From NCBI RefSeq assembly GCF_003732275.1, contig NZ_MOBM01000041.1, positions 1-64,000 on the forward strand: a stretch of 64,000 nucleotides of DNA, written 5' to 3'. The notes below the pieces were generated by a model that made no database searches, was not told the origin of the DNA, and saw only the letters and a list, made by a program, of their open reading frames with translations. Source of the stretch: Pseudomonas frederiksbergensis (GTDB taxonomy: Bacteria; Pseudomonadota; Gammaproteobacteria; Pseudomonadales; Pseudomonadaceae). Positions 1 to 64,000 of this stretch are shown piece after piece. Every line of letters starts with the position of its first letter. The first letter of the stretch is position 1. The translations under genes were made by a program, and so were the position numbers.

Positions 1-332
1 CTAGTGCTCGTGACATTTCGTTGGCGGTAACACCGGGGCTGAGCGAGGAAGTGTTGACCGAAAGAATGTTGCAGGCGGCCGGCGACTGCTCTGACTGGAT
101 CGAGGAGATGCAAGTTCAGGGGCGGTGGGAGTTCTCGGATTTACCCGCGCAGGCAATTGAGCGGCTCGGGCTGCTGCCGGGCCAGGAAAACGTGCTTTTA
201 CGCGTGGTGCTGCGCGATTGTTCGCGATCAATCACTACCGCTGAGGCGAACGCCTTGTATGCGGACATTCAGGCGGCGATGCATGAAGGAGCGCCTGGGG
301 CGGGTTACAGAATGGACCTGCCAAAGGCTTGA
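1..332 (+). CDS. C-terminal fragment of a phenylalanyl-tRNA synthetase-related protein (FDX-ACB-like domain)
   Basis: The reading frame is open to the left edge of the window, so only the last roughly 110 residues are present and the start lies outside. The visible part begins with a strand like ARDISLAV and ends with a helix rich in EANALYADI, separated by VLLRVVLRD. This order resembles the ferredoxin-fold anticodon-binding domain that closes the beta chain of phenylalanyl-tRNA synthetase and some PheS/PheT-like paralogues. The extra insert around EMQVQGRWEFSD is not typical of housekeeping PheT, so a paralogue is more likely than pheT itself. The family call rests on pattern recognition only. 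Confidence 0.5.
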   Translation, partial: SARDISLAVTPGLSEEVLTERMLQAAGDCSDWIEEMQVQGRWEFSDLPAQAIERLGLLPGQENVLLRVVLRDCSRSITTAEANALYADIQAAMHEGAPGAGYRMDLPKA

Positions 333-393
333 AACCGAGGTGTTCGAGTAATAACTGAATCGCCGCGTTATTGTCATCTCGGAACGCCACCCG

Positions 394-462
394 GAGCGAG
401 CTCTCTCCCACAGTTGACCGAGTTATCCAAGCGGACGCGGTTTAATGTGGGAGCGAGCAGGC
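394..462. repeat. Degenerate REP doublet between the first gene and xpt
   Basis: Two imperfect inverted copies of a GGGAGCGAGC core, at 394-413 and 446-462, lie between the convergent ends of the first gene and xpt. They match the more regular palindromes elsewhere in the window. Confidence 0.5.
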
Positions 463-482
463 AGGAGATGCGGTGTGGCGGT

Positions 483-1085
<603 letters not shown>

Positions 1086-1140
1086 CTAGCTTGTAAAAAG
1101 TGTTCGGTTAAAAAACGCATCGGCTAAAAAGTGCTCAATT

Positions 1141-3150
1141 CTAGCGCTTTAACATCGCGCGTATATCCGCCAATGCGGTATTACCGCGAACGGCTTTGAC
1201 TTCAACGGGAGTGTCGTCGTTGCCTTCCCAGGCCAGGTCGTCCGGCGGCAGTTCATCAAGGAAACGGCTAGGCGCGCAGTCGATGATCTCGCCGTATTGC
1301 TTACGCTTGGCGGCGAAGGTGAACGCCAACGTCTGACGCGCTCGGGTAATCCCGACGTAGGCCAGGCGGCGTTCTTCTTCGATGGTGTCGGCTTCGATGC
1401 TGGAGCGGTGCGGGAGAATTTCCTCTTCCATGCCCATGATGAACACGTAGGGGAATTCCAGACCCTTGGAGGCGTGCAAGGTCATCATCTGCACACCTTC
1501 GGCGCCATCCTCTTCTTCCTGCTGACGCTCCAGCATGTCGCGCAGGACGAGTTTGCCGATGGCGTCTTCGACGGTCATCTCGCCTTCTTCGTCTTTCTCC
1601 AGCGTGTTTTTCAGCGCCTCGATCAGGAACCAGACGTTACCCATGCGGTAATCGGCGGCCTTGTCGCTGGAGCTGTTGGTGCGCAGCCAGTTCTCGTAGT
1701 CGATGTCCATGACCATGCTGCGCAGGGCGGAGATCGGGTCTTCGCCGGCACACTGCTCGCGAACCTTGTCCATGAAACGCTTGAAGCGCGACAGGCGATC
1801 GGTGAAGCGTGTGTCCAGATGCTCCCCCAAACCGATTTCGTCGGTGGCGGCGTACATCGAGATTTTTCGCTCGGTGGCGTAGTTGCCCAGCTTCTCCAGC
1901 GTGGTCGAACCGATCTCCCGGCGTGGGACGTTGATCACCCGCAGGAAGGCGTTGTCGTCGTCCGGGTTCACGATCAATCGGAAGTAGGCCATCAGGTCTT
2001 TCACTTCCTGACGTCCGAAAAAGCTGTTGCCACCGGACAGGCGATACGGAATCTGGTGGTGCTGCAGCTTCAGCTCGATCAGCTTGGCCTGGTAGTTACC
2101 GCGATACAGGATCGCAAAATCGCTGTATGGCCGATCCGTGCGCAGGTGCAGGGTCAGCAGTTCCACGGCCACGCGCTCGGCTTCGGCGTCTTCGTTGCGG
2201 CAACGGATCACGCGGATTTCGTCGCCGTGGCCCATCTCACTCCACAGCTGCTTTTCGAACTCGTGCGGGTTATTGGAGATCAGTACGTTGGCGCAGCGCA
2301 GGATGCGGCTGGTGGAGCGGTAGTTTTGCTCGAGCATCACCACTTTCAGGGACGGGTAATCGTCCTTGAGCAGCATCAGGTTTTCCGGGCGGGCGCCGCG
2401 CCAGGCGTAGATCGACTGGTCGTCGTCGCCCACCACGGTGAACTGATTGCGTTTGCCGATCAGCAGTTTCACCAGCAAATACTGGCTGGCGTTGGTGTCC
2501 TGGTATTCGTCCACCAACAGGTAGCGGACCTTGTTCTGCCATTTTTCCAGGATATCGTCGTGTTCCTGGAACAGTTTTACCGGCAGCAGGATCAGGTCGT
2601 CGAAGTCCACCGCGTTGAACGCCTTGAGCGTGCGCTGGTAGTGGGTGTAGACGATGGCGGCGGTCTGTTCCTTGGGATTGCGCGCGTTTTCCAGGGCTTC
2701 GGGCGGCAGGATCAGATCGTTTTTCCACGAGCCGATCATGTTCTTGATCTCGTCGACGCCGTCGTCGCCCGAGTATTCCTTCTGCATGATGTCGGTCATC
2801 AAGGCTTTGACGTCAGTCTCGTCGAAGATTGAGAAGCCCGGTTTGTAGCCTAGCCGCACGTGTTCCTTGCGGATGATGTTCAGGCCCAGGTTGTGGAAGG
2901 TGCAGACCGTCAGGCCGCGGCCTTCACCGCCCTTGAGCAGAGTGCCGACCCGTTCCTTCATCTCCCGCGCGGCCTTGTTGGTAAAGGTCATGGCGACGAT
3001 GTACTGGGCGCGGATGCCGCAACTCTGGATCAGATGCGCAATTTTGCGGGTGATCACGCTGGTCTTGCCGGAGCCTGCGCCGGCGAGCACCAAAAGAGGG
3101 CCGCCGACGTAGTTCACGGCTTCTTGCTGCCGGGGATTGAGTCGGGACAT
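1141..3150 (-). CDS. rep: ATP-dependent DNA helicase Rep (UvrD/PcrA superfamily 1)
   Basis: A full-length 669-residue SF1A 3'-5' helicase that clears proteins ahead of the replication fork. Walker A (AGAGSGKT) is at residues 23-30, the Walker B/DEAD-like box DEYQDTN follows near residue 216, then QSIYAWRGA (motif III) and the C-terminal LMTLHASKGLEF and YVGITRARQ motifs (V and VI). The shorter length and N-terminus MSRLNPRQQEAV fit Rep better than UvrD. No clear ribosome-binding site precedes the ATG. The next gene upstream is divergent. Confidence 0.95.
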   Translation of the reverse strand: MSRLNPRQQEAVNYVGGPLLVLAGAGSGKTSVITRKIAHLIQSCGIRAQYIVAMTFTNKAAREMKERVGTLLKGGEGRGLTVCTFHNLGLNIIRKEHVRLGYKPGFSIFDETDVKALMTDIMQKEYSGDDGVDEIKNMIGSWKNDLILPPEALENARNPKEQTAAIVYTHYQRTLKAFNAVDFDDLILLPVKLFQEHDDILEKWQNKVRYLLVDEYQDTNASQYLLVKLLIGKRNQFTVVGDDDQSIYAWRGARPENLMLLKDDYPSLKVVMLEQNYRSTSRILRCANVLISNNPHEFEKQLWSEMGHGDEIRVIRCRNEDAEAERVAVELLTLHLRTDRPYSDFAILYRGNYQAKLIELKLQHHQIPYRLSGGNSFFGRQEVKDLMAYFRLIVNPDDDNAFLRVINVPRREIGSTTLEKLGNYATERKISMYAATDEIGLGEHLDTRFTDRLSRFKRFMDKVREQCAGEDPISALRSMVMDIDYENWLRTNSSSDKAADYRMGNVWFLIEALKNTLEKDEEGEMTVEDAIGKLVLRDMLERQQEEEDGAEGVQMMTLHASKGLEFPYVFIMGMEEEILPHRSSIEADTIEEERRLAYVGITRARQTLAFTFAAKRKQYGEIIDCAPSRFLDELPPDDLAWEGNDDTPVEVKAVRGNTALADIRAMLKR

Positions 3151-3413
3151 ACGAAGTCAGGGAGTCATTAGCGAAATGGGCCGGCATTTTAACAGGCTCA
3201 GCGAATTGTGCTGCTCTCTCCGACTTGTGACGCAACACGCTATCTCTATTTGCCGGTTTTGCTACTTTCACGCAGGATGCGCAGTGAATTTGCGTCTAAT
3301 GTTCGTATTCAATACGCCAAAGCCGTGTTTGATAACCGATGTCATGTTGTCATTGGTTATCTGCGCGGCATAATGCCCGCCGCCTACATCTTTGCAGAGT
3401 CTAGGGAGCTAGC

Positions 3414-5087
3414 TTGTCTACGCCTGTCGAACCCTTGCGTTTGCTGCTACTGGCCGAAGAGCCGGCGTGGGCAGCGTTGTTGCGCGAGTGTCTGGCTCCG
3501 ATGGGGAGTTCGGCTGTGCTGCTCAGCGCGCCGAGCTGGGAGTCGGTCAGCAACCTGTTCGATGACAACCGCAGCGCGGTGTTGTTGACGATTCCTGCTC
3601 TCCAGCCGGCGCCCGGCCGTTGCAACCTGCCGACGGTGTTGCTGCTCGAACACGAGCCGCTGGCGCCGCCCGACGGTGTGAGCGACTGGCTGGTGCGCAA
3701 TCTGCTGGATCCCGGCATGTTGCGCCGCTGCCTGCGCCATGTGCGCGAACGCGGCGTGCTGGAAAACACGTTGCAGCGCCTGGCCGAGCAGGATCCGTTG
3801 ACCGGTATCGCCAACCGTCAGGGTTTCCAGACCTTGCTGGCGGCGCGTCTGGCTGAAAACGAAGGCCGCGGCCTGGCCCTCGGTCACCTCGACCTCGATA
3901 ACTTTCGACACGCCAACGACGCCCTCGGCCACCAGGCCGGCGATCGGTTGATCCTGCAAGTGGTCTCGCGGCTGAAAAGCCAGCTGGAGGCCAGCGATCA
4001 ACTGGCGCGGCTGGGAAGCGATGAATTCGCCCTGCTGATCGACACCCGCCGCGCCCCTCAGCGCGCCGAATGGATGGCCGAACGCATTACCGAAGCCCTG
4101 TCCGAACCCTATTGGGTCGATGGCGAAAGCCTGCTGATCGGTTCCAGCCTTGGCATCGCTCACGCACGAGCGCAGGCCGGTGCCGACCCGTTGATGTGGC
4201 ATGCGCACATCGCCATGCAGCAGGCCAAGAGTACTCAGGGCTGCACCTTTCACATCTTCAACGAACGGATCAATCGCAATGCCCGCAGCATCGCCGACCT
4301 CGAAAGCGAGCTGCGTCGGGCCTTGCGCCGCGATGAGCTGGAATTGCATTACCAGCCACGCCTGAATCTTGAGGACGGCCAGATCGTCGGCCTCGAAGCC
4401 TTGGTGCGCTGGCGTCATGGCGAGCGCGGATTGCTGCCCCCCAGCGAATTCGTGCCGCTGGCCGAGCAAAGCGGCTTGATTGTGCCGCTGGGTTACTGGG
4501 TGATTTCCCGGGCCCTGCGAGACATGCAAGCGTTGCGCGAACGAGGTCTGCCAGCGCTGCACATGGCAATCAACCTGTCGTTCCGGCAGTTTCAGGACAG
4601 CCAGTTACTGTCGACCCTGAGCCGGCTGATTACCGAGCGAGGCGTCGAGGCGCAATGGCTGGAATTCGAACTGACCGAAACAGCGGTGATGCGTCGCAGC
4701 GATCTGGTCAAGCAGACCATGGATGCCCTCGGGCGTTTGGGCGTGCGCTTCTCGCTGGACGATTTCGGCACTGGTTTCTCTTCGTTCGTGCACCTCAACA
4801 GCCTGCCGATTGCGTTGTTGAAGGTCGACAAGAGCTTTGTCGGCGGCATGGAAGAACGGGAAGAGAATCGCAAACTGGTCCACGCGATGATCAACCTGGC
4901 GCACAACCTCAACCTCGAAGTGGTTGCCGAAGGTGTGGAAACACCGGAGCAGCTGGATTTGTTGCGCGGGTTTGGTTGCGATCAGGTTCAGGGGTACCTG
5001 ATCAGCAAGCCGTTGCCGTTGGCGGAGTTGGTGGAGTACCTGACGTTCGGCAGCAGTCAGCAGCCCGCACTGGAAGTCGTGAGCTAA
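3414..5087 (+). CDS. Degenerate-GGDEF/EAL protein, probable c-di-GMP phosphodiesterase
   Basis: 557 residues. Residues 1-115 look like a divergent receiver-type domain, a GGDEF domain follows (about 125-285) and an EAL domain closes the protein (about 300-545). The GGDEF signature reads GSDEF (201-205), replacing the second glycine, so cyclase activity is unlikely. The EAL part keeps EALVRW (E328), ELTETAVM, DDFGTGFSS, KVDKSF and EGVE, the set needed for metal binding and c-di-GMP hydrolysis. The start is TTG at 3414, chosen because AGGGAG lies at 3403-3408. It occupies the position of PA5295 (ProE), described as a phosphodiesterase. It is divergent from rep and followed by a REPIN. Confidence 0.88.
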   Translation: MSTPVEPLRLLLLAEEPAWAALLRECLAPMGSSAVLLSAPSWESVSNLFDDNRSAVLLTIPALQPAPGRCNLPTVLLLEHEPLAPPDGVSDWLVRNLLDPGMLRRCLRHVRERGVLENTLQRLAEQDPLTGIANRQGFQTLLAARLAENEGRGLALGHLDLDNFRHANDALGHQAGDRLILQVVSRLKSQLEASDQLARLGSDEFALLIDTRRAPQRAEWMAERITEALSEPYWVDGESLLIGSSLGIAHARAQAGADPLMWHAHIAMQQAKSTQGCTFHIFNERINRNARSIADLESELRRALRRDELELHYQPRLNLEDGQIVGLEALVRWRHGERGLLPPSEFVPLAEQSGLIVPLGYWVISRALRDMQALRERGLPALHMAINLSFRQFQDSQLLSTLSRLITERGVEAQWLEFELTETAVMRRSDLVKQTMDALGRLGVRFSLDDFGTGFSSFVHLNSLPIALLKVDKSFVGGMEEREENRKLVHAMINLAHNLNLEVVAEGVETPEQLDLLRGFGCDQVQGYLISKPLPLAELVEYLTFGSSQQPALEVVS

Positions 5088-5110
5088 CCACAAACAACTG
5101 TGGGTGCTTT

Positions 5111-5204
5111 TGTGGCGAGGGAGCTTGCTCCCGCTCGGCTGCGAAGCAGTCGCAAAGCTTTTGGGGCCGCTTCGCGACCCAGCGGGAGCAAGCTCCCTCG
5201 CCAT
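5111..5204. repeat. REPIN, GAGGGAGCTTGCTCCC family
   Basis: Two inverted copies of a GGCGAGGGAGCTTGCTCCCG-type core (arms near 5114-5133 and 5183-5202) enclose a GC-rich spacer. The element lies between the convergent ends of the EAL gene and the MATE gene, where it can form a long hairpin in either transcript. Confidence 0.8.
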
Positions 5205-5228
5205 AAAGGCCCGCTCCCACAGGGGATC

Positions 5229-6626
5229 TTAATCTGGCTGGGCGACCTGGAAACTCGCCCCTGACGACGGCTCCCGCCGAATCATCTGCTTCATCTTCCA
5301 CTCAAACGCCAGTGTCAGGCTCACCGCCGCACACGCCAGCCCCAGCGCCAATCCCCACCAGACCCCCGTTGGCCCCCAATTCAAATGGAAGGCCATCCAC
5401 CAGGCGGCCGGTGCGCCGATCAGCCAGTAGCAACCCAAACCCACCAGGAACGTGGTCTTGGCATCCTTGAGCCCGCGGATGCAGCCCATGGCGATGGTTT
5501 GCGTGCCGTCGAACAGCTCGAACCACGCCGCCACCGCCAGCAGGCTCACAGCCAGATTGATGACTTCGCGGAACGCCGGGTCGTTGTGGTCCAGGAACAA
5601 GCCGATCAACTGATGAGGCAGCAGCCAGAAGACCATGGCAAACCCCAGCATCGACGCAGCGCCGAAGGCAATCCCGACCCGTCCGGCCAGCCGCGCATCA
5701 AGCAATTGCCCGGCGCCGTAATGCTGGCCGATGCGCATGGTGATCGCGTAGGAAAGCCCCGCCGGAATCATGAACGCCACCGAGACGATTTGCAGGGCGA
5801 TTTGATGCGCCGCCAGTTGCGTACTGCCCATGGTGCCCATGCACAGCGCAGCGAAGGCAAACAGGCCGACTTCCACCGCATAGGTGCCGCCAATCGGCAG
5901 GCCCAGGCGCCACAATTCCTTCAAGTACTCACGGTTGGGCCGCGACAGACCCTGGCGCAATGGGTACGCGTCGTAAGCCGGATGCCGACGAATGTGCAGC
6001 GCGAGCGCCAGCGCCATGAGGTTGGCAACGATCGCCGTGACCAGGCCGATGCCCACCAGACCCATTTTCGGCAGACCGAACATGCCGGTGATCAACGCAT
6101 AGTTGAGCAGGAAGTTGGCCACGGTGCCGGCGAGGCTGATGACCATCACCGGTGTCGCCCGGCCGATGGCGCTGGTGAAACCGCGCAGCGCCATGAAGCT
6201 CAGGTAGCCGGGCAGGGCGAACGGCAGAATCAACAGAAACTGGCCGGCTGCCTGGACGTTGGTTTCGGTCTGGCCGAACAGCAGCAACACCGGTTTCAGG
6301 TTCCACAGCAGCAAACCCGCCACCAGCGCCATCAACCATGCCAGCCACAATCCGGCCTGGGTCAGTCGCGCCGCGCCAATGATGTCGCCCGCGCCCTGAC
6401 GAATCGCCACCAGAGTGCCGACGGCGGCGATTACGCCGATGCAGAAAATCGACACGAACGAATACGTCGCCGCACCCAGACCGCCACCGGCCAGAGCCTC
6501 GGGGCTCAGGCGAGCCATCATCAACGTGTCGGTGAGGACCATCAACATGTGCGCCAACTGCGAGGCAATCAACGGCCCCGCCAACCGCAGGATGGCCCAG
6601 AGTTCAATACGCGCTGGATGCTGCAT
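5229..6626 (-). CDS. MATE family multidrug/Na+ efflux transporter (NorM-like)
   Basis: About 465 residues with roughly twelve hydrophobic segments in the two six-helix halves of the MATE fold. The N-terminal LRLAGPLIASQLAHMLMVLTDTLMMARL is the classical NorM opening and a second equivalent motif, LGLPIGGTYAVEVGLFAFAALCMG, starts the second half. Such proteins export cationic drugs and dyes across the inner membrane using Na+ or H+. I chose the ATG at 6626; GTG 6635 and ATG 6632 are alternative in-frame starts and no strong ribosome-binding site decides. It is divergent from the LysR gene, which may regulate it. The native substrate cannot be read from sequence. Confidence 0.9.
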   Translation of the reverse strand: MQHPARIELWAILRLAGPLIASQLAHMLMVLTDTLMMARLSPEALAGGGLGAATYSFVSIFCIGVIAAVGTLVAIRQGAGDIIGAARLTQAGLWLAWLMALVAGLLLWNLKPVLLLFGQTETNVQAAGQFLLILPFALPGYLSFMALRGFTSAIGRATPVMVISLAGTVANFLLNYALITGMFGLPKMGLVGIGLVTAIVANLMALALALHIRRHPAYDAYPLRQGLSRPNREYLKELWRLGLPIGGTYAVEVGLFAFAALCMGTMGSTQLAAHQIALQIVSVAFMIPAGLSYAITMRIGQHYGAGQLLDARLAGRVGIAFGAASMLGFAMVFWLLPHQLIGLFLDHNDPAFREVINLAVSLLAVAAWFELFDGTQTIAMGCIRGLKDAKTTFLVGLGCYWLIGAPAAWWMAFHLNWGPTGVWWGLALGLACAAVSLTLAFEWKMKQMIRREPSSGASFQVAQPD

Positions 6627-6783
6627 GATCATCACGCTCGATTGTCAGAGAGAACAGGAAGCGTCGATTCTCGGCGCTCTGCGGGGTTTTCACAAAGGGA
6701 TAAAAAGGATGGGTTGCATGATTAAAACTCATGCTGGGGAGTTTCTGATAAGTTGGTGCAATCGCGCTATAGGAGCTTTCCTG

Positions 6784-7704
6784 ATGTCTCGTCGTCTTCC
6801 TCCCTTGTATGCCCTTCGAGCATTTGAAGCGGCGGCGCGGCATAGCTCGTTTACCCGCGCGGCCGAAGAACTGTCGATCACACAAAGTGCGGTCAGTCGG
6901 CACATTCGTACGCTCGAAGAGCATTTCGCCTGTCGGCTGTTTCATCGCAGCGGGCGCAACCTGCAACTGACCGAATCGGCGCGGCTGATTCTGCCCGGCA
7001 TTCGCGAAGGCTTCACCGCCCTTGAGCGGGCCTGCAATACCTTGCGTGCCGAAGACGACATCTTGCGCATGAAAGCCCCGTCGACCCTGACCATGCGTTG
7101 GCTGTTGGCGCGGCTCAGTCGTTTTCGGCACTTGCGACCGGGGAACGAGGTGCAATTGACCAGCGCCTGGATGGACATCGATACGGTGGACTTCAACCAT
7201 GAACCCTTCGACTGCGCCGTCATCCTCAGCAACGGGCATTTTCCACCGGACTGGGAGACGACTTTCCTGTTCCCCGAAGAGCTGATTCCGGTGGGCGCGC
7301 CGAATCTTCTGAAGGATCAACCGTGGGACGTTGCGCGCCTGGCCTGCACCGAGTTGCTGCACCCGACGCCAGACCGTCGTGACTGGCGCAACTGGCTGGA
7401 GCGCATGGGCCTGACCGATCAAGTCTCGCTCAAGGGCGGGCAGGTGTTCGACACGCTGGAACTGGGCATGATCGCCGCTGCCCGGGGTTACGGCGTGTCC
7501 ATGGGCGATTTGCTGATGGTGGCGGAGGATGTCGCGCAGGGACGTCTGAGTTTGCCGTGGCCGACGGCCGTCGCTAGTGGTGAGAATTATTACCTGGTCT
7601 GGCCGAAAACCCGCCCCGGCGGTGAGCGTTTGCGCCGCCTCAGCGATTTCCTGCAAGGCGAAGTCCGGGCCATGGAATTACCGGATGTCGAACGCCTGGG
7701 CTGA
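6784..7704 (+). CDS. LysR-type transcriptional regulator (GcvA-like subgroup)
   Basis: 306 residues: an N-terminal winged helix-turn-helix (residues about 5-65, PPLYALRAFEAAARHSSFTRAAEEL then QSAVSRHIRTLEE) followed by a LysR substrate-binding domain. The opening PLYALRAFEAAAR is typical of the GcvA/AmpR-like subgroup. The start is ATG 6784 because AGGAG lies at 6771-6775; the frame is open further upstream but lacks a comparable signal. It is divergent from the MATE exporter, a common arrangement for a regulator and its target, but no LysR box could be identified with confidence. The effector is unknown. Confidence 0.9.
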   Translation: MSRRLPPLYALRAFEAAARHSSFTRAAEELSITQSAVSRHIRTLEEHFACRLFHRSGRNLQLTESARLILPGIREGFTALERACNTLRAEDDILRMKAPSTLTMRWLLARLSRFRHLRPGNEVQLTSAWMDIDTVDFNHEPFDCAVILSNGHFPPDWETTFLFPEELIPVGAPNLLKDQPWDVARLACTELLHPTPDRRDWRNWLERMGLTDQVSLKGGQVFDTLELGMIAAARGYGVSMGDLLMVAEDVAQGRLSLPWPTAVASGENYYLVWPKTRPGGERLRRLSDFLQGEVRAMELPDVERLG

Positions 7705-7712
7705 ATCGATGG

Positions 7713-7731
7713 AGCCGCCGCAATGGCGGCC
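7713..7731 (+). other. Short GC-rich hairpin after the LysR gene
   Basis: GCCGCC and GGCGGC arms around GCAAT lie directly after the LysR stop codon. There is no T-run behind it, so it may protect the 3' end rather than terminate transcription. Confidence 0.35.
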
Positions 7732-7755
7732 TTGAGCCATATCCCCGTTAATTAC

Positions 7756-7782
7756 TCAAGTATTCAGCTTTGCCGCCGAAAA
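7756..7782 (+). promoter_or_regulatory. Sigma-28 (FliA)-type promoter of the chemoreceptor gene
   Basis: TCAAGTAT at 7756-7763, an 11-bp spacer, then GCCGAAAA at 7775-7782. This agrees closely with the FliA consensus (TAAAGTTT, 11 bp, GCCGATAA). The predicted transcript would start about 100 bases before the chemoreceptor ATG, placing the gene in the flagellar-motility regulon. Confidence 0.65.
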
Positions 7783-7889
7783 TCTGCTGATGGGACCTTC
7801 GTGCAGGTTCCATGTTTTCCCCACAATCAGAAATTTTGCCGAGTGTGCGATGCGATCAAAATGATCCGGCCACTGGGTCAGGAGCTGTC

Positions 7890-9866
7890 ATGTCTCAACC
7901 TCGTGCTCGGATTGCCTCACAGCTGGGTCTTGCGCTTGCCGTGATTCTGGCGATTGTCATCAGTGGCAGTACAGTATTCGCCCTGCGCTCGCTGGACACC
8001 GCCAACCTCGCCACCCGCGAAGAACACCTGGCCAGCGAGGCCCGCTTGCTTGCTGATCAGCTGAGCACCTTTCATGGCACCTTGCGTGAAAGCACCCAGC
8101 GCCTGGCCGGCCTGTTCGAGAAGCGCTTCAGCGCCGGTTTGAGCGTGCATCCGGATGAGTCGGTGACCGTGGCGGGTGTGCAGACCCCGGGCCTGCACTT
8201 GGGCAGTGAAGTGTTGAACAACAACTTCGCAGAAGTCGACGAGTTCAAGCAGATGACCGCAGGCGTCGCGACCGTGTTCGTGCGCAGTGGTGAGGAGTTC
8301 ATTCGGGTCAGCACGAATGTCAGCAAACAAGATGGCAGCCGTGCCATAGGCACTCTGCTCGACCACGCGAACCCGGCTTACGCCCGTTTGATGGCGGGGC
8401 AGAGCTACGTGGGTCGAGCTTTGCTTTTCGAACGCTTCTACATGTCGCAGTACACACCCGTACGCGATAGCAGCGGTAAGATCATTGCCGTGCTGTACGT
8501 AGGATTCGATTACACCGACGCGCAGAACGCGCAGTTCGCCAACCTCAAACGCTTCCGCATCGGCCAGACCGGTTCCCTGGCGTTGCTGGATGAACAAGGT
8601 AAATGGCTGGTGCCGATTGCCGGTGTACAGGCGCTGGATCAGGCGGTCTCGAGCATTGTCGGTTTGGCCAAGACACCGGGCAAAGGCGACTTCTGGAACG
8701 ACAAGTCGCAAGACTTCTACAGTGTTGCCGTGCCGTTCGAAGGCGGGCCGTGGTCGGTGGTGGCGAGCATGCCGAAAACCGAAATCCGCGCCGTGACCTG
8801 GAGCGTCGGTATTCAATTGGCAATCGGCAGTCTGCTGGCGATGTTGCTGGCAGTCGGTGCGGCGGTCTGGTTGTTGCGCAGCAAACTGGCACCACTGGGT
8901 GATCTGGTGCATCAGGCCGAAGCCTTGGGCGCTGGTGATTTGAGTGTTCGCCTGAACGTGTCGAGCAATGACGAAATCGGCCAACTTGCCCGCGCCTTCA
9001 ACCAGATGAGCCAGGCCCTGTCGACCATGGTCGAGCACATCCGTAAAGCCTCGGGAGAGGTCAACAGCCGTGCCCAGGCGTTGTCTGGGCTGTCCGGTGG
9101 TGCTTATGAAGGGATGGAGCAGCAGTCCGGCGAAATCACCAGCATGGCCGGCGCCGTAGAAGAATTCAGCGCCACCTCGCTGAACATCGCCGACAACATG
9201 GGCAACACCCAGCGTCTGGCGCAGGAAAACGCACAGCAAACCCAGATCGGTCGTACGTCGATGGACGAAGCGTCCTCATCTCTGGAGCAAATCGCCGGTG
9301 CATTGAACAGCACCGCGACGGTGATCAATACCTTGGGTCAGCGTTCTCAGGAAATCGGCGGCATTGTCGGGGTGATTACCGCGATCGCCGAACAAACCAA
9401 CTTGCTGGCGCTCAACGCCGCCATCGAAGCCGCCCGCGCCGGTGAGCAGGGCCGTGGGTTTGCGGTGGTGGCCGATGAGGTGCGTAACCTGGCCTCACGG
9501 ACCCGCCAGGCCACTGACGAAATTTCCGGGATGATCCAAAGCATCCAGCAGGAAACCGGCAACGCCATCAGCACCATGGAGCAGGGCAACGTGCTGATGC
9601 AGGAAGGCCTGTCGCGCAACGCCAACGTCGCCTCGGCCCTGGCGCGGATCGATGAGCAAAGCCGCTCGGCCGGCCAGCAATTCGCGGCGATTACCACCGC
9701 AACTCAAGAGCAGAGCAGCACCGCGACCTTGCTCAGCAGCAATCTGCAAAGTATTGCTTTGGCGAACAGTGAGCAGCGCGAAGTGGTGTCGAACCTGGCT
9801 GTGACTGCCAAAGAGCTGGAGAAGCTCGCGGCGGATTTGCGGCATGAGGTTGACCGGTTTCGTTGA
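7890..9866 (+). CDS. Methyl-accepting chemotaxis protein with periplasmic Cache-type sensor
   Basis: 658 residues. One membrane helix lies near residues 13-32, a periplasmic sensor region of about 275 residues follows (Cache_3/Cache_2-like, with [25 protein letters not shown]), a second membrane helix lies near 308-330, then a HAMP linker and a cytoplasmic coiled coil with the signalling hairpin [20 protein letters not shown] near residue 500. It reports a ligand to CheA/CheW. There is no C-terminal CheR-binding pentapeptide. ATG 7890 is preferred because AGGAG lies at 7880-7884. The ligand is not predictable. It is a single-gene transcription unit behind a FliA-type promoter and is followed by a REPIN. 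Confidence 0.93.
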
Positions 9867-9882
9867 GTCGCCTCTGAAATCG

Positions 9883-9979
9883 CCTTCGCGAGCAAGCCCG
9901 CTCCCATAGTAGATCTGCGGTGAACACAGTATGTGTGAACACCCGAGACTAAATGTGGGAGCGGGCTTGCTAGCGAAGG
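9883..9979. repeat. REPIN, GGGAGCGGGCTTGC family
   Basis: Inverted arms CCTTCGCGAGCAAGCCCG(CTCCCA) at 9883-9906 and the reverse at 9956-9979 with one mismatch. It sits between the chemoreceptor gene and the DUF4432 gene. Confidence 0.8.
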
Positions 9980-10133
9980 GATCGACTCAAATCCCAATTT
10001 GTCTCAAATCTGCGGATCAATTCCTCACTAATAGTCTTCCTTGGCATTTAGCACCAGTGTTTCGATTTTTATGCTTGCTGAAACGTTTCATCAAGTCTAT
10101 AAAAATGGCACAAATCCAAGAAAGGCTGCTGCC

Positions 10134-11348
10134 ATGACCCCGCTCAAACTCTTCGTTGCTCTCAGCGCACTGTCCGCTGCCTCCCAAGCCATGGCCTGGG
10201 ACTACGTCCTGCTCGACACCGACAAAGCCGCCCAGAACTGGCAAATCACCAGCCAGCAACTCGGCGTAAAAACCGACAAACCCTTCAGCGTCACCCTGCG
10301 CACCTTGCACGGCGGTCGGCAAGAGGGCGTCAGCATCGTCGACATCGATAACGGCACGATGAAACTTTCGGTAGTGCCGACTCGCGGCATGAACGTCCTG
10401 CAAGCGTCTGTACGTGATGTGCGCATGGGCTGGGATTCGCCGGTCAAGGAAGTGGTCAATCCATCCTTCATCGAACTCAACGGCCGTGGTGGTTTGGGCT
10501 GGCTGGAAGGTTTCAATGAGCTGGTCACCCGCTGCGGCTACGAATGGGTCGGCCACCCCGGCATGGACAACGGCGAGCTACTGACCCTGCACGGTCGTGC
10601 CGCCAACATCCCTGCGAACAAAGTCACCCTGCACATCGACGAAAAACCGCCGTACGCCATCACTCTGCGCGGCGAGCTGAAAGAACAGGCGTTCAAGAAA
10701 GTCGACTTCTCCGTCGCGACCGAACTGGTCACCGAGCCCGGCAGCGTAGCGTTCGCCCTCAACGACACTCTGACCAACAATGGCGACTATCCGAAGGAAT
10801 ACCAGGCGCTGTATCACAGCAACTTCAGTACGCCGTTCCTGGAGCAGGGCGCCCGCTTCGCCGCGCCGGTGAAACAGGTGTCGCCATTCAACGACAAGGC
10901 CAAGGGCGATCTACCCGACTGGCAAACCTACCGCGCACCGACCAAGGACTACGACGAAACGGTCTACAACGTGGTGCCGTATGCCGATGCCAAAGGCGAC
11001 ACGTTGACCGTGCTGCATAACAAGGCCGGCAGCCTGGGGGTTTCGGTCGGCTTCAATACTCAAACACTGCCCGTGTTCTCTCTGTGGAAAAACACCGATA
11101 CCCAGGGTCAGGGCTATGTCACGGGACTGGAGCCGGGGACTAGTTTTTCTTATAACCGCCGCTATCAGCGGCCACTGAATCTGGTGCCGACGATTGGGCC
11201 GAAGGAACAGAAGCAGTTCCGGATCAGTTACAGCTTGTTGGCAGATAAGGTGGCTGTGGATAAGGCTTTGAAGCAGGTGACTGAAATTCAGGGTGGGCGG
11301 GAGACTGAGGTGCGGCAGACGCCGTTGGTTGATCTCACCAAGGAGTGA
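10134..11348 (+). CDS. Exported aldose 1-epimerase-like protein (DUF4432 family)
   Basis: 404 residues starting at ATG 10134, with AAAGG eight bases upstream. Residues 1-21 form a Sec signal peptide ending SQAMA, so the product should be periplasmic. The rest resembles the DUF4432 branch of the galactose mutarotase fold: LSVVPTRGMNVLQA, then GRGGLGWLEGFNELVTRCG, LTLHGRAANIPA and VTGLEPGTSF, the last similar to the conserved late motif of aldose epimerases. The family probably binds or isomerises a sugar, but no substrate is known to me. It stands alone between a REPIN and convergent comM. The frame extends upstream, but that would bury the signal peptide. Confidence 0.8.
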   Translation: MTPLKLFVALSALSAASQAMAWDYVLLDTDKAAQNWQITSQQLGVKTDKPFSVTLRTLHGGRQEGVSIVDIDNGTMKLSVVPTRGMNVLQASVRDVRMGWDSPVKEVVNPSFIELNGRGGLGWLEGFNELVTRCGYEWVGHPGMDNGELLTLHGRAANIPANKVTLHIDEKPPYAITLRGELKEQAFKKVDFSVATELVTEPGSVAFALNDTLTNNGDYPKEYQALYHSNFSTPFLEQGARFAAPVKQVSPFNDKAKGDLPDWQTYRAPTKDYDETVYNVVPYADAKGDTLTVLHNKAGSLGVSVGFNTQTLPVFSLWKNTDTQGQGYVTGLEPGTSFSYNRRYQRPLNLVPTIGPKEQKQFRISYSLLADKVAVDKALKQVTEIQGGRETEVRQTPLVDLTKE

Positions 11349-11354
11349 CGCCGG

Positions 11355-12848
11355 CTAGAGTGTTGTCGGCCGATATTGCAGCGCTTCGGCCAAGTGCTCG
11401 CGTCTGATCTCATCGACTTGTTCAAGGTCCGCCAGAGTGCGCGCTACTTTGAGCAGTCGATGGGCCGCTCGCAGCGACAAGGTCAGCCGTTCACACGCCG
11501 TTTCCAGCCAGGTTTCGTCGACTGTGGATAACTTGCAGTGTTTGCGCAGGCCCGGCAAATCGAGGAATGCATTGGCACAGCCTTGGCGCTTTTGCTGCCG
11601 TTCTCGTGCATCGGCAACCAACTCGGCGGCGGTGGCAGTGTCGTCGCCGGGTTTCGACGCAGGATTCAACGCCGTGGCTTCGCGAGCAACCGTCAGGTGC
11701 AGATCGATACGGTCCAGCAGCGGTCCCGACAGTTTGTTGCGATAGCGCTGAACCATGTCCGGTGTACAACTGCATTTACCACTGGGCTCGCCAAGATATC
11801 CACAGGGGCACGGGTTCATTGCGGCCACTAATTGAAAGCGGGCCGGAAACCTCACTCGATCCTTGGCGCGGGATATCACGATGTGGCCGGATTCCAGCGG
11901 TTCCCTTAACACCTCCAACACCTTGCGATCAAATTCCGGGAGTTCATCGAGGAACAGCACACCATGGTGGGCGAGGGTGATTTCGCCGGGTTGCGGTTTC
12001 GAGCCGCCGCCCACCAGTGCCGGACCTGAAGCGGAGTGATGTGGTTGTCGGAAGGGGCGTTGCGGCCAATGGCTCAGTGGCACACAACTGGCGACCGATT
12101 GAATCGCCGCGACTTCCAGCGCTTCACTCTCGGCCAATGGCGGCAACAGGCCGGGCAGACGACTCGCCAACAACGTTTTTCCCGTCCCCGGCGGTCCGCT
12201 GAACAGCAAGTTATGAGCCCCTGCCGCTGCAATCAGCAACGCGCGTTTAGCCGCAAGTTGTCCCTGCACTTCGTTCAAGTCGGGGTAGGGTTTGCTGGCG
12301 TAGAGCAAGCCATTGGAAGCGTAGGGGGCGATGGGCGTGTGGCCGTTGAAATGCGCGACCGCTTCCAGCAAATGATCCACTGCAATCACCTTCAACCCCG
12401 ATGCCAGGCAGGCTTCCTCCGCATTCGCCCGTGGCACCACCAGCGTGCGCCCGGCCTTGCGCGCCGCCAGCGCCGCCGGCAACACACCCCGAACTGCCCG
12501 CACCGCCCCCGACAGTGCCAACTCCCCAAGACACTCCACGTCATCCAGCGTCAATGTTGGCACTTGCACACTGGCCGACAGAATTCCCAGGGCGATCGCC
12601 AGATCGAACCGTCCGCCGTCCTTCGGTAAATCGGCCGGGGCGAGATTCAACGTGATGCGTCGGGCTGGAAATTGCAGCCCTGAATTGATGATCGCGCTGC
12701 GTACCCGATCCTTGCTTTCCTTCACGGCGGCTTCGGGCAAACCGACCATTGTCAGAGAGGGCAAACCGTTGGCCAGATGCACTTCTACGGTAACGGCGGG
12801 TGCTTCCACGCCGACTTGGGCGCGGCTATGGACGATGGAGAGGGACAT
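11355..12848 (-). CDS. comM: ComM/YifB family AAA+ ATPase (Mg-chelatase-like)
   Basis: A full-length 497-residue protein. An N-terminal Lon-protease-like fold region (residues 1-170) precedes an AAA+ core with Walker A GPPGTGKT at 218-225, Walker B LFLDELPEF, and a cysteine cluster NPCPCGY...KCSC characteristic of the family, then the Mg-chelatase C-terminal helical domain. ComM is known to act as a hexameric helicase promoting branch migration during natural transformation and homologous recombination. It is convergent with the DUF4432 gene and separated from it by only six bases. Confidence 0.93.
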   Translation of the reverse strand: MSLSIVHSRAQVGVEAPAVTVEVHLANGLPSLTMVGLPEAAVKESKDRVRSAIINSGLQFPARRITLNLAPADLPKDGGRFDLAIALGILSASVQVPTLTLDDVECLGELALSGAVRAVRGVLPAALAARKAGRTLVVPRANAEEACLASGLKVIAVDHLLEAVAHFNGHTPIAPYASNGLLYASKPYPDLNEVQGQLAAKRALLIAAAGAHNLLFSGPPGTGKTLLASRLPGLLPPLAESEALEVAAIQSVASCVPLSHWPQRPFRQPHHSASGPALVGGGSKPQPGEITLAHHGVLFLDELPEFDRKVLEVLREPLESGHIVISRAKDRVRFPARFQLVAAMNPCPCGYLGEPSGKCSCTPDMVQRYRNKLSGPLLDRIDLHLTVAREATALNPASKPGDDTATAAELVADARERQQKRQGCANAFLDLPGLRKHCKLSTVDETWLETACERLTLSLRAAHRLLKVARTLADLEQVDEIRREHLAEALQYRPTTL

Positions 12849-13404
12849 GGTCGTTCCTTGAGCTGTACGGGCACCGCTTCCTGCGGTTTTTGAAGGGTAG
12901 CCGGGAAGTGAGGGTTTAGCGTGGCGGCAAGGGACGGAAACTTTCGCAGGATGTTGCGAGTGTTGGTGAGCTAATTCGGGAGCTTCGTCAGGCTCGTGCC
13001 TGCAAGCCAGCCACTCGGTTCAAGTTCTTTGCCCTGAGCAGCGGCGACATCAAAAAGCGGCGTTGATTGGCCGATACGCTCCTAGCTAACCGGAGTGCCT
13101 CAACATGATATTCAGCGACGAGTAACTGTCTGGCTTTTTGTTTTTTAGATTTCATAGCGACCTCTTTTGGCCTTGTAGATTGGTTTTTTGGTCAGTCAGC
13201 TTAAGAGGTGGACACGGTTTTGATGCAATGGGAATTGGCGCTTGTTTTTGTAGGACTCGGCTGGATTTCGAAAGCCTTCTGAAGGGCGCAGGTAGTCCTT
13301 TTCCTAAAGTTTTGAAAGGGAGGCCAAGAATCGCAACACCGCGTTTGCATTAGTGAATTCAGGTTATACACTCAAGATTAATGCATAACGTTAAGCTTTA
13401 AATT
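12849..13404. other. Gene-poor, more AT-rich junction between comM and higBA
   Basis: 556 bases with no recognised gene other than the small minus-strand ORF listed separately. On the plus strand, the frame ending at the TGA near 13058 (reading ELIRELRQARACKPATR near its middle) has no start codon and could be a gene relic or merely the complement of the small ORF. From about 13120 the sequence becomes AT-rich compared with neighbours, consistent with acquired DNA carrying the toxin-antitoxin genes. Confidence 0.5.
12988..13155 (-). CDS. Possible small basic protein (55 residues), unrecognised
   Basis: ATG at 13155 is preceded, on the minus strand, by AGAGG with a five-base spacer, the reason for listing it. 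The product is strongly basic (MKSKKQKARQ at the N-terminus; 13 Lys/Arg residues) and predicted mostly helical, without membrane segment or known motif. Codon use is poorer in GC at the third position than in the neighbours. It lies between comM and a toxin-antitoxin pair. It could be a real accessory peptide, a relic of a longer gene or chance. Confidence 0.3.
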   Translation of the reverse strand: MKSKKQKARQLLVAEYHVEALRLARSVSANQRRFLMSPLLRAKNLNRVAGLQARA

Positions 13405-13423
13405 ATGATCGTTAGCTTTAAAT
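13347..13423 (+). promoter_or_regulatory. Putative operator/promoter region of higBA
   Basis: An inverted repeat GCATTA (13347-13352) / TAATGC (13379-13384) and a direct repeat CGTTAAGCTTTAAAT (13389-13403) / CGTTAGCTTTAAAT (13410-13423) flank and overlap the toxin start codon. Antitoxins of the HigA/GraA type autorepress by binding such palindromes, so these are the likely binding sites. The second direct copy is inside codons 2-7 of the toxin gene. Confidence 0.5.
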
Positions 13424-13683
13424 GTTCTGAGACCGAGTACCTGTTTCGCAACGGTAAGACCCGTATGTGGTCAGCCATTCTGAGTGTCGTGGAACGAAAG
13501 CTGACGCTGCTTGATGCTGCTGCCGTGCTGATGGACCTTCGGTCACCACCAGGCAATCGACTGGAGGTGCTGGAAGGAAATCGAAAAGGTCAGCACAGCA
13601 TTCGCATCAACGCTCAATGGCGAATTTGCTTTGTTTGGGGTTTTAACGGACCAGAGAATGTCGAAATCGTCGATTATCACTGA
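13405..13683 (+). CDS. higB: HigB/GraT-type RelE-superfamily toxin
   Basis: 92 residues, the usual length of HigB toxins, which are ribosome-dependent mRNA endonucleases of the RelE fold. The conserved end RKGQHSIRINAQWRICFVW contains the arginine and lysine residues expected for catalysis and RNA binding, and the N-terminus IVSFKCSETEYLFR matches the Pseudomonas GraT/HigB set. The toxin gene precedes the antitoxin gene by eight bases, the inverted order typical of higBA. There is no strong ribosome-binding site ahead of the ATG and the start lies inside the putative operator, which would keep toxin synthesis low. Confidence 0.9.
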   Translation: MIVSFKCSETEYLFRNGKTRMWSAILSVVERKLTLLDAAAVLMDLRSPPGNRLEVLEGNRKGQHSIRINAQWRICFVWGFNGPENVEIVDYH

Positions 13684-13691
13684 GGTGAGTA

Positions 13692-13997
13692 ATGACTAAG
13701 AATGGTATGCGCCCGGTTCACCCTGGCGAGATCCTCAAAGAGGAATACCTTGAGCCTCTGAACCTTACAGCTGCGGCTTTGGCCAGGGCACTGAGTGTTT
13801 CGACGCCTACGGTGAACGACATCGTGCTTCAGCGTCGAGGTGTCAGTGCCGATATGGCTCTAAGGCTATCTATCTGTCTGGACACGACTCCCGAGTTTTG
13901 GCTGAACCTGCAATCGACATACGATTTGCGAAAAGCCGAGATCGAACGAGGGGCTGCGATCCGGGATCAGGTTGAGCGTCTTCCGCACTGCGCCTGA
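13692..13997 (+). CDS. higA: HigA family antitoxin with XRE-type helix-turn-helix
   Basis: 101 residues beginning MRPVHPGEILKEEYLEPLNL after the initial MTKNG, the hallmark of the HigA/VapI/GraA family. The helix-turn-helix spans about residues 25-65 (LARALSVSTPTVNDIVLQRR). It should neutralise the adjacent toxin by direct binding and autorepress the pair. GAGGTGAG upstream of ATG 13692 is a good ribosome-binding site, stronger than that of the toxin, consistent with an excess of antitoxin. An intrinsic terminator follows directly. Confidence 0.92.
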   Translation: MTKNGMRPVHPGEILKEEYLEPLNLTAAALARALSVSTPTVNDIVLQRRGVSADMALRLSICLDTTPEFWLNLQSTYDLRKAEIERGAAIRDQVERLPHCA

Positions 13998-14013
13998 CCC
14001 TCTATTCCTGAAC

Positions 14014-14045
14014 GAACCCCACGTTACAAACGTGGGGTTTTTTTG
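14014..14045 (+). terminator. Intrinsic terminator of higBA
   Basis: AACCCCACGT (14015-14024) pairs with ACGTGGGGTT (14030-14039), followed by a run of T. Confidence 0.85.
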
Positions 14046-14051
14046 GTGTGT

Positions 14052-14573
14052 TCAGAATGCCTGGAGCATTCGGGAGGCACGCTTCCACCACGACGCATTC
14101 ACCGCACGTTGTGGCCGTTCATCCTCCGGCAGCATCTGCGGCACATCCTGCAACCGAATCCACGGCTGGTTATTCCAGTGCAGCAAACTCAACGACATCT
14201 CCGGCCAATTCAGCAGGCTCAGAATCGAGCGTTCGGTTGAAGTGGGTTGCTGCGCGTCTCTGAGGGCTGGCACGACATCGTGGGTCAGCCATTCGCGCAG
14301 GCACCGGTATTCGGGGCAGTAGTGGTAGACCAGTAACGCGTAGACACCGGATTCGCTGATCAGCAGTGTGTTTTCGACGGTGCCGTGGATGAGCGTCTGC
14401 AGATTCTGGTGTTGGTCGGGATCGAGTTTGCGTAGCGCTCGTTCGTCGAGGAATAGCCTGAGCAATCGACCGAGGTCGCGGGCGCTGAACCAGGGTTGGT
14501 TTTCCAGAAGGAGGGCGTGGAGGTGGAGTTTGTGGCGGGTGAAGACGTGGGGGATTAGATAGTTTTCGTCCAT
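14052..14573 (-). CDS. BRO-N domain protein (phage antirepressor-like)
   Basis: 173 residues from ATG 14573. The first 100 residues carry a BRO-N/antirepressor-like pattern (PWFSARDLGRLLRL, then SGVYALLVYHYCPEYRCLREWLTHDVVPALR), the fold used by phage and baculovirus BRO proteins to bind nucleic acid. The C-terminal part, including LLHWNNQPWIRLQDVPQMLP, looks like a partial second copy of the same unit. The frame is open upstream to 14840, but that part overlaps a structured RNA and I consider it untranslated. The ribosome-binding site is weak (GAGCA). The gene is convergent with higBA; such solitary genes are common in pseudomonads and of unknown role. Confidence 0.72.
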   Translation of the reverse strand: MDENYLIPHVFTRHKLHLHALLLENQPWFSARDLGRLLRLFLDERALRKLDPDQHQNLQTLIHGTVENTLLISESGVYALLVYHYCPEYRCLREWLTHDVVPALRDAQQPTSTERSILSLLNWPEMSLSLLHWNNQPWIRLQDVPQMLPEDERPQRAVNASWWKRASRMLQAF

Positions 14574-14634
14574 GGTGCAGTGCTCGGGATCAAATGAAGA
14601 AAACTGCCTCTGATCGTCGCCAAACGAAAAGGGT

Positions 14635-14710
14635 GGCAGCCATGCGCGGGTTGGCGAACCGGTGACACCCGAAAACCGGCAGACCCGAAGGTCTCCCACG
14701 CATAGCCGCC
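14635..14710 (-). ncRNA. Structured 76-nt RNA element in the leader of the BRO-N gene
   Basis: Read on the minus strand, a 16-bp stem joins 14695-14710 to 14635-14650, with three of the pairs G-U; the two arms therefore pair as RNA although they are not a perfect DNA palindrome. Inside lie a UUCG tetraloop hairpin AGACC-UUCG-GGUCU (14681-14694) and a second short stem around CCGG (14658-14663 with 14675-14680), giving a three-way junction. It ends about 60 bases before the BRO-N ATG. I recall similar sequences in leaders of small Pseudomonas genes, often mis-annotated as hypothetical ORFs, but cannot name an Rfam family. Confidence 0.6.
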
Positions 14711-14858
14711 ATAATTCGAGATGGGAACAAATTCCTCGGTCGAATGTGGTCGCGGTGCGTCGGGGTCTTCCGGGTCGCCAAACCCAGAGCTGAACATTCA
14801 GCTGGGGATGAGCATAGAAACTGGAGGCCTTACGACGCAATCGGACGGCGGTGCTGAT

Positions 14859-14930
14859 CTTTGTAGGACGTTGCCGGGATATTTGCGGGGCTTAAGATCA
14901 AAAGATCGCAGCCTTCGGCAGTTCCTACAG
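14859..14930. repeat. Degenerate REPIN, GTAGGAGCTGCCGCAGG family
   Basis: A decayed left arm (TTTGTAGGACGTTGCCGGG) and a better right arm (AGATCGCAGCCTTCGGCAG) related to the elements at 24164 and 51389. Confidence 0.6.
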
Positions 14931-14976
14931 GGGTGGTTGTTCCAGCGAGGGGCTGCTGGAACACCGTGGTGACTCT

Positions 14977-15002
14977 ATCGCGAGCAGGCTCGCTCCCACA
15001 TA
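14977..15002. repeat. REP singlet, GGGAGCGAGCCTGCTCGC family
   Basis: One copy of the ATCGCGAGCAGGCTCGCTCC core without a nearby inverted partner. Confidence 0.7.
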
Positions 15003-15031
15003 GACCCCATTGTCAAAAGGGATCGGCGGGG

Positions 15032-15292
15032 TTACTCGGCAGGTGGGCTGAGCTTCGCTTCCAGCTCCGCCACTTTCGCCTCGAGGCTCTCCAACCGTGC
15101 CCGGGTCCGTGCCAGCACAACCATCTGGCTATCAAACTCTTCCCGGCTCACCAGATCCAGCTTGCTGAAGCCGCTCTGCAACAAAGCCTTGAACTGGCTT
15201 TCGATTTCGCTTTTTGGCAGTGGAGTATCGCCGCTGAAGAGGCGGGAGGCGGTGCCGCTCAGGGCGTCGAGGAAGTCTTTGGGCGCGAGCAT
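15032..15292 (-). CDS. ubiK: Ubiquinone biosynthesis accessory factor UbiK (YqiC/BMFP)
   Basis: 86 residues with the family plan: an amphipathic N-terminal half (MLAPKDFLDALSGTASRLF) and a C-terminal coiled coil (LARTRARLESLEAKVAELEAKL) that trimerises. UbiK binds UbiJ and helps the aerobic ubiquinone-hydroxylation complex work near the membrane. The conserved EFDSQMVVLARTRARLE segment is clear. The gene is divergent from glnK-amtB, as in other pseudomonads. Confidence 0.9.
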   Translation of the reverse strand: MLAPKDFLDALSGTASRLFSGDTPLPKSEIESQFKALLQSGFSKLDLVSREEFDSQMVVLARTRARLESLEAKVAELEAKLSPPAE

Positions 15293-15362
15293 GGGAAATG
15301 TCCTGTCAACAATGGCGGGCAGTGTATCACGCAGTGTCTATAGTCAATCCGGCAGCTGCGAT

Positions 15363-15410
15363 GCACGCTTTTCGCGCATGCGAGTGGGCGGCCGCGCACT
15401 GTTGTTGTGC
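15363..15410 (+). promoter_or_regulatory. Putative NtrC-binding sites upstream of glnK
   Basis: GCAC-N7-GTGC at 15396-15410 matches the core of the NtrC site (TGCACC-N5-GGTGCA). A weaker copy GCAC-N7-GCGC is at 15363-15377. Both lie roughly 75-125 bp upstream of the sigma-54-type promoter, the normal enhancer position. Confidence 0.5.
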
Positions 15411-15464
15411 GTAACCGATGTGTCAATCGGGCGATGGGGCCTGCAGTAGCGGCCAAGGGATTGA

Positions 15465-16046
<582 letters not shown>

Positions 16047-16081
16047 GCCGCCACAAACCCAACGCCCCAGGAGAAAACAAT

Positions 16082-17419
16082 ATGACTCTGCGTAAATTCG
16101 CAGGGCTAGGAGCCCTGTTGTCCCTCGTAATGCCCGGCCTGGCCATGGCGGCAGACGAAGTGGCGGCCCCAGTCCTCAATTCCGGCGATACCGCCTGGAT
16201 GATGACCTCGACAGCCCTTGTGCTGTTCATGACCATTCCCGGCCTCGCGCTGTTCTACGGCGGCATGGTTCGCTCGAAAAACATTCTTTCCGTGATGATG
16301 CAGTGCTTCGCCATTACCGGTCTGATCAGCATTCTGTGGGTCATTTATGGCTACAGCGTTGCGTTCGACACCACCGGCATGGAGCAGGGCGTCGTCAACT
16401 TCAACTCCTTCTTCGGCGGCATGGGCAAGGCGTTCCTCGCGGGCATCACACCCGCCAGCCTGACCGGTCCAGCGGCGCTGTTTCCTGAGGCGGTGTTCGT
16501 CACCTTCCAGATGACCTTCGCCATCATTACCCCTGCGCTGATCGTAGGTGCCTTCGCCGAGCGGATGAAGTTCTCCGCCATGCTGGTCTTCATGGGGATC
16601 TGGTTCACCCTGGTTTACGCACCTATTGCGCACATGGTCTGGTCCGGCAACGGAGGCCTCTTGTGGGACTGGGGCGTGCTGGACTTCGCGGGCGGCACCG
16701 TGGTGCATATCAACGCCGGTGTGGCCGGTCTGATTTGCTGCCTGGTACTGGGCAAGCGTAAAGGTTTCCCGACTACCCCGATGGCTCCGCACAACCTCGG
16801 CTACACCCTGATGGGCGCCGCGATGCTGTGGGTCGGCTGGTTCGGCTTCAACGCCGGTTCCGCTGCCGCCGCCAATGGCACTGCCGGCATGGCGATGCTG
16901 GTCACCCAGATCGCCACCGCTGCTGCGGCGCTGGGCTGGATGTTTGCCGAGTGGATCACCCACGGCAAACCAAGCGCACTGGGTATCGCTTCGGGTGTGG
17001 TGGCCGGTCTGGTTGCAATCACTCCAGCGGCAGGCACCGTGGGCCCGATGGGCGCTTTGGTGATCGGTCTGGCGGCGGGCGTGGTGTGCTTCTTCTGCGC
17101 CACCACCCTGAAACGCAAACTCGGTTATGACGATTCCCTGGATGCCTTCGGCGTGCATGGTATCGGCGGTATCCTCGGCGCAATCCTGACAGGTGTGTTC
17201 GCGGCACCATCGCTGGGCGGTTTCGGCACCGTTACCGACATCGCTGCTCAAGTCTGGATTCAGTGCAAAGGTGTGGGCTTCACGGTGATCTACACCGCGA
17301 TCGTTACCTTTATCATCCTCAAGGTCCTGGACGCCGTCATGGGTCTGCGTGTCACTGATGAAGAAGAGGCGGTCGGCATCGATCTGGCGCTTCACAACGA
17401 ACGCGGCTACAACTTGTAA
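16082..17419 (+). CDS. amtB: Ammonium transporter AmtB
   Basis: 445 residues with a signal peptide ending AMA (about residue 23) and eleven membrane helices. Family motifs DTAWMMTSTALVLFMTIPGLALFYGG and the later DWGVLDFAGGTVVHINAG and AFGVHGIGGILGAILTG are intact, carrying the twin pore histidines. The trimer conducts ammonium across the inner membrane and is gated by GlnK. It is followed by an intrinsic terminator. Its presumed control is NtrC/sigma-54 through the shared upstream promoter. Confidence 0.96.
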   Translation: MTLRKFAGLGALLSLVMPGLAMAADEVAAPVLNSGDTAWMMTSTALVLFMTIPGLALFYGGMVRSKNILSVMMQCFAITGLISILWVIYGYSVAFDTTGMEQGVVNFNSFFGGMGKAFLAGITPASLTGPAALFPEAVFVTFQMTFAIITPALIVGAFAERMKFSAMLVFMGIWFTLVYAPIAHMVWSGNGGLLWDWGVLDFAGGTVVHINAGVAGLICCLVLGKRKGFPTTPMAPHNLGYTLMGAAMLWVGWFGFNAGSAAAANGTAGMAMLVTQIATAAAALGWMFAEWITHGKPSALGIASGVVAGLVAITPAAGTVGPMGALVIGLAAGVVCFFCATTLKRKLGYDDSLDAFGVHGIGGILGAILTGVFAAPSLGGFGTVTDIAAQVWIQCKGVGFTVIYTAIVTFIILKVLDAVMGLRVTDEEEAVGIDLALHNERGYNL

Positions 17420-17438
17420 GCACGCGCATGAAAAATTT

Positions 17439-17463
17439 GCCCGGCTTGCCGGGCATTTTTTTG
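17439..17463 (+). terminator. Intrinsic terminator of glnK-amtB
   Basis: GCCCGG-CTTG-CCGGGC hairpin at 17439-17454 followed by ATTTTTTTG. Confidence 0.9.
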
Positions 17464-17633
17464 TCTGGAATTTGTCAGTGGAGGAAGGGCTGAAAGGTTT
17501 TTTCATACACGTTCAGTCGCGTTTATGACGGGCGTTTTTCTGCGGCCAATGGCTTACACGATTGAAGGAATATTAGGGCCTTTGTTTTTTCACAGAGCGC
17601 GCTAGAATGCGCCCCGAACGTGCGGAGAACTGT

Positions 17634-18059
17634 ATGTGGCAACAGACTCTGATTACCCTGCGGGCACGGCCCCGGGGCTTTCATCTGGTAACGGACGAAT
17701 TACTCGCCGGCTTGCCTGAACTCAAGGCGTGTCGGGTCGGTCTGTTGCATTTGTGGCTACAGCATACCTCGGCGTCGTTGACCATCAACGAGAACGCCGA
17801 TCCGGCGGTACGTCGCGACTTCGAACGATTTTTCAATCGTCTGATCCCACAAGGAACAGACGGCTATGAGCATAACGACGAAGGCCTGGACGACCTCCCG
17901 GCGCACTTCAAGGCCAGCGTGCTTGGCTGTCAGCTCAGTTTGCCGATTTCGGCAGGCCGACTGGCGTTGGGGACCTGGCAAGGTGTTTATCTGGGCGAGC
18001 ACCGTGATCATGGCGGTGCCCGCAAAGTCCTCGCCACCGTGCACGGTGAAGGGGCATAA
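17634..18059 (+). CDS. yjbQ: YjbQ family protein (UPF0047)
   Basis: 141 residues from ATG 17634, with GGAG upstream at 17622-17625; the in-frame ATG at 17607 lacks a ribosome-binding site. The signature LLHLWLQHTSASLTINENADP and the end GTWQGVYLGEHRDHGG define the family. Members show weak thiamin-phosphate synthase-like activity in E. coli, but the physiological role is unresolved. It is a single-gene unit closed by a terminator. Confidence 0.88.
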   Translation: MWQQTLITLRARPRGFHLVTDELLAGLPELKACRVGLLHLWLQHTSASLTINENADPAVRRDFERFFNRLIPQGTDGYEHNDEGLDDLPAHFKASVLGCQLSLPISAGRLALGTWQGVYLGEHRDHGGARKVLATVHGEGA

Positions 18060-18092
18060 AACCGCTGGTTACCAGCGGTGGTTGATTTTTTT
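18060..18092 (+). terminator. Intrinsic terminator of yjbQ
   Basis: ACCGCTGG-TTA-CCAGCGGT hairpin (18061-18079), then GGTTGATTTTTTT. Confidence 0.8.
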
Positions 18093-18162
18093 CCGGCAGC
18101 CGTCGACAGACGGCAAAGCTGGGCTATAACTAATCTGCTTTTCGCAAGTCATGAGGTAGAAC

Positions 18163-18486
18163 ATGAGCGACGATGATCTGGAAAACGACGACCTCGAAGT
18201 AGGCGACGAAGACGAAACCGAAGAAGGCCTTGAAGCGGCGGCCGAAGACGTCGCTGAAGATGACGGTGGTGATACGCCCGTTCCGACTGCCAAAGGCAAG
18301 GCCAAGGCTGCGGTATCGGTCGATGAGCTGCCGAGCGTCGAAGCCAAGAACAAGGAACGCGACGCCCTGGCCAAGGCCATGGAAGAGTTTCTGGCACGGG
18401 GCGGCAAGGTGCAGGAAGTGGAGGCCAATGTGGTCGCCGATCCTCCCAAGAAGCCTGATAACAAGTACGGCAGCCGGCCTATCTAA
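18163..18486 (+). CDS. sutA: SutA-like RNA polymerase-binding regulator of slow growth
   Basis: 107 residues: a very acidic, low-complexity N-terminal half (residues 1-55), a central helix (PSVEAKNKERDALAKAMEEF) and a basic tail ending KKPDNKYGSRPI. This matches SutA of P. aeruginosa, a small protein that binds RNA polymerase and adjusts transcription of ribosomal and housekeeping genes in slow growth. AAGTCATGAGG upstream provides a ribosome-binding site, and TATAAC near 18124 may be the -10 element. It is closed by a strong terminator. The call rests on memory of the SutA sequence. Confidence 0.82.
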   Translation: MSDDDLENDDLEVGDEDETEEGLEAAAEDVAEDDGGDTPVPTAKGKAKAAVSVDELPSVEAKNKERDALAKAMEEFLARGGKVQEVEANVVADPPKKPDNKYGSRPI

Positions 18487-18506
18487 GCGCCTGCTTCTTG
18501 CTTGCT

Positions 18507-18538
18507 GAAAAAGCCCGCCGTCGCTGCGGGCTTTTTCA
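18507..18538 (+). terminator. Intrinsic terminator of sutA
   Basis: AAAAAGCCCGC pairs with GCGGGCTTTTT around CGTCGCT. Confidence 0.9.
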
Positions 18539-18576
18539 TGGGCGGAACAAAGGTCTTGGGTTCGATACGATCCAAT

Positions 18577-18665
18577 GTGGGAGCGAGCCTGCTCGCGATG
18601 AGGCCGTCACATTCAATATTGATGTTGGCTGACACACCGCTATCGCGAGCAGGCTCGCTCCCACA
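18577..18665. repeat. REPIN, GGGAGCGAGCCTGCTCGC family
   Basis: Perfectly inverted 23-bp arms at 18577-18599 and 18643-18665 separated by 43 bp of AT-richer spacer. It lies between the convergent ends of sutA and the HAD gene. Confidence 0.9.
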
Positions 18666-18684
18666 GGGGTATGTGTGTACTGAG

Positions 18685-19389
18685 TCAGTGTTGGGCGTTC
18701 CACCGCGCCAACAACCCCGGCAATTCGTTCAGGCTACGAATCTCTGCATCCGGCGCCTTCTCGGCTTCCCATACCTTGCCCGCCGGGTTAAACCAGATTG
18801 CACGCAACCCCGCCTGCTGAGCGCCGGCAATGTCGTCGCCGGGATGGTCGCCGATATGCACCGCCGTTTCGGCGGTCGCGCCGCCACGCTGCAAAGCCTC
18901 ATGAAACAGTCGCGCATCGGGCTTGGCGATGCCGATGTCTTCGGCGCACAGGGCAAACTTGAAGTAATCCGCCAGCCCCAATCGACGCACATCGGCATTG
19001 CCGTTGGTCACCACGCCAAGCGCATAGTGATTGGCCAGAATTTCCAGGGTCGGTTGCACCTCCGGGAAGATCTCCAGCTGATGCCGCGCATGCAGAAACA
19101 CTTCGAACCCCTGATCGGCCAGGTCGGATGCTTCGGTATGTCTGTAACCGGCTTCTTCCAGCGCATGGAACAACACCCGCCGACGCAGGGCACTGATGCG
19201 GTGCTTGAGGCTCGGTTCGTGGCTCAGCACTCGCTCGCGAATCGACCACAGATGTTCCACCGGCACCGCGCCCAGGTTCGGTGCATGCTCGGTCAGCCAT
19301 TCACGCAATATGACTTCGGCGCTGGCAATCACTGGGGCGGTATCCCACAGGGTGTCGTCGAGGTCGAAGGTGATCAATTGGATGGTCAT
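18685..19389 (-). CDS. HAD-superfamily hydrolase (YigB-like)
   Basis: 234 residues with HAD motif [17 protein letters not shown] at residues 5-20, motif [10 protein letters not shown] and motif [20 protein letters not shown]. In E. coli the equivalent gene after xerC, yigB, encodes a phosphatase active on FMN and on the riboflavin intermediate 5-amino-6-(5-phosphoribitylamino)uracil; a similar role is likely but not proven. Its start overlaps the xerC stop by four bases, so the two are translationally coupled as the last genes of the lptM-lysA-dapF operon. Confidence 0.85.
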
Positions 19390-20285
19390 GAATCATCGCC
19401 TTTAATGCGTTTAGCCCGTGGGTGGGCACTGTCGTAGACCGTCGCCAGGTGCTGGAAGTCCAGGTGGGTGTAGATCTGGGTGGTCTTGATGTCCGAGTGG
19501 CCAAGCAGTTCCTGCACCGCCCGCAAGTCCTGAGAGGACTCCAACAAATGGCTGGCGAAGGAGTGTCGCAACATGTGCGGATGCAGGTTCTGCCCCAGTT
19601 CGCGCTCGCCGGCGGCCTTGACCCGCACCTGAATCGCCCGAGGGCCGAGGCGCCGGCCTTGCTGGCTGACAAACACTGCGTCGTCTGCCGGGTTGGTCAT
19701 GGCTCGTAGCGGCAGCCACAACTCCAGCGCTTCGCGCGCCTTTTTGCCCACCGGCAACAGGCGGGTTTTGCTGCCCTTGCCGAGCACCTGGACCATACCG
19801 TCAGCCAGATCCAGCTGATCAAGGTTGAGCCCGGTCAGTTCAGAAAGGCGCAGGCCGGAGGAATAGAACAGCTCCAGAATCGCCTGATCCCGACGCGCGA
19901 GAAAATCATCCTCTACTGCACCCTCAAGCAGTTGCAGCGCGCGGTCAGTGTCGAGGGTCTTCGGCAGGCGACGTTCGCCCTTGGGCGGTGCCAGGCCATT
20001 GGCCGGGTCGTGATCGCACAGACCTTCGCGGTTCAGATAGTGATAGAGCCCGCGTACTGCCGACAGCAGGCGCGCCAGACTGCGGGATGATTGGCCTTGG
20101 GAGTGCAGGCGAGCGATCAGGCTGCGCAGGCGCTGGATGTCCAGCGCGGCCCAGCTGTCGATGTTCTGTTTGACGCACCAGCCCAGCACTTTGTCGAGGT
20201 CGCGGCGGTAGGCGTACAGCGTGTGCGGCGACACCTGCCGCTCACTGCGCAGGTGTTCGCAGTAAGCGTCCAGTTGTCGTTCCAT
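19386..20285 (-). CDS. xerC: Tyrosine recombinase XerC
   Basis: 299 residues. An N-terminal SAM-like core-binding domain (1-90) precedes the catalytic domain with the full set Arg146, Lys170, His237-x-x-Arg240, His263 and nucleophile Tyr272 (QIYTHLD). With XerD it resolves chromosome dimers at dif under FtsK control. Placement between the DUF484 gene and the HAD gene downstream of dapF is the standard proteobacterial context and separates it from integrases of mobile elements. Confidence 0.95.
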
Positions 20286-20287
20286 GG

Positions 20288-21013
20288 TCAGCGTACCGAG
20301 CGCAGGGAGCTGTTGACCCGTGGCAGCACGCGGCCCATGACTTCGGCGATGTAGCTCAGGAACAGCGTGCCCACCGAGCTCTTGTAGTGCTGCGGATCGC
20401 GGCTGGCGATGGCCAGAACGCCGTGGATGCCCTGGTGACTGATGGCGACGACGGCGGTGGAGCCGATCTGCTTGCGCTGTTCTTCGCCGAACAGGAAGTC
20501 CAGTTCATGCTCACGCAGGCTGCCGCTGACGCTCTTGTCTTCCGAGAGCAAGCCGCCGATGGCCGTTTGCGCGTCGGCATGCGTCACCCAGCGGCCCACC
20601 GGCATCGGGTTGTCGCCCAGCAGGATCAGGCTGACAAAGGGCACCTGGAAGTCTTGGCGCAGGCTGTCTTCAACGCTGATCACCACATCTTCCAGGCTGG
20701 TGGCGTCCATCAGCGCGAGAATCAGGCGGCGGGTTTTGTCGAAGAGTCGATCGTTGTCCCGGGCCACGTCCATCAATTGCGAGAGGCGGTGACGCATCTC
20801 GATATTGCGGTCGCGCAGAATCGTCATCTGGCGTTCGACCAGCGAAATGGTGTCGCCGCGCTGGTGCGGAATGCGCAGGGCCGGGAGCAGTTCTTCGTGC
20901 TCGATGAAGAAATCCGGATGAGCCTCCAGGTACGCGGCAATCGCCGCCGCCTCAAGGCTTTCGGAAGGGGATTCGTCGGGCTGTAGGGCGGGAACCTGGG
21001 GCTTGTCGGTCAT
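20288..21013 (-). CDS. DUF484 family protein (GAF-like)
   Basis: 241 residues: an N-terminal acidic helix region ([28 protein letters not shown]), a coiled coil ([21 protein letters not shown]), then a GAF-like domain with [14 protein letters not shown] and [14 protein letters not shown]. The family is always found between dapF and xerC in gammaproteobacteria; the function is unknown. It follows dapF by 13 bases and precedes xerC by two. Confidence 0.88.
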
Positions 21014-21026
21014 GGATTTCGCTCAC

Positions 21027-21857
21027 TCAAAGACGCACTTGTCCTTCGTATACGCGCACTGCCGGGCCGGTCATCATGACCGGTTGGCCAGGGCCTGCCC
21101 ATTCAATGGACAGACGCCCGCCGGGCAGGTCGATCAATAGCGGCGAATCCATCCACCCCTGGCTGATCGCGGCCACTGCGGCAGCACAAGCGCCGGTTCC
21201 GCACGCCTGGGTTTCCCCGGCCCCGCGTTCCCAGACGCGCAACTGCGCGCGGCTCCGGTCGATGACCTGGAGAAAACCGACATTGACCCGCGCCGGGAAG
21301 CGCGGGTGATGTTCGATTTTCGGTCCCAGTTCATGCACCGGTGCGTTGTTGATGTCGCTGACCCGCAACACGGCATGGGGGTTGCCCATGGACACCGCAG
21401 CCAGTTCGACCGTGGTGCCGTCGACGTCGACCTGATAGCTCAGGGCCTGGCTCGGGGCTTCGAACGGAATCTCGGCCGGCACCAGGCGCGGAGCGCCCAT
21501 GTTGACGCTGATCTGGCCATCGTTGCGGATGTCCAGTTCGATGATGCCGCTTTTGGTCTCGACGCGAATCAGCCGCTTGGCGGTCAGGCGCTTGTCGAGT
21601 ACGAAGCGGGCGAAACAGCGCGCACCGTTGCCGCACTGTTCCACTTCGGAGCCGTCGGCGTTGAAGATCCGATAGCGGAAATCCACGTCCGGGTTGCTGG
21701 GCGCTTCGACGATCAGCAACTGATCGAAACCGATCCCCGTGTGCCGATCGCCCCAAAGCTTTGCGTGTTTTGGCAGGATGTGCGCGTGCTGGCTGACCAG
21801 GTCGAGAACCATGAAGTCATTGCCCAGGCCGTGCATCTTGGTAAAACGCAGCAGCAT
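21027..21857 (-). CDS. dapF: Diaminopimelate epimerase
   Basis: 276 residues starting at ATG 21857 ([17 protein letters not shown]), four bases after the lysA stop; the frame runs further upstream but into lysA. The two catalytic cysteines are present: Cys75 in EQCGNGARC and Cys219 in TQACGTGAC. It converts LL- to meso-diaminopimelate for peptidoglycan and lysine. With lysA immediately upstream it gives the last two steps of lysine synthesis. Confidence 0.96.
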
Positions 21858-21861
21858 GGTT

Positions 21862-23109
21862 TTACTCCGGCAGCAGGCTTTCGCCAGCAAACAACTCGGC
21901 TACCGTCTCACGGCGACGCACTTCAAATGCCTGATCACCGTCCACCAACACTTCAGCGGCACGGCCACGGGTGTTGTAGTTGGAACTCATGACAAACCCA
22001 TAGGCACCGGCCGAATGCACGGCCAGCAGGTCGCCTTCTTCCAGCGCCAGTTGACGATCCTTGGCCAGGAAGTCGCCTGTTTCGCAGATCGGGCCGACGA
22101 TGTCGTAGGCGCGAGCGGCGCTGTTGCGCGGGCTCACGGCGGTGACGTCCATCCAGGCTTGATACAGCGCCGGGCGGATCAGGTCGTTCATGGCCGCGTC
22201 GACGATGGCGAAGTCTTTGTGTTCGGTGTGCTTGAGGTACTCGACCTGGGTCAGTAGCATGCCGGCGTTGGCGACGATGAAACGGCCAGGCTCGAACACC
22301 AGCGCCAGGTCACGACCGTCGAGACGCTCGCGCACGGCTTTGATGTAGTCGGCAGCCAATGGCGGCTCTTCATCACGATAACGCACGCCCAAACCACCAC
22401 CGAGATCGATGTGGCGCAGGTAGATGCCGCAATCGCCGAGGCGGTCGACCAGGCCCAGCAGGCGGTCGAGAGCATCGATGAATGGCGGCAGGGTGGTCAG
22501 TTGCGAACCGATGTGGCAATCGACGCCGACCACTTCCAGGTTAGGCAGTTGTGCGGCGCGGATGTACACGTCTTCGGCGTCGGCGATGGCGATGCCGAAC
22601 TTGTTTTCCTTCAGACCGGTGGAGATGTACGGGTGAGTGCCGGCATCGACGTCCGGGTTCACGCGCAACGAGATCGGCGCGCGAACGCCCAGTTCGGCGG
22701 CCACTACTTGCAGGCGTTCGAGCTCATCGGTGGACTCGACGTTGAAGCAGTGCACGCCGACTTCCAGCGCACGACGCATGTCGTCACGGGTCTTGCCGAC
22801 ACCGGAGAACACGATCTTGTCAGCAGTGCCGCCAGCGGCCAGTACGCGCTCGAGCTCGCCACGGGAAACGATGTCGAAACCGGCGCCAATACGCGCCAGG
22901 ACATTCAGTACGCCCAGGTTGGAGTTGGCCTTGACCGCAAAGCAGACCAGATGCGGCATGCCTGCCAGCGCATCGGCGTAAGCCAGGTACTGGGCTTCGA
23001 TGTGGGCACGGGAGTAGACGTAGGTCGGTGTACCAAAGCGCTCGGCGATGGCGGACAGGGCAACACCTTCCGCGAACAGCTCACCGTCACGGTAGTTAAA
23101 AGCGTCCAT
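21862..23109 (-). CDS. lysA: Diaminopimelate decarboxylase
   Basis: 415 residues of the fold-III PLP decarboxylase family. The PLP lysine is Lys60 in [12 protein letters not shown], the glycine-rich phosphate-binding segment is [11 protein letters not shown], and the substrate/dimer motif [10 protein letters not shown] is near the C-terminus. It decarboxylates meso-diaminopimelate to L-lysine. It is the second gene of the operon, nine bases after lptM. Confidence 0.96.
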
Positions 23110-23118
23110 AGCGTTCCC

Positions 23119-23289
23119 TTAGTAGACGTCGTGCTTATGTGCTTTCGACGGAGTCTGCTGCGATGATTTGGCTTGCTCTGCAGGATCCTGATTTTCATCA
23201 GGCAGGTACAGCGGGCCTTTTTGACCACAGGCCGACACAAGGCAGGCAACCGCGACGAGCGCAGCAAGGGAAGAGATCAGGCGCTTCAT
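23119..23289 (-). CDS. lptM: LPS translocon maturation chaperone LptM (YifL-type lipoprotein)
   Basis: 56 residues. A lipoprotein signal peptide ends at the lipobox LVSAC (Cys21) and is followed by the family hallmark CGQKGPLYLP, then a hydrophilic tail. LptM associates with the LptD-LptE outer-membrane complex and assists oxidative maturation of LptD. It opens the operon with lysA and dapF, as lppL does in P. aeruginosa. Start and length were read directly from the minus strand; GGATTTCGCC upstream gives only a moderate ribosome-binding site. Confidence 0.88.
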   Translation of the reverse strand: MKRLISSLAALVAVACLVSACGQKGPLYLPDENQDPAEQAKSSQQTPSKAHKHDVY

Positions 23290-23603
23290 GGCGAAATCCT
23301 TGAAAATGCGTTAATTGCGCCGGAGTATACCGGCCACCCGGCAGCTTGCCTATGCGACGCGCCTCCCGTCCGGCGGGGCTTGGCACGATGTCGGTCAGCC
23401 AAGCGCAATCCCTGTGGGAGCGAGCCTGCTCGCGAAGGCGTAGTGTCAGTCAACATTGATGTTGAATATGATGGCCTCTTCGCGAGCAGGCTCGCTCCCA
23501 CAGGTTTCGTGATCGCCATGGGTCGTTATCCTTTGCAATCACCGGGGCTCGCCCGTATCTTGCGGCGCTTGAGCGTGAGTAGACACTTTTTGAGGTTCCC
23601 GCA
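23290..23603. other. Intergenic region between lptM and cyaY
   Basis: 314 bases holding the divergent promoters of the lptM operon and cyaY and a REPIN (23413-23502). No further gene is visible. Confidence 0.6.
23413..23502. repeat. REPIN, GGGAGCGAGCCTGCTCGC family
   Basis: Inverted arms at 23413-23435 and 23479-23502 with a spacer of about 43 bases. Unusually it lies between divergent genes rather than at gene ends. Confidence 0.9.
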
Positions 23604-23936
23604 ATGAGTTTGACCGAAGCCCGTTTCCACGACCTGGTCGATGCAACCCAGCAGGCGCTGGAGGATATTTTCGACGAGAGTGACCTGGATATCGATCTGG
23701 AAAGTTCAGCCGGTGTGCTCACCGTCAAGTTCGAAAACGGCAGCCAGTTGATCTTCAGTCGTCAGGAACCGTTGCGTCAGCTGTGGCTGGCGGCTGTTTC
23801 CGGTGGTTTCCACTTCGACTACGACGAAGAAAGCGAGCGCTGGATGTGCGACAAGAGCGAAGAGCAGTTGGGCGAAATGCTGGAGCGTATCGTCAAGCAA
23901 CAGGCTGGCGCTGACTTTGATTTCGAAGGCCTGTGA
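23604..23936 (+). CDS. cyaY: Frataxin-like iron donor CyaY
   Basis: 110 residues with the frataxin fold: an acidic first helix (LVDATQQALEDIFDESDLDIDLE) that binds iron, then LTVKFENGSQLIFSRQEPLRQLWLA and the tryptophan-containing sheet. CyaY modulates IscS during iron-sulfur cluster assembly. It lies close to cyaA, from which the name derives, and is followed within four bases by the DUF1289 gene. Confidence 0.94.
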   Translation: MSLTEARFHDLVDATQQALEDIFDESDLDIDLESSAGVLTVKFENGSQLIFSRQEPLRQLWLAAVSGGFHFDYDEESERWMCDKSEEQLGEMLERIVKQQAGADFDFEGL

Positions 23937-23940
23937 GATC

Positions 23941-24168
23941 GTGACCCCGCCTGTACCCGTTCGTCCGCCCAAACCGCTTTACAGCAATGTCAGCCCGGCA
24001 GTGCCGTCGCCGTGCAGTGGTGTGTGTCGGCTGGATGAACAGAAGGTCTGCCTGGGGTGTTTCCGCCATGTCGAAGATATTCGCGAATGGCGCTCGGCGG
24101 ATGATGAGCGGCGGCGGGTGATTTGTGCGCAGGCCTCGAATCGTAAGGCTACCGCCAGTTCACTGTAG
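23941..24168 (+). CDS. DUF1289 family small cysteine-rich protein
   Basis: 75 residues from GTG 23941, four bases after the cyaY stop. The family signature is intact: SPCSGVCRLDEQKVCLGCFRHVEDIREW, with four cysteines spaced as in a metal-binding or iron-sulfur-like site. The function is unknown. Its stop codon (24166-24168) lies inside the left arm of a REPIN, so the palindrome begins within the coding sequence. Probably cotranscribed with cyaY. Confidence 0.82.
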   Translation: MTPPVPVRPPKPLYSNVSPAVPSPCSGVCRLDEQKVCLGCFRHVEDIREWRSADDERRRVICAQASNRKATASSL

Positions 24169-24255
24169 GAGCTGCCGCAGGCTGCGATCTTTTGATCTTG
24201 CTCTACAGCAATCTTCAGCGCCGCCAAAAGATCGCAGCCTGCGGCAGCTCCTACA
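24164..24255. repeat. REPIN, GTAGGAGCTGCCGCAGG family
   Basis: Perfectly inverted 30-bp arms at 24164-24193 and 24226-24255. The left arm overlaps the stop codon of the DUF1289 gene. Confidence 0.92.
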
Positions 24256-24320
24256 GGGGCGGGAAACCGTCCGCCGCCCCTCACTTGTATATTTATTGAG
24301 CTGTGATAGTGTCCAGAGAC

Positions 24321-24380
24321 GCCTCAACCCATCGAGGCTCGTGAAAACCCCGCCTTTTTCTGGCGGGGTTTTGCTTTTTT
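24321..24380 (+). promoter_or_regulatory. rnk leader with attenuator-like terminator
   Basis: A hairpin GCCTC...GAGGC (24321-24338) is followed by a strong intrinsic terminator, AAAACCCCGCC (24344-24354) with GGCGGGGTTTT (24362-24372) and more T, only 30 bases before the rnk ribosome-binding site. I recall that Rfam holds rnk leader families, including one for Pseudomonas, found by premature-terminator analysis. An AT-rich possible promoter lies near 24283-24310. Confidence 0.65.
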
Positions 24381-24409
24381 CGTGCAGAAGAAAGGAGTCT
24401 GCCCTGATC

Positions 24410-24820
24410 ATGACCGCACCTTCCATCACCCTTACCCGTCTGGACGTACAACGTCTGGAGCGCCTGATCGACAGCCTGGATGACACGCTGCCGGGCGTTA
24501 TCGCGCTGCAAACCGAACTGGATCGCGCCGATACTCTGGTCGGTCACGATGAAGTGCCCGCCGATGTCGTGACCATGAATTCCCGTGTGCATTGCCGTGA
24601 AGAGAGCAGCGGCAAGGACTATCACCTGACCCTGGTTTACCCCAAGGATGCCAATGCCGACGAAGGCCGGATTTCCATTCTCGCGCCGGTGGGCAGTGCG
24701 TTGCTCGGCCTGAAGGTTGGCCAGCACATCGACTGGCCGGCACCGGGCGGCAAAACCTTGAAACTGACCCTGCTGGAAGTTGAATCGCAGCCTGCTCATG
24801 GCGGCGACTTCCCGGAATAA
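24410..24820 (+). CDS. rnk: Nucleoside diphosphate kinase regulator Rnk
   Basis: 136 residues from ATG 24410, behind AAAGGAG. It has an N-terminal coiled coil and a C-terminal GreA/GreB-like FKBP domain (DYHLTLVYPKDANADEGRISILAPVGSALLG), the two-part plan of Rnk, which binds RNA polymerase and competes with Gre factors and DksA. The leader contains an attenuator-like terminator. It is convergent with cyaA, with seven bases between stops. Confidence 0.9.
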   Translation: MTAPSITLTRLDVQRLERLIDSLDDTLPGVIALQTELDRADTLVGHDEVPADVVTMNSRVHCREESSGKDYHLTLVYPKDANADEGRISILAPVGSALLGLKVGQHIDWPAPGGKTLKLTLLEVESQPAHGGDFPE

Positions 24821-24827
24821 CATCCCT

Positions 24828-27674
24828 TCAGACCTGCTCGAGCGCCTCGTTCAGTGCGCGTTCCAGGTCGGCCTTGTAGCGCAGATACAGATGGCTTGAA
24901 CCCTGACCATCACCGAGCAGGCCCGACAGGTCCAGGTCGGTGATGTAGCAGCGATAGCGTTCGGTCTCGCGGCGCTGCTCGACGATTTCCCCGGCGACCA
25001 CGCTGAACAGTTGGTCGCCATGTTCCAGCTCTGAAAATTCCCGCTGATTGCAATACAACGTGACCTGCACCTGCCCTGGTGCGGCTTTGCCGACGATGGC
25101 CTGTACGTCATAGAACGGTTTGTTGACCGGGGTTTGTGGCGCCGGCCGGGCTTCGACCCGACGCGCCCGTGCAGTACCTGAAGGCAACAACTGGTAATAC
25201 AGCGTGTCCAGGCTCAGTGGCTGGGCTGCGTCCATCGGCAGCAAGGCATCGCGCCGGTACTGGATCGATTGCAGGAAGCGTTGCAGCGGCACCAGCAGGC
25301 TTTGTTCGTCGTGATAAGGCAAACACTGCTGCCACAAGGCATTGAATTCATCCAGTACATACAAATCGGCCTGGTGTTCGTGGACCCGGTAGAACACCTG
25401 AACGCAGTCGGGTTGCCCCATAGGCAGGATCAGCGCCAGATCGTGGTCTTCCAGTGCCATCGGGTCCAGATGAAACGGGCTGTAGCTCGCCAGTTCTTCG
25501 CCGAGGTAGTCGAACAGAGCCGGCAGGGTGGCGAGGGCGACGTGATTGACCTGGCCCGGCGTCAGCTCCAGCACGTGGTAGTGCTGCTGGACCTGAATCA
25601 GGTAACGATAATTGAGTTTGCTCAGCAGCAGGTTCTGCGCGGTGTCGAGGATTTCTTCGACCCGCCGGGCAATGAATTGCGCGCGGTTGTGGCAAAAACA
25701 ACGCACCCGCAGCTTGGGCTGTTGTGGCCCGTCCGGCAGGTTGTTGAGGTAATCGCGCAGGCAGTCGAGCAGGGCGTGGGGGCCGTCAAAACGGCTGACC
25801 AGCACCTCGTTCCAGCTATTGAGCGTGACCTGATCCAGGGTCAATACCAGGTTTTCCCGCACGCCGGCATAGCTCAGGGAATCGGTGCGCTCGGTGGTCA
25901 TCAGGATGTTCAGGTCGCGATGGTGCTTGAGCGGATCGATGCCGACGTTTACCAGAATCAGTACTTCGCTCGGCACACTGGCGCGCAGCAAAGGCTCTTC
26001 GGCGACAGTGGTCAAAGGCAGGGCGATGCTTTGTTGCAGGCTGCCGAGCAGGTTGAACAGTTCGAACTCGCTCAAGTCGCTGGTGCCGGGGTGCAAGGCC
26101 AGGCGGGTGCTGCTGTCGATCACGCCGTTGCGGTGGCACCAGGTGAGTAGTTCCAGTAACTGACGACTGCGCTTGATTGGCGCGAAATGCTCCCACTCGT
26201 GAGTGGTCAGGCTGCCGTTGTACAAACCCCATTGGGTTTGCCCCGGTTCTTTTTTGTTCGGCGCCTGCACCAGCGTCAGGGTGTCTTCGGCCAGATCGGG
26301 AGCGATGCCGGGGTTGATGAACTCGACCTTGTCAGCCTTGCGCTCGAAGGCCGCGTACAACCGCCGGCCCAGTACATTGAGGTCGCGCTTGTTGATCAGG
26401 CTGACGGTCTGCTCGTTGCGGGCGAACTGCGTCAGGAAGCGGTAGCTGTAATTCAGCTCGCCGACCAGGGCTCGGCGTTCGGCGCTGACCTGGCGGACTT
26501 TCCACTGACTGCGACTGTCGAGCAATGCGAGCTGACGCTGATCCCATTGCCATTCGTGGGCCAGGCGTTCGAGCAACGAACGCTGCCAGCTCTGGGTGCG
26601 ACCGCTGCTGCCGGTGAGTTTGCGGTTGACCTTCAAGTACAGCGCGCGGCGTACCAGCTCCAGCCGTTCCGGTTCGCCCCGGGCCATGAGGTATTCCTCG
26701 ATTCGCCGGTAAACCACGACATATGGATCCAGTTCATCAAGGTCCAGTTGATTGGCAAACACTGCTTGTTTGAAGCGCAGGCTCAGGCACTGGACCTTGG
26801 GGTGTTCGCTGGCATAGACCTCGGTCAGCAGCAGTTTGAGCACTGATTTGTACGGTGACTCGATGCCTTTGAACAATTGCCAGAGCCCGGCACCGATGAA
26901 TTCCCCCGGCGGGATATACGCCAGATGCCCCAGGTCCAGGGTTTCGTCGGCACGGATGAAACGCTTGGATAACAGCGTGTGGGTATACCGGTCGTACGCC
27001 GCCTCTTCATAAACCGGCACCAGCCACCAGATGGGTGTACGGCCGGCCAGCCAGATCGCGGTGCGGTAGAACTCGTCCAGCAGCAGATAGTGCTGGGTGG
27101 TGCCACAGTCTTCCGAACTCAGTTGGGTATCGCGCTCGCCGAGCACGAAGCGAGCCGGGTCGATCAGGAAGAAATGCGCCTCGGCACCCTGGCTGGCGGC
27201 CCATATTTCAAGCAACTGGCATTTCTTGCGCAGTTCTGTGAGCTCGCTTTCGCTCAAGTCCGGTCCGTGACAGACCCATACGTCCATGTCGCTCTGATCG
27301 GCTTGGGCCAAGGTACCGAGGCTGCCCATCAGGAACAGGCCGTGAATTGGTCGCGGCGGATTGCTGCCGTGGCGCGGCTTATAGGAAAACGAGCGGGTCA
27401 GGCGCTGGACTTCGGCGAGGGCGTTGGCGTCAGGTTCGAAATTCGACAGCCCGGCCGGAGTGCTACCCGAAACGTAACCCGGCAACAGCGGATGATTGAC
27501 GTGGAAAAACAGCGGCAGCAGGGTCAGAACCGTTTGCTGGCGGGTCGACAGCCCTTCCATTGCACGGGCCATGCGGCCCTCGTTGAGCTTCAGAAAACGG
27601 GCGCGCAGCTGGCTGAGAACCTTGCGGTCGATTCCCTCGTCCAGATCGGGGCGGATTTCATGGGTGCGGGTCAT
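24828..27674 (-). CDS. cyaA: Class I adenylate cyclase
   Basis: 948 residues, full length for class I. The N-terminal nucleotidyltransferase domain carries LFLMGSLGTLAQADQSDMDVWVC (near residues 113-136) with the GS and two acidic residues of the catalytic site, followed by PARFVLGERDTQLSSEDCG; the C-terminal half is the regulatory domain. It produces cAMP for Vfr/Crp-type regulators. It is convergent with rnk and the upstream gap contains a small GGGCAC/GTGCCC hairpin at 27805-27822. Confidence 0.95.
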   Translation of the reverse strand: MTRTHEIRPDLDEGIDRKVLSQLRARFLKLNEGRMARAMEGLSTRQQTVLTLLPLFFHVNHPLLPGYVSGSTPAGLSNFEPDANALAEVQRLTRSFSYKPRHGSNPPRPIHGLFLMGSLGTLAQADQSDMDVWVCHGPDLSESELTELRKKCQLLEIWAASQGAEAHFFLIDPARFVLGERDTQLSSEDCGTTQHYLLLDEFYRTAIWLAGRTPIWWLVPVYEEAAYDRYTHTLLSKRFIRADETLDLGHLAYIPPGEFIGAGLWQLFKGIESPYKSVLKLLLTEVYASEHPKVQCLSLRFKQAVFANQLDLDELDPYVVVYRRIEEYLMARGEPERLELVRRALYLKVNRKLTGSSGRTQSWQRSLLERLAHEWQWDQRQLALLDSRSQWKVRQVSAERRALVGELNYSYRFLTQFARNEQTVSLINKRDLNVLGRRLYAAFERKADKVEFINPGIAPDLAEDTLTLVQAPNKKEPGQTQWGLYNGSLTTHEWEHFAPIKRSRQLLELLTWCHRNGVIDSSTRLALHPGTSDLSEFELFNLLGSLQQSIALPLTTVAEEPLLRASVPSEVLILVNVGIDPLKHHRDLNILMTTERTDSLSYAGVRENLVLTLDQVTLNSWNEVLVSRFDGPHALLDCLRDYLNNLPDGPQQPKLRVRCFCHNRAQFIARRVEEILDTAQNLLLSKLNYRYLIQVQQHYHVLELTPGQVNHVALATLPALFDYLGEELASYSPFHLDPMALEDHDLALILPMGQPDCVQVFYRVHEHQADLYVLDEFNALWQQCLPYHDEQSLLVPLQRFLQSIQYRRDALLPMDAAQPLSLDTLYYQLLPSGTARARRVEARPAPQTPVNKPFYDVQAIVGKAAPGQVQVTLYCNQREFSELEHGDQLFSVVAGEIVEQRRETERYRCYITDLDLSGLLGDGQGSSHLYLRYKADLERALNEALEQV

Positions 27675-27867
27675 GTCAGCTCAATCCGGCTCGCGGGCTC
27701 GGACGTGGAGGGCTCGGGATGAGGGGCAGTTTAGCGCCTCGGCCCCGGGACTTTTAAGCTGATTTTGTATTTCTGGCGTCAGGTTTCTATCGCACGGCGA
27801 CAGTGGGCACCAAAGTGTGCCCGCGGAAATCCCGTGACAGAGGTTTCCGTGGGCGATGCGGTGAGGC

Positions 27868-28113
27868 TCAGGCTGTTTCGCGCACGGACAGAATGGTTAG
27901 AACGGTTTGCACATTTTGTGCAGCGTCACGCCCCAGGCTGGTCAGATAACCGCCATCGGGCTGGGTGATCAATTCTTTGTCGAACAGTCTTTGGGCAGCG
28001 GCAATGGCTTTCGGGGCAGCGGTCTGATGAATTTTCAAACCTTCCTGGGAACTGTCCAGGTTGAAGAGGGCGAGGATTTCCAGTTCGGCAACCAACTCAG
28101 GGGTAAGCGACAT
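27868..28113 (-). CDS. TIGR02647 family small protein
   Basis: 81 residues, MSLTPELVAELEILALFNLDSSQEGLKIHQ and then AAAQRLFDKELITQPDGGYLT, with a winged-helix-like look: helices followed by a loop ending in GGYLTSLGRDAA. I recognise it as the small conserved Pseudomonas family TIGR02647, with no assigned function. It lies upstream of cyaA on the same strand, about 190 bases away. Confidence 0.75.
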   Translation of the reverse strand: MSLTPELVAELEILALFNLDSSQEGLKIHQTAAPKAIAAAQRLFDKELITQPDGGYLTSLGRDAAQNVQTVLTILSVRETA

Positions 28114-28305
28114 AAGGACTCCAGACTTTCTAGGAATTGGACGATAGCGCTCCTAAGGTGATCCCACTCGCGCGGCATGTCCAGTGCTCGTAACAGGGTT
28201 TTTTCGCCTCGGGGTGGTTTCCAGTTTAGTCAGCGTCTGGGGCAAGGCGGTATGGATTGGTGACAATTTATGTGGAGGCGGGCTTCTGTGGCGAAGGGGC
28301 TTGTC

Positions 28306-28400
28306 TGTGGCGAGGGAGCTTGCTCCCGTTGGGTCGTGAAGCGGCCCCAAAAGCTTTGCGACTGCTACGCAGCCGAACGGGAGCAAGCTCCCTCGCCACA
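28306..28400. repeat. REPIN, GAGGGAGCTTGCTCCC family, with truncated extra copies
   Basis: Inverted 25-bp arms at 28306-28330 and 28376-28400. Two shortened REP-like units (28270-28305) precede it in tandem. It lies in the 309-base gap between TIGR02647 and the next minus-strand gene, where I see nothing else. Confidence 0.85.
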
Positions 28401-28422
28401 AAAGCCCCGTGACAGGACTGGC

Positions 28423-28707
28423 TTATTGCTTTTCCGGCGGTAACTCTGGCAGAGCGCGCAGCGCAGCTTCGTACCATTGGGTGTTAAACGCGCGGTCTTC
28501 TTCGAGGATCGCGTCGATTTCCACCGCCAGCACGTGGGCCATCAGGCTGAGGATTTCTTCACGCTCGTAACCGACCAGGGTCAGCTTGTTGAAGGTCGCC
28601 TTGGCTGCTGGCGGGTTATCGCTTTCGATCTGGTTCTCGATCGCTTCGATCAGCGTCGTTTCGGTGAACTCTTCTTCGTCGTTGTCGATATCGTTAGGCT
28701 CGCTCAT
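28423..28707 (-). CDS. Conserved acidic hypothetical protein
   Basis: 94 residues from ATG 28707, behind GAGGAG on the minus strand; the frame continues 13 codons upstream without a start signal of its own. The N-terminus is very acidic (SEPNDIDNDEEEFTET) and the rest is helical, with LVGYEREEILSLMAHVLAVEIDAILEEDRAFNTQWYEAALRALPELP. I do not recognise a characterised family; related short proteins occur at this locus in pseudomonads. It is divergent from the GST gene. Confidence 0.75.
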   Translation of the reverse strand: MSEPNDIDNDEEEFTETTLIEAIENQIESDNPPAAKATFNKLTLVGYEREEILSLMAHVLAVEIDAILEEDRAFNTQWYEAALRALPELPPEKQ

Positions 28708-28831
28708 GGCAGGCTCCTCAAGGAAAGGCGGCCAGTTTACCTGCATTCAGCGCTGTGATGCTGCTGGCAAGAAGTGCCCGAGCGTTCTATAACTGGCGCT
28801 GCCAACCCCTGCACGGCCTGGAGGCTATGTA

Positions 28832-29491
28832 ATGCTCAAGCTTTATGGATTTTGCGTCAGCAACTACTACAACATGGTCAAGCTGGCGTTGCTGGAGAAG
28901 GGACTGCCGTTTGAAGAGGTGCCGTTTTACCCAAACAATACCCCCGAGACGCTAGCCATCAGCCCGCGTGGAAAGGTTCCGGTGCTGGGCGTCGAACAAG
29001 GTTTCATCAATGAAACCAGCGTGATTCTCGAGTACCTCGAGCAGAGCCAGAAAGGCACGCCGCTGCTGCCGAGCGATCCTTACGAGCGAGCGCAGGTCCT
29101 GGCCTTGGCCAAGGAAATCGAGCTGTACATCGAACTGCCCGGACGCGCCTGTTACCCCGCGGCGTTTTTCGGCATGACGGTACCGGACGCTATCCAGGAA
29201 AAGACCAAGGCCGAATTGCTGCTGGGGTTTGCCTCGCTGGGCAGACACGGCAAGTTCGCCCCCTATGTGGCGGGTGACAGCCTGAGCATTGCTGATGTGT
29301 ATTTTCTGTATAGCGTGCCGTTGGCCCGTGCAGTGGCGCAGAAGCTGTTTGATATCGATTTGTTGGCCGAGATGCCGGCGGCCAGGGCGCTGCTGGAGCG
29401 TCTGGAGCAGAATCCGCATGTGCAGCGGATCGCAAAGGACAAGGACGCGGCGATGCCTGCGTTTCTGCAGATGATCGCGTCCAAAAAGTAG
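28832..29491 (+). CDS. Glutathione S-transferase family protein
   Basis: 219 residues. The thioredoxin-like N-terminal domain (1-80) starts MLKLYGFCVSNYYNMVKLALLEKGL and contains the cis-proline segment GKVPVL and the glutathione-binding NETSVILEYLE; the helical C-terminal domain carries LSIADVYFLY (the N-capping box). It conjugates or binds glutathione, but the substrate is unknown. GGAGG lies upstream of ATG 28832. It is followed by a perfect 42-bp inverted repeat. Confidence 0.88.
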   Translation: MLKLYGFCVSNYYNMVKLALLEKGLPFEEVPFYPNNTPETLAISPRGKVPVLGVEQGFINETSVILEYLEQSQKGTPLLPSDPYERAQVLALAKEIELYIELPGRACYPAAFFGMTVPDAIQEKTKAELLLGFASLGRHGKFAPYVAGDSLSIADVYFLYSVPLARAVAQKLFDIDLLAEMPAARALLERLEQNPHVQRIAKDKDAAMPAFLQMIASKK

Positions 29492-29514
29492 ACGTGTAAC
29501 GATCTTGAGAATGC

Positions 29515-29613
29515 CTTCGCGGGCAAGTCGGATCGCCGCACCGCTCGCTCCTACAAGAACAAACACGGTCTTTGTAGGAGCGAGCGGTGCGGCGATCCGA
29601 CTTGCCCGCGAAG
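29515..29613. repeat. Large perfect inverted repeat (REPIN, GTAGGAGCGAGCGGTGCGG family)
   Basis: Arms of 42 bp at 29515-29556 and 29572-29613 are exact reverse complements around a 15-base loop. The element ends four bases before the argH stop and follows the GST gene, so it lies between convergent genes and likely shapes both 3' ends. Confidence 0.93.
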
Positions 29614-29616
29614 ATT

Positions 29617-31011
29617 TTAACGGCTGGCGAGCAACGCCTGACCGCGAGCAACTGCCTTCTTGACCTGCGCCGGCGCAGTCCCGCCGATGTGGTCACGGGC
29701 ATTCACCGAGCCTTCCAGGGTCAGCACGGCAAATACGTCCTGCTCGATCTGATCGCTGAACTTGCGCAGTTCTTCCAGGCTCATTTCCGCCAGGTCCTTG
29801 CCGCTTTCCACGCCGTACTTCACCGCATGGCCAACGATCTCGTGGCAATCACGGAACGGCAGGCCACGGCGCACCAGATAGTCGGCCAGGTCGGTAGCCG
29901 TGGAGAAACCGCGCAGGGCCGCTTCGCGCATCATCGCGTGTTTCGGTTTGATCGCCGGGATCATGTCGGCAAAGGCACGCAGCGAGTCGCGCAGGGTGTC
30001 GGCGGCGTCGAACAGCGGTTCCTTGTCTTCCTGGTTGTCCTTGTTGTAGGCCAGCGGCTGGCCTTTCATCAGGGTCAGCAGGCCCATCAGTGCGCCGAAT
30101 ACCCGGCCAGTCTTGCCGCGAACCAGCTCCGGCACGTCCGGGTTTTTCTTTTGCGGCATGATCGAGCTGCCGGTGCAGAAACGGTCCGGCAGATCGATGA
30201 ACTGGAACTGCGCGCTGGTCCACAACACCAACTCTTCGGAGAAACGCGACAAGTGCATCATCGCGATGCTCGCGGCCGAACAGAACTCGATGGCGAAGTC
30301 GCGATCGGACACGTTGTCCAGGGAGTTACCGCCGACAGCGTCGAAGCCCAGCAGTTGAGCGGTGTATTCGCGGTCGATCGGGTAAGTGGTGCCAGCCAGT
30401 GCGGCGCTGCCCAGCGGCATGCGGTTGGTGCGCTTGCGGCAGTCCACCAGACGCTCGTAGTCGCGGCTGAGCATTTCGAACCAGGCCAGCATGTGATGCC
30501 CGAAGGTCACCGGCTGCGCGGTTTGCAGGTGAGTGAAGCCCGGCATGATGCTGGCGGCTTCGCGCTCGGCCTGCTCCAGCAGGCCTTGTTGCAGGCGGGT
30601 GATTTCGCTGAGGATCAGGTCGATCTCGTCACGCAGCCACAGACGGATGTCGGTGGCGACCTGGTCGTTACGGCTGCGGCCGGTGTGCAGCTTTTTACCG
30701 GTCACGCCGATGCGGTCGGTCAGACGCGCCTCGATGTTCATGTGCACGTCTTCAAGGTCGATGCTCCAGTCGAACTGGCCGGCCTCGATTTCACCCTGGA
30801 TGGTGTTCAGGCCATCGATGATGCTGTCGCGCTCGGCATCGGTCAGCACGCCGACCTTGGCCAGCATGCTGGCGTGGGCGATCGAGCCCATGATGTCGTG
30901 GCGATACAGGCGCTGGTCGAAGGTGACGGAGGCGGTGAAGCGGGCGACGAAGGCGTCGACGGGTTCACTGAAGCGGCCGCCCCAGGACTGATTGGTCTTG
31001 TCAGTGCTCAT
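29617..31011 (-). CDS. argH: Argininosuccinate lyase
   Basis: 464 residues from ATG 31011 ([19 protein letters not shown]); the frame is open further upstream into algZ remnant DNA, which I exclude. The fumarase/aspartase-superfamily signature [12 protein letters not shown] is present, as are [11 protein letters not shown] and the HTHLQ-equivalent [16 protein letters not shown]. It makes arginine and fumarate from argininosuccinate. It is divergent from the algZ remnant and algR, the same arrangement as in P. aeruginosa. Confidence 0.95.
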
Positions 31012-31073
31012 GAATTCGCTCGTATCGGCTTGAAGAAAGATGGCGTGAAACGCTGACGCGGATAATAACAGGG

Positions 31074-31475
31074 TTGCCAATCCTGTCGCTGACACTGGTC
31101 GACAGGTTTTTTCTCATCGTGCGACCCCTGCTCGGAGCAAACGATACGGAAATTGCGCAACGATATTTTTCAATTGAGCAATATCGTCCCGGCAACCGTC
31201 TACAGTTGGACAGAGGATCAGCGCACTTCTCGATGCTGCAGCTGACTATAGAGAGAAGAGGGGTGTTCATATTGTGTATCAGCAAACCCTACGGCGATGC
31301 CTCGCCAGTGCGGGCCTGGGCCGCCAGTCACGCGGCAGATAAAAATTTAGCCGTCGGTCTCGCGGCACTTTTTGGCCCTCGCGCTAGTCTTAGCGTGGAT
31401 CGCGGTGACGGACGTCACTTCACCTGTCTACGCTATCCTTGTGCGAGACTCACGCAGGAATCCAGCGCAATATGA
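31074..31475 (+). pseudogene. algZ: Remnant of the AlgR-cognate sensor kinase gene algZ/fimS
   Basis: An open frame of 133 codons that matches, piecewise, the C-terminal third of AlgZ/FimS (about 358 residues in P. aeruginosa, from memory). IAQRYFSIEQYRPGNRLQLD corresponds to the helix after the phospho-accepting histidine, MLQLTI to the start of the ATP-binding domain, GVFILCISKPY to a middle strand, and LAALFGPRASLSV...DGRHFTCLRYPCARL to the C-terminus. The whole membrane domain, the HFLFN phosphohistidine box and the N-box of the ATPase domain are missing, and several residues have drifted. No stop codon interrupts it. Its TGA overlaps the algR ATG (ATGA), as for an intact upstream gene. 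Confidence 0.82.
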
Positions 31476-32218
31476 ATGTCCTGATCGTTGATGACGAACC
31501 CCTGGCCCGCGAGCGCCTGAGCCGAATGGTCGGCGAACTCGAGGGATACAATGTCCTGGAGCCCAGCGCCACGAACGGCGAAGAGGCGTTGGCACTGATC
31601 GACAGTCACAAACCGGATATCGTGCTACTCGATATTCGCATGCCGGGCCTCGATGGCCTGCAAGTGGCTGCACGATTGTGCGAACGCGAAACCCCGCCTG
31701 CCGTGGTGTTTTGCACCGGGCCCGATGAATTTGCCGTGGAAGCCCTACAGGCCAGCGCCGTGGGTTATCTGGTGAAGCCAGTGCGCACAGAACAGTTACA
31801 CGAAGCATTAAAGAAAGCCGAGCGACCCAATCGCGTCCAGCTCGCGGCCTTGACTCGCCCGGCGGCCGAAACCGGTAGCGGCCCGCGCAGCCACATCAGC
31901 GCCCGCACCCGAAAAGGTATCGAACTGATTCCGTTGGGTCAGGTGGTCTACTTCATTGCCGACCACAAGTACGTCACCTTGCGTCATGAAGGCGGTGAAG
32001 TGCTGCTAGACGAACCACTCAAGGCCCTCGAAGACGAATTTGGCGACCGTTTCGTGCGGATCCACCGCAACGCATTGGTTGCTCGCGAACGCATCGAGCG
32101 GCTGCAACGCACGCCCCTGGGGCATTTCCAGCTGTTTCTCAAAGGCCTGAACGGCGATGCCCTGATCGTCAGTCGACGCCATGTGGCCGGCGTGCGCAAA
32201 ATGATGCAACAGCTTTAA
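31472..32218 (+). CDS. algR: LytTR-type response regulator AlgR
   Basis: 248 residues from ATG 31472. The receiver domain (1-115) has the acidic pocket VDDEP (7-8), phospho-acceptor Asp54 in VLLDIRMPG and Lys of VKPVR; the C-terminal LytTR DNA-binding domain (about 140-245) begins GIELIPLGQVVYFIADHKYVTL and ends DALIVSRRHVAGVRKMMQQL. In P. aeruginosa AlgR controls alginate, type IV pili and cyanide genes and is partnered with AlgZ. Here the regulator looks intact while the kinase gene is a remnant, so it may act unphosphorylated or with another donor. Confidence 0.94.
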   Translation: MNVLIVDDEPLARERLSRMVGELEGYNVLEPSATNGEEALALIDSHKPDIVLLDIRMPGLDGLQVAARLCERETPPAVVFCTGPDEFAVEALQASAVGYLVKPVRTEQLHEALKKAERPNRVQLAALTRPAAETGSGPRSHISARTRKGIELIPLGQVVYFIADHKYVTLRHEGGEVLLDEPLKALEDEFGDRFVRIHRNALVARERIERLQRTPLGHFQLFLKGLNGDALIVSRRHVAGVRKMMQQL

Positions 32219-32346
32219 TTCAGGGCAGATTTCTACCTGTTACCAGACATTGAGGGCCAGGGAGGCCACGCAGTTTCTGATACAAGTCAAAGTGGATTTG
32301 GCTGAGCTGTTATTATCTGCCGTATCTATTCAGTACGGATTGATCC

Positions 32347-33288
32347 ATGTCCTCTCGCGAAATCCGCATCGCCACCCGAAAAAGTGCTCTCGCCCTGTGG
32401 CAGGCCGAATACGTCAAGGCTCGTCTGGAAGAGGCCCATCCGGGCCTGCTCGTGACGCTGGTTCCCATGGTCAGTCGAGGCGACAAGCTGCTCGATTCGC
32501 CGCTGTCGAAAATCGGCGGCAAGGGCCTGTTCGTCAAGGAGCTGGAAACCGCGCTGCTGGAAAACGCAGCCGACATCGCCGTGCATTCCATGAAAGACGT
32601 GCCGATGGACTTCCCCGAGGGCCTCGGTCTGTTTTGCATCTGCGAGCGCGAAGACCCGCGCGATGCATTTGTCTCCAATACCTACGCCAGCCTGGATGAG
32701 TTGCCGCCGGGCAGCATCGTCGGCACCTCCAGCCTGCGTCGTCAGGCTCAGCTGCTGACCCGCCGTCCGGACCTGGAAATCCGCTTCCTGCGCGGTAACG
32801 TCAACACTCGCCTGGCCAAGCTCGATGCCGGCGAATACGACGCCATCATCCTCGCCGCAGCGGGTTTGATTCGCCTGGGCTTCGAAGACCGCATCACTTC
32901 GGCCATCAGTGCCGAAGACAGTCTGCCGGCAGGTGGCCAAGGCGCGGTCGGTATCGAATGCCGTAGTGCCGACACTGAAATCCATGCGCTGCTGGCGCCG
33001 CTGCATCATCAGGACACGGCCACTCGTGTTACTGCCGAACGTGCTCTCAACAAACATTTGAATGGTGGCTGCCAAGTGCCAATCGCTTGCTACGCCGTGC
33101 TTGAAGGCGAGCAGATCTGGTTGCGTGGTTTGGTGGGTGATCCGAGCGGCGGCCTGTTGCTCAGCGCCGAGGCCCGGGCGCCACGGGCTGATGCCGAGGC
33201 TTTGGGTGTGCAAGTGGCCGAAGACCTGCTGAGCCAGGGCGCCGCCGATATTCTGAAAGCAGTCTATGGCGAGGCAGGGCACGAGTGA
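32347..33288 (+). CDS. hemC: Porphobilinogen deaminase (hydroxymethylbilane synthase)
   Basis: 313 residues. [21 protein letters not shown] opens the protein, and the dipyrromethane cofactor cysteine lies in [20 protein letters not shown] and [13 protein letters not shown] carry the substrate-binding arginines. It polymerises four porphobilinogens to hydroxymethylbilane. It is 128 bases downstream of algR and overlaps hemD by four bases (GTGA). Confidence 0.97.
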
Positions 33289-34052
33289 CTGGCTGGCGCC
33301 TGTTGCTGACACGCCCTGCGGATGAATCGGCGGCGCTTGCCCGTGTGCTGGCCGACGCGGGGGTTTTCAGCAGCAGCTTGCCGCTTTTGGATATCGAGCC
33401 GATTCCCGCCTCTGACACAATGCGCGAAATCATTCCGAACCTGGAGAGCTATTGCGCGGTGATCGTGGTCAGCAAGCCGGCCGCCAGAATCGCAGTCGAT
33501 CTGCTCAACCAGTACTGGCCGCAGCCACCGGTTCTGAAGTGGTTCAGCGTGGGCGCGGCGACGGCGCAGCTCCTCGAGGGTAACGGGCTGGATGTGAGCT
33601 TCCCGGTCGATGGCGATGACAGTGAAGCCTTGCTTGAGCTTGCGTCGTTGCGCGAGGCTGTCGCCGGCCCCGATCCGCGAGTGCTGATCATGCGCGGGGA
33701 GGGTGGGCGCGAGCTGCTGGCTGAGCGTTTACGCGAGCTTGGTGCTAGTGTCGAGTATCTGGAGTTGTACCGGCGCGGTTTGCCGCAGTACCCGCCGGCA
33801 ACGCTGCCTGACCGGATCGAGGCGGAACGCTTGAACGGGTTGGTGGTCAGCAGTGGACAGGGTTTTGAGCACCTGCACCGATTGGCTGGCGATGCCTGGC
33901 CGAGCATGGTGCGGTTGCCGTTGTTTGTTCCAAGCCCCAGGGTCGCCGAGCTGGCACGTGCCGCCGGGGCCCAAACAGTTGTGGATTGTCGTGGCGCCAG
34001 TGCCGCGGCCTTGCTGGCGGCGTTACGGGAGCACCCCGTGCCCGTTTTCTAA
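33285..34052 (+). CDS. hemD: Uroporphyrinogen-III synthase
   Basis: 255 residues starting at GTG 33285, overlapping the hemC stop. The two-lobed HemD fold is recognisable from [60 protein letters not shown]-like [13 protein letters not shown] and YRRGLP. Sequence conservation in this family is low, so the call leans also on position after hemC. It cyclises hydroxymethylbilane with inversion of ring D. Confidence 0.92.
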
Positions 34053-34068
34053 TGCAAAGGATGGACAC

Positions 34069-35223
34069 GTGAGCGAAACAGCCTTGCCTAAAGATGACGT
34101 CCGGCCCGTGCTTGATGCACAGGTTGATGCACCGGTTGAAACTGCACCACCTGCTGTTGAGCAGCGCCGAGGCAATGGGTTGGCAATCGTCGCGCTGCTG
34201 TTGGGCGCTGCCGGTGTTGCCGTGGGCGGTTGGGGAGTCTGGCAGGTGCGTCACCTGCAAGCCAATAACCAGCAACAGTTGAGTCAGGTACAGGCGCTGA
34301 ATGATCAGGCGCAGAGCCTGAAGCTCAACGAGCAACGCCTGACGGCCCGCCTCGAACAAATGCCGGCCGCCGAGGAACTTGACGCGCGCAGTCGTCTGGT
34401 CACTCAACTCCAAGGCGATCAGCAACGCCTGAATCAACGTCTGGAAACCGTCCTCGGCGCGAGCCGCAAGGACTGGCGTCTGGCTGAAGCAGAGCACTTG
34501 CTGCGTCTGGCCAGTCTGCGTCTGTCGGCGTTGCAGGACATCAGCAGTGCCCAGGCCCTGGTGCAAGGCGCCGATGAGATTCTCCGTGAGCAGAACGACC
34601 CGGGGACTTTTGCCGCTCGCGAGCAAGTGGCCAAAACCCTGGTAGCCCTGCGCAGTACCGAACAGCCGGATCGCACCGGATTGTTCCTGCGACTGGGTGC
34701 CTTGCGCGATCAAGTGATCAGCCTCACCGAGCTGGCGCCTGAGTACAAGGACCGTGGCGAATCCCTGCTGGGCCTGACCGCCGATGGCGACGGCGCCAGT
34801 CGCTGGGCGCAATGGTGGGATCAGATCTCGCGTTATATCCGTATCGATTTCAATGCCGACAAGAATGTCCGGCCGTTGCTGGCAGGGCAGAGCTTGAGCC
34901 AAGTTCGTCTGGCCCTGAGTCTGTCGCTGGAGCAAGCGCAGTGGGCTGCGCTCAATGGCCAGGCCGCGGTTTACACCCAGGCGCTGGCCGAGGCGCGGGA
35001 TGTGCTCAAGGGCAACTTCAACCCGGATAACCCTCAGAGCAAAATCATGCTCGAGCAGGTGGTCGAGTTGAGCAAGCAGCCGGTCACGGTGGTCACGCCA
35101 GATCTGACGGGCACGTTGAGTACGGTTCAGGCCTATCTCGAGCGGCGCAACGTCAACGCCGAGGAGTCGGTGAAACCTCTGGCCAAACCTGCCGCGAGCA
35201 CTTTGCAGGAGGCCACGCCATGA
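34069..35223 (+). CDS. hemX: HemX family membrane protein
   Basis: 384 residues from GTG 34069 behind AAAGGA. A hydrophilic N-terminal tail (1-36), one membrane helix near 37-60 (GLAIVALLLGAAGVAVGGWGVW) and a long coiled-coil periplasmic part (NNQQQLSQVQALNDQAQSL) give the standard HemX layout. It was once proposed to be a uroporphyrinogen-III methyltransferase, but there is no such catalytic motif; it probably acts as a scaffold with HemY. It overlaps hemY by four bases. Confidence 0.88.
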   Translation: MSETALPKDDVRPVLDAQVDAPVETAPPAVEQRRGNGLAIVALLLGAAGVAVGGWGVWQVRHLQANNQQQLSQVQALNDQAQSLKLNEQRLTARLEQMPAAEELDARSRLVTQLQGDQQRLNQRLETVLGASRKDWRLAEAEHLLRLASLRLSALQDISSAQALVQGADEILREQNDPGTFAAREQVAKTLVALRSTEQPDRTGLFLRLGALRDQVISLTELAPEYKDRGESLLGLTADGDGASRWAQWWDQISRYIRIDFNADKNVRPLLAGQSLSQVRLALSLSLEQAQWAALNGQAAVYTQALAEARDVLKGNFNPDNPQSKIMLEQVVELSKQPVTVVTPDLTGTLSTVQAYLERRNVNAEESVKPLAKPAASTLQEATP

Positions 35224-36458
35224 AGCGTCTCTATGTGATTGTGTTCGTGGTCATCGCCGCTGCCGCCGCGTTGGGGCTGGCGATTGCCGAGCATTCCGGC
35301 TACGTGCTGATCGCCTACAAGAGCTTCCGTTACGAATCGAGCCTGTGGGCAACCCTGGCCCTGGTGGTCGTGCTGTGGCTGGTGTTCTGGGGCATCAAGG
35401 CGTTGATCGAGCTGGTGACGACTTCCGGTGGAGTGGTCAATCCATGGTCGCGGCGCAATCGCAGTCGGCGGGTGCAAGTGGCGATCGAGCACGGTCAACT
35501 GGATTTGGCAGAGGGCCGTTGGGCCAGCGCGCAGCGTCATCTGTATCGCGCAGCGGAAGCCGAGCGCCAGCCGTTGCTCTACTACCTGGGTGCTGCCCGC
35601 GCCGCGAACGAACAAGGTCACTACGAGGAAAGCGACAATCTGCTGGAGCGCGCTCTGGAGCGACAGCCCCAGGCCGAGCTGGCGATTGCCTTGAACCATG
35701 CCCAATTGCAGACTGATCGCGGCGACACTGAAGGTGCGCTGGTGACCCTGCAAGCCATGCACGAGCGTCATCCTCATAACGTCCAGACCTTGCGTCAGTT
35801 GCAGCGCCTGCTTCAGCAGCGGGGCGACTGGTCGGCCGTGATTCGCTTGTTGCCGGAGTTACGCAAGGACAAAGTATTGCCACCGGCCGAACTGGCTGAG
35901 CTGGAGCGCCGGGCCTGGGGTGAAAATCTTTCGTTGGCTGCGCACCGGGAAGAGGACGGCACTGTCGGTTTGCAATCGCTCAATCGCGCCTGGCAGCAAC
36001 TCACCGCCGCTCAGCGCCAGGAACCGCAACTGGTGCTGGCCTATGCCGAGCAATTGCGGCAACTGGGGGCACAGGTCGAGGCCGAGGAGGTCCTGCGTGC
36101 AGCCCTCAAGCGCCAATACGACAGCCATCTGGCACGCCTTTACGGACTGGTTCGCGGCAGCGATCCGGCCAGGCAACTGCACACTGCCGAGGGCTGGCTC
36201 AAGGATCATCCCGCCGACCCGAGCCTGTTGCTGACGTTGGGCCGTTTGTGTCTGCAAAGCAGTCTGTGGGGCAAGGCCCGGGATTATCTGGAGAGCAGCC
36301 TGCGTGTGCAGCGCAACCCTGAAGCCTGCGCTGAACTGGCGCGATTACTGGCGCAACTGGGTGACACCGAACGCAGTAATCAGCTGTTCCAGGAGGGCTT
36401 GGGTCTGCTGGATGAGCGCTTGCTGGCGGCCCCGTTGCCGGTGCCGGCTCACGCCTGA
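35220..36458 (+). CDS. hemY: HemY family protein (inner-membrane TPR protein)
   Basis: 412 residues. Two membrane helices (about 4-27 and 42-62, LYVIVFVVIAAAAALGLAIA and WATLALVVVLWLVFWGIKAL) are followed by TPR-like helical repeats (YLGAARAANEQGHYEESDNLLERAL and others). It belongs to the proteobacterial HemY, not the unrelated protoporphyrinogen oxidase with the same name. Together with HemX it forms the last part of the hemCDXY operon. The exact role in heme synthesis is unresolved. Confidence 0.88.
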   Translation: MKRLYVIVFVVIAAAAALGLAIAEHSGYVLIAYKSFRYESSLWATLALVVVLWLVFWGIKALIELVTTSGGVVNPWSRRNRSRRVQVAIEHGQLDLAEGRWASAQRHLYRAAEAERQPLLYYLGAARAANEQGHYEESDNLLERALERQPQAELAIALNHAQLQTDRGDTEGALVTLQAMHERHPHNVQTLRQLQRLLQQRGDWSAVIRLLPELRKDKVLPPAELAELERRAWGENLSLAAHREEDGTVGLQSLNRAWQQLTAAQRQEPQLVLAYAEQLRQLGAQVEAEEVLRAALKRQYDSHLARLYGLVRGSDPARQLHTAEGWLKDHPADPSLLLTLGRLCLQSSLWGKARDYLESSLRVQRNPEACAELARLLAQLGDTERSNQLFQEGLGLLDERLLAAPLPVPAHA

Positions 36459-36468
36459 TTCCTGCGCT

Positions 36469-36497
36469 TGTAGCGGCTGGCGCAGCCTGCTGCTACA
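36469..36497. repeat. Short degenerate REP-like hairpin after hemY
   Basis: TGTAGC (36469-36474) pairs with GCTACA (36492-36497) around GGCTGGCGCAGCCTGCT. It resembles the GTAGGAGCTGCCGCAGG family but is decayed. Confidence 0.4.
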
Positions 36498-36701
36498 GGA
36501 GGCGGGGATCGCTTCGAATCCGCCACTGTTTCAGCGTTGTAATCCTTCGCCGGCAAAGTCCTACAGAGGGCTACATCAAATCCTCTCGGCACTGTCGGGA
36601 ATTCCCTACACTTCTGGTGAAGTGTCCGTGGTGGCCTGCCTTGAAAGGCTGCTGCGCTTTCCTCTACCGTAACCGCCTGTCTCTACTGTTACGGAAAAGC
36701 C

Positions 36702-37253
36702 ATGTCTTTGGCCTGCTCACGCTCCTTGTTTTTCATGGTCTTCATTGCAGGTGCCCTGGCCTTGGGCGTTTCCTATTACCTGGAATATGCGGTCGGCCTC
36801 AAGCCTTGCGGGTTGTGCCTGTTGCAGCGGGTTTGCCTGGCGCTGCTCACGGGTGTCTGCCTGGCGGCTTCAGTACAGGGACCTGGCCGCTTCGGATCGT
36901 TCCTGTATTGGCTGCTGGGTCTGCTCTGCAGTCTGGCGGGGACCATCACTGCATGGCGGCAGGTGGTGTTGCAGAGCGATCCGGTGCATCAGCTATCGGC
37001 ATGCTCGCCTGATCTGGCCGATCTGTTCGCCAGTACGCCCTGGTTGTGTGTCGTGCAGCGAATGTTCAAAGGAACCGCCGATTGCGCGGAAATTTCCTGG
37101 ACGCTGTTCGACCTGAGCATTCCGGAGTGGAGTCTGCTGTTCTTCGTTGCGATGATGATTCTGGGCGGGTATCAGTTGCTGCGCCTTGTCTGGATCGCGT
37201 GTCAGCGACCGCTCAGCGGCGAGTCGTCGCACCGGGTACTGACGGGTGATTAA
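36702..37253 (+). CDS. dsbB: Disulfide bond formation protein B
   Basis: 183 residues with four membrane helices. The quinone-linked cysteine pair is CGLC (Cys36 and Cys39), and the second periplasmic pair comes from Cys101 and Cys128 (Cys116 is an extra one), as expected for DsbB. The C-terminal segment continues past the fourth helix. It reoxidises DsbA and passes electrons to ubiquinone. In P. aeruginosa the gene at this locus is called dsbH, one of two dsbB paralogues. Confidence 0.92.
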   Translation: MSLACSRSLFFMVFIAGALALGVSYYLEYAVGLKPCGLCLLQRVCLALLTGVCLAASVQGPGRFGSFLYWLLGLLCSLAGTITAWRQVVLQSDPVHQLSACSPDLADLFASTPWLCVVQRMFKGTADCAEISWTLFDLSIPEWSLLFFVAMMILGGYQLLRLVWIACQRPLSGESSHRVLTGD

Positions 37254-37432
37254 ACACTTGTATGAACTTTATCTCCTGCGTACCTTGAAGCCATAGGCGC
37301 GCGGGCATAATCTGGCCCGCACGTGTCATTGGATTTATGTTGCTCGAATGACGCTCTGCCTGGTCGACTCTTGATCTTCAAGTGTGCGACAGGTGTAGAG
37401 CAGCATGACCCACAAGGGAAGAGAGAATCACC

Positions 37433-37891
37433 ATGCTCGAAAGTTGTCAGAATGCTCAGGAACGCTGGGGTGGAGTGCATCTGCTGATCGATCGCTGGTT
37501 GCAGGAGCGTCACGAACTGGTTCGGACCTATGACGCTCTCGGCGCCAAGCCCGAAGCTTTGGGCGAGAACCGAAAACCGTTGCAGGAATTCTGCGGTGTG
37601 CTGGTCGACTATGTGTCTGCCGGGCATTTCGAGATCTACGAACAGCTGACCGGCGAAGCCAAGGCGTTCGGTGATACTCGCGGTCTGGAGTTGGCCGAGA
37701 CGATCTACCCGCGCATCGACGTCATTACCGAGAAGCTGCTGGCGTTCAACGACCTGTGTGATGCCGGTAAATGTGTCGCGGAGAAATTCAAGGAGCTGGG
37801 TGGCTTGTTGCACGAACGCTTCGAACTGGAGGACTGCCTGATCGAAGTGCTGCATACCGCTCACAAGGAAGAGGACCCGGTTCAAGCCTGA
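37433..37891 (+). CDS. rsd: Anti-sigma-70 factor Rsd/AlgQ
   Basis: 152 residues, all helical, starting [30 protein letters not shown], the diagnostic Rsd/AlgQ N-terminus. It binds region 4 of the primary sigma factor and reduces its competition with alternative sigma factors; in Pseudomonas it also affects alginate and siderophore genes, hence algQ. AAGAGAG precedes the ATG. The gene is closed by an intrinsic terminator shared with the convergent FKBP gene. Confidence 0.94.
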
Positions 37892-37913
37892 ACCCCCTTC
37901 CTGCAAGACCTCC

Positions 37914-37945
37914 AAAAACGGTGCGCTATGCGCGCCGTTTTTCGT
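37914..37945. terminator. Bidirectional intrinsic terminator between rsd and the FKBP gene
   Basis: AAAAACGG-TGCGC-TAT-GCGCG-CCGTTTTT forms a hairpin with A- and T-runs on both sides, lying between convergent stop codons. Confidence 0.88.
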
Positions 37946-37954
37946 TTCCGGTAT

Positions 37955-38620
37955 TCAGCTCGTGGCACCGCGCAATTCGACTTCGAATACCAGCGGTGTG
38001 AACGGCGCAATCAGGTCGCCGGCACCCTCGGCGCCATAGGCTTCGGCCGATGGAATCACCAGGCGCCATTTCGCACCGACCGGCATTTGCTGCAACGCGC
38101 TGCGCCATCCGCTGATCACGCTGTCGAGACTGAACCACTGCGGCTGACTGTTCTGATCGAACACCGTGCCGTCGGGAAGGCGACCGATGTACAGCACCTG
38201 GATTTTGCCGTTGGGGCCAGCTTTGGCGCCAGTGCCCGGCGCCAACTCTGTTAGCAATATTCCATCGGCCAGCTCACGAACACCCGGTCTGGCTTTTTCC
38301 TCGGCGAGAAAGGCCTGCTCTTTTTCGAGGGCGATTTCACTTTGCGGCGTGCTCGGTTGCAAGGCGACCTGGGCTTCGTGCTCGGCAAGAATCTGTTCGA
38401 TCTGCTCATCTTTCAGCGCCAGGGGTTTGCCTTGATAGGCTTGTTGCAAGCCTTGGATCAGCGCCTGAAGTTGCAGATCGGGAACCTCTTGGCGCAGGCG
38501 TTCACCGAGGCTTGCGCCCAGGCTGTAAGAGAGATCATGAGTGTCATTTTCTTTGGTTTTTTCGGCGGCGTGGGCCACGGAAAAAAACACGCACAGTGAT
38601 AAAAAAAGGTAGCGCGACAT
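37955..38620 (-). CDS. FKBP-type peptidyl-prolyl cis-trans isomerase (FkpA/Mip-like)
   Basis: 221 residues from ATG 38620, with GGAGAG six bases upstream. A Sec signal peptide ends VAHA (about residue 18), then an N-terminal dimerisation domain typical of FkpA/Mip (YSLGASLGERLRQEVPDLQLQALIQGL), and a C-terminal FKBP domain (VLYIGRLPDGTVFDQN, GWRSALQQMPVGAKWRLVIPSAEAYG). It folds periplasmic or outer-membrane proteins. It is convergent with rsd. Confidence 0.92.
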   Translation of the reverse strand: MSRYLFLSLCVFFSVAHAAEKTKENDTHDLSYSLGASLGERLRQEVPDLQLQALIQGLQQAYQGKPLALKDEQIEQILAEHEAQVALQPSTPQSEIALEKEQAFLAEEKARPGVRELADGILLTELAPGTGAKAGPNGKIQVLYIGRLPDGTVFDQNSQPQWFSLDSVISGWRSALQQMPVGAKWRLVIPSAEAYGAEGAGDLIAPFTPLVFEVELRGATS

Positions 38621-38812
38621 GGGCACTCTCCGACCTGGGATGCGGGGGATTATGCCAGTGTGAATGTGCTCGACGGTGAACTGGTTTTACGCAGGCGCAG
38701 AAGAATTTCAATCTGTTGCAACGCAGCGCTTTGGATACTGTCAACATGCCCTAGCGGCGGTAGCTGCAGAGGTCTAGTATGAGCCGCACCCACGTCAGCC
38801 AGGAGGTAAACC

Positions 38813-39925
38813 ATGTCGGCCACCAAGAAGCCAGTAAATACTCCGTTGCACTTACTCCAACAACTCTCGGGCAGCTTGCTCGAGCATCTGGAAAACGCTT
38901 GTTCCCAAGCCTTGGCTGATGCTGAAAAACTGCTCGCCAAACTGGAAAAGCAACGCGGAAAAGCGCAAGAAAAACTGCACAAGTCCCGTACCAAATTGCA
39001 GGACGCTGCGGCGGCCGGCAAGGCCAAGGCACAAGCCAAAGCCAAGGGCGCGGTGAAGGAGCTTGAGGACTTGCTCGATGCCCTCAAGGATCGTCAATCC
39101 GAAACTCGCAGCTACATTCTGCAACTCAAGCGCGATGCTCAAGAAAGCCTGAAACTGGCCCAGGGCGTCGGTCGTGTACAAGAGGCTGTCGGCAAGGCGT
39201 TGTCTCTGCGTTCGGCCAAGCCTGCTGCGGCTCCTGCCAAGAAAGCCGCTGCCAAACCGGCTGCTGCAAAAGCACCGGCCAAGCCTGCTGCCAAACCGGC
39301 TGCCAAAGCACCGGTGAAAGCCGCAGCAAAACCTGCCGCTAAACCTGCGGCAAAAAAACCAGTCGCTGCTAGCGCTGCAAAACCGGCTGCAAAAACAGCT
39401 GCTGCCAAACCTGCCGCCAAGCCAGCCGCTGCCAAAACAGCTGCCGCTAAACCGGCTGCAAGAACCGCCGCCGCTAAACCGGCAGTGGCGAAAACTGCAG
39501 CGGCTAAACCAGCTGCCAAACCGGCTGCAAAACCAGCGGCTAGAACTGCCGCTGCGAAACCTGCTGCCAAGCCTGCCGCGAAACCAGTCGCGACTAAAAC
39601 TGCTGCCAAGCCAGCTGCAAAACCGGCTGCAAAAGCTGCAGCCAAACCGGCTGCCAAAACTGCTGCTGCAAAACCTGCCGCAGCGAAACCAGCAGCCAAA
39701 CCTGCCGCTGCCAAACCGGCTGCAAAGCCAGCCGCCAAGCCAGCTGCAAAACCAGCAGTGAAAAAACCGGTTGCCGCCAAGCCGGCCGCCGCGCCAGTTG
39801 CCAAGCCAGCCAACCCGGCTCCGGCAGCAACGTCTGCTTTAGCAGCAGCCACCTCGACAGCCACGCCAGCGCCAACGCCGGCCGCCGCATCGATCGCAGC
39901 AACCACCCCAACCAGCGCTTCCTAA
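38813..39925 (+). CDS. algP: Histone H1-like regulatory protein AlgP
   Basis: 370 residues. Residues 1-135 form a conserved helical coiled-coil head (PVNTPLHLLQQLSGSLLEHLENACSQALADAEKLLAKLEKQRGKA), and the rest is a low-complexity tail of dozens of KPAA/KPAAK tetrapeptide repeats, resembling eukaryotic H1 tails. AlgP binds DNA and was reported to influence alginate gene expression in P. aeruginosa. The DNA repeats (about 39215-39780) are near-identical and therefore prone to slippage and assembly error. Its stop overlaps the convergent TIGR02444 gene by four bases. Confidence 0.93.
   Translation: MSATKKPVNTPLHLLQQLSGSLLEHLENACSQALADAEKLLAKLEKQRGKAQEKLHKSRTKLQDAAAAGKAKAQAKAKGAVKELEDLLDALKDRQSETRSYILQLKRDAQESLKLAQGVGRVQEAVGKALSLRSAKPAAAPAKKAAAKPAAAKAPAKPAAKPAAKAPVKAAAKPAAKPAAKKPVAASAAKPAAKTAAAKPAAKPAAAKTAAAKPAARTAAAKPAVAKTAAAKPAAKPAAKPAARTAAAKPAAKPAAKPVATKTAAKPAAKPAAKAAAKPAAKTAAAKPAAAKPAAKPAAAKPAAKPAAKPAAKPAVKKPVAAKPAAAPVAKPANPAPAATSALAAATSTATPAPTPAAASIAATTPTSAS
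39215..39780 (+). repeat. Tandem coding repeats of algP (KPAA units)
   Basis: Irregular 12-15 base units such as AAACCTGCCGC and AAACCGGCTGC recur along this stretch, translating to KPAA-type units. Length is likely to vary between strains. Confidence 0.85.
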
Positions 39926-40386
39926 GTGCTGCTTACCGCGACGCGCAGCTGATGCAGCGCGTCGCGGTCCAGGTGGACGGCGCCTGCCGTTACACCTTCC
40001 AGCCAGGCCGATAGATCGGTCGCCTCACCTTGCGGCCAACTCAACGCCGATCGTTCCAGTCGTACCAACAGATGTCGCTCGGCTTCCAGCTCGAGTGCCT
40101 TCACTTGCTCGCGCAAGGCATTCAGTTCGCTATCGTCAGCGGCAACGACTTTCCAATTCACCCGCAAGGCTCGCAGCGGTTGCACCACGTCTGCGTCCCA
40201 AGGCTCGGCCACGCTACGCAGTTGCTGCAATCGTTGTTCGTTACAGGCGACGCCACGTTCTGCCAGCCACAGCCCGCAGAGCAGCAAGCACACATTGATA
40301 CCCGCCGACTGTAATTGCAGGCAGGCATCTTCAACGCCGGGACGGGCGTAAGTGCCAAGGGAAAAGCTCCACAGGTCAGAGGACAT
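39922..40386 (-). CDS. TIGR02444 family protein
   Basis: 154 residues beginning MSSDLWSFSLGTYARPGVEDACLQLQSAGINVCLLLCGLWLAERG, the strongly conserved opening of family TIGR02444. It is mostly helical and has no catalytic signature known to me. It overlaps the end of algP by four bases in convergent orientation and is divergent from the ABC-F gene, from which it is separated by 50 bases. Confidence 0.85.
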   Translation of the reverse strand: MSSDLWSFSLGTYARPGVEDACLQLQSAGINVCLLLCGLWLAERGVACNEQRLQQLRSVAEPWDADVVQPLRALRVNWKVVAADDSELNALREQVKALELEAERHLLVRLERSALSWPQGEATDLSAWLEGVTAGAVHLDRDALHQLRVAVSST

Positions 40387-40436
40387 AGTGCTACTCGCGC
40401 CAGTTGCGAGCGAAGCTGGTAGACTCCGCCGCCATT

Positions 40437-42347
40437 ATGATTCGACTTCAGAACCTGACTTTACAGCGTGGCCCGCAACGTCTGCTAGAAGACGCCGAGC
40501 TGACCCTGCACGCCGGCCACAAAGCCGGCCTCATCGGTGCCAACGGCGCCGGCAAATCGAGCCTGTTCGCCTTGATCCGGGGCGAACTGCACCCGGACTC
40601 GGGTGATTGCTTCCTGCCGGCCGACTGGCGCATCGCCCACATGCGTCAGGAAATCGAGACGCTCGAACGCATCGCGGTCGACTACGTGCTCGATGGTGAC
40701 CTGCGCCTGCGCGAGGTGCAACGCGACCTCGCCGCAGCCGAAGCGGCCCATGACGGTGCCGCTCAGGCCCGCCTGCACTCGGAACTCGACAGCGCCGACG
40801 GCTACACCGCCGACGCTCGGGCTCGAAAGCTGCTGGCCGGCCTTGGCTTCACCAATGAGCAGATGGATCGGCAAGTAGGAGATTTCTCCGGTGGCTGGCG
40901 GATGCGTCTGAACCTGGCGCAGGCGTTGATGTGCCCTTCGGACCTGTTGCTGCTCGACGAACCGACCAACCACTTGGACCTCGACGCCATCATCTGGCTC
41001 GAAGAGTGGCTTAAAAGCTACCCCGGCACCTTGATGCTGATTTCCCACGACCGGGACTTCCTCGATGCCGTGGTCGATCACGTAGCCCACGTCGATCAAC
41101 GCAAGATCACTCTGTATCGCGGTGGTTATAGCGCCTTCGAACGCGCCCGTGCCGAACGTCTGGCCCAGCAACAACAGGCCTACGAGAAGCAACAGGCGCA
41201 ACGTGCGCACATGGAAAGCTACATCGCCCGCTTCAAGGCCCAGGCCACCAAGGCCCGTCAGGCCCAGAGCCGGATCAAGGCGCTGGAGCGGATGGAAGAG
41301 CTGTCCGCCGCGCACGTCGATTCTCCGTTTGATTTCGTCTTCCGCGAGTCGACGAAAATTTCCAGCCCGTTGATCGATCTGTCGGATGCTCGACTGGGCT
41401 ACGGTGACAAAGCCATTCTGGAGAAGGTCAAGCTGCAACTGACCCCAGGCGCGCGGATCGGCTTGCTCGGCCCGAACGGCGCGGGTAAATCGACCCTGAT
41501 CAAAAACCTCGCCGGTGAGCTAGAGCCGTTGGCCGGTCGCCTGACGCGCGGTGAAAACACCGTCGTTGGCTACTTCGCCCAGCATCAGCTCGATTCCCTC
41601 GACTCCAAGGCCAGCCCGTTGCTGCACTTGCAGCGCCTGGCGCCGACCGAGCGTGAGCAGACCCTGCGCGACTTCCTCGGTGGTTTCGACTTCCGCGGCG
41701 CGCGTATCGATGAGCCGGTACTGAATTTTTCCGGCGGTGAGAAGGCGCGTCTGGCCTTGGCATTGATCGCTTGGGATCGACCGAACTTGTTGCTGCTCGA
41801 CGAACCGACCAACCACCTGGATCTGGAAATGCGGCTGGCGCTGACCATGGCCCTGCAGGAATTCAGTGGCGCGGTACTGGTGGTCTCACACGATCGCCAT
41901 CTGCTCAAAAGCACCACTGACAACTTCTATCTGGTGGCAGACGGCAAGGTCGAGGAGTTCGACGGCGACCTGGAAGACTACGCCCGTTGGCTGGTCGAAT
42001 ACCGTCAACGCAATGCCCCGGTCAGCAATACACCAGTCAATCCGGACAAGACCGACAAGAAGGCCCAGCGCCAGGCCGCTGCTGCATTGCGTCAGCAACT
42101 GGCACCGCACAAGCGTGAGGCCGACAAGCTTGAAGCCGAGTTGGGCAAGCTGCACGAGAAGCTGGCGAAGATCGATACCAGCCTTGGCGACAGCGACATT
42201 TACGAGCCGATGCGCAAGAACGATTTGCGTGATCTGCTGGCTGAACAAGCCAAGCTGAAGGTGCGTGAAGCCGAACTGGAAGAAGCCTGGATGGAAGCGC
42301 TGGAACTGCTCGAAAGCATGCAGGCGGAGCTGGAGGCACTGTCCTGA
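40437..42347 (+). CDS. yheS: ABC-F family ATPase (YheS-like)
   Basis: 636 residues from ATG 40437. Two ABC domains: Walker A GANGAGKSS and GPNGAGKST, signature motifs FSGGWRMRL and FSGGEKARL, Walker B LLLLDEPTNHLDL in both, the duplicated plan of ABC-F proteins that act on the ribosome without a membrane partner. The linker between domains is charged and helical (PtIM), and a C-terminal coiled coil follows (HKREADKLEAELGKLHEKLAK). The exact role of YheS is not settled; it is thought to relieve ribosome stalling. It overlaps the next gene (TGATG). Confidence 0.9.
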   Translation: MIRLQNLTLQRGPQRLLEDAELTLHAGHKAGLIGANGAGKSSLFALIRGELHPDSGDCFLPADWRIAHMRQEIETLERIAVDYVLDGDLRLREVQRDLAAAEAAHDGAAQARLHSELDSADGYTADARARKLLAGLGFTNEQMDRQVGDFSGGWRMRLNLAQALMCPSDLLLLDEPTNHLDLDAIIWLEEWLKSYPGTLMLISHDRDFLDAVVDHVAHVDQRKITLYRGGYSAFERARAERLAQQQQAYEKQQAQRAHMESYIARFKAQATKARQAQSRIKALERMEELSAAHVDSPFDFVFRESTKISSPLIDLSDARLGYGDKAILEKVKLQLTPGARIGLLGPNGAGKSTLIKNLAGELEPLAGRLTRGENTVVGYFAQHQLDSLDSKASPLLHLQRLAPTEREQTLRDFLGGFDFRGARIDEPVLNFSGGEKARLALALIAWDRPNLLLLDEPTNHLDLEMRLALTMALQEFSGAVLVVSHDRHLLKSTTDNFYLVADGKVEEFDGDLEDYARWLVEYRQRNAPVSNTPVNPDKTDKKAQRQAAAALRQQLAPHKREADKLEAELGKLHEKLAKIDTSLGDSDIYEPMRKNDLRDLLAEQAKLKVREAELEEAWMEALELLESMQAELEALS

Positions 42348-42928
42348 TGGACGCCTTCAAGCTGCCTTTACCGGCAGGGTGGGGCGAGCCGCTCTGGCTG
42401 GTCGTGCAAATCCTGCTGATCCTGCTGGCCGGTTATATCGCCCAGCGTGTCGTCGCTAAATGCCTGACTCGATTGGGTGAGCGCTACCCGTTTCCGCCGC
42501 AGTTTTTCATGCCGCTGCGCGGCGGTTTGCGCTGGCTGATCATGGGCAGCGCGCTGATCTTCGTGCTGGAACGCCTCGGCGTGTCGGCCACGGTGCTCTG
42601 GACGGCGTTGTCCGGTTTCGTTGCAGTAGCTGCCGTGGCGTTTTTCGCCATGTGGAGCGTGCTCTCCAATCTGCTTTGCGCGATTCTGATCTTTACCGTC
42701 GGCCCATTCCGTATCGGCGATGTGGTCGAGTTGGTGGATACCACCGACAAGCCCGGCGTCAAAGGCCGGGTGGTGGCGATCAATCTGCTCTACACCACGC
42801 TGATCGAAGCCGAAGAACTCGGTACCGGCAGCGCCATGGTGCAAGTGCCCAATAGCCTGTTCTTCCAGCGCTCGGTTCGACGCTGGCGTGGCACTGATGT
42901 GTTCTCTTCGAACGGGTTTGAAAAATAG
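42347..42928 (+). CDS. Small MscS-like mechanosensitive channel-family protein
   Basis: 193 residues, with the start overlapping the preceding stop. Two or three membrane helices (VVQILLILLAGYIAQRVV; LIMGSALIFVLERL; ATVLWTALSGFVAVAAVAFFAMWSVLSNLLCAILIF) lead into a beta domain with GPFRIGDVVELVDT, the MscS middle-domain motif. The large C-terminal cytoplasmic vestibule of MscS is short here, so gating properties may differ. It is cotranscribed with the ABC-F gene. Confidence 0.85.
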   Translation: MDAFKLPLPAGWGEPLWLVVQILLILLAGYIAQRVVAKCLTRLGERYPFPPQFFMPLRGGLRWLIMGSALIFVLERLGVSATVLWTALSGFVAVAAVAFFAMWSVLSNLLCAILIFTVGPFRIGDVVELVDTTDKPGVKGRVVAINLLYTTLIEAEELGTGSAMVQVPNSLFFQRSVRRWRGTDVFSSNGFEK

Positions 42929-42952
42929 ACTTTCTATAGCCTGACACACCGC

Positions 42953-43047
42953 TATCGCGAGCAGGCTCGCTCCCACATTTGATCCTCGGCGAACCTGTTT
43001 TCTGTGATCAACCGAGCACCACTGTGGGAGCGAGCCTGCTCGCGATG
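42953..43047. repeat. REPIN, GGGAGCGAGCCTGCTCGC family
   Basis: Inverted arms at 42953-42977 and 43023-43047, with a 45-base spacer. It lies after the MscS-like gene. Confidence 0.9.
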
Positions 43048-43165
43048 AGGCCTTACAGCCGTAAACGCTGGTCGGCAGTCGCCATGTCCTACAAAAAATC
43101 GGTAGTCATCGGCCCAAAGGCGCATTAGCTTAGACGTCTGTCACGAATCTGAGTCGAGGTGTGCG

Positions 43166-43798
43166 ATGGTGCTTCAAACATGGCTGGCGTTTTTTGCCGC
43201 CTGCTGGGTGATCAGTCTTTCTCCCGGTGCCGGCGCCATTGCGTCGATGTCCAGCGGTTTGCGCTACGGTTTCTGGCGCGGTTACTGGAACGCCTTGGGT
43301 CTGCAACTGGGCCTGGCGTTGCAGATTGCGATTGTCGCTGCCGGTGTGGGTGCGATCCTCGCGGCCTCCGCCACGGCTTTCTATGCGATCAAATGGTTCG
43401 GCGTGGCCTATCTGGTCTACCTCGCGGTCAAGCAATGGCGCGCACTGCCCAATGACATGAACGATGATGCAGCCATTCGGCAAATCGGCAAGCCGATGGC
43501 GCTGTTGTTTCGCGGTTTTCTGGTAAACGTCAGCAACCCCAAGGCCTTGGTGTTCATGCTCGCGGTGCTGCCGCAATTCATCGATCCCCACGCACCGCTG
43601 GTGGCCCAGTACCTGATCCTCGGTGTGACCATGATTTGTGTCGATCTGATCGTCATGGCCGGCTACACCGGGCTGGCGGCCAAGGTGCTGCGTTTGTTGC
43701 GCACACCCAAGCAGCAAACACGCATGAACCGCACCTTTGCCGGGCTGTTCATTGGCGCGGCGGCGTTCATGGCGACCCTGCGCAAAGCCGCGGTGTAA
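43166..43798 (+). CDS. LysE/RhtB family amino-acid exporter
   Basis: 210 residues with about six membrane helices. The family motif SPGAGAIASMSSGLRYGFWRGYWNALGLQLG is near the N-terminus, followed by FGVAYLVYLAVKQWRA and RGFLVNVSNPKALVFMLAVLPQF. Members export homoserine, threonine, lysine or related metabolites; the substrate here is undetermined. It is a single-gene unit with a terminator. Confidence 0.9.
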   Translation: MVLQTWLAFFAACWVISLSPGAGAIASMSSGLRYGFWRGYWNALGLQLGLALQIAIVAAGVGAILAASATAFYAIKWFGVAYLVYLAVKQWRALPNDMNDDAAIRQIGKPMALLFRGFLVNVSNPKALVFMLAVLPQFIDPHAPLVAQYLILGVTMICVDLIVMAGYTGLAAKVLRLLRTPKQQTRMNRTFAGLFIGAAAFMATLRKAAV

Positions 43799-43811
43799 AA
43801 CCTGCAGGCAC

Positions 43812-43843
43812 AAAAAAGGCGACCCTTACAGGTCGCCTTTTTC
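43812..43843 (+). terminator. Intrinsic terminator of the LysE-family gene
   Basis: AAAAAGGCGACC and GGTCGCCTTTTT surround CTTACA. Confidence 0.9.
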
Positions 43844-43845
43844 AT

Positions 43846-44002
43846 TGTGGCGAGCGAGCTTTTTGTGGCGAGGGGGCTTGCCTGTGGCGAGGGAGCTTGC
43901 TCCCGTTGGGCCGCGCAGCGGCCCCAAAACCATTCCTCCGAAACCGCATCAATCGATTTACGACTGCTACGCAGCCGAGCGGGAGCAAGCTCCCTCGCCA
44001 CA
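43846..44002. repeat. REPIN, GAGGGAGCTTGCTCCC family, with two truncated flanking copies
   Basis: Main arms at 43883-43905 and 43980-44002. Two shortened copies of the left arm (near 43846 and 43865) sit in tandem before it, the same arrangement as at 28270-28400. Confidence 0.88.
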
Positions 44003-44019
44003 AAGTACCTACTGAAATA

Positions 44020-44763
44020 TCAGTGCAGAATCACCGGTGCCGTATCCCGCGGCAGGTTATTGCGCAGCGGCGCCTGCCCCGGCTGCTCATAGCCACCGCC
44101 ACCAAGCTGTTGGCTCAGTTGCGCAGCCACATCTTCACCCAGCGCCTTGGACACATCACGTACTACCCGTGGGCGGTTCAGGGAAACCCGGATGTCCCGG
44201 CTATTCACCAGTTTGGTGTCCTGACCTTCGCCCATCGCCGTGAAGGCCGAGGTAATCTCAAAGGTCTTGGTGTTGATCAGGCTGAAGTCCGCCACCAGCG
44301 TCAGCCCCAGCACCGCCGAATAGCTGTCAGTGTTGGCCAGCTCGTTCATGTCGCGGGTGAAGTCGATGTCTGACACGGTGCCGAACAGCACATAGTCGGC
44401 ACCCTTGAAGCTACCGGCCTTGATCCGCTTGATCACGTCATACACATCACCTTTGGACGAGGCTGTATAAGGCGTGCCCTGCACCAGCTGGAACATGCCG
44501 GTGCGCAGAATCTCGCCCTTGATGTCGCCGGTGAATTTCCGCAGTTCACCTTGCTCGATGTAGCTGCTGGTGGCTTCGTACTCTTCGTAACTGGACGAAC
44601 CACTGGCGCCGTAATAGCTCTGGCTGTGGTTGCTTTGGGCCGAAACAGTGTGGACGTATTGCTCCACCCGTTCCTGATACGCCACGTCCGCTACTGCGAC
44701 TTTCGGGGCCGCTTGCACGCTGAACGCGCAAGCCAGGGCCATCATGCCAATCCATGTGCGCAT
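44020..44763 (-). CDS. Exported CsgG/LpoB-like protein
   Basis: 247 residues with an N-terminal Sec signal peptide (MRTWIGMMALACAFSVQAAP) without a well-placed lipobox, so probably a soluble periplasmic protein. The body shares with LpoB and CsgG the pattern GDIKGEILRTGMFQLVQGTPY...VYDVIKRIKAGSFKGADYVLFGTVSDIDF and ends with DVSKALGEDVAAQLSQQL, a CsgG-like repeat of the TolB-like nucleotide-free fold. A tyrosine/serine-rich insertion is near residues 45-65. It is the last gene of the lipoprotein cluster, three bases after lpoB. Confidence 0.7.
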   Translation of the reverse strand: MRTWIGMMALACAFSVQAAPKVAVADVAYQERVEQYVHTVSAQSNHSQSYYGASGSSSYEEYEATSSYIEQGELRKFTGDIKGEILRTGMFQLVQGTPYTASSKGDVYDVIKRIKAGSFKGADYVLFGTVSDIDFTRDMNELANTDSYSAVLGLTLVADFSLINTKTFEITSAFTAMGEGQDTKLVNSRDIRVSLNRPRVVRDVSKALGEDVAAQLSQQLGGGGYEQPGQAPLRNNLPRDTAPVILH

Positions 44764-44766
44764 CGA

Positions 44767-45354
44767 TTAACGCTCCGTGGTTTTGCGGATCTCTTTTTCG
44801 TCCATCCATTCGGCCAGACCGCTTTCAACGTCGATCAACTGCAGGCTGAATTTGTAGAAGACGTCCTTGTAATCGCTGCTGCGCTTGACGATCGAGCTGA
44901 TCGAGCCTTCGATGCGATACTGGGCAGCGATCATGTTGCCAGTCTTGGCGACGGTGCTCTTCTTGTACAGGCCGCTCTGGTTTTGCAGCTTGAGCTGGTC
45001 AACCTGGCTTTGCATGGCAGTGTTGTCGCTGGCGAAGCGGGCGACGCCGGTCTTCATCAGCTGGGTCTTGATGCTGGTGGTGATTTCGCGGGTATCGATG
45101 TACTCGCTGGTCTTGTTCTTCACGTCGTAAACCTGCACCACCGGACGGCCTTGCAGGATGCCGGACTGGGCCAGGGAGCGGGTCATGGATTCGGCGATCA
45201 TCTGCAGGTCGGTGGAGCCGAACTCGTTGGTCACGGTTTCCACGGCCTTGGTGTCACCGTAGCTGATGTTTTTGCTGCCCAGGGTTGGCGAAGTGTTGGC
45301 GCAACCGCTGGCCAGAAGGGCAATGACGGCGATGAACGAAAAGCGTGCAAACAT
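44767..45354 (-). CDS. lpoB: LpoB-like penicillin-binding protein activator
   Basis: 195 residues. The lipoprotein signal ends at LLASGC (Cys18), followed by ANTSPTLGSKNISYGD and a globular LpoB domain: SMTRSLAQSGILQGRPVVQVYDVKNKTSEYIDTREITTSIKTQLM and YRIEGSISSIVKRSS. In E. coli LpoB activates the transpeptidase/glycosyltransferase PBP1b from the outer membrane; its long disordered linker is absent here, so reach across the periplasm would be shorter. Pseudomonads activate PBP1b through an unrelated protein, LpoP, so this homologue may have another partner. It is flanked by ycfL, as in E. coli. Confidence 0.82.
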   Translation of the reverse strand: MFARFSFIAVIALLASGCANTSPTLGSKNISYGDTKAVETVTNEFGSTDLQMIAESMTRSLAQSGILQGRPVVQVYDVKNKTSEYIDTREITTSIKTQLMKTGVARFASDNTAMQSQVDQLKLQNQSGLYKKSTVAKTGNMIAAQYRIEGSISSIVKRSSDYKDVFYKFSLQLIDVESGLAEWMDEKEIRKTTER

Positions 45355-45394
45355 GGGGAATGCTCTCTAGAACTGAACGAATAGGGTGTCGGGC

Positions 45395-45766
45395 TTAAGG
45401 CGTTTTGATTTCGAGACGGAAATCCACGGCTTTGGCGGTTGGCGCAATGGCCTGAATGAAACTGGTCTGTTCGCCGTACATCAGCTGACTTTTCCAGGTT
45501 TCCTCTTCGGCAACCGGGAAGCCTTCAGGGCCGAGCCAGGCAAAACGGTAGTAGAAGGTCTTGTTGTTATAGCTGGTGTTGCTCAGCTGGGCATTGACCG
45601 TCATGAAGCCGTTTTCCCGGGCCACGCGCATGGCGCCGACCACGATGTTCTTGAGCTTGCCCATGGCCACGACCTTGCTGGCAGCGCTGCCTGGCTCTGG
45701 TGGTGGCGGGGTGGCGCAGCCGGCCAGCAAGGCCAGCGCGACGACAGCGATGAATTTGAAGTGCAT
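45395..45766 (-). CDS. ycfL: YcfL family (DUF1425) outer-membrane lipoprotein
   Basis: 123 residues. The lipobox LLAGC (Cys16) is followed by ATPPPPEPGSAASKVV and then an immunoglobulin-like domain with VNAQLSNTSYNNKTFYYRFAWLGPEGFPV and WKSQLMYGEQTSFIQAIAPT, matching DUF1425. YcfL lies next to lpoB in many gammaproteobacteria; its role is unknown. It lies 40 bases upstream of lpoB and 15 bases downstream of the COG3014 gene. Confidence 0.83.
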   Translation of the reverse strand: MHFKFIAVVALALLAGCATPPPPEPGSAASKVVAMGKLKNIVVGAMRVARENGFMTVNAQLSNTSYNNKTFYYRFAWLGPEGFPVAEEETWKSQLMYGEQTSFIQAIAPTAKAVDFRLEIKTP

Positions 45767-45781
45767 GCAAAGACTCCGTTC

Positions 45782-47176
45782 TTAAGGTTGTTTGAGGCTG
45801 GCCACGGCGGTCGGGTTGGCGCTCGGCATCACGTGCGCAGCCACGCCGCTGGCGAATACTTGATTGCCCACGGCGCGCAGGGTAATGACCTGAAAGCGCT
45901 GATCGACGGTGACCTTGACTATCGAGCCGCCCACGGCGCTCGGCAACGTGACGCTATGCTCGCCTTTCTTCAAGCGCAGACGCACCACCTGAGTGTTGTC
46001 CGGCAACGTACGCCACGTACGGGTATCGGCACCTTCGAGCACGGCTGAAGTGATGCCGACCGCAAGACCTGCCAGCGGGTTGGTTTCGTTGATCTGCTTC
46101 TGTGCTACGCCGCGAGTGATCGCCCGCACGGTGGTGCGCAGGATGATGCCCGGCATGTCGTCACGCAGCGCGCGACGGGACATGGCGGTGGTGCTGTTGA
46201 GTTGCGTCAGATTCAACTGCTGACCGTCCACGCCGATCTGGGCGAAGGTGGCAGTGGAGGTATCCGGTTTGATGATCGGGAATGACAGCGGCGTGATCAC
46301 CACGTTGTTGCTGATAGGCAATGGCAGCGGAATGCGGATCGAATCGCGGGACGGCGCCAGGCCGCTTTGCACAACGATCAGGATGTCGCTGTCATCGTTC
46401 TTGGCGGGTTTGTCGAGATTCACCAGCGCCTGTTCCAGCAACGGCGTATTCGGCCGCAGCTCGGCGGCCTTGCGATAACCTGGTGCCGCCAGATCTTTCT
46501 CGCCCAGGGCTTCATAGACGAAACCGGCCAGATAATGGCTGAACGCACTCTGGTAGCTGTTTTTCAGGCTGACCACTTCCGGTGCGTCGAGGCTGGCCAC
46601 CGGGTAACCCTGAAGATCCTTGTATTGGGTTTTGACGCCTTCTTTCTCGGCTTGCTCTTCGCTCTTGAGGTATTCCTTGTCACGCAGCTCGGCGATCACC
46701 GCTTCACGTTCGTGAGTCTTCTTGATCGCGGTGCGCGCGCCGTCGAAATCGTTTACCGCCAGCAGGTTGAGGGCCATCTGCGTGGTCAGCATGACTTTTT
46801 CGTAGTCGTAGCCTTCGTAGCGACGAACCTTGTCGTTGACCAGGAAGCTGCCGAACTGAGCCAGGTATTTGTCGGTGTCGAGCCTGACCGAGTCTTCCCA
46901 CTTGCCCACCACCTGATCGGCACTGGTCCAAGCGTTCTGGCTGCCGGACAAGTCGCCCTTGGCGCGCAGCAGTTCACCTTTCTCGAAGTAATAGAGCAGG
47001 TCTTTGTCTTTGCTGGTGTTGTTCTTTTCCAGCAGGGTCAATGCGGCGTCGACGTTGCCGGAAGCCAGTTGCTGGTTGGTTTGTGCAAGTTCCGAATCGT
47101 AGTTACGAAAGGCCGAGCAGCCGGAAAGCAACGTGACCGCGCTGAGCGCGATCAAGGTGGGGGCGCGGAATACCAT
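45782..47176 (-). CDS. COG3014 lipoprotein, copy 1
   Basis: 464 residues from ATG 47176 (MVFRAPTLIALSAVTLLSGC, lipobox Cys20), with AGGGAAG upstream; the frame runs 28 codons further but without a signal. The body has TPR-like helical units: NQQLASGNVDAALTLLEKNNTSKDKDLLYYFEKGELLRAKGDLSGSQNAW and YDYEKVMLTTQMALNLLAVNDFDGARTAIKKTHEREAVI, then a beta-rich C-terminal half. COG3014 proteins are uncharacterised envelope lipoproteins usually linked to ycfL and lpoB. A separate promoter is predicted just upstream, so the gene need not depend on copy 2. Confidence 0.8.
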   Translation of the reverse strand: MVFRAPTLIALSAVTLLSGCSAFRNYDSELAQTNQQLASGNVDAALTLLEKNNTSKDKDLLYYFEKGELLRAKGDLSGSQNAWTSADQVVGKWEDSVRLDTDKYLAQFGSFLVNDKVRRYEGYDYEKVMLTTQMALNLLAVNDFDGARTAIKKTHEREAVIAELRDKEYLKSEEQAEKEGVKTQYKDLQGYPVASLDAPEVVSLKNSYQSAFSHYLAGFVYEALGEKDLAAPGYRKAAELRPNTPLLEQALVNLDKPAKNDDSDILIVVQSGLAPSRDSIRIPLPLPISNNVVITPLSFPIIKPDTSTATFAQIGVDGQQLNLTQLNSTTAMSRRALRDDMPGIILRTTVRAITRGVAQKQINETNPLAGLAVGITSAVLEGADTRTWRTLPDNTQVVRLRLKKGEHSVTLPSAVGGSIVKVTVDQRFQVITLRAVGNQVFASGVAAHVMPSANPTAVASLKQP

Positions 47177-47313
47177 AGGGGTACGTCTTCCCTGAATATA
47201 AGCAGCCGCGTGCTGGTCGGGCTGTTGGGACCATCGACAGGGCTGTTGGCCTCCTGCCAATTCCTCCTAAAAAGAGGAGCTTAAATGCCATATCGCAATA
47301 ACGATGGCGCGGC

Positions 47314-47341
47314 ATTATAAACAGGGATGCTGGCCATGTAA
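47314..47341 (-). promoter_or_regulatory. Predicted sigma-70 promoter for the COG3014-ycfL-lpoB operon
   Basis: On the minus strand TTACAT (47341-47336) lies 16 bp before TATAAT (47319-47314). It is the only near-consensus promoter in the 204-base gap and would start the main cluster about 130 bases ahead of the ATG. Confidence 0.45.
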
Positions 47342-47380
47342 TGGCTTTTTAATTACATGCTTTCACAAATGTGCCATTAC

Positions 47381-48775
47381 TTATTTCTGGCCTGATACCG
47401 GCGCTGGCGAGGTGAGCTCGTAAGTCGTTCCGACGACGAATGCCACGGTGTTTATCGTGCGCAGGTTGATGACTTGAAAGTCACGGTTGATGCGCAGGGT
47501 AACCGGCGCGGTGCCGGGCGCGTTCGGCGCGATGAACAGGTGTTCACCTTTTTTCAGCGGCAGACGCGCGACCAGGGTTTTGTCCGGCAGGGTGCGCCAT
47601 GTGCGGGTGTCGGCCTCCTCGAATGGGTCTTCGCGGGTGACCACCAGCGATGCTTTGGCCGGGTTGCGTTGGTTTTCCTCGGCCTGGCCGATAGCCGCCA
47701 TGTTGGCGCGGAACATGGCCCGCGAGATGATGGCGGGCATGTCATCACGCAAGGTGCGCAACGCCATGTCAGTGACGCTGTTGAGTGCGGTCAGCGGCCG
47801 TTTGCGACCATCGACGATGATGTGGTCGAACGCTGGCGTGATGCTGTCCGGGATCATCACCGGGAAAGAAATCGGGGCAACGATCACCAGGTTTTCGTTG
47901 AGCCGTACCGGAATCGGCACGCGCACCGAGCTGCGTGCCGGCGCCAGGCCGCTTTGGACGATGATCAACACATCACTTTCATCGGCTTTTGCCGGCGGCT
48001 TGTCGAGGTTGCGCAGCGCCTGCTCGAGAAACGGCAGGTTCGGGCGCAATTCAATTGCCTGGCGATAGCCCGGCGCGGCGAGCGCGCGTTCGCCGAGGGC
48101 TTCGTAGGTGAAGCCAGCCAGGTAATGACTGAACGCACTCTGATAACCGTTCTTCAGTTCGATGACGGCTGGCGCATCGAGGGTGGTCACCGGGTAGCCC
48201 TGCAGATCCTTGTAGCGCACCGAAATGCCCTGGGCCTTGGCCTGCTCCTCGAGCTCTTCGTACTGCCGCTCGCGCTGACGGGCAATCAGCGCTTCGCGTT
48301 CGTGGGTTTTCTTGATGTCGGCGCGGGCGCCGTCGAAGTCATTCGCAGCCAATTGGTTGAGGGCCATTTGCGTGGTCAACATGACTTTTTCGTAGTCGTA
48401 ACCTTCGTAGCGACGCAGTTTGTCATTGACCAGCAGGGTGCCCATTTCATTGCCAAACCGTGTGAGCAGTTTCATTGCGCCGGAGGGCACCGCTTCTTCG
48501 CGCTGGAACACCATCTGGTCGGCGCTGCGCCAGGCTTTCTGGCTCTGCGGCAGCGCACTGGCGACACTCAGGATGGCGCCTTTCTCGAAGTAATAGAGCA
48601 GATCCTTGTCTTCCCAGGGATTGTGCGATTCCACCAGGTCCAGCGCACCCTGAAGGTTGCCCACCAATAGTTGATCGTTGGTCTGTTGCATCTCCTGATC
48701 GTAATTTCGGTACGCGGCACATCCACTCAGTTGCAGGGCGAGACTCAGCAGCGAGAACAAGAGGCAGGAGCGCAT
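47381..48775 (-). CDS. COG3014 lipoprotein, copy 2 (tandem paralogue)
   Basis: 464 residues, exactly the length of copy 1 and collinear with it. The signal ends at LQLSGC (Cys19). Shared segments include YFEKGAILS, RRYEGYDYEKVMLTTQMALNQLAANDFDGARADIKKTHEREALIA, YQSAFSHYLAGFTYEALGE and PGYRQAIELRPNLPFLEQALRNLDKP, while the signal peptide and C-terminus differ. The two genes therefore arose by an old tandem duplication. It is separated from copy 1 by 204 bases that include a promoter. Function unknown, presumably in the same envelope assembly. It is divergent from the FTR1 gene. Confidence 0.78.
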   Translation of the reverse strand: MRSCLLFSLLSLALQLSGCAAYRNYDQEMQQTNDQLLVGNLQGALDLVESHNPWEDKDLLYYFEKGAILSVASALPQSQKAWRSADQMVFQREEAVPSGAMKLLTRFGNEMGTLLVNDKLRRYEGYDYEKVMLTTQMALNQLAANDFDGARADIKKTHEREALIARQRERQYEELEEQAKAQGISVRYKDLQGYPVTTLDAPAVIELKNGYQSAFSHYLAGFTYEALGERALAAPGYRQAIELRPNLPFLEQALRNLDKPPAKADESDVLIIVQSGLAPARSSVRVPIPVRLNENLVIVAPISFPVMIPDSITPAFDHIIVDGRKRPLTALNSVTDMALRTLRDDMPAIISRAMFRANMAAIGQAEENQRNPAKASLVVTREDPFEEADTRTWRTLPDKTLVARLPLKKGEHLFIAPNAPGTAPVTLRINRDFQVINLRTINTVAFVVGTTYELTSPAPVSGQK

Positions 48776-48867
48776 GGACGATGATTCTTCCTTGATCGGA
48801 TAACGCGAGGAGATAGCAATTGGCCGCTGAATGTATACGCAGCTGAGCAGGAAATACCAACAAAGCT

Positions 48868-48880
48868 TGAGTGAAACTCA
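48868..48880. promoter_or_regulatory. Palindrome between the COG3014 copy 2 and FTR1 genes
   Basis: TGAGT-GAA-ACTCA is a perfect 13-bp inverted repeat in the divergent intergenic region. It could be an operator, but I cannot assign a regulator; no convincing Fur box is seen. Confidence 0.3.
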
Positions 48881-48928
48881 TTGGGAGTGAACAATGTGTT
48901 ACTTCGTATTTCCATTTGAGATTTATTC

Positions 48929-50827
48929 ATGATTGCCTCCTCTCGTTTTCTGGCGTGGCTCGTGCTGCCGGTGATCGCGTTCTGCAGCTTCAATGCGCTG
49001 GCCGAAACCGCGGAAGGTGCGCCCAAAGCCCTGCATTTGCTCGATTACATTGGCGCTGATTACCCGGCGACGGTCGAGGCGGGCAAAGTCATCGATGAGT
49101 CTGAATACCGCGAACAGCAGGAATTCCTGAAGGTGTTGCAAGGTTTGATCGCCGATTTGCCGGCCAAACCCGACCGCGCAGAACTGGAGCAGGGCGTCGG
49201 TAGCCTTGGCGCTGCGATCGCCGCTCGCAAAGATGGCGCAGACGTCGCCCGTCAGGCGCGGCAGCTGGGGGCAAAACTGGCGGTGACCTACGAGGTTAGC
49301 CAGGCCCCGGTCATCACCCCGGACCCGACCCGCGGCGCGCCGTTGTATACCCAGCAATGCTCGGTGTGCCATGGCGATGCGGGCGCCGGTGATGGCCCGG
49401 CAGGTGTCGGTATGACGCCTCCGCCGGCCAATCTGCGCGATGCCGTGCGACTGGACCGTCTGAGCCTCTATGCGATCTACAACACGCTGGGCATGGGCGT
49501 TGAAGGCACCGACATGCCGGCCTTCGCCGATCAACTGGATGATCGTCAACGTTGGGACCTGGCGACCTACATCGCCAGCTTCAGCGCCGATCCGGCCGCG
49601 GCAAAATCCGAGAAAACCTACAACATCGCCGACCTGGCACGTCAGACGCCAGCCGAAGTGCAGGCCGCCGAGGGGCCGCAAGCGGCCGCGACCTTCCGCG
49701 CGCAACGGGCGCAACCGCCGCAGGTCAAGCGTGGCCCGGGGCAGTTGCTTGATTACACGGCGGCCACCTTGGACAAGAGCATCGCCGCCTACCGCGCCGG
49801 CGAGCACGATCAGGCCTACGACCTGTCGGTGGCAGCGTACCTGGAAGGCTTCGAGCTGGTCGAAAGCTCTCTGGACAACGTCGACGCCAACGTGCGCAAA
49901 GACACCGAGAAGTCCCTGATGGCTTACCGTCAATCGTTGCAGGATGGCTTGCCGGTGGCCCAGGCCGAGCAGCGTCTGGAGGCGGCCAAAGCCAAGTTGA
50001 AAGAGTCCGCTGGCCTGCTGGGCAGTGATGGCTTGAGCTGGTCGCTGAGCTACATTTCCGGTCTGTTGATTCTGTTGCGAGAAGGTCTTGAAGCGATTCT
50101 GGTGCTCGCGGCGATCCTCGCGTTCCTGCGCAATACCGGTCAGCAATCGGCGGTGCGCAGTGTCAACATCGGTTGGGGCCTGGCACTGCTGGCCGGGTTG
50201 GCGACCTGGGCGGTGGCGGCGTATGTGATCGACGTCAGCGGTGCCCAGCGTGAACTGCTGGAAGGTGCCACTGCACTGTTTGCCAGTGTCATGGTGCTCT
50301 GGCTCGGCGTATGGATGCACGACCGTCGTCACGCAGCGGCCTGGCAGGATTACATCAAGAGCAGCCTGGTGAGCGGCGGCGGGCGTTTCGGGTTTGCGAT
50401 CCTGGCGTTCTTCTCGGTGTATCGCGAGCTGTTCGAAGTGATCCTGTTTTACGAAACCCTGTGGTTGCAGGCCGGGCCGGCAGGGCACAACGCCGTAATG
50501 GCGGGCGGGGCGACGGCGCTGGTATTGCTGATCGGTCTGGCCTGGGTGATTCTGCGCGGCTCGGCGAAACTGCCGCTGGCGTTGTTCTTTGGCATCAATG
50601 CCGGGCTGCTGTGCGCGTTGTCGGTGGTGTTTGCCGGCCATGGCGTGAAGGCGTTGCAGGAGGCCGGGATCTTCGGCACGCGACCGGTGCCGTTCTTTGA
50701 CTTCGACTGGCTGGGGATCCACGCTGATGCCTATTCGCTGAGTGCTCAGGCCGTGGCGATCATTGCGATCATCGTGCTGTACAGCCGCAGCCGGATGGCC
50801 GAGAAGCGGCGTCTGCCGGTTTCTTAA
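48929..50827 (+). CDS. FTR1 family iron permease fused to an N-terminal cytochrome c domain
   Basis: 632 residues. A Sec signal peptide (1-24) leads into a periplasmic part with a c-type heme site CSVCH (144-148) and a downstream axial methionine candidate (GTDMPAF), then a helical linker, then seven membrane helices of the FTR1 permease with both REXXE motifs: LREGLE near residue 384 and YRELFE near residue 498. FTR1 imports iron after oxidation by a partner ferroxidase; here a heme domain is built in, which suggests that the electron acceptor for Fe(II) oxidation is linked to the permease. I recall the same gene in P. aeruginosa. It ends at a REPIN that resembles a terminator. Confidence 0.9.
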   Translation: MIASSRFLAWLVLPVIAFCSFNALAETAEGAPKALHLLDYIGADYPATVEAGKVIDESEYREQQEFLKVLQGLIADLPAKPDRAELEQGVGSLGAAIAARKDGADVARQARQLGAKLAVTYEVSQAPVITPDPTRGAPLYTQQCSVCHGDAGAGDGPAGVGMTPPPANLRDAVRLDRLSLYAIYNTLGMGVEGTDMPAFADQLDDRQRWDLATYIASFSADPAAAKSEKTYNIADLARQTPAEVQAAEGPQAAATFRAQRAQPPQVKRGPGQLLDYTAATLDKSIAAYRAGEHDQAYDLSVAAYLEGFELVESSLDNVDANVRKDTEKSLMAYRQSLQDGLPVAQAEQRLEAAKAKLKESAGLLGSDGLSWSLSYISGLLILLREGLEAILVLAAILAFLRNTGQQSAVRSVNIGWGLALLAGLATWAVAAYVIDVSGAQRELLEGATALFASVMVLWLGVWMHDRRHAAAWQDYIKSSLVSGGGRFGFAILAFFSVYRELFEVILFYETLWLQAGPAGHNAVMAGGATALVLLIGLAWVILRGSAKLPLALFFGINAGLLCALSVVFAGHGVKALQEAGIFGTRPVPFFDFDWLGIHADAYSLSAQAVAIIAIIVLYSRSRMAEKRRLPVS

Positions 50828-50846
50828 AAGCATTCGCTGCGCTCAC

Positions 50847-50917
50847 AATCGCGAGCAGGCTCGCTCCCACAGGATTGCGTATAACCTGTGGGAGCGAGCC
50901 TGCTCGCGATTTTTTTT
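50847..50917. repeat. Compact REPIN acting as a likely terminator
   Basis: Arms of 27 bp at 50847-50873 and 50885-50911 with only an 11-base loop, followed directly by eight T on the plus strand. It lies after the FTR1 gene and just before yaiI, so it can terminate the FTR1 transcript. Confidence 0.88.
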
Positions 50918-50933
50918 GGACGAGGAAAACACT

Positions 50934-51389
50934 ATGCGCGTGTGGATCGATGCCGACGCTTGCCCGCGGGCAGCCAAGGATCTGGTGGTGAAATTCGCCC
51001 TCAAGCGCCAGTTCGAAGTGGTGCTGGTGGCCGGCCAGCCGCAGATCAAGCCGGGCCTTGCCCTGGTGAAGTTGATCGTGGTGCCCAGCGGCCCGGATGC
51101 CGCTGACGATTATCTGGTGGAACACGCAGTGCCAGGTGAACTGGTGATTTGCAGCGATGTGCCGCTGGCGGACCGGTTGGTGAAGAAGGGCGTTGCGGCG
51201 CTGGACCCACGGGGCAAGGAGTTCGATGCGCAGAACATGGGTGATCGACTGGCGGTGCGCAACCTGTTCACCGATCTGCGTGAACAGGGCCAGATGAGCG
51301 GCGGGCCGGCACCGTTTGGCGAGCGCGAGAAGCAGGCGTTCGCCAATGCACTGGACCGGATACTTACCCGGTTGTCGCGTAACGCCTGA
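50934..51389 (+). CDS. yaiI: YaiI/YqxD family protein (UPF0178)
   Basis: 151 residues from ATG 50934, with GAGGAA at 50922-50927. The start MRVWIDADACPRAAKDLVVKFA carries the conserved acidic D-A-D-A-C-P motif of this PIN/NYN-like family, and the ends of strands are VICSDVPLADRLVKKG and DPRGKEFDAQNMGDRLAVRNLFTDLRE. Acidic residues suggest a nuclease-like active site, but no activity is established. The gene ends just ahead of a REPIN. Confidence 0.88.
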   Translation: MRVWIDADACPRAAKDLVVKFALKRQFEVVLVAGQPQIKPGLALVKLIVVPSGPDAADDYLVEHAVPGELVICSDVPLADRLVKKGVAALDPRGKEFDAQNMGDRLAVRNLFTDLREQGQMSGGPAPFGEREKQAFANALDRILTRLSRNA

Positions 51390-51489
51390 AAAGATCGCAG
51401 CCTGCGGCAGCTCCTACATGGACCGTGACCGACGCAAATTACGGGGCAGTACAAAATCCTGTAGGAGCCGGCGAAGCCTGCGATCTTTT
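51389..51489. repeat. REPIN, GTAGGAGCTGCCGCAGG family
   Basis: Arms of 30 bp at 51389-51418 and 51460-51489, the right one with several mismatches. The left arm begins at the last base of the yaiI stop codon, and the element separates yaiI from convergent elbB. Confidence 0.88.
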
Positions 51490-51501
51490 GATCTTGCCTC
51501 T

Positions 51502-52170
51502 TTACTCGTCGTTTTCGTGGGTCAGTTCCAGTACGCGGTCGACCAGTTTGTTGATGCCGGAAGCGGCCTCGCTGATCGATTGCGCCAGCATGTACGCCGG
51601 AGTGCTCACTAGTTTGCGCGCTTTGTCTTCGACGATGTCGGTCACTGCGCACTCGGCATGGGTGGCGCCCATTTTGTTCATCGCGGCAGCGGTATCGGCA
51701 TCGTTGCCGATGGTACAGGTCACGCCTGGGCCGTAGATCTTGGCCGCCAGGGCCGGCGAGATGCAGATCAGCCCCACCGGTTTGCCGGCCTCGGCGAACG
51801 CTTCGGTCAACGCCAGGACGTCAGGTTGAATGCTGCATCCGGCACCTTCGACGGCAAAGTTCGACAGGTTCTTGGCTGATCCAAATCCGCCGGGAACAAT
51901 CAGCGCATCGAAGTCTTCGACGCTGGCATCACGGATATCCTTGATGTTGCCCCGGGCGATCCGCGCCGATTCCACCAGCACGTTGCGCGCCTCGGGCATT
52001 TCTTCGCCGGTCAGGTGGTTGATCACATGCAACTGCGCGATATTGGGTGCGAAACACTGCACCTGGGCACCGCGCTGGTCCAGCCGCAGCAGGGTGATCA
52101 CGCTTTCGTGGATCTCGGCGCCGTCGTACACGCCGCAGCCGGAAAGGATCACTGCAATTTTTTTGCTCAT
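51502..52170 (-). CDS. elbB: ElbB, DJ-1/PfpI-like protein
   Basis: 222 residues: MSKKIAVILSGCGVYDGAEIHESVITLLRL opens the protein, then FDALIVPGGFGSAKNLSNFAVEG and KPVGLICISPALAAKIYG, the nucleophile-elbow region; the cysteine is Cys at ICIS. ElbB proteins are glyoxalase/deglycase-like members of the glutamine-amidotransferase fold. The isoprenoid link in older names is weak. It is convergent with yaiI and ends at the REPIN. Confidence 0.9.
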   Translation of the reverse strand: MSKKIAVILSGCGVYDGAEIHESVITLLRLDQRGAQVQCFAPNIAQLHVINHLTGEEMPEARNVLVESARIARGNIKDIRDASVEDFDALIVPGGFGSAKNLSNFAVEGAGCSIQPDVLALTEAFAEAGKPVGLICISPALAAKIYGPGVTCTIGNDADTAAAMNKMGATHAECAVTDIVEDKARKLVSTPAYMLAQSISEAASGINKLVDRVLELTHENDE

Positions 52171-52284
52171 GGGCTTTTCTCCAGATTCATGGCGTTAAAT
52201 GTCCACTAATTTGTCACTCGTTGCCATAGGGTTAATACGCGGCTACACCTAATCTCTGCTGAACGATTCTGATCAGGGCGCGTC

Positions 52285-53520
52285 ATGGACTTCATTCTGT
52301 ATGCGGTGCCGTTTTTCTTTGTGCTGATTGCGGTCGAGTTGCTGGCCGATCGTTGGCGCGGGGTGAGCAATTACCGCGTGGCAGATGCGATCAACAGCCT
52401 CAGCACCGGCGTGCTGTCGACCACCACGGGCCTGTTGACCAAAGGCGTCGGCCTGGTCACTTATGCCTTCGCCCTGAAGCATCTGGCCGTGATTGAGCTG
52501 TCGGCCGACAGTGTCTGGGTCTGGGTGTTCGCTTTCGTCTTCTACGACTTCTGCTACTACTGGCTGCACCGTATGGGTCACGAGCGCAACATCCTCTGGG
52601 CCGCCCACTCGGTGCATCATCAGAGTGAGGATTACAACCTCTCCACGGCCTTGCGCCAGACCAGCACCGGGTTTCTGCTGAGCTGGATTTTCTACCTGCC
52701 CATGGCCGTGCTCGGCGTGCCGCTGCTGGTGTTTGTCAGCGTTGCGGCGCTGAATCTGCTGTACCAATTCTGGGTGCATACCCGGCACATTCCCAAGCTT
52801 GGCTGGTTCGAATGGTTCTTCGTCACGCCGTCCAATCATCGGGCTCACCATGCACAGAACGCTCTTTACATGGATCGCAACTACGGCGGGGTGTTCATTA
52901 TTTGGGACCGTCTATTCGGCTCGTTCCAGGAAGAGGACGACAACGAACCGGTGATTTTCGGCGTGACCACACCGCTGGCGAGCTGGAATCCGTTGTGGGC
53001 GAACGTGCAGTTCTATGTCCAGCTGTGGGATGACGCCCGGCGCGCCGAAAGCGGGTGGGACAAACTGCGGATCTGGTTCATGCGCACCGGTTGGCGGCCG
53101 GCGGATGTGGCGGCCAAATATCCGATGAACAAGCCGGACCTGAGCCAATTCCGCAAATTCGAGGTGCCGCTGGACGGGCGTCAGCAGTGGTATGTGACGC
53201 TGCAATTCTGTGTCTACATCGCCTTGGGCAGTTACTTGATGAACCTGGAGCAAAGCCTGCCGACCTCGGCCTTGGTGTTGGGCTGGGGCGCTGTGGCACT
53301 GGGGTTGGTTGTGTTGGGCGTGGCCCTGGAAAATCGCCCGCAGGCGTTGACGCTGGAGCTGTTGCGGCTGGCATCGAACCTGCCGCTGGTGTGGCTCGCG
53401 CCAATGGCCGGGCTATGGCCGGGCAGCGCGGTTGGCTGGGTGGGACTGCTCAGTTACAGCCTGCTCAGCGGAATCGGTCTCTACTGTTGTAGAAACCGCT
53501 TCACTCGATGGGCGTCGTAG
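52285..53520 (+). CDS. Sterol desaturase/fatty acid hydroxylase superfamily membrane protein
   Basis: 411 residues. The diiron histidine boxes are present: HRMGHE (about 95-100), HSVHHQSE (about 108-115) and SNHRAHHAQN (about 182-191), between several membrane helices. The C-terminal 110 residues add further hydrophobic helices (LVLGWGAVALGLVVLGVA and others), longer than minimal family members. It presumably hydroxylates or desaturates a membrane lipid. Its end overlaps the convergent DedA gene by 20 bases. Confidence 0.88.
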   Translation: MDFILYAVPFFFVLIAVELLADRWRGVSNYRVADAINSLSTGVLSTTTGLLTKGVGLVTYAFALKHLAVIELSADSVWVWVFAFVFYDFCYYWLHRMGHERNILWAAHSVHHQSEDYNLSTALRQTSTGFLLSWIFYLPMAVLGVPLLVFVSVAALNLLYQFWVHTRHIPKLGWFEWFFVTPSNHRAHHAQNALYMDRNYGGVFIIWDRLFGSFQEEDDNEPVIFGVTTPLASWNPLWANVQFYVQLWDDARRAESGWDKLRIWFMRTGWRPADVAAKYPMNKPDLSQFRKFEVPLDGRQQWYVTLQFCVYIALGSYLMNLEQSLPTSALVLGWGAVALGLVVLGVALENRPQALTLELLRLASNLPLVWLAPMAGLWPGSAVGWVGLLSYSLLSGIGLYCCRNRFTRWAS

Positions 53521-54133
53521 GTTCGCTGGACTTGGTCTGTTCGGCTTTCAACGCTTGCTCGTCGGCGTAGATTTTCTTCGCCAGACGGGCATTCTTGAAG
53601 CGCCGCCGCAGCCACAGGCAAAAGCCCAGTACCAGCAGGGCGCCCAGCACCCACAGCTCATATTTCTTGACGCTGCCCAGCATGCCTTCGAGCACTGCGC
53701 CGAAGTGATAGGCGGCGGAAGCCAGCGCGGCGGCCCAGATGGCTGCGCCAATCCCGTTGAGCAGCAGATAACGTCCCGGCGGATAGCCCGACAGACCGAT
53801 CGCCACCGGCATCACGGTGCGCAGTCCATAGACAAAGCGGAAGCTCAGTACCCAGATGTCCGGGTGCTTGCGGATATGTTCCAGCGCCCGATCACCCATC
53901 AGTTGCCAGCGCGGTTTGCGCGCCAGCAATTTGCGCCCGTGCTTGCGCCCCAGGAAGTACCACAGCTGATCGCCGGCATAACTGCCGAGGAACGCCACGA
54001 GCATCACCACCTTGATGTCCATGTATCCACGGAACGCAAGGAAGCCCGCGAGCACCAGGATGGTTTCGCCTTCGAAGAACGTGCCGAGAAAGAGGGCGAA
54101 GTAGCCGAATTCCTGAAGAAATTGTTGGAGCAT
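53501..54133 (-). CDS. DedA family membrane protein
   Basis: 210 residues with the DedA/SNARE-associated fold: FGYFALFLGTFFEGETILVLAGFLAFRGYMDIKVVMLVAFLGSYAGDQLWYFLGRKHGRKLL, then RFVYGLRTVMPVAIGLSGYPPGRYLLLNGIGAAIWA. The conserved E at ETILVL, D at GDQLWY and the R/G of RFVYGLRT are in place. DedA proteins translocate undecaprenyl phosphate or other lipids and support proton-motive force. It is convergent with the desaturase-like gene (20-base overlap). Confidence 0.9.
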   Translation of the reverse strand: MLQQFLQEFGYFALFLGTFFEGETILVLAGFLAFRGYMDIKVVMLVAFLGSYAGDQLWYFLGRKHGRKLLARKPRWQLMGDRALEHIRKHPDIWVLSFRFVYGLRTVMPVAIGLSGYPPGRYLLLNGIGAAIWAAALASAAYHFGAVLEGMLGSVKKYELWVLGALLVLGFCLWLRRRFKNARLAKKIYADEQALKAEQTKSSEPTTPIE

Positions 54134-54214
54134 TGTCTGGGTGCTGGCGAAATGAACGCGCAGCCTAACCCCTCGGACACATTCAGGAAAGTGTCAAAAT
54201 GTGTCTCGACGTGA

Positions 54215-55354
<1,140 letters not shown>

Positions 55355-55372
55355 CCCTCCCAGGAACATTCG

Positions 55373-57595
55373 ATGAATACCGAAGGACTCACTGAAGTTG
55401 CCGTAAAAGACGCTCAACCTGTGGTGGAGCAAATCGCCGAAACCCCGCCGGAGCTGGAGCCTGCTCCACCCGCGGTGGTGGCCGAGCCCGCTGTGGCGGC
55501 GCCAGTGATTGCCATTCCCGGCCTGGATGACAGCAGCCTGTACATCCATCGTGAGCTCTCGCAACTGCAGTTCAACATCCGCGTGCTGGAGCAGGCGCTG
55601 GATGAGTCCTACCCATTGCTGGAGCGGCTGAAGTTTCTGCTGATTTTCTCCAGCAACCTGGACGAGTTCTTCGAGATTCGCGTGGCCGGCCTGAAGAAGC
55701 AGATCACCTTCGCCCGTGAACAAGCCGGCGCCGATGGCTTGCAACCGCACCAGGCCCTGGCTCGTATCAGCGAGCTGGTGCATGGCCACGTCGATCGCCA
55801 ATACGCGATCCTCAACGACATTCTGTTGCCGGAACTGGAAAAACATCAGGTCCGCTTCATCCGTCGCCGCTACTGGACCACCAAGCTCAAGACTTGGGTT
55901 CGTCGTTATTTCCGCGATGAAATCGCGCCGATCATCACCCCGATCGGCCTCGACCCGACGCACCCGTTTCCGTTGCTGGTGAACAAGAGCCTGAACTTCA
56001 TCGTCGAGCTCGAAGGCATCGATGCCTTCGGTCGCGACTCCGGTCTGGCGATCATTCCGGCACCGCGTCTGCTGCCGCGGATCATCAAGGTGCCGGAAGA
56101 AGTCGGTGGCCCGGGCGACAACTATGTGTTCTTGTCGTCGATGATCCACGCTCACGCCGATGATCTGTTCCAGGGCATGAAGGTCAAGGGCTGCTACCAG
56201 TTCCGCCTGACCCGAAACGCCGATCTCGCGGTCGACACCGAAGATGTAGAAGACCTGGCCCGCGCCCTGCGCGGCGAGTTGTTCTCCCGTCGCTACGGTG
56301 ACGCGGTGCGGCTGGAAGTGGCCGATACCTGCCCGAAACACTTGTCCGATTACCTGCTCAAGCAGTTCAACTTGCACGAGACCGAGCTGTATCAGGTCAA
56401 TGGCCCGGTCAACCTGACCCGGTTGTTCAGCATCACCGGCCTGGACAGTCATCCGGAGCTGCAATACACCCCGTTTACCCCGCAGATCCCGAAACTGCTG
56501 CAAAACAGCGAGAACATTTTCAGCGTGATCAGCAAACAGGACATCCTGTTGCTGCACCCGTTCGAGTCGTTCACCCCGGTGGTCGATTTGCTGCGCCAGG
56601 CGGCCAAGGATCCGCACGTGTTGGCGGTTCGTCAGACGTTGTATCGCAGTGGCGCCAACTCCGAGATTGTCGATGCGCTGGTGGACGCTGCGCGCAACGG
56701 CAAGGAAGTAACGGCGGTGATCGAATTGCGCGCGCGGTTCGACGAGGAATCCAACCTGCAACTGGCCAGCCGTCTGCAAGCGGCCGGTGCGGTAGTGATT
56801 TACGGCGTGGTCGGCTTCAAGACCCACGCCAAGATGATGCTGATTTTGCGCCGCGAGGCTGGCGAGATTGTCCGCTACGCCCATTTGGGTACCGGCAACT
56901 ACCACGCGGCCAACGCCCGTCTGTACACCGACTACAGCCTGCTGACCTCCGACGATGCCTTGTGCGAAGACGTCGGCAAACTGTTCAGCCAGTTGATCGG
57001 CATGGGTAAAACCCTGCGCATGAAGAAACTGCTGCACGCGCCGTTCACGCTGAAAAAAGGCATGCTCGACATGATTGCCCGGGAGACGCAATTCGCTCTC
57101 GACGGTAAGCCGGCGCACATCATCGCCAAGTTCAACTCGTTGACCGATCCGAAGGTCATCCGCGCGTTGTACAAGGCCAGTCAGTCCGGGGTGCGTATCG
57201 ATTTGGTGGTGCGCGGCATGTGCTGCCTGCGCCCGGGCATCGCCGGCGTATCCCACAATATCCACGTGCGCTCGATCATCGGTCGCTTCCTGGAACACAC
57301 CCGGGTCTTCTACTTCCTCAACGGCGGTGAAGAGCAGATGTTCCTGTCCAGTGCCGACTGGATGGAGCGCAACCTCGACAAGCGCGTCGAGACTTGCTTC
57401 CCGGTCGAGGGCAAGAAGCTGATCATGCGGGTCAAGAAAGAGCTGGAGCTCTATCTCACCGACAACACCCATAGTTGGAGCCTGCAGGCGGACGGTCGTT
57501 ACATCCGCAACACGCCGACCGGCAACCAGAACCCGCGCAGTGCCCAGGCAACCTTGCTTGAGCGCTTGGGCAGCCCGATTCTGGCTGTTCGTTAA
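55373..57595 (+). CDS. ppk: Polyphosphate kinase 1
   Basis: 740 residues. A variable Pro/Ala/Glu-rich extension of about 45 residues precedes the PPK core ([46 protein letters not shown]). Catalytic residues include the autophosphorylated histidine in [10 protein letters not shown] (near 485), the RARFDEESN arginine patch and the second-site histidine region [24 protein letters not shown]. It makes polyphosphate from ATP. It lies 18 bases after hemB, so the Pho-box promoter likely drives both, and ppx lies convergent beyond a REPIN. Confidence 0.96.
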
Positions 57596-57612
57596 CGTAG
57601 ATTCGGTTGATA

Positions 57613-57648
57613 CAAAAAAGGGCGATCCATGTGGGTCGCCCTTTTTTG
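57613..57648 (+). terminator. Intrinsic terminator of hemB-ppk
   Basis: AAAAAAGGGCGA and TCGCCCTTTTTT around TCCATGTGGG. Confidence 0.9.
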
Positions 57649-57672
57649 TTCCCGCCCGAGCGGTGAATGACT

Positions 57673-57777
57673 TGTGGCGAGGGAGCTTGCTCCCGTTGGA
57701 CTGCGCAGCAGTCCCCTTTTTTAAAATAGAGAATGGGGCCGCTTCGCAGCCCAGCGGGAGCAAGCTCCCTCGCCACA
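57673..57777. repeat. REPIN, GAGGGAGCTTGCTCCC family
   Basis: Inverted 23-bp arms at 57673-57695 and 57755-57777, between the convergent ends of ppk and ppx. Confidence 0.9.
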
Positions 57778-57781
57778 GGGT

Positions 57782-59284
57782 TTAGCGGACGTTCAGCACG
57801 AAGCTGACGCGGGTCAGCCACTCGGCTTCCAGGGCGAAGTCGGCCTGGGTCAACTGGTTGTCGTCCAGCCAGTGTTCCGGGAACAACACATCCAGGCTGT
57901 CGCCGTTGGCGTGCAGCACGACTTGTGGCATTTCCTGGGTGCCGCGAATGTGATGGAACAGAATCGCAAAGCGCAGCAGCACGCACAGGCGAATCAGCTT
58001 GATGCCGTCGTCGCCGAAGTCGGCGAACTTGTCCTTGGGAATGTTGCGTCGGTGACCCCGCACCAGTAGCGCGAGCATTTGCTGGTCTTCGCGGGAGAAT
58101 CCGGCGAGGTCCGAGTGCTCGATCAGGTAGGCGCCGTGCTTGTGATACTGATAGTGGGCGATGTCCAGGCCCACTTCATGGACCTTGGCCGCCCAGCCCA
58201 GCAGTTCGCGCCAGACGCCGTCATTCAGGTCCCAGTCTTCAGCCACTTGATCGAAGGCGTGCAGTGCCTTGCGTTCGACTCGTATAGCTTGTTCCAGGTC
58301 GACGTGGTAACGCTCCATCAGCGAGCTGAGCGTGCGTTCACGGACGTCTTCGTGATGATGACGACCCAGCAGGTCATAGAGCACGCCTTCGCGCAGGGCG
58401 CCTTCACAGTGATCCATGCGTCGCAGTTCAAGGGAGTCGAAGATCGCTTCGAGAATCGCCAACCCGGCGGGGAAGATCGCCCGGCGGTCGGGCTTGATGC
58501 CTTCGAAGTCGATTTTCTCGACATCGCCGAGTTTGAACAACTTGCGCTTGAGCCAGGCCAGGCCTTCGGCATTCACTTCGCCCGTGCCATGCCCGCCGGC
58601 CTTCAGCGCCAGGCCAATGGCGCGAATGGTACCCGAGGAGCCGATGGCTTCATCCCAGGTCAGGCGGTGCAGGGCGTGTTCGATGCTCATGATCTCCAGC
58701 CGCGCCGCGGTATACGCCTGGGCGTAGCGGGCCGGGGTGATCTTGCCATCCTTGAAATAGCGCTGGGTGAAGCTGACGCAACCCATTTGCAGGCTTTCGC
58801 GCAGCAGCGGTTCGAAGCGCTGGCCGATGATGAATTCAGTACTGCCGCCGCCGATGTCGGCCACCAGGCGCTTGCCCGGCGTGTCGGCAAGGGTGTGGGA
58901 GACACCGAGGTAAATCAGACGCGCTTCTTCGCGGCCGGAGATGACTTCTACCGGATGGCCAAGAATTTCTTCGGCGCGACGGATGAATTCGGCGCGGTTA
59001 CGGGCTTCGCGCAGGGCGTTGGTGCCGACGATCCGCACGGTGCCGGGCGGCATACCGCTGATCAGTTGGGCGAAACGCTTCAGGCAATCGAGCCCGCGCT
59101 GCATGGATTCTTCGCTGAGTTGACGCTCTTCGTCGATGCCAGCGGCCAGCTGAACCTTCTCCCCGAGACGTTCGAGAATCCGGATTTCGCCGTTCTGGGC
59201 CTTGGCCACGACCATGTGAAAGCTGTTGGAGCCCAGGTCGATTGCGGCGATCAGGGACAGATTCTTGGCTTGGGATTGCGGCAT
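57782..59284 (-). CDS. ppx: Exopolyphosphatase Ppx
   Basis: 500 residues of the ASKHA fold. The phosphate 1 loop [20 protein letters not shown] is at residues 13-32, the phosphate 2 loop [15 protein letters not shown] follows, and domains III/IV contain the HD-like segment [20 protein letters not shown]. It releases phosphate from the ends of polyphosphate and can hydrolyse pppGpp. It is convergent with ppk, separated by a terminator and a REPIN. Confidence 0.95.
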
Positions 59285-59369
59285 GGTCAGGGGGTCTCGG
59301 TCGATAACCTCGACATCCTGCCACGATCAAACGCTGCCGCCAACGCGTAGGTGACCGCTTTGCGGTCAA

Positions 59370-59459
59370 TCGCGAGCAGGCTCGCTCCCACAGGATTCCA
59401 TGTTGCCTTCAATCTTGCGGCTGACACGGAACCAATGTGGGAGCGAGCCTGCTCGCGAT
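59370..59459. repeat. REPIN, GGGAGCGAGCCTGCTCGC family
   Basis: Inverted 23-bp arms at 59370-59392 and 59437-59459. It is between ppx and the end of the ABC importer operon. Confidence 0.9.
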
Positions 59460-59486
59460 GACGGTCTCAAAGACGCGGCGCATCCT

Positions 59487-60224
59487 TCAGCCTGCCGCTT
59501 CCACCGTCCCAATGAAATTCGCCAGCTCCGCCGTCTGCGGGTTGGCAAACAACACCTTCGGATCCCCCACCTCATGCACCTTGCCATGGTGCATGAACAC
59601 CAATTTGTCCCCCACCTCGCGGGCAAAGCGCATTTCATGGGTGACCATGATCAGTGTCATGCCTTCCTTGGCCAGTTGCCGGACCACGCTCAGCACTTCG
59701 TTGACCAGTTCCGGATCCAGCGCCGAGGTGATCTCGTCGCATAGCAAGACTTTCGGCGACATCGCCAAGGCACGAGCAATCGCCACTCGCTGTTGCTGGC
59801 CGCCAGACAGTCGATCCGGGAATGCATCAAATTTCTCCCCCAACCCGACCCGTTCCAGCATCTTCCGCGCCAGTTCGGCGGCTTTGGCTTTCGGCACTTT
59901 CTGCACCACTTGCGGCGCGAGCATGACGTTTTCGCCCACGGTCAGGTGCGGGAACAGATTGAACTGCTGGAACACCATCCCGACTTTCTGCCGCAGGCTG
60001 CGCAGGTCGGCGCGGGCGGCGTCGAGGTATTCGCCGTCGACTTCGATCACGCCGTCATTGATCGACTCCAGACCATTGAGGGTGCGCAACAAGGTGGATT
60101 TGCCCGAGCCGCTGCGACCGATGATCGCCACCACCTGGCCTTCGTCGACACTCAGGTCGATGCCTTTGAGCACATGGTGGTCGCCGTAATATTTATGCAG
60201 GGCGGAAATTCTAAGCAGAGGCAT
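59487..60224 (-). CDS. Amino-acid ABC transporter ATP-binding protein (PAAT family)
   Basis: 245 residues from ATG 60224, with AAGGAG on the minus strand; nine further codons upstream lack a signal. Walker A GRSGSGKSTLL, signature LSGGQQQRVAIARAL, Walker B VLLCDEITSALDPE and the H-loop VTHEMRFA are intact. Closest to the GlnQ/HisP/ArtP group that energises polar amino-acid import. It overlaps the upstream permease by 14 bases and ends the operon. Confidence 0.92.
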   Translation of the reverse strand: MPLLRISALHKYYGDHHVLKGIDLSVDEGQVVAIIGRSGSGKSTLLRTLNGLESINDGVIEVDGEYLDAARADLRSLRQKVGMVFQQFNLFPHLTVGENVMLAPQVVQKVPKAKAAELARKMLERVGLGEKFDAFPDRLSGGQQQRVAIARALAMSPKVLLCDEITSALDPELVNEVLSVVRQLAKEGMTLIMVTHEMRFAREVGDKLVFMHHGKVHEVGDPKVLFANPQTAELANFIGTVEAAG

Positions 60225-60861
60225 GCAGTCTCCTTTCCAGGTAGCGCGCACTGAGGGACAAGGGGTAGCAGAGCAGGAAGTAACCGAGCGCCACCAGGCC
60301 GTAGACCATGAAGGGCTCGAAGGTCGCGTTGGCGAGCATGCCGCCGGTCTTGGTCAGTTCGGTAAAGCCGATGATCGAGGTGACGGCGGTGCCTTTGACC
60401 ACTTGCACCGAGAAACCCACGGTCGGCGCCACGGCGATGCGCAGGGCTTGCGGCAGGATCACGTAACGCAATTGCTCCAGCGGGTTGAGTGCCAGGCTCG
60501 ACGAGGCTTCCCACTGGCCATTGGGGATCGAATCGACACAACCGCGCCAGATCTCCGCCAGGTAAGCGCTGGTGAACAGCGTCAAGGCAATCGCCGCGGC
60601 CATCCACGGCGAAATCTCTATACCGGCCAACGCCACACCGAAGAACACCAGAAACAGCTGCATCAATAGCGGCGTGCCCTGGAACAGTTCGATGTAGGTG
60701 CGGGCGAAGTTGCTGGGCAGGGATTTTTTTGAAATCCGCATCACCATGATCAGCAAACCGATCAGCCCACCGCCGATAAACGCCACCAGCGACAATGCCA
60801 GGGTCCATTGCAGGCCCGTGAGCAGGTTGCGCAGGATGTCCCAGAAGGTGAAATCGCTCAT
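60211..60861 (-). CDS. Amino-acid ABC transporter permease 2
   Basis: 216 residues from ATG 60861 (MSDFTFWDILRNLLTGLQWTLALSLVAF), with AAGGAG upstream. The EAA-type loop is SSLALNPLEQLRYVILPQALRIAVAP, and the PAAT motif YIELFQGTPLLMQLFLVFFG is near the N-terminus. Its start overlaps the stop of permease 1 by four bases, so the pair is coupled and forms the heteromeric channel. Confidence 0.92.
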   Translation of the reverse strand: MSDFTFWDILRNLLTGLQWTLALSLVAFIGGGLIGLLIMVMRISKKSLPSNFARTYIELFQGTPLLMQLFLVFFGVALAGIEISPWMAAAIALTLFTSAYLAEIWRGCVDSIPNGQWEASSSLALNPLEQLRYVILPQALRIAVAPTVGFSVQVVKGTAVTSIIGFTELTKTGGMLANATFEPFMVYGLVALGYFLLCYPLSLSARYLERRLHASA

Positions 60862-61529
60862 TGGCTGCTGCTCCTTGCTATGTAGCGCCGGCCGATCCAG
60901 TTCAGTAGTTGGCGGATCAGCAGTGCCATGCACAGGTAGATCAGTGTGGTCAGGGCATAGGTTTCAAAGGCGCGGAAGTTGCGCGATTGAATGAAGTTGG
61001 CGGCGAAACTCAGCTCTTCGGTGGCGATCTGCGAACAGACCGCCGAGCCGAGCATGACGATGATGATCTGGCTGCTCAGGGCCGGCCAGACCTTGCCCAG
61101 CGCCGGCAACAGAATCACGTGGCGGAAGGCTTCGAAGCGGGTCATTGCCAGGGCGGCTGCGGCTTCCAGCTGCCCGCGGGGGATCGCTTGAATGCCGGCG
61201 CGGATGATCTCGGTCGAATAGGCGCCAAGGTTGATCACCATCGCCAGCACCGCCGCCTGCCATTCGGAAATCTGCAGGCCCAGCGACGGCAAACCGAAGA
61301 AGATGAAAAACAACTGCACCAGGAATGGCGTGTTGCGGATCAACTCGACGTAAACCCCGAAAATGCCGGCGAACGGGCGGATGTTCCACGCCCGCACCAG
61401 CGCCCCGACGATACCCAGACTGACCCCGAGCACCGCGCCAATGGCCGTCAACTCAAGGGTGAACAGCGCACCGCGCAGCAGCAGGTCGGTGTTTTCCACC
61501 ACCGGCAAGAAATCGAACTGATAAGCCAT
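60858..61529 (-). CDS. Amino-acid ABC transporter permease 1
   Basis: 223 residues with five helices. GVYVELIRNTPFLVQLFFIFFGLP is the PAAT family entry motif and AALAMTRFEAFRHVILLPALGKVWPALSSQ the EAA loop that docks on the ATPase. It lies 22 bases after the binding-protein gene and overlaps permease 2. Confidence 0.92.
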   Translation of the reverse strand: MAYQFDFLPVVENTDLLLRGALFTLELTAIGAVLGVSLGIVGALVRAWNIRPFAGIFGVYVELIRNTPFLVQLFFIFFGLPSLGLQISEWQAAVLAMVINLGAYSTEIIRAGIQAIPRGQLEAAAALAMTRFEAFRHVILLPALGKVWPALSSQIIIVMLGSAVCSQIATEELSFAANFIQSRNFRAFETYALTTLIYLCMALLIRQLLNWIGRRYIARSSSQ

Positions 61530-61551
61530 AAATCGTCTCCCGCGCGAACGA

Positions 61552-62337
61552 TCAGAGATCGGCCGGCAGTGGCTCTTTCAGCCAGGTTTGCGAATTCTTT
61601 TCCAGCGCACCGTCAGCCTTGGCCGTGGTGAGGATGTCGTTGACCTTGCCCAGCAGCGCCGGCTCGTTCTTGTTCACGCCGACGTAAACCGGCGAATCCT
61701 TGAGCTTCACTTTCAGAGCCGGCACGCGTTTCGGGTTTTTCTCGCTGATCGCCACCATCACCACGTTGCCACTGGCGATCAGGTCGACCTGCCCTGCGAG
61801 GTAGGCGGCGATGGTCGAGTTGTTGTCTTCGAAGCGTTTGATGGTCGCGCCTTCGGGGGCGACTTTGGTCAACTCGATGTCTTCAATGGCGCCACGGGTG
61901 ACGCTGATGGTTTTGCCCTTGAGATCGTCCAGGCCCTTGATGGCGGCGTCTGGCGGACCGAACACGGCGAGGTAGAACGGTGCGTAGGCACGGGAGAAGT
62001 CGATGACTTTTTCGCGCTCAGGGTTCTTGCCGAGGCTGGAAATCACCAGGTCGACTTTGCCGGTGGTCAGGAATGGAATGCGGTTGGTGCTGTTGACCGG
62101 GGTCAGCTCGAGTTTGACCTTGAGTTGGTCGGCCAGCAGTTTGGCGGTGTCGATATCGAGGCCGCGAGGTTTCATGTCCGGGCCGACCGAACCGAACGGC
62201 GGGAAGTCCTGGGGCACGGCGACTTTGAGGGTGCCGCGCTTGACCACATCCTCCAGACTATCGGCGTGGGCGGGTGCCTGGCTCAGCATCAGGCTGGCAA
62301 ACAGGGCTGCGAGGAGGGCGCTGTAACGCTGGGTCAT
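61552..62337 (-). CDS. Periplasmic amino-acid-binding protein of the PAAT family
   Basis: 261 residues from ATG 62337, with GGAG upstream; the frame runs 126 codons further but into the divergent promoter region. A Sec signal peptide ends PAHA (about residue 24). The SBP family 3 pattern follows: TLKVAVPQDFPPFGSVGPDMKPRGLDIDTAKLLADQLKVKLELTPV, DLVISSLGKNPEREKVIDFSRAY and GKTISVTRGAIEDIELTK. The motif PFGSVGPDMKPRGLDID differs from classical arginine or glutamine binders, so the ligand is uncertain. First gene of the importer operon. Confidence 0.9.
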   Translation of the reverse strand: MTQRYSALLAALFASLMLSQAPAHADSLEDVVKRGTLKVAVPQDFPPFGSVGPDMKPRGLDIDTAKLLADQLKVKLELTPVNSTNRIPFLTTGKVDLVISSLGKNPEREKVIDFSRAYAPFYLAVFGPPDAAIKGLDDLKGKTISVTRGAIEDIELTKVAPEGATIKRFEDNNSTIAAYLAGQVDLIASGNVVMVAISEKNPKRVPALKVKLKDSPVYVGVNKNEPALLGKVNDILTTAKADGALEKNSQTWLKEPLPADL

Positions 62338-62451
62338 GGCAAATCTCCGGATCGGCGGGAAGTGATTTCTGCGGATCGACAGAGCACGGGTCATGCCAAG
62401 ATTGGTTTTTGGGAGCCGCAGGCCACGGTTTTGCTGGTGTCGTTCGGTCTT

Positions 62452-62466
62452 ACTGGTCTGAACAGT
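62452..62466. promoter_or_regulatory. Candidate operator between the importer operon and its regulator
   Basis: ACTGGTCTGAACAGT is an inverted repeat with one mismatched pair in the 258-base divergent region, resembling the half-sites bound by FadR-family regulators. It is a pattern call only. Confidence 0.4.
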
Positions 62467-62595
62467 TGGGTGGCATTTCGCACCCTGATGGCGCACCCGT
62501 GAAAATTCCCGAACCCCCATGGGGCACGACTTGCCGGACGTCGCGAATAGCTTTACAACTAGCCGCTCATTGGCCTGGCTCGTCTGAAAAAAACC

Positions 62596-63303
62596 ATGAA
62601 CTCGATCTCCCGCGCCGTACCTGAAGTGGCGCTGCAAGCCATACGCAAACTGATCACCGAGCAAGGTTTCGGGGCGGGGGATGCCTTGCCCTCGCAACGG
62701 GATCTGGCGGTGCAATTGGGGGTCAGTCGGGCGTCGTTGCGTGAGGCGTTATCGTCCCTGAGTGCGCTGGGCGTGATCAGTATCCAGCCGGGCAAGGGCG
62801 TGTTCGTGCAGTCACCGGTCGATCTGCCCCGGGGCGATGCGGCGCCGGGCTGGCCGTTCGCGGCTCAGGCATCGCCGCTGGACATCTTTCAGTTGCGCTA
62901 TGCGCTGGAAGGTTTTGCCGCCGGGTTGGCGGCCGTGACCCTGAGTACCGATGAGCTCGATGCCCTGGAAGACAATGTCGCCGCCATGCGCAACGAACTG
63001 CGTGCCGCCGACTTCGAGGCGGCGGCGCGACTGGATTTCGAGTTTCACCGGCGCATTCTTCTCGCCAGCGGCAATCAGGCGATGCTGAGCATCCTTACAG
63101 CCAGCGCCGACATCTTCCTGGAGAGCCAGAAGCTACCGTTCATCCGGGCCGAACGGGCCATGGAAACCTGGCAGGAACACCGTAAAATCCTCCGCGCGCT
63201 GGCTCGACGGGCCTCTGGTGCCGCGCAGAAGGCGATGCAGGAGCATGTGCGCAACGCCGCCCTGCGTACCGGAATTGCGTTCGTCGCTCCCGCCACCTCA
63301 TGA
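62596..63303 (+). CDS. FadR-type (GntR family, FCD domain) transcriptional regulator
   Basis: 235 residues. The winged helix-turn-helix (8-70) contains FGAGDALPSQRDLAVQLGVSRASLREALSSLSALGVISIQPGKGVFV, and the C-terminal FCD domain has DIFQLRYALEGFAAGLAA, LDFEFHRRILLASGNQ and EHRKILRALARR, with the D/H/H residues of the metal and ligand site. It is divergent from the amino-acid importer and likely controls it. Most FadR/FCD regulators respond to carboxylic acids, which hints that the importer ligand may be a dicarboxylic or modified amino acid. Confidence 0.9.
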   Translation: MNSISRAVPEVALQAIRKLITEQGFGAGDALPSQRDLAVQLGVSRASLREALSSLSALGVISIQPGKGVFVQSPVDLPRGDAAPGWPFAAQASPLDIFQLRYALEGFAAGLAAVTLSTDELDALEDNVAAMRNELRAADFEAAARLDFEFHRRILLASGNQAMLSILTASADIFLESQKLPFIRAERAMETWQEHRKILRALARRASGAAQKAMQEHVRNAALRTGIAFVAPATS

Positions 63304-63426
63304 CTTGAGCTATACCCAAACTCATGGGCCACCATAGCGAGACTCAATCATCTGCGGCTTCCTGAACACGGGAAGGGCGGCTATGATGGGCCACGTTTTT
63401 TTATTGCTTACAACCCGGAGACATCC

Positions 63427-63756
63427 ATGAGCAGCGATCTTATCAAGCACGTCACCGACGCTAACTTCGAAGAAGAAGTACTGAAGGCTGCTGGCCCTGT
63501 GCTTGTTGACTACTGGGCTGAGTGGTGCGGCCCTTGCAAAATGATCGCCCCGGTTTTGGACGAGATCGCTGGCACCTACGCTGGCAAGCTGACCGTTGCC
63601 AAGCTGAACATCGACGAAAACCAGGAAACCCCGGCCAAGCACGGCGTACGTGGTATCCCGACGCTGATGCTGTTCAAGAACGGCAACGTCGAAGCCACCA
63701 AGGTCGGCGCGCTGTCGAAGTCGCAACTGGCTGCTTTCCTCGACGCCAACATCTAA
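63427..63756 (+). CDS. trxA: Thioredoxin 1
   Basis: 109 residues with the active site WCGPC (Cys34 and Cys37), the cis-proline segment GIPTLMLF and the usual start [19 protein letters not shown]. It is the main cytosolic dithiol reductant. A strong terminator follows, and rho is expected immediately after the window, as in most gammaproteobacteria. Confidence 0.97.
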
Positions 63757-63777
63757 GCGTTGTTATAAAGTGTCATG

Positions 63778-63810
63778 AAAAGGCCCCGCATAATGCGGGG
63801 CCTTTTCGTT
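63778..63810 (+). terminator. Intrinsic terminator of trxA
   Basis: 13-bp stem AAAAGGCCCCGCA (63778-63790) with TGCGGGGCCTTTT (63794-63806), then CGTT. Confidence 0.92.
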
Positions 63811-63819
63811 ATTGAGGGC

Positions 63820-64000
63820 TAGACGCTCCGAAACTCAGGTGGTACATTCGGCCCCGCACTGGTTTCTCCACTGCCCCCTGCTAGCCGTCGCCGACGCACT
63901 CCTTTTCGAATAAGTACGCGATCCTGTCGCCTTCTCTGCGGCGCGGCCTCATTAAGCCAAAAGCTTAATTTCCCCCCTCCATAAATGATTACGTCATTCC
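63820..64000 (+). ncRNA. Leader of rho (Pseudomon-Rho-like RNA), incomplete
   Basis: The window ends in a long non-coding stretch after trxA, where rho is expected. C-rich, G-poor segments (CCACTGCCCCCTGC, TTTCCCCCCTCC) are suitable Rho-loading sites, and a short hairpin candidate GCGATCCTGTCGC occurs near 63919. I recall an Rfam motif named Pseudomon-Rho in exactly this position. The start codon of rho lies outside the window. Confidence 0.55.

Follow-up and report, generated by a model that had tools for sequence, protein, structure and literature searches.

A C4-type antisense RNA in the leader of a Pseudomonas bro-N gene, and its many relatives with loops apparently matched to the genes behind them

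What is the strongly folded element that lies ahead of a bro-N gene in Pseudomonas frederiksbergensis, and how might it act on that gene? The preliminary description of the window (the whole 64,000-nucleotide stretch of DNA that was analysed) had reported a highly structured 76-nt element at positions 14635–14710, with a structure that works in RNA of the minus strand only. We computed the folding energies of both strands and compared them with those of dinucleotide-preserving shuffles. The minus strand gave –45.6 kcal/mol (z = –5.19), against a mean of –30.28 (standard deviation 2.95) for 200 shuffles, none of which was as stable (0/200), whereas the plus strand gave only –31.2 kcal/mol (z = –2.54), and 2 of 200 shuffles were as stable. 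As had been described, the predicted fold of the minus strand comprises a 16-bp closing stem, a UUCG hairpin and a second stem; 3 of the 16 closing pairs, as read from the sequence, are G–U. The 3' edge of the element is 61 bases from the bro-N ATG at position 14573, in agreement with the earlier figure of about 60.

A comparison of the window with all 4227 Rfam families identified the minus strand of 14635–14710 as the core of a C4 antisense RNA (RF01695), the extent of the covariance-model match being slightly wider than the core (Table 1). C4 of phages P1 and P7 represses antirepressor synthesis. With a match of 83.5 bits to a family known from P1/P7 and Acinetobacter baumannii, the earlier idea of an undescribed RNA family was rejected, whereas its other half, a genus-wide distribution, held. 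The alternatives offered for its function, a cis-regulatory leader or a small RNA, are both apt, since C4 is described as an antisense RNA cut from its own leader (PMC5320573). Two other known Pseudomonas leaders occur in the window, the Pseudomon-Rho leader (RF01720) at 63847–63947 (+) and the rnk leader (RF01772) at 24275–24380 (+).

Compensatory changes, for which the preliminary description had proposed to look, were found in all three helices (P1, P2 and P3). In a MAFFT alignment of 38 distinct copies from the same genome, 94.4% of the helix cells were paired and 14 of 27 pairs carried two-sided changes; 0 of 500 shuffles reached any of the five measures, and slid controls were far lower. 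The three-helix fold was also upheld by compensatory change in a second alignment of 79 distinct rows, which was fitted to the model and hence leans towards the model fold. The fold z-scores and these changes support the view that the element is a transcribed, strand-specific RNA.

The features of the leader are listed in Table 1, in which conservation refers to 23 loci of the bro-N site, namely the window locus and 22 orthologues. A consensus sigma-70 scan of positions 13950–15000 found no promoter; the pattern of the candidate read by eye, TTGCGN-(16–19)-TAWSCT, is kept in 18 of the 23 loci. The match to RF03163 that marks the a1-b1 region reached 22.3 bits (E = 0.0062), under the gathering score of 46.7. 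Loop b' and b2 of the window share only 5 Watson–Crick bases, among the weakest matches of the 23 loci, 21 of which have at least 6 bases between b' and the ribosome region. The duplexfold energies were –10.8 kcal/mol for a'-a2, –13.2 for b'-b2, –15.6 for a'-a1 and –16.1 for b'-b1. The window b1 was unspecific (rank 9 of 38).

Table 1. Features of the bro-N leader in the window (positions counted from the first letter of the window)
Feature	Sequence	Position	Strand	Remarks
Candidate promoter	TTGCGT - 18 nt - TATGCT	14811..14840	minus	putative, read by eye
a1-b1 region		14767..14817	minus	leader copy of the C4 target; RF03163 (c4-a1b1) match
a1	TTGGCGA	14775..14781	minus	7/7 complementary to a'; in 23/23 loci
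b1 candidate	CCCCGA	14760..14765	minus	just outside the RF03163 model match
C4 antisense RNA (RF01695)		14629..14716	minus	83.5 bits, gathering score 45, E 6.2e-15, model 1-87 of 87
C4 loop b' (P3 loop)	TTTTCGGGTGTCA	14663..14675	minus	faces the ribosome-binding region
C4 loop a'	TCGCCAA	14651..14657	minus	7/7 complementary to a1 and a2; identical in 23/23 loci
a2, target of a'	TTGGCGA	14617..14623	minus	7/7; in 23/23 loci
Partner of C4 3' arm	GGCAGTT	14602..14608	minus	possible partner, in an alternative fold, of the closing stem's 3' arm
b2	CCCGA	14584..14588	minus	11-15 nt before the ATG, inside the ribosome-binding region
bro-N gene (antirepressor-type), 173 aa		14052..14573	minus	PF02498, 44 bits, cut-off 25.6

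In the genome to which the window belongs, 42 matches to RF01695 were obtained, and 38 distinct copies were kept after 4 mirror copies on contig C1 (1,421,354 bases) had been dropped. The coordinates of the mirror pairs sum to exactly 1,421,355, and this contig looks like an inverted-duplicate assembly artefact; the duplication may also explain a contamination estimate of 9.64% for the assembly. All but one of the 38 copies exceed the cut-off, the exception being L077 at 36.3 bits. According to Pfam, the proteins behind them are DUF6124 (25), DUF3077 (2) and Bro-N (2), and nine had no match, among them L066, a frame-shifted DUF6124 gene in which a six-frame search finds the domain (the product has 68 aa, and the domain continues in another frame). 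A short ORF after C4 overlaps the start of the main gene in L041 and L077, like icd-ant of P1, and the main gene was used there for the Pfam scan.

We compared the C4 loops of each copy with their own (cognate) targets and with those of the other copies. The 38 copies carry 24 different a' heptamers, and a perfect a'-a2 match was found in 27/38 cognate pairs but in 2.5% of 1406 non-cognate pairs; mean identity was 0.955 and 0.632, respectively (permutation standard deviation 0.020). For a'-a1, 26/38 cognate pairs were perfect, against 2.1% of non-cognate pairs. The longest match of b' to the ribosome site averaged 6.71 bases in cognate and 3.91 in non-cognate pairs (permutation standard deviation 0.16). 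When a complete a2 (7/7) and a b2 of at least 6 bases were required together, with three registers of a' allowed for cognate and non-cognate pairs alike, 22/38 cognate but 4/1406 non-cognate pairs qualified. In 34 copies no other target surpassed the own one, which was uniquely best in 26. This separate scoring of a' and b' was adopted after plain duplexfold ranking had been seen. The latter was dropped as a single-copy discriminator because it was poor, the own downstream target ranking first in only 4/38 copies and the upstream one in 12/38 (for the window C4, 10th and 1st of 38, respectively), although the mean downstream energy was stronger for cognate (–25.6) than for other pairs (–20.4; permutation standard deviation 0.50).

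A covariance search of Pseudomonas genomes, another check that had been suggested, found C4 in at least 32 of 36 Pseudomonas genomes, among them the own one; at least 15 of these hold 20 copies or more, with a maximum of 42. Elsewhere in the order, at least 4 of 21 genomes contain 1 to 6 copies each, and an even draw from the class gave at least 24 of 369 genomes (own included). These counts, like those of RF02221 below, are lower bounds, with 62 or 11 candidates scored per genome; the class survey recovered 11 of the 42 own-genome hits. Cognate matches recur in other genomes: when the best locus was taken from each of 29 genomes, a2 was matched in 27 of the 29 loci, a1 in 24 and b2 (at least 7 bases) in 23, and for genome G005, which has 42 copies, the corresponding numbers among the 30 that were scored were 28, 25 and 19, one locus (L015) belonging to both sets. 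The six copies of G050, a genome outside the genus, show the same a1/a2/b2 logic by eye, except that no a1 was recognised in the single copy below the cut-off (L153); one of the six precedes a Bro-N gene. Three tandem C4 copies about 850 bases apart occur at 3628832–3630617 of contig C1 of G005.

The least biased set is the one derived from DUF6124, since it starts from the protein. From at least 471 confirmed Pseudomonas loci the best 80 were kept, and a model built from the own-genome C4s found C4 in all 80 (81 hits). Here a2 was perfect in 60/81 hits, against 9.4% of non-cognate pairs, and b2 reached at least 7 bases in 51/81, against 4.7%. Within the own genome, DUF6124 gave 31 hits (29 without mirror copies), 26 of which have C4 just upstream. 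The 38 distinct own-genome copies and the 80 DUF6124 loci thus bear out the earlier remark that related elements lie ahead of other small Pseudomonas genes. DUF6124 occurred in 0 of 72,556 plasmids and, out of 50,697 phage records, in a single one, that of an element from P. fluorescens Q8r1-96, which has the domain at its edge. A search of the open-access literature showed one paper on DUF3077 and none on DUF6124, which is thus practically without literature. Another group, proteins of about 52–57 aa that start like MHALNPSALQ, stands behind the best C4 in L009–L011, L014, L016, L019, L027 and L032; its member in L011 has no Pfam match.

On these grounds it is highly probable that the window C4 sits in the leader of bro-N and represses that gene. 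One transcript would run from the candidate promoter ahead of a1-b1 through C4 and bro-N; C4 would fold and, as in P1, perhaps be cut free by RNase P; and loops a' and b' would then pair with a2 and b2, hiding the bro-N start region and switching the gene off. In a competing ON fold, a1-b1 would pair with a' and b' while the 3' arm of C4 pairs with GGCAGTT, and the leader would be a bistable switch or carry its own decoy. By energy calculation, the minimum-energy fold of the whole window leader contains the latter pairing, and the a1-b1/a'-b' fold (–101.4 kcal/mol) is predicted to be 4.9 kcal/mol more stable than the C4 fold (–96.5). The a'b'-a2b2 pseudoknot, which is beyond what the folding program can represent, may tip the leader to OFF. 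Native C4 was the minimum-energy fold in 17/38 own copies, 11/23 bro-N loci, 48/81 hits at DUF6124 loci, 20/30 G005 copies and 20/29 loci of the best-per-genome set. The competing partner of the 3' arm is a GGCAG-type stretch behind a2, and its pairing was longer for cognate pairs in the own copies (5.39 vs 4.70; standard deviation 0.16) and in the 81 hits (5.74 vs 4.93; standard deviation 0.12), with no cognate preference in the 23 bro-N loci (5.39 vs 5.66). A terminator-like hairpin between a1-b1 and C4 was seen in 3/38, 9/81, 1/23, 7/30 and 15/29 members of the respective sets (shuffles, 1.5–6%). It was rejected as a general part of the model, being present in some copies only and absent from that of the window; where such intrinsic-terminator-like hairpins occur (L009–L037, L109–L137 and others), they could give a separate a1-b1 decoy RNA.

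We considered the possibility that C4 is never released and acts solely in cis, as an attenuator whose long-range pairing stays within its own mRNA, so that insulation would amount to intramolecularity. This agrees with the presence of C4, a1-b1 and a2-b2 in one leader with nearly fixed spacing and with the two fold states of similar energy in whole leaders, but it appears unlikely. C4 of P1/P7 is described as acting in trans after RNase P cleavage, and the Acinetobacter copies as apparently processed (PMC5320573). Moreover, pure cis action does not call for 24 heptamers in one genome, because intramolecular pairing requires no insulation; the many different a' heptamers argue for trans action, in which cross-talk would matter. 

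The sequence patterns are best read as a genus-wide collection of antisense switches that are encoded in leaders and for the most part insulated from one another. The window locus would then be one of about 38 modules in its genome, in most of which the small gene is a different one (of DUF6124, DUF3077 or an unnamed family) and the loops are fitted to their own targets.

The same plan was seen in a second RNA family, sRNA-Xcc1 (RF02221), which had no match in the window and none in the own genome at the thresholds used. In a second BRO-N clade of the genus (55–63% identity), C4 was present in 0 of 7 loci examined (L103–L108 and L038), and sRNA-Xcc1 lies upstream of BRO-N in three of them. Like C4, the sRNA-Xcc1 leaders carry complementary copies before and behind the structured RNA, the latter at the ribosome site; their sequence and covariance model are different. 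Leaders of this and similar types in L103–L108, L038, L158–L172 and L253–L282 follow the C4 plan. In 14 loci, several of them near-identical, the cognate match was 7.14, compared with 5.10 for other pairs, and 0 of 20,000 permutations were as high; the set was drawn from 15 hits, and L170, below the cut-off, was left out. In 22 loci from the even class draw (23 hits taken, 22 past the flank-length filter), the values were 6.23 and 4.78, with a maximum of 5.82 in 20,000 permutations. Genes behind leaders of this type include a Rha-family (L169, 99 bits) and a SymE-family gene (L253, 47.6 bits); L250 was excluded from the protein alignment A5 for a stop in frame. In Xanthomonas integrons, sRNA-Xcc1 is reported upstream of symE, with a mechanism called divergent (PMC12444791). 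The extension to sRNA-Xcc1, if true, would mean that an RNA described in print as acting in trans has a target in cis.

The SymE toxin family behind the related-looking leader of L253 also bears on the idea that the modules are type I toxin–antitoxin systems, in which the small proteins are growth inhibitors and C4 is the RNA antitoxin. The matched RNA–gene pairs resemble such systems, and icd of P1, within the C4-controlled operon, is described as a cell-division inhibitor (PMC8198154). We nevertheless regard the idea as doubtful for the modules described here: BRO-N is an antirepressor-type domain and no known toxin, PADLOC gave no match among the 38 proteins behind the own-genome C4s, and DUF6124 has no known activity, its structure prediction (mean pLDDT 70, pTM 0.47) yielding only a helical hairpin (helices 61–85 and 90–114).

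The bro-N site itself offers a separate view of the repressive pairing proposed here. The gene downstream of the window C4 is of antirepressor type by its Bro-N domain and by PHROG, in which 10 of the 11 best matches lie below E 0.001 and 9 are to families named anti-repressor. A protein search of 149 genomes of the genus gave 92 with a match at E 0.001 or better, and C4 was kept in 23 of 24 fetched loci with a BRO-N identity of at least 70% (own included). A BMFP gene (PF04380), which we take to be ubiK, and glnK adjoin 21 of the 23 loci; one of the other two (L091) sits at a contig start. Most C4 modules do not stay in place: compared with the 30 fetched loci of the 42 G005 hits, only 4 of the 38 own modules share both flanks with one of these loci, and a single flank is common to 10 further pairs. 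Stable placement, as seen for the window locus, is thus out of the ordinary. A HigB-like toxin and HTH antitoxin gene pair (13405–13997, +) is convergent with bro-N; near copies of it flank some orthologous loci and are absent from others. The own genome has three BRO-N genes only, two of them behind C4 (window and L077).

While a', a1 and a2 do not vary in the 23 loci, the b' segment occurs in 13 forms, and the ribosome region changes along with it. With one representative of each of the 13 loop types, the cognate b' match averaged 7.69 bases, compared with 4.45 for the others, and 0 of 100,000 permutations were as high, which is direct evidence at the sequence level, independent of the paralogues, that the b'-b2 pairing is maintained at the bro-N site. 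It is therefore very unlikely that C4 and bro-N are functionless leftovers of a decaying prophage: the protein does fall in phage antirepressor families, but b' and the ribosome site change in concert, the position and C4 are conserved in the proportions given above, and dN/dS of bro-N, at 0.10–0.21 against 7 orthologues, indicates that the gene is under purifying selection. Residence in a prophage was rejected as well: DUF6124 is all but absent from the phage and plasmid records, as given above, and BRO-N relatives occur in 345 phage records, each best place having less than 60% identity. The locus may be regarded as a domesticated phage-type module at a fixed chromosomal place. That the element is part of a coding sequence, either an 80-aa ATG frame (14555–14797) or a TTG frame continuous with bro-N, is scarcely credible and was rejected, since both frames are open in the window but would be shifted by the P3/b' segment, whose length ranges from 13 to 16 nt over the 23 loci, Pfam gave no match to the 80-aa frame at E 0.1, and it is base pairs that covary.

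We lean, if only slightly, towards a wider view, in which an RNA of phage immunity has been taken over by Pseudomonas and now serves the host as a repertoire of RNA switches, up to about 40 in a genome and insulated from one another. A module would consist of a decoy (a1-b1), an antisense RNA (C4) and a target (a2-b2), which diversify together under pressure to avoid cross-talk, including that between orthologues at a single site, and would control a small protein (DUF6124, DUF3077, BRO-N or others); sRNA-Xcc1 would be a second RNA family on such a plan, with SymE-type, Rha-type and BRO-N genes, and the order of decoy, antisense RNA and ribosome site would be a general regulatory architecture and no peculiarity of P1. 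C4, familiar so far chiefly from two coliphages and from a catalogue of sRNAs in Acinetobacter, would here join the larger chromosomal antisense–target sets, and DUF6124 would gain a regulatory context. Dozens of natural RNA pairs per genome would be available for studying how antisense specificity evolves without cross-talk, and insulated RNA parts could readily be taken from the modules.

The C4 family itself is known (the Rfam discovery paper is PMC2864571); what appears to be new is its expansion in Pseudomonas and the copy-by-copy matching of RNA and gene, and in the open-access literature we found no description of this expansion, of control of DUF6124 or of cognate RNA–gene pairing. The R178 repeat of P. 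fluorescens, reported as 101 bp long with 18, 28 and 9 copies in SBW25, Pf0-1 and Pf-5, respectively (PMC2718517), would fit the C4 module in size, copy number and internal inverted repeat when compared by description only, and may be the same element. The c4-icd-ant operon of P1/P7 shares with the window module the fold and, given the weak RF03163 match and the short b'-b2 pairing of the latter, probably also the order of a1-b1, C4 and a2-b2. In P1/P7, loop b' lies over the ribosome site, and loop a' pairs further upstream (PMC5320573). The target in both cases would be a ribosome site, belonging either to an antirepressor-type gene or to a short coupled one. Unlike its phage counterpart, the window module is chromosomal and syntenic, and there are dozens of copies in one genome with different loops, mostly ahead of genes that are not antirepressors. 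Closer in this respect are the 21 C4-like Group 1 sRNAs of A. baumannii AB5075, which are likewise multi-copy and chromosomal with a variable a' loop; as in P1/P7, C4 is described there as excised from its own leader, the sRNAs being processed from longer transcripts, and the available account leaves their targets as phage or unidentified bacterial mRNAs (PMC5320573). In Pseudomonas, unlike in that account, the C4 loops were shown copy by copy to fit the start region of the gene that follows immediately.
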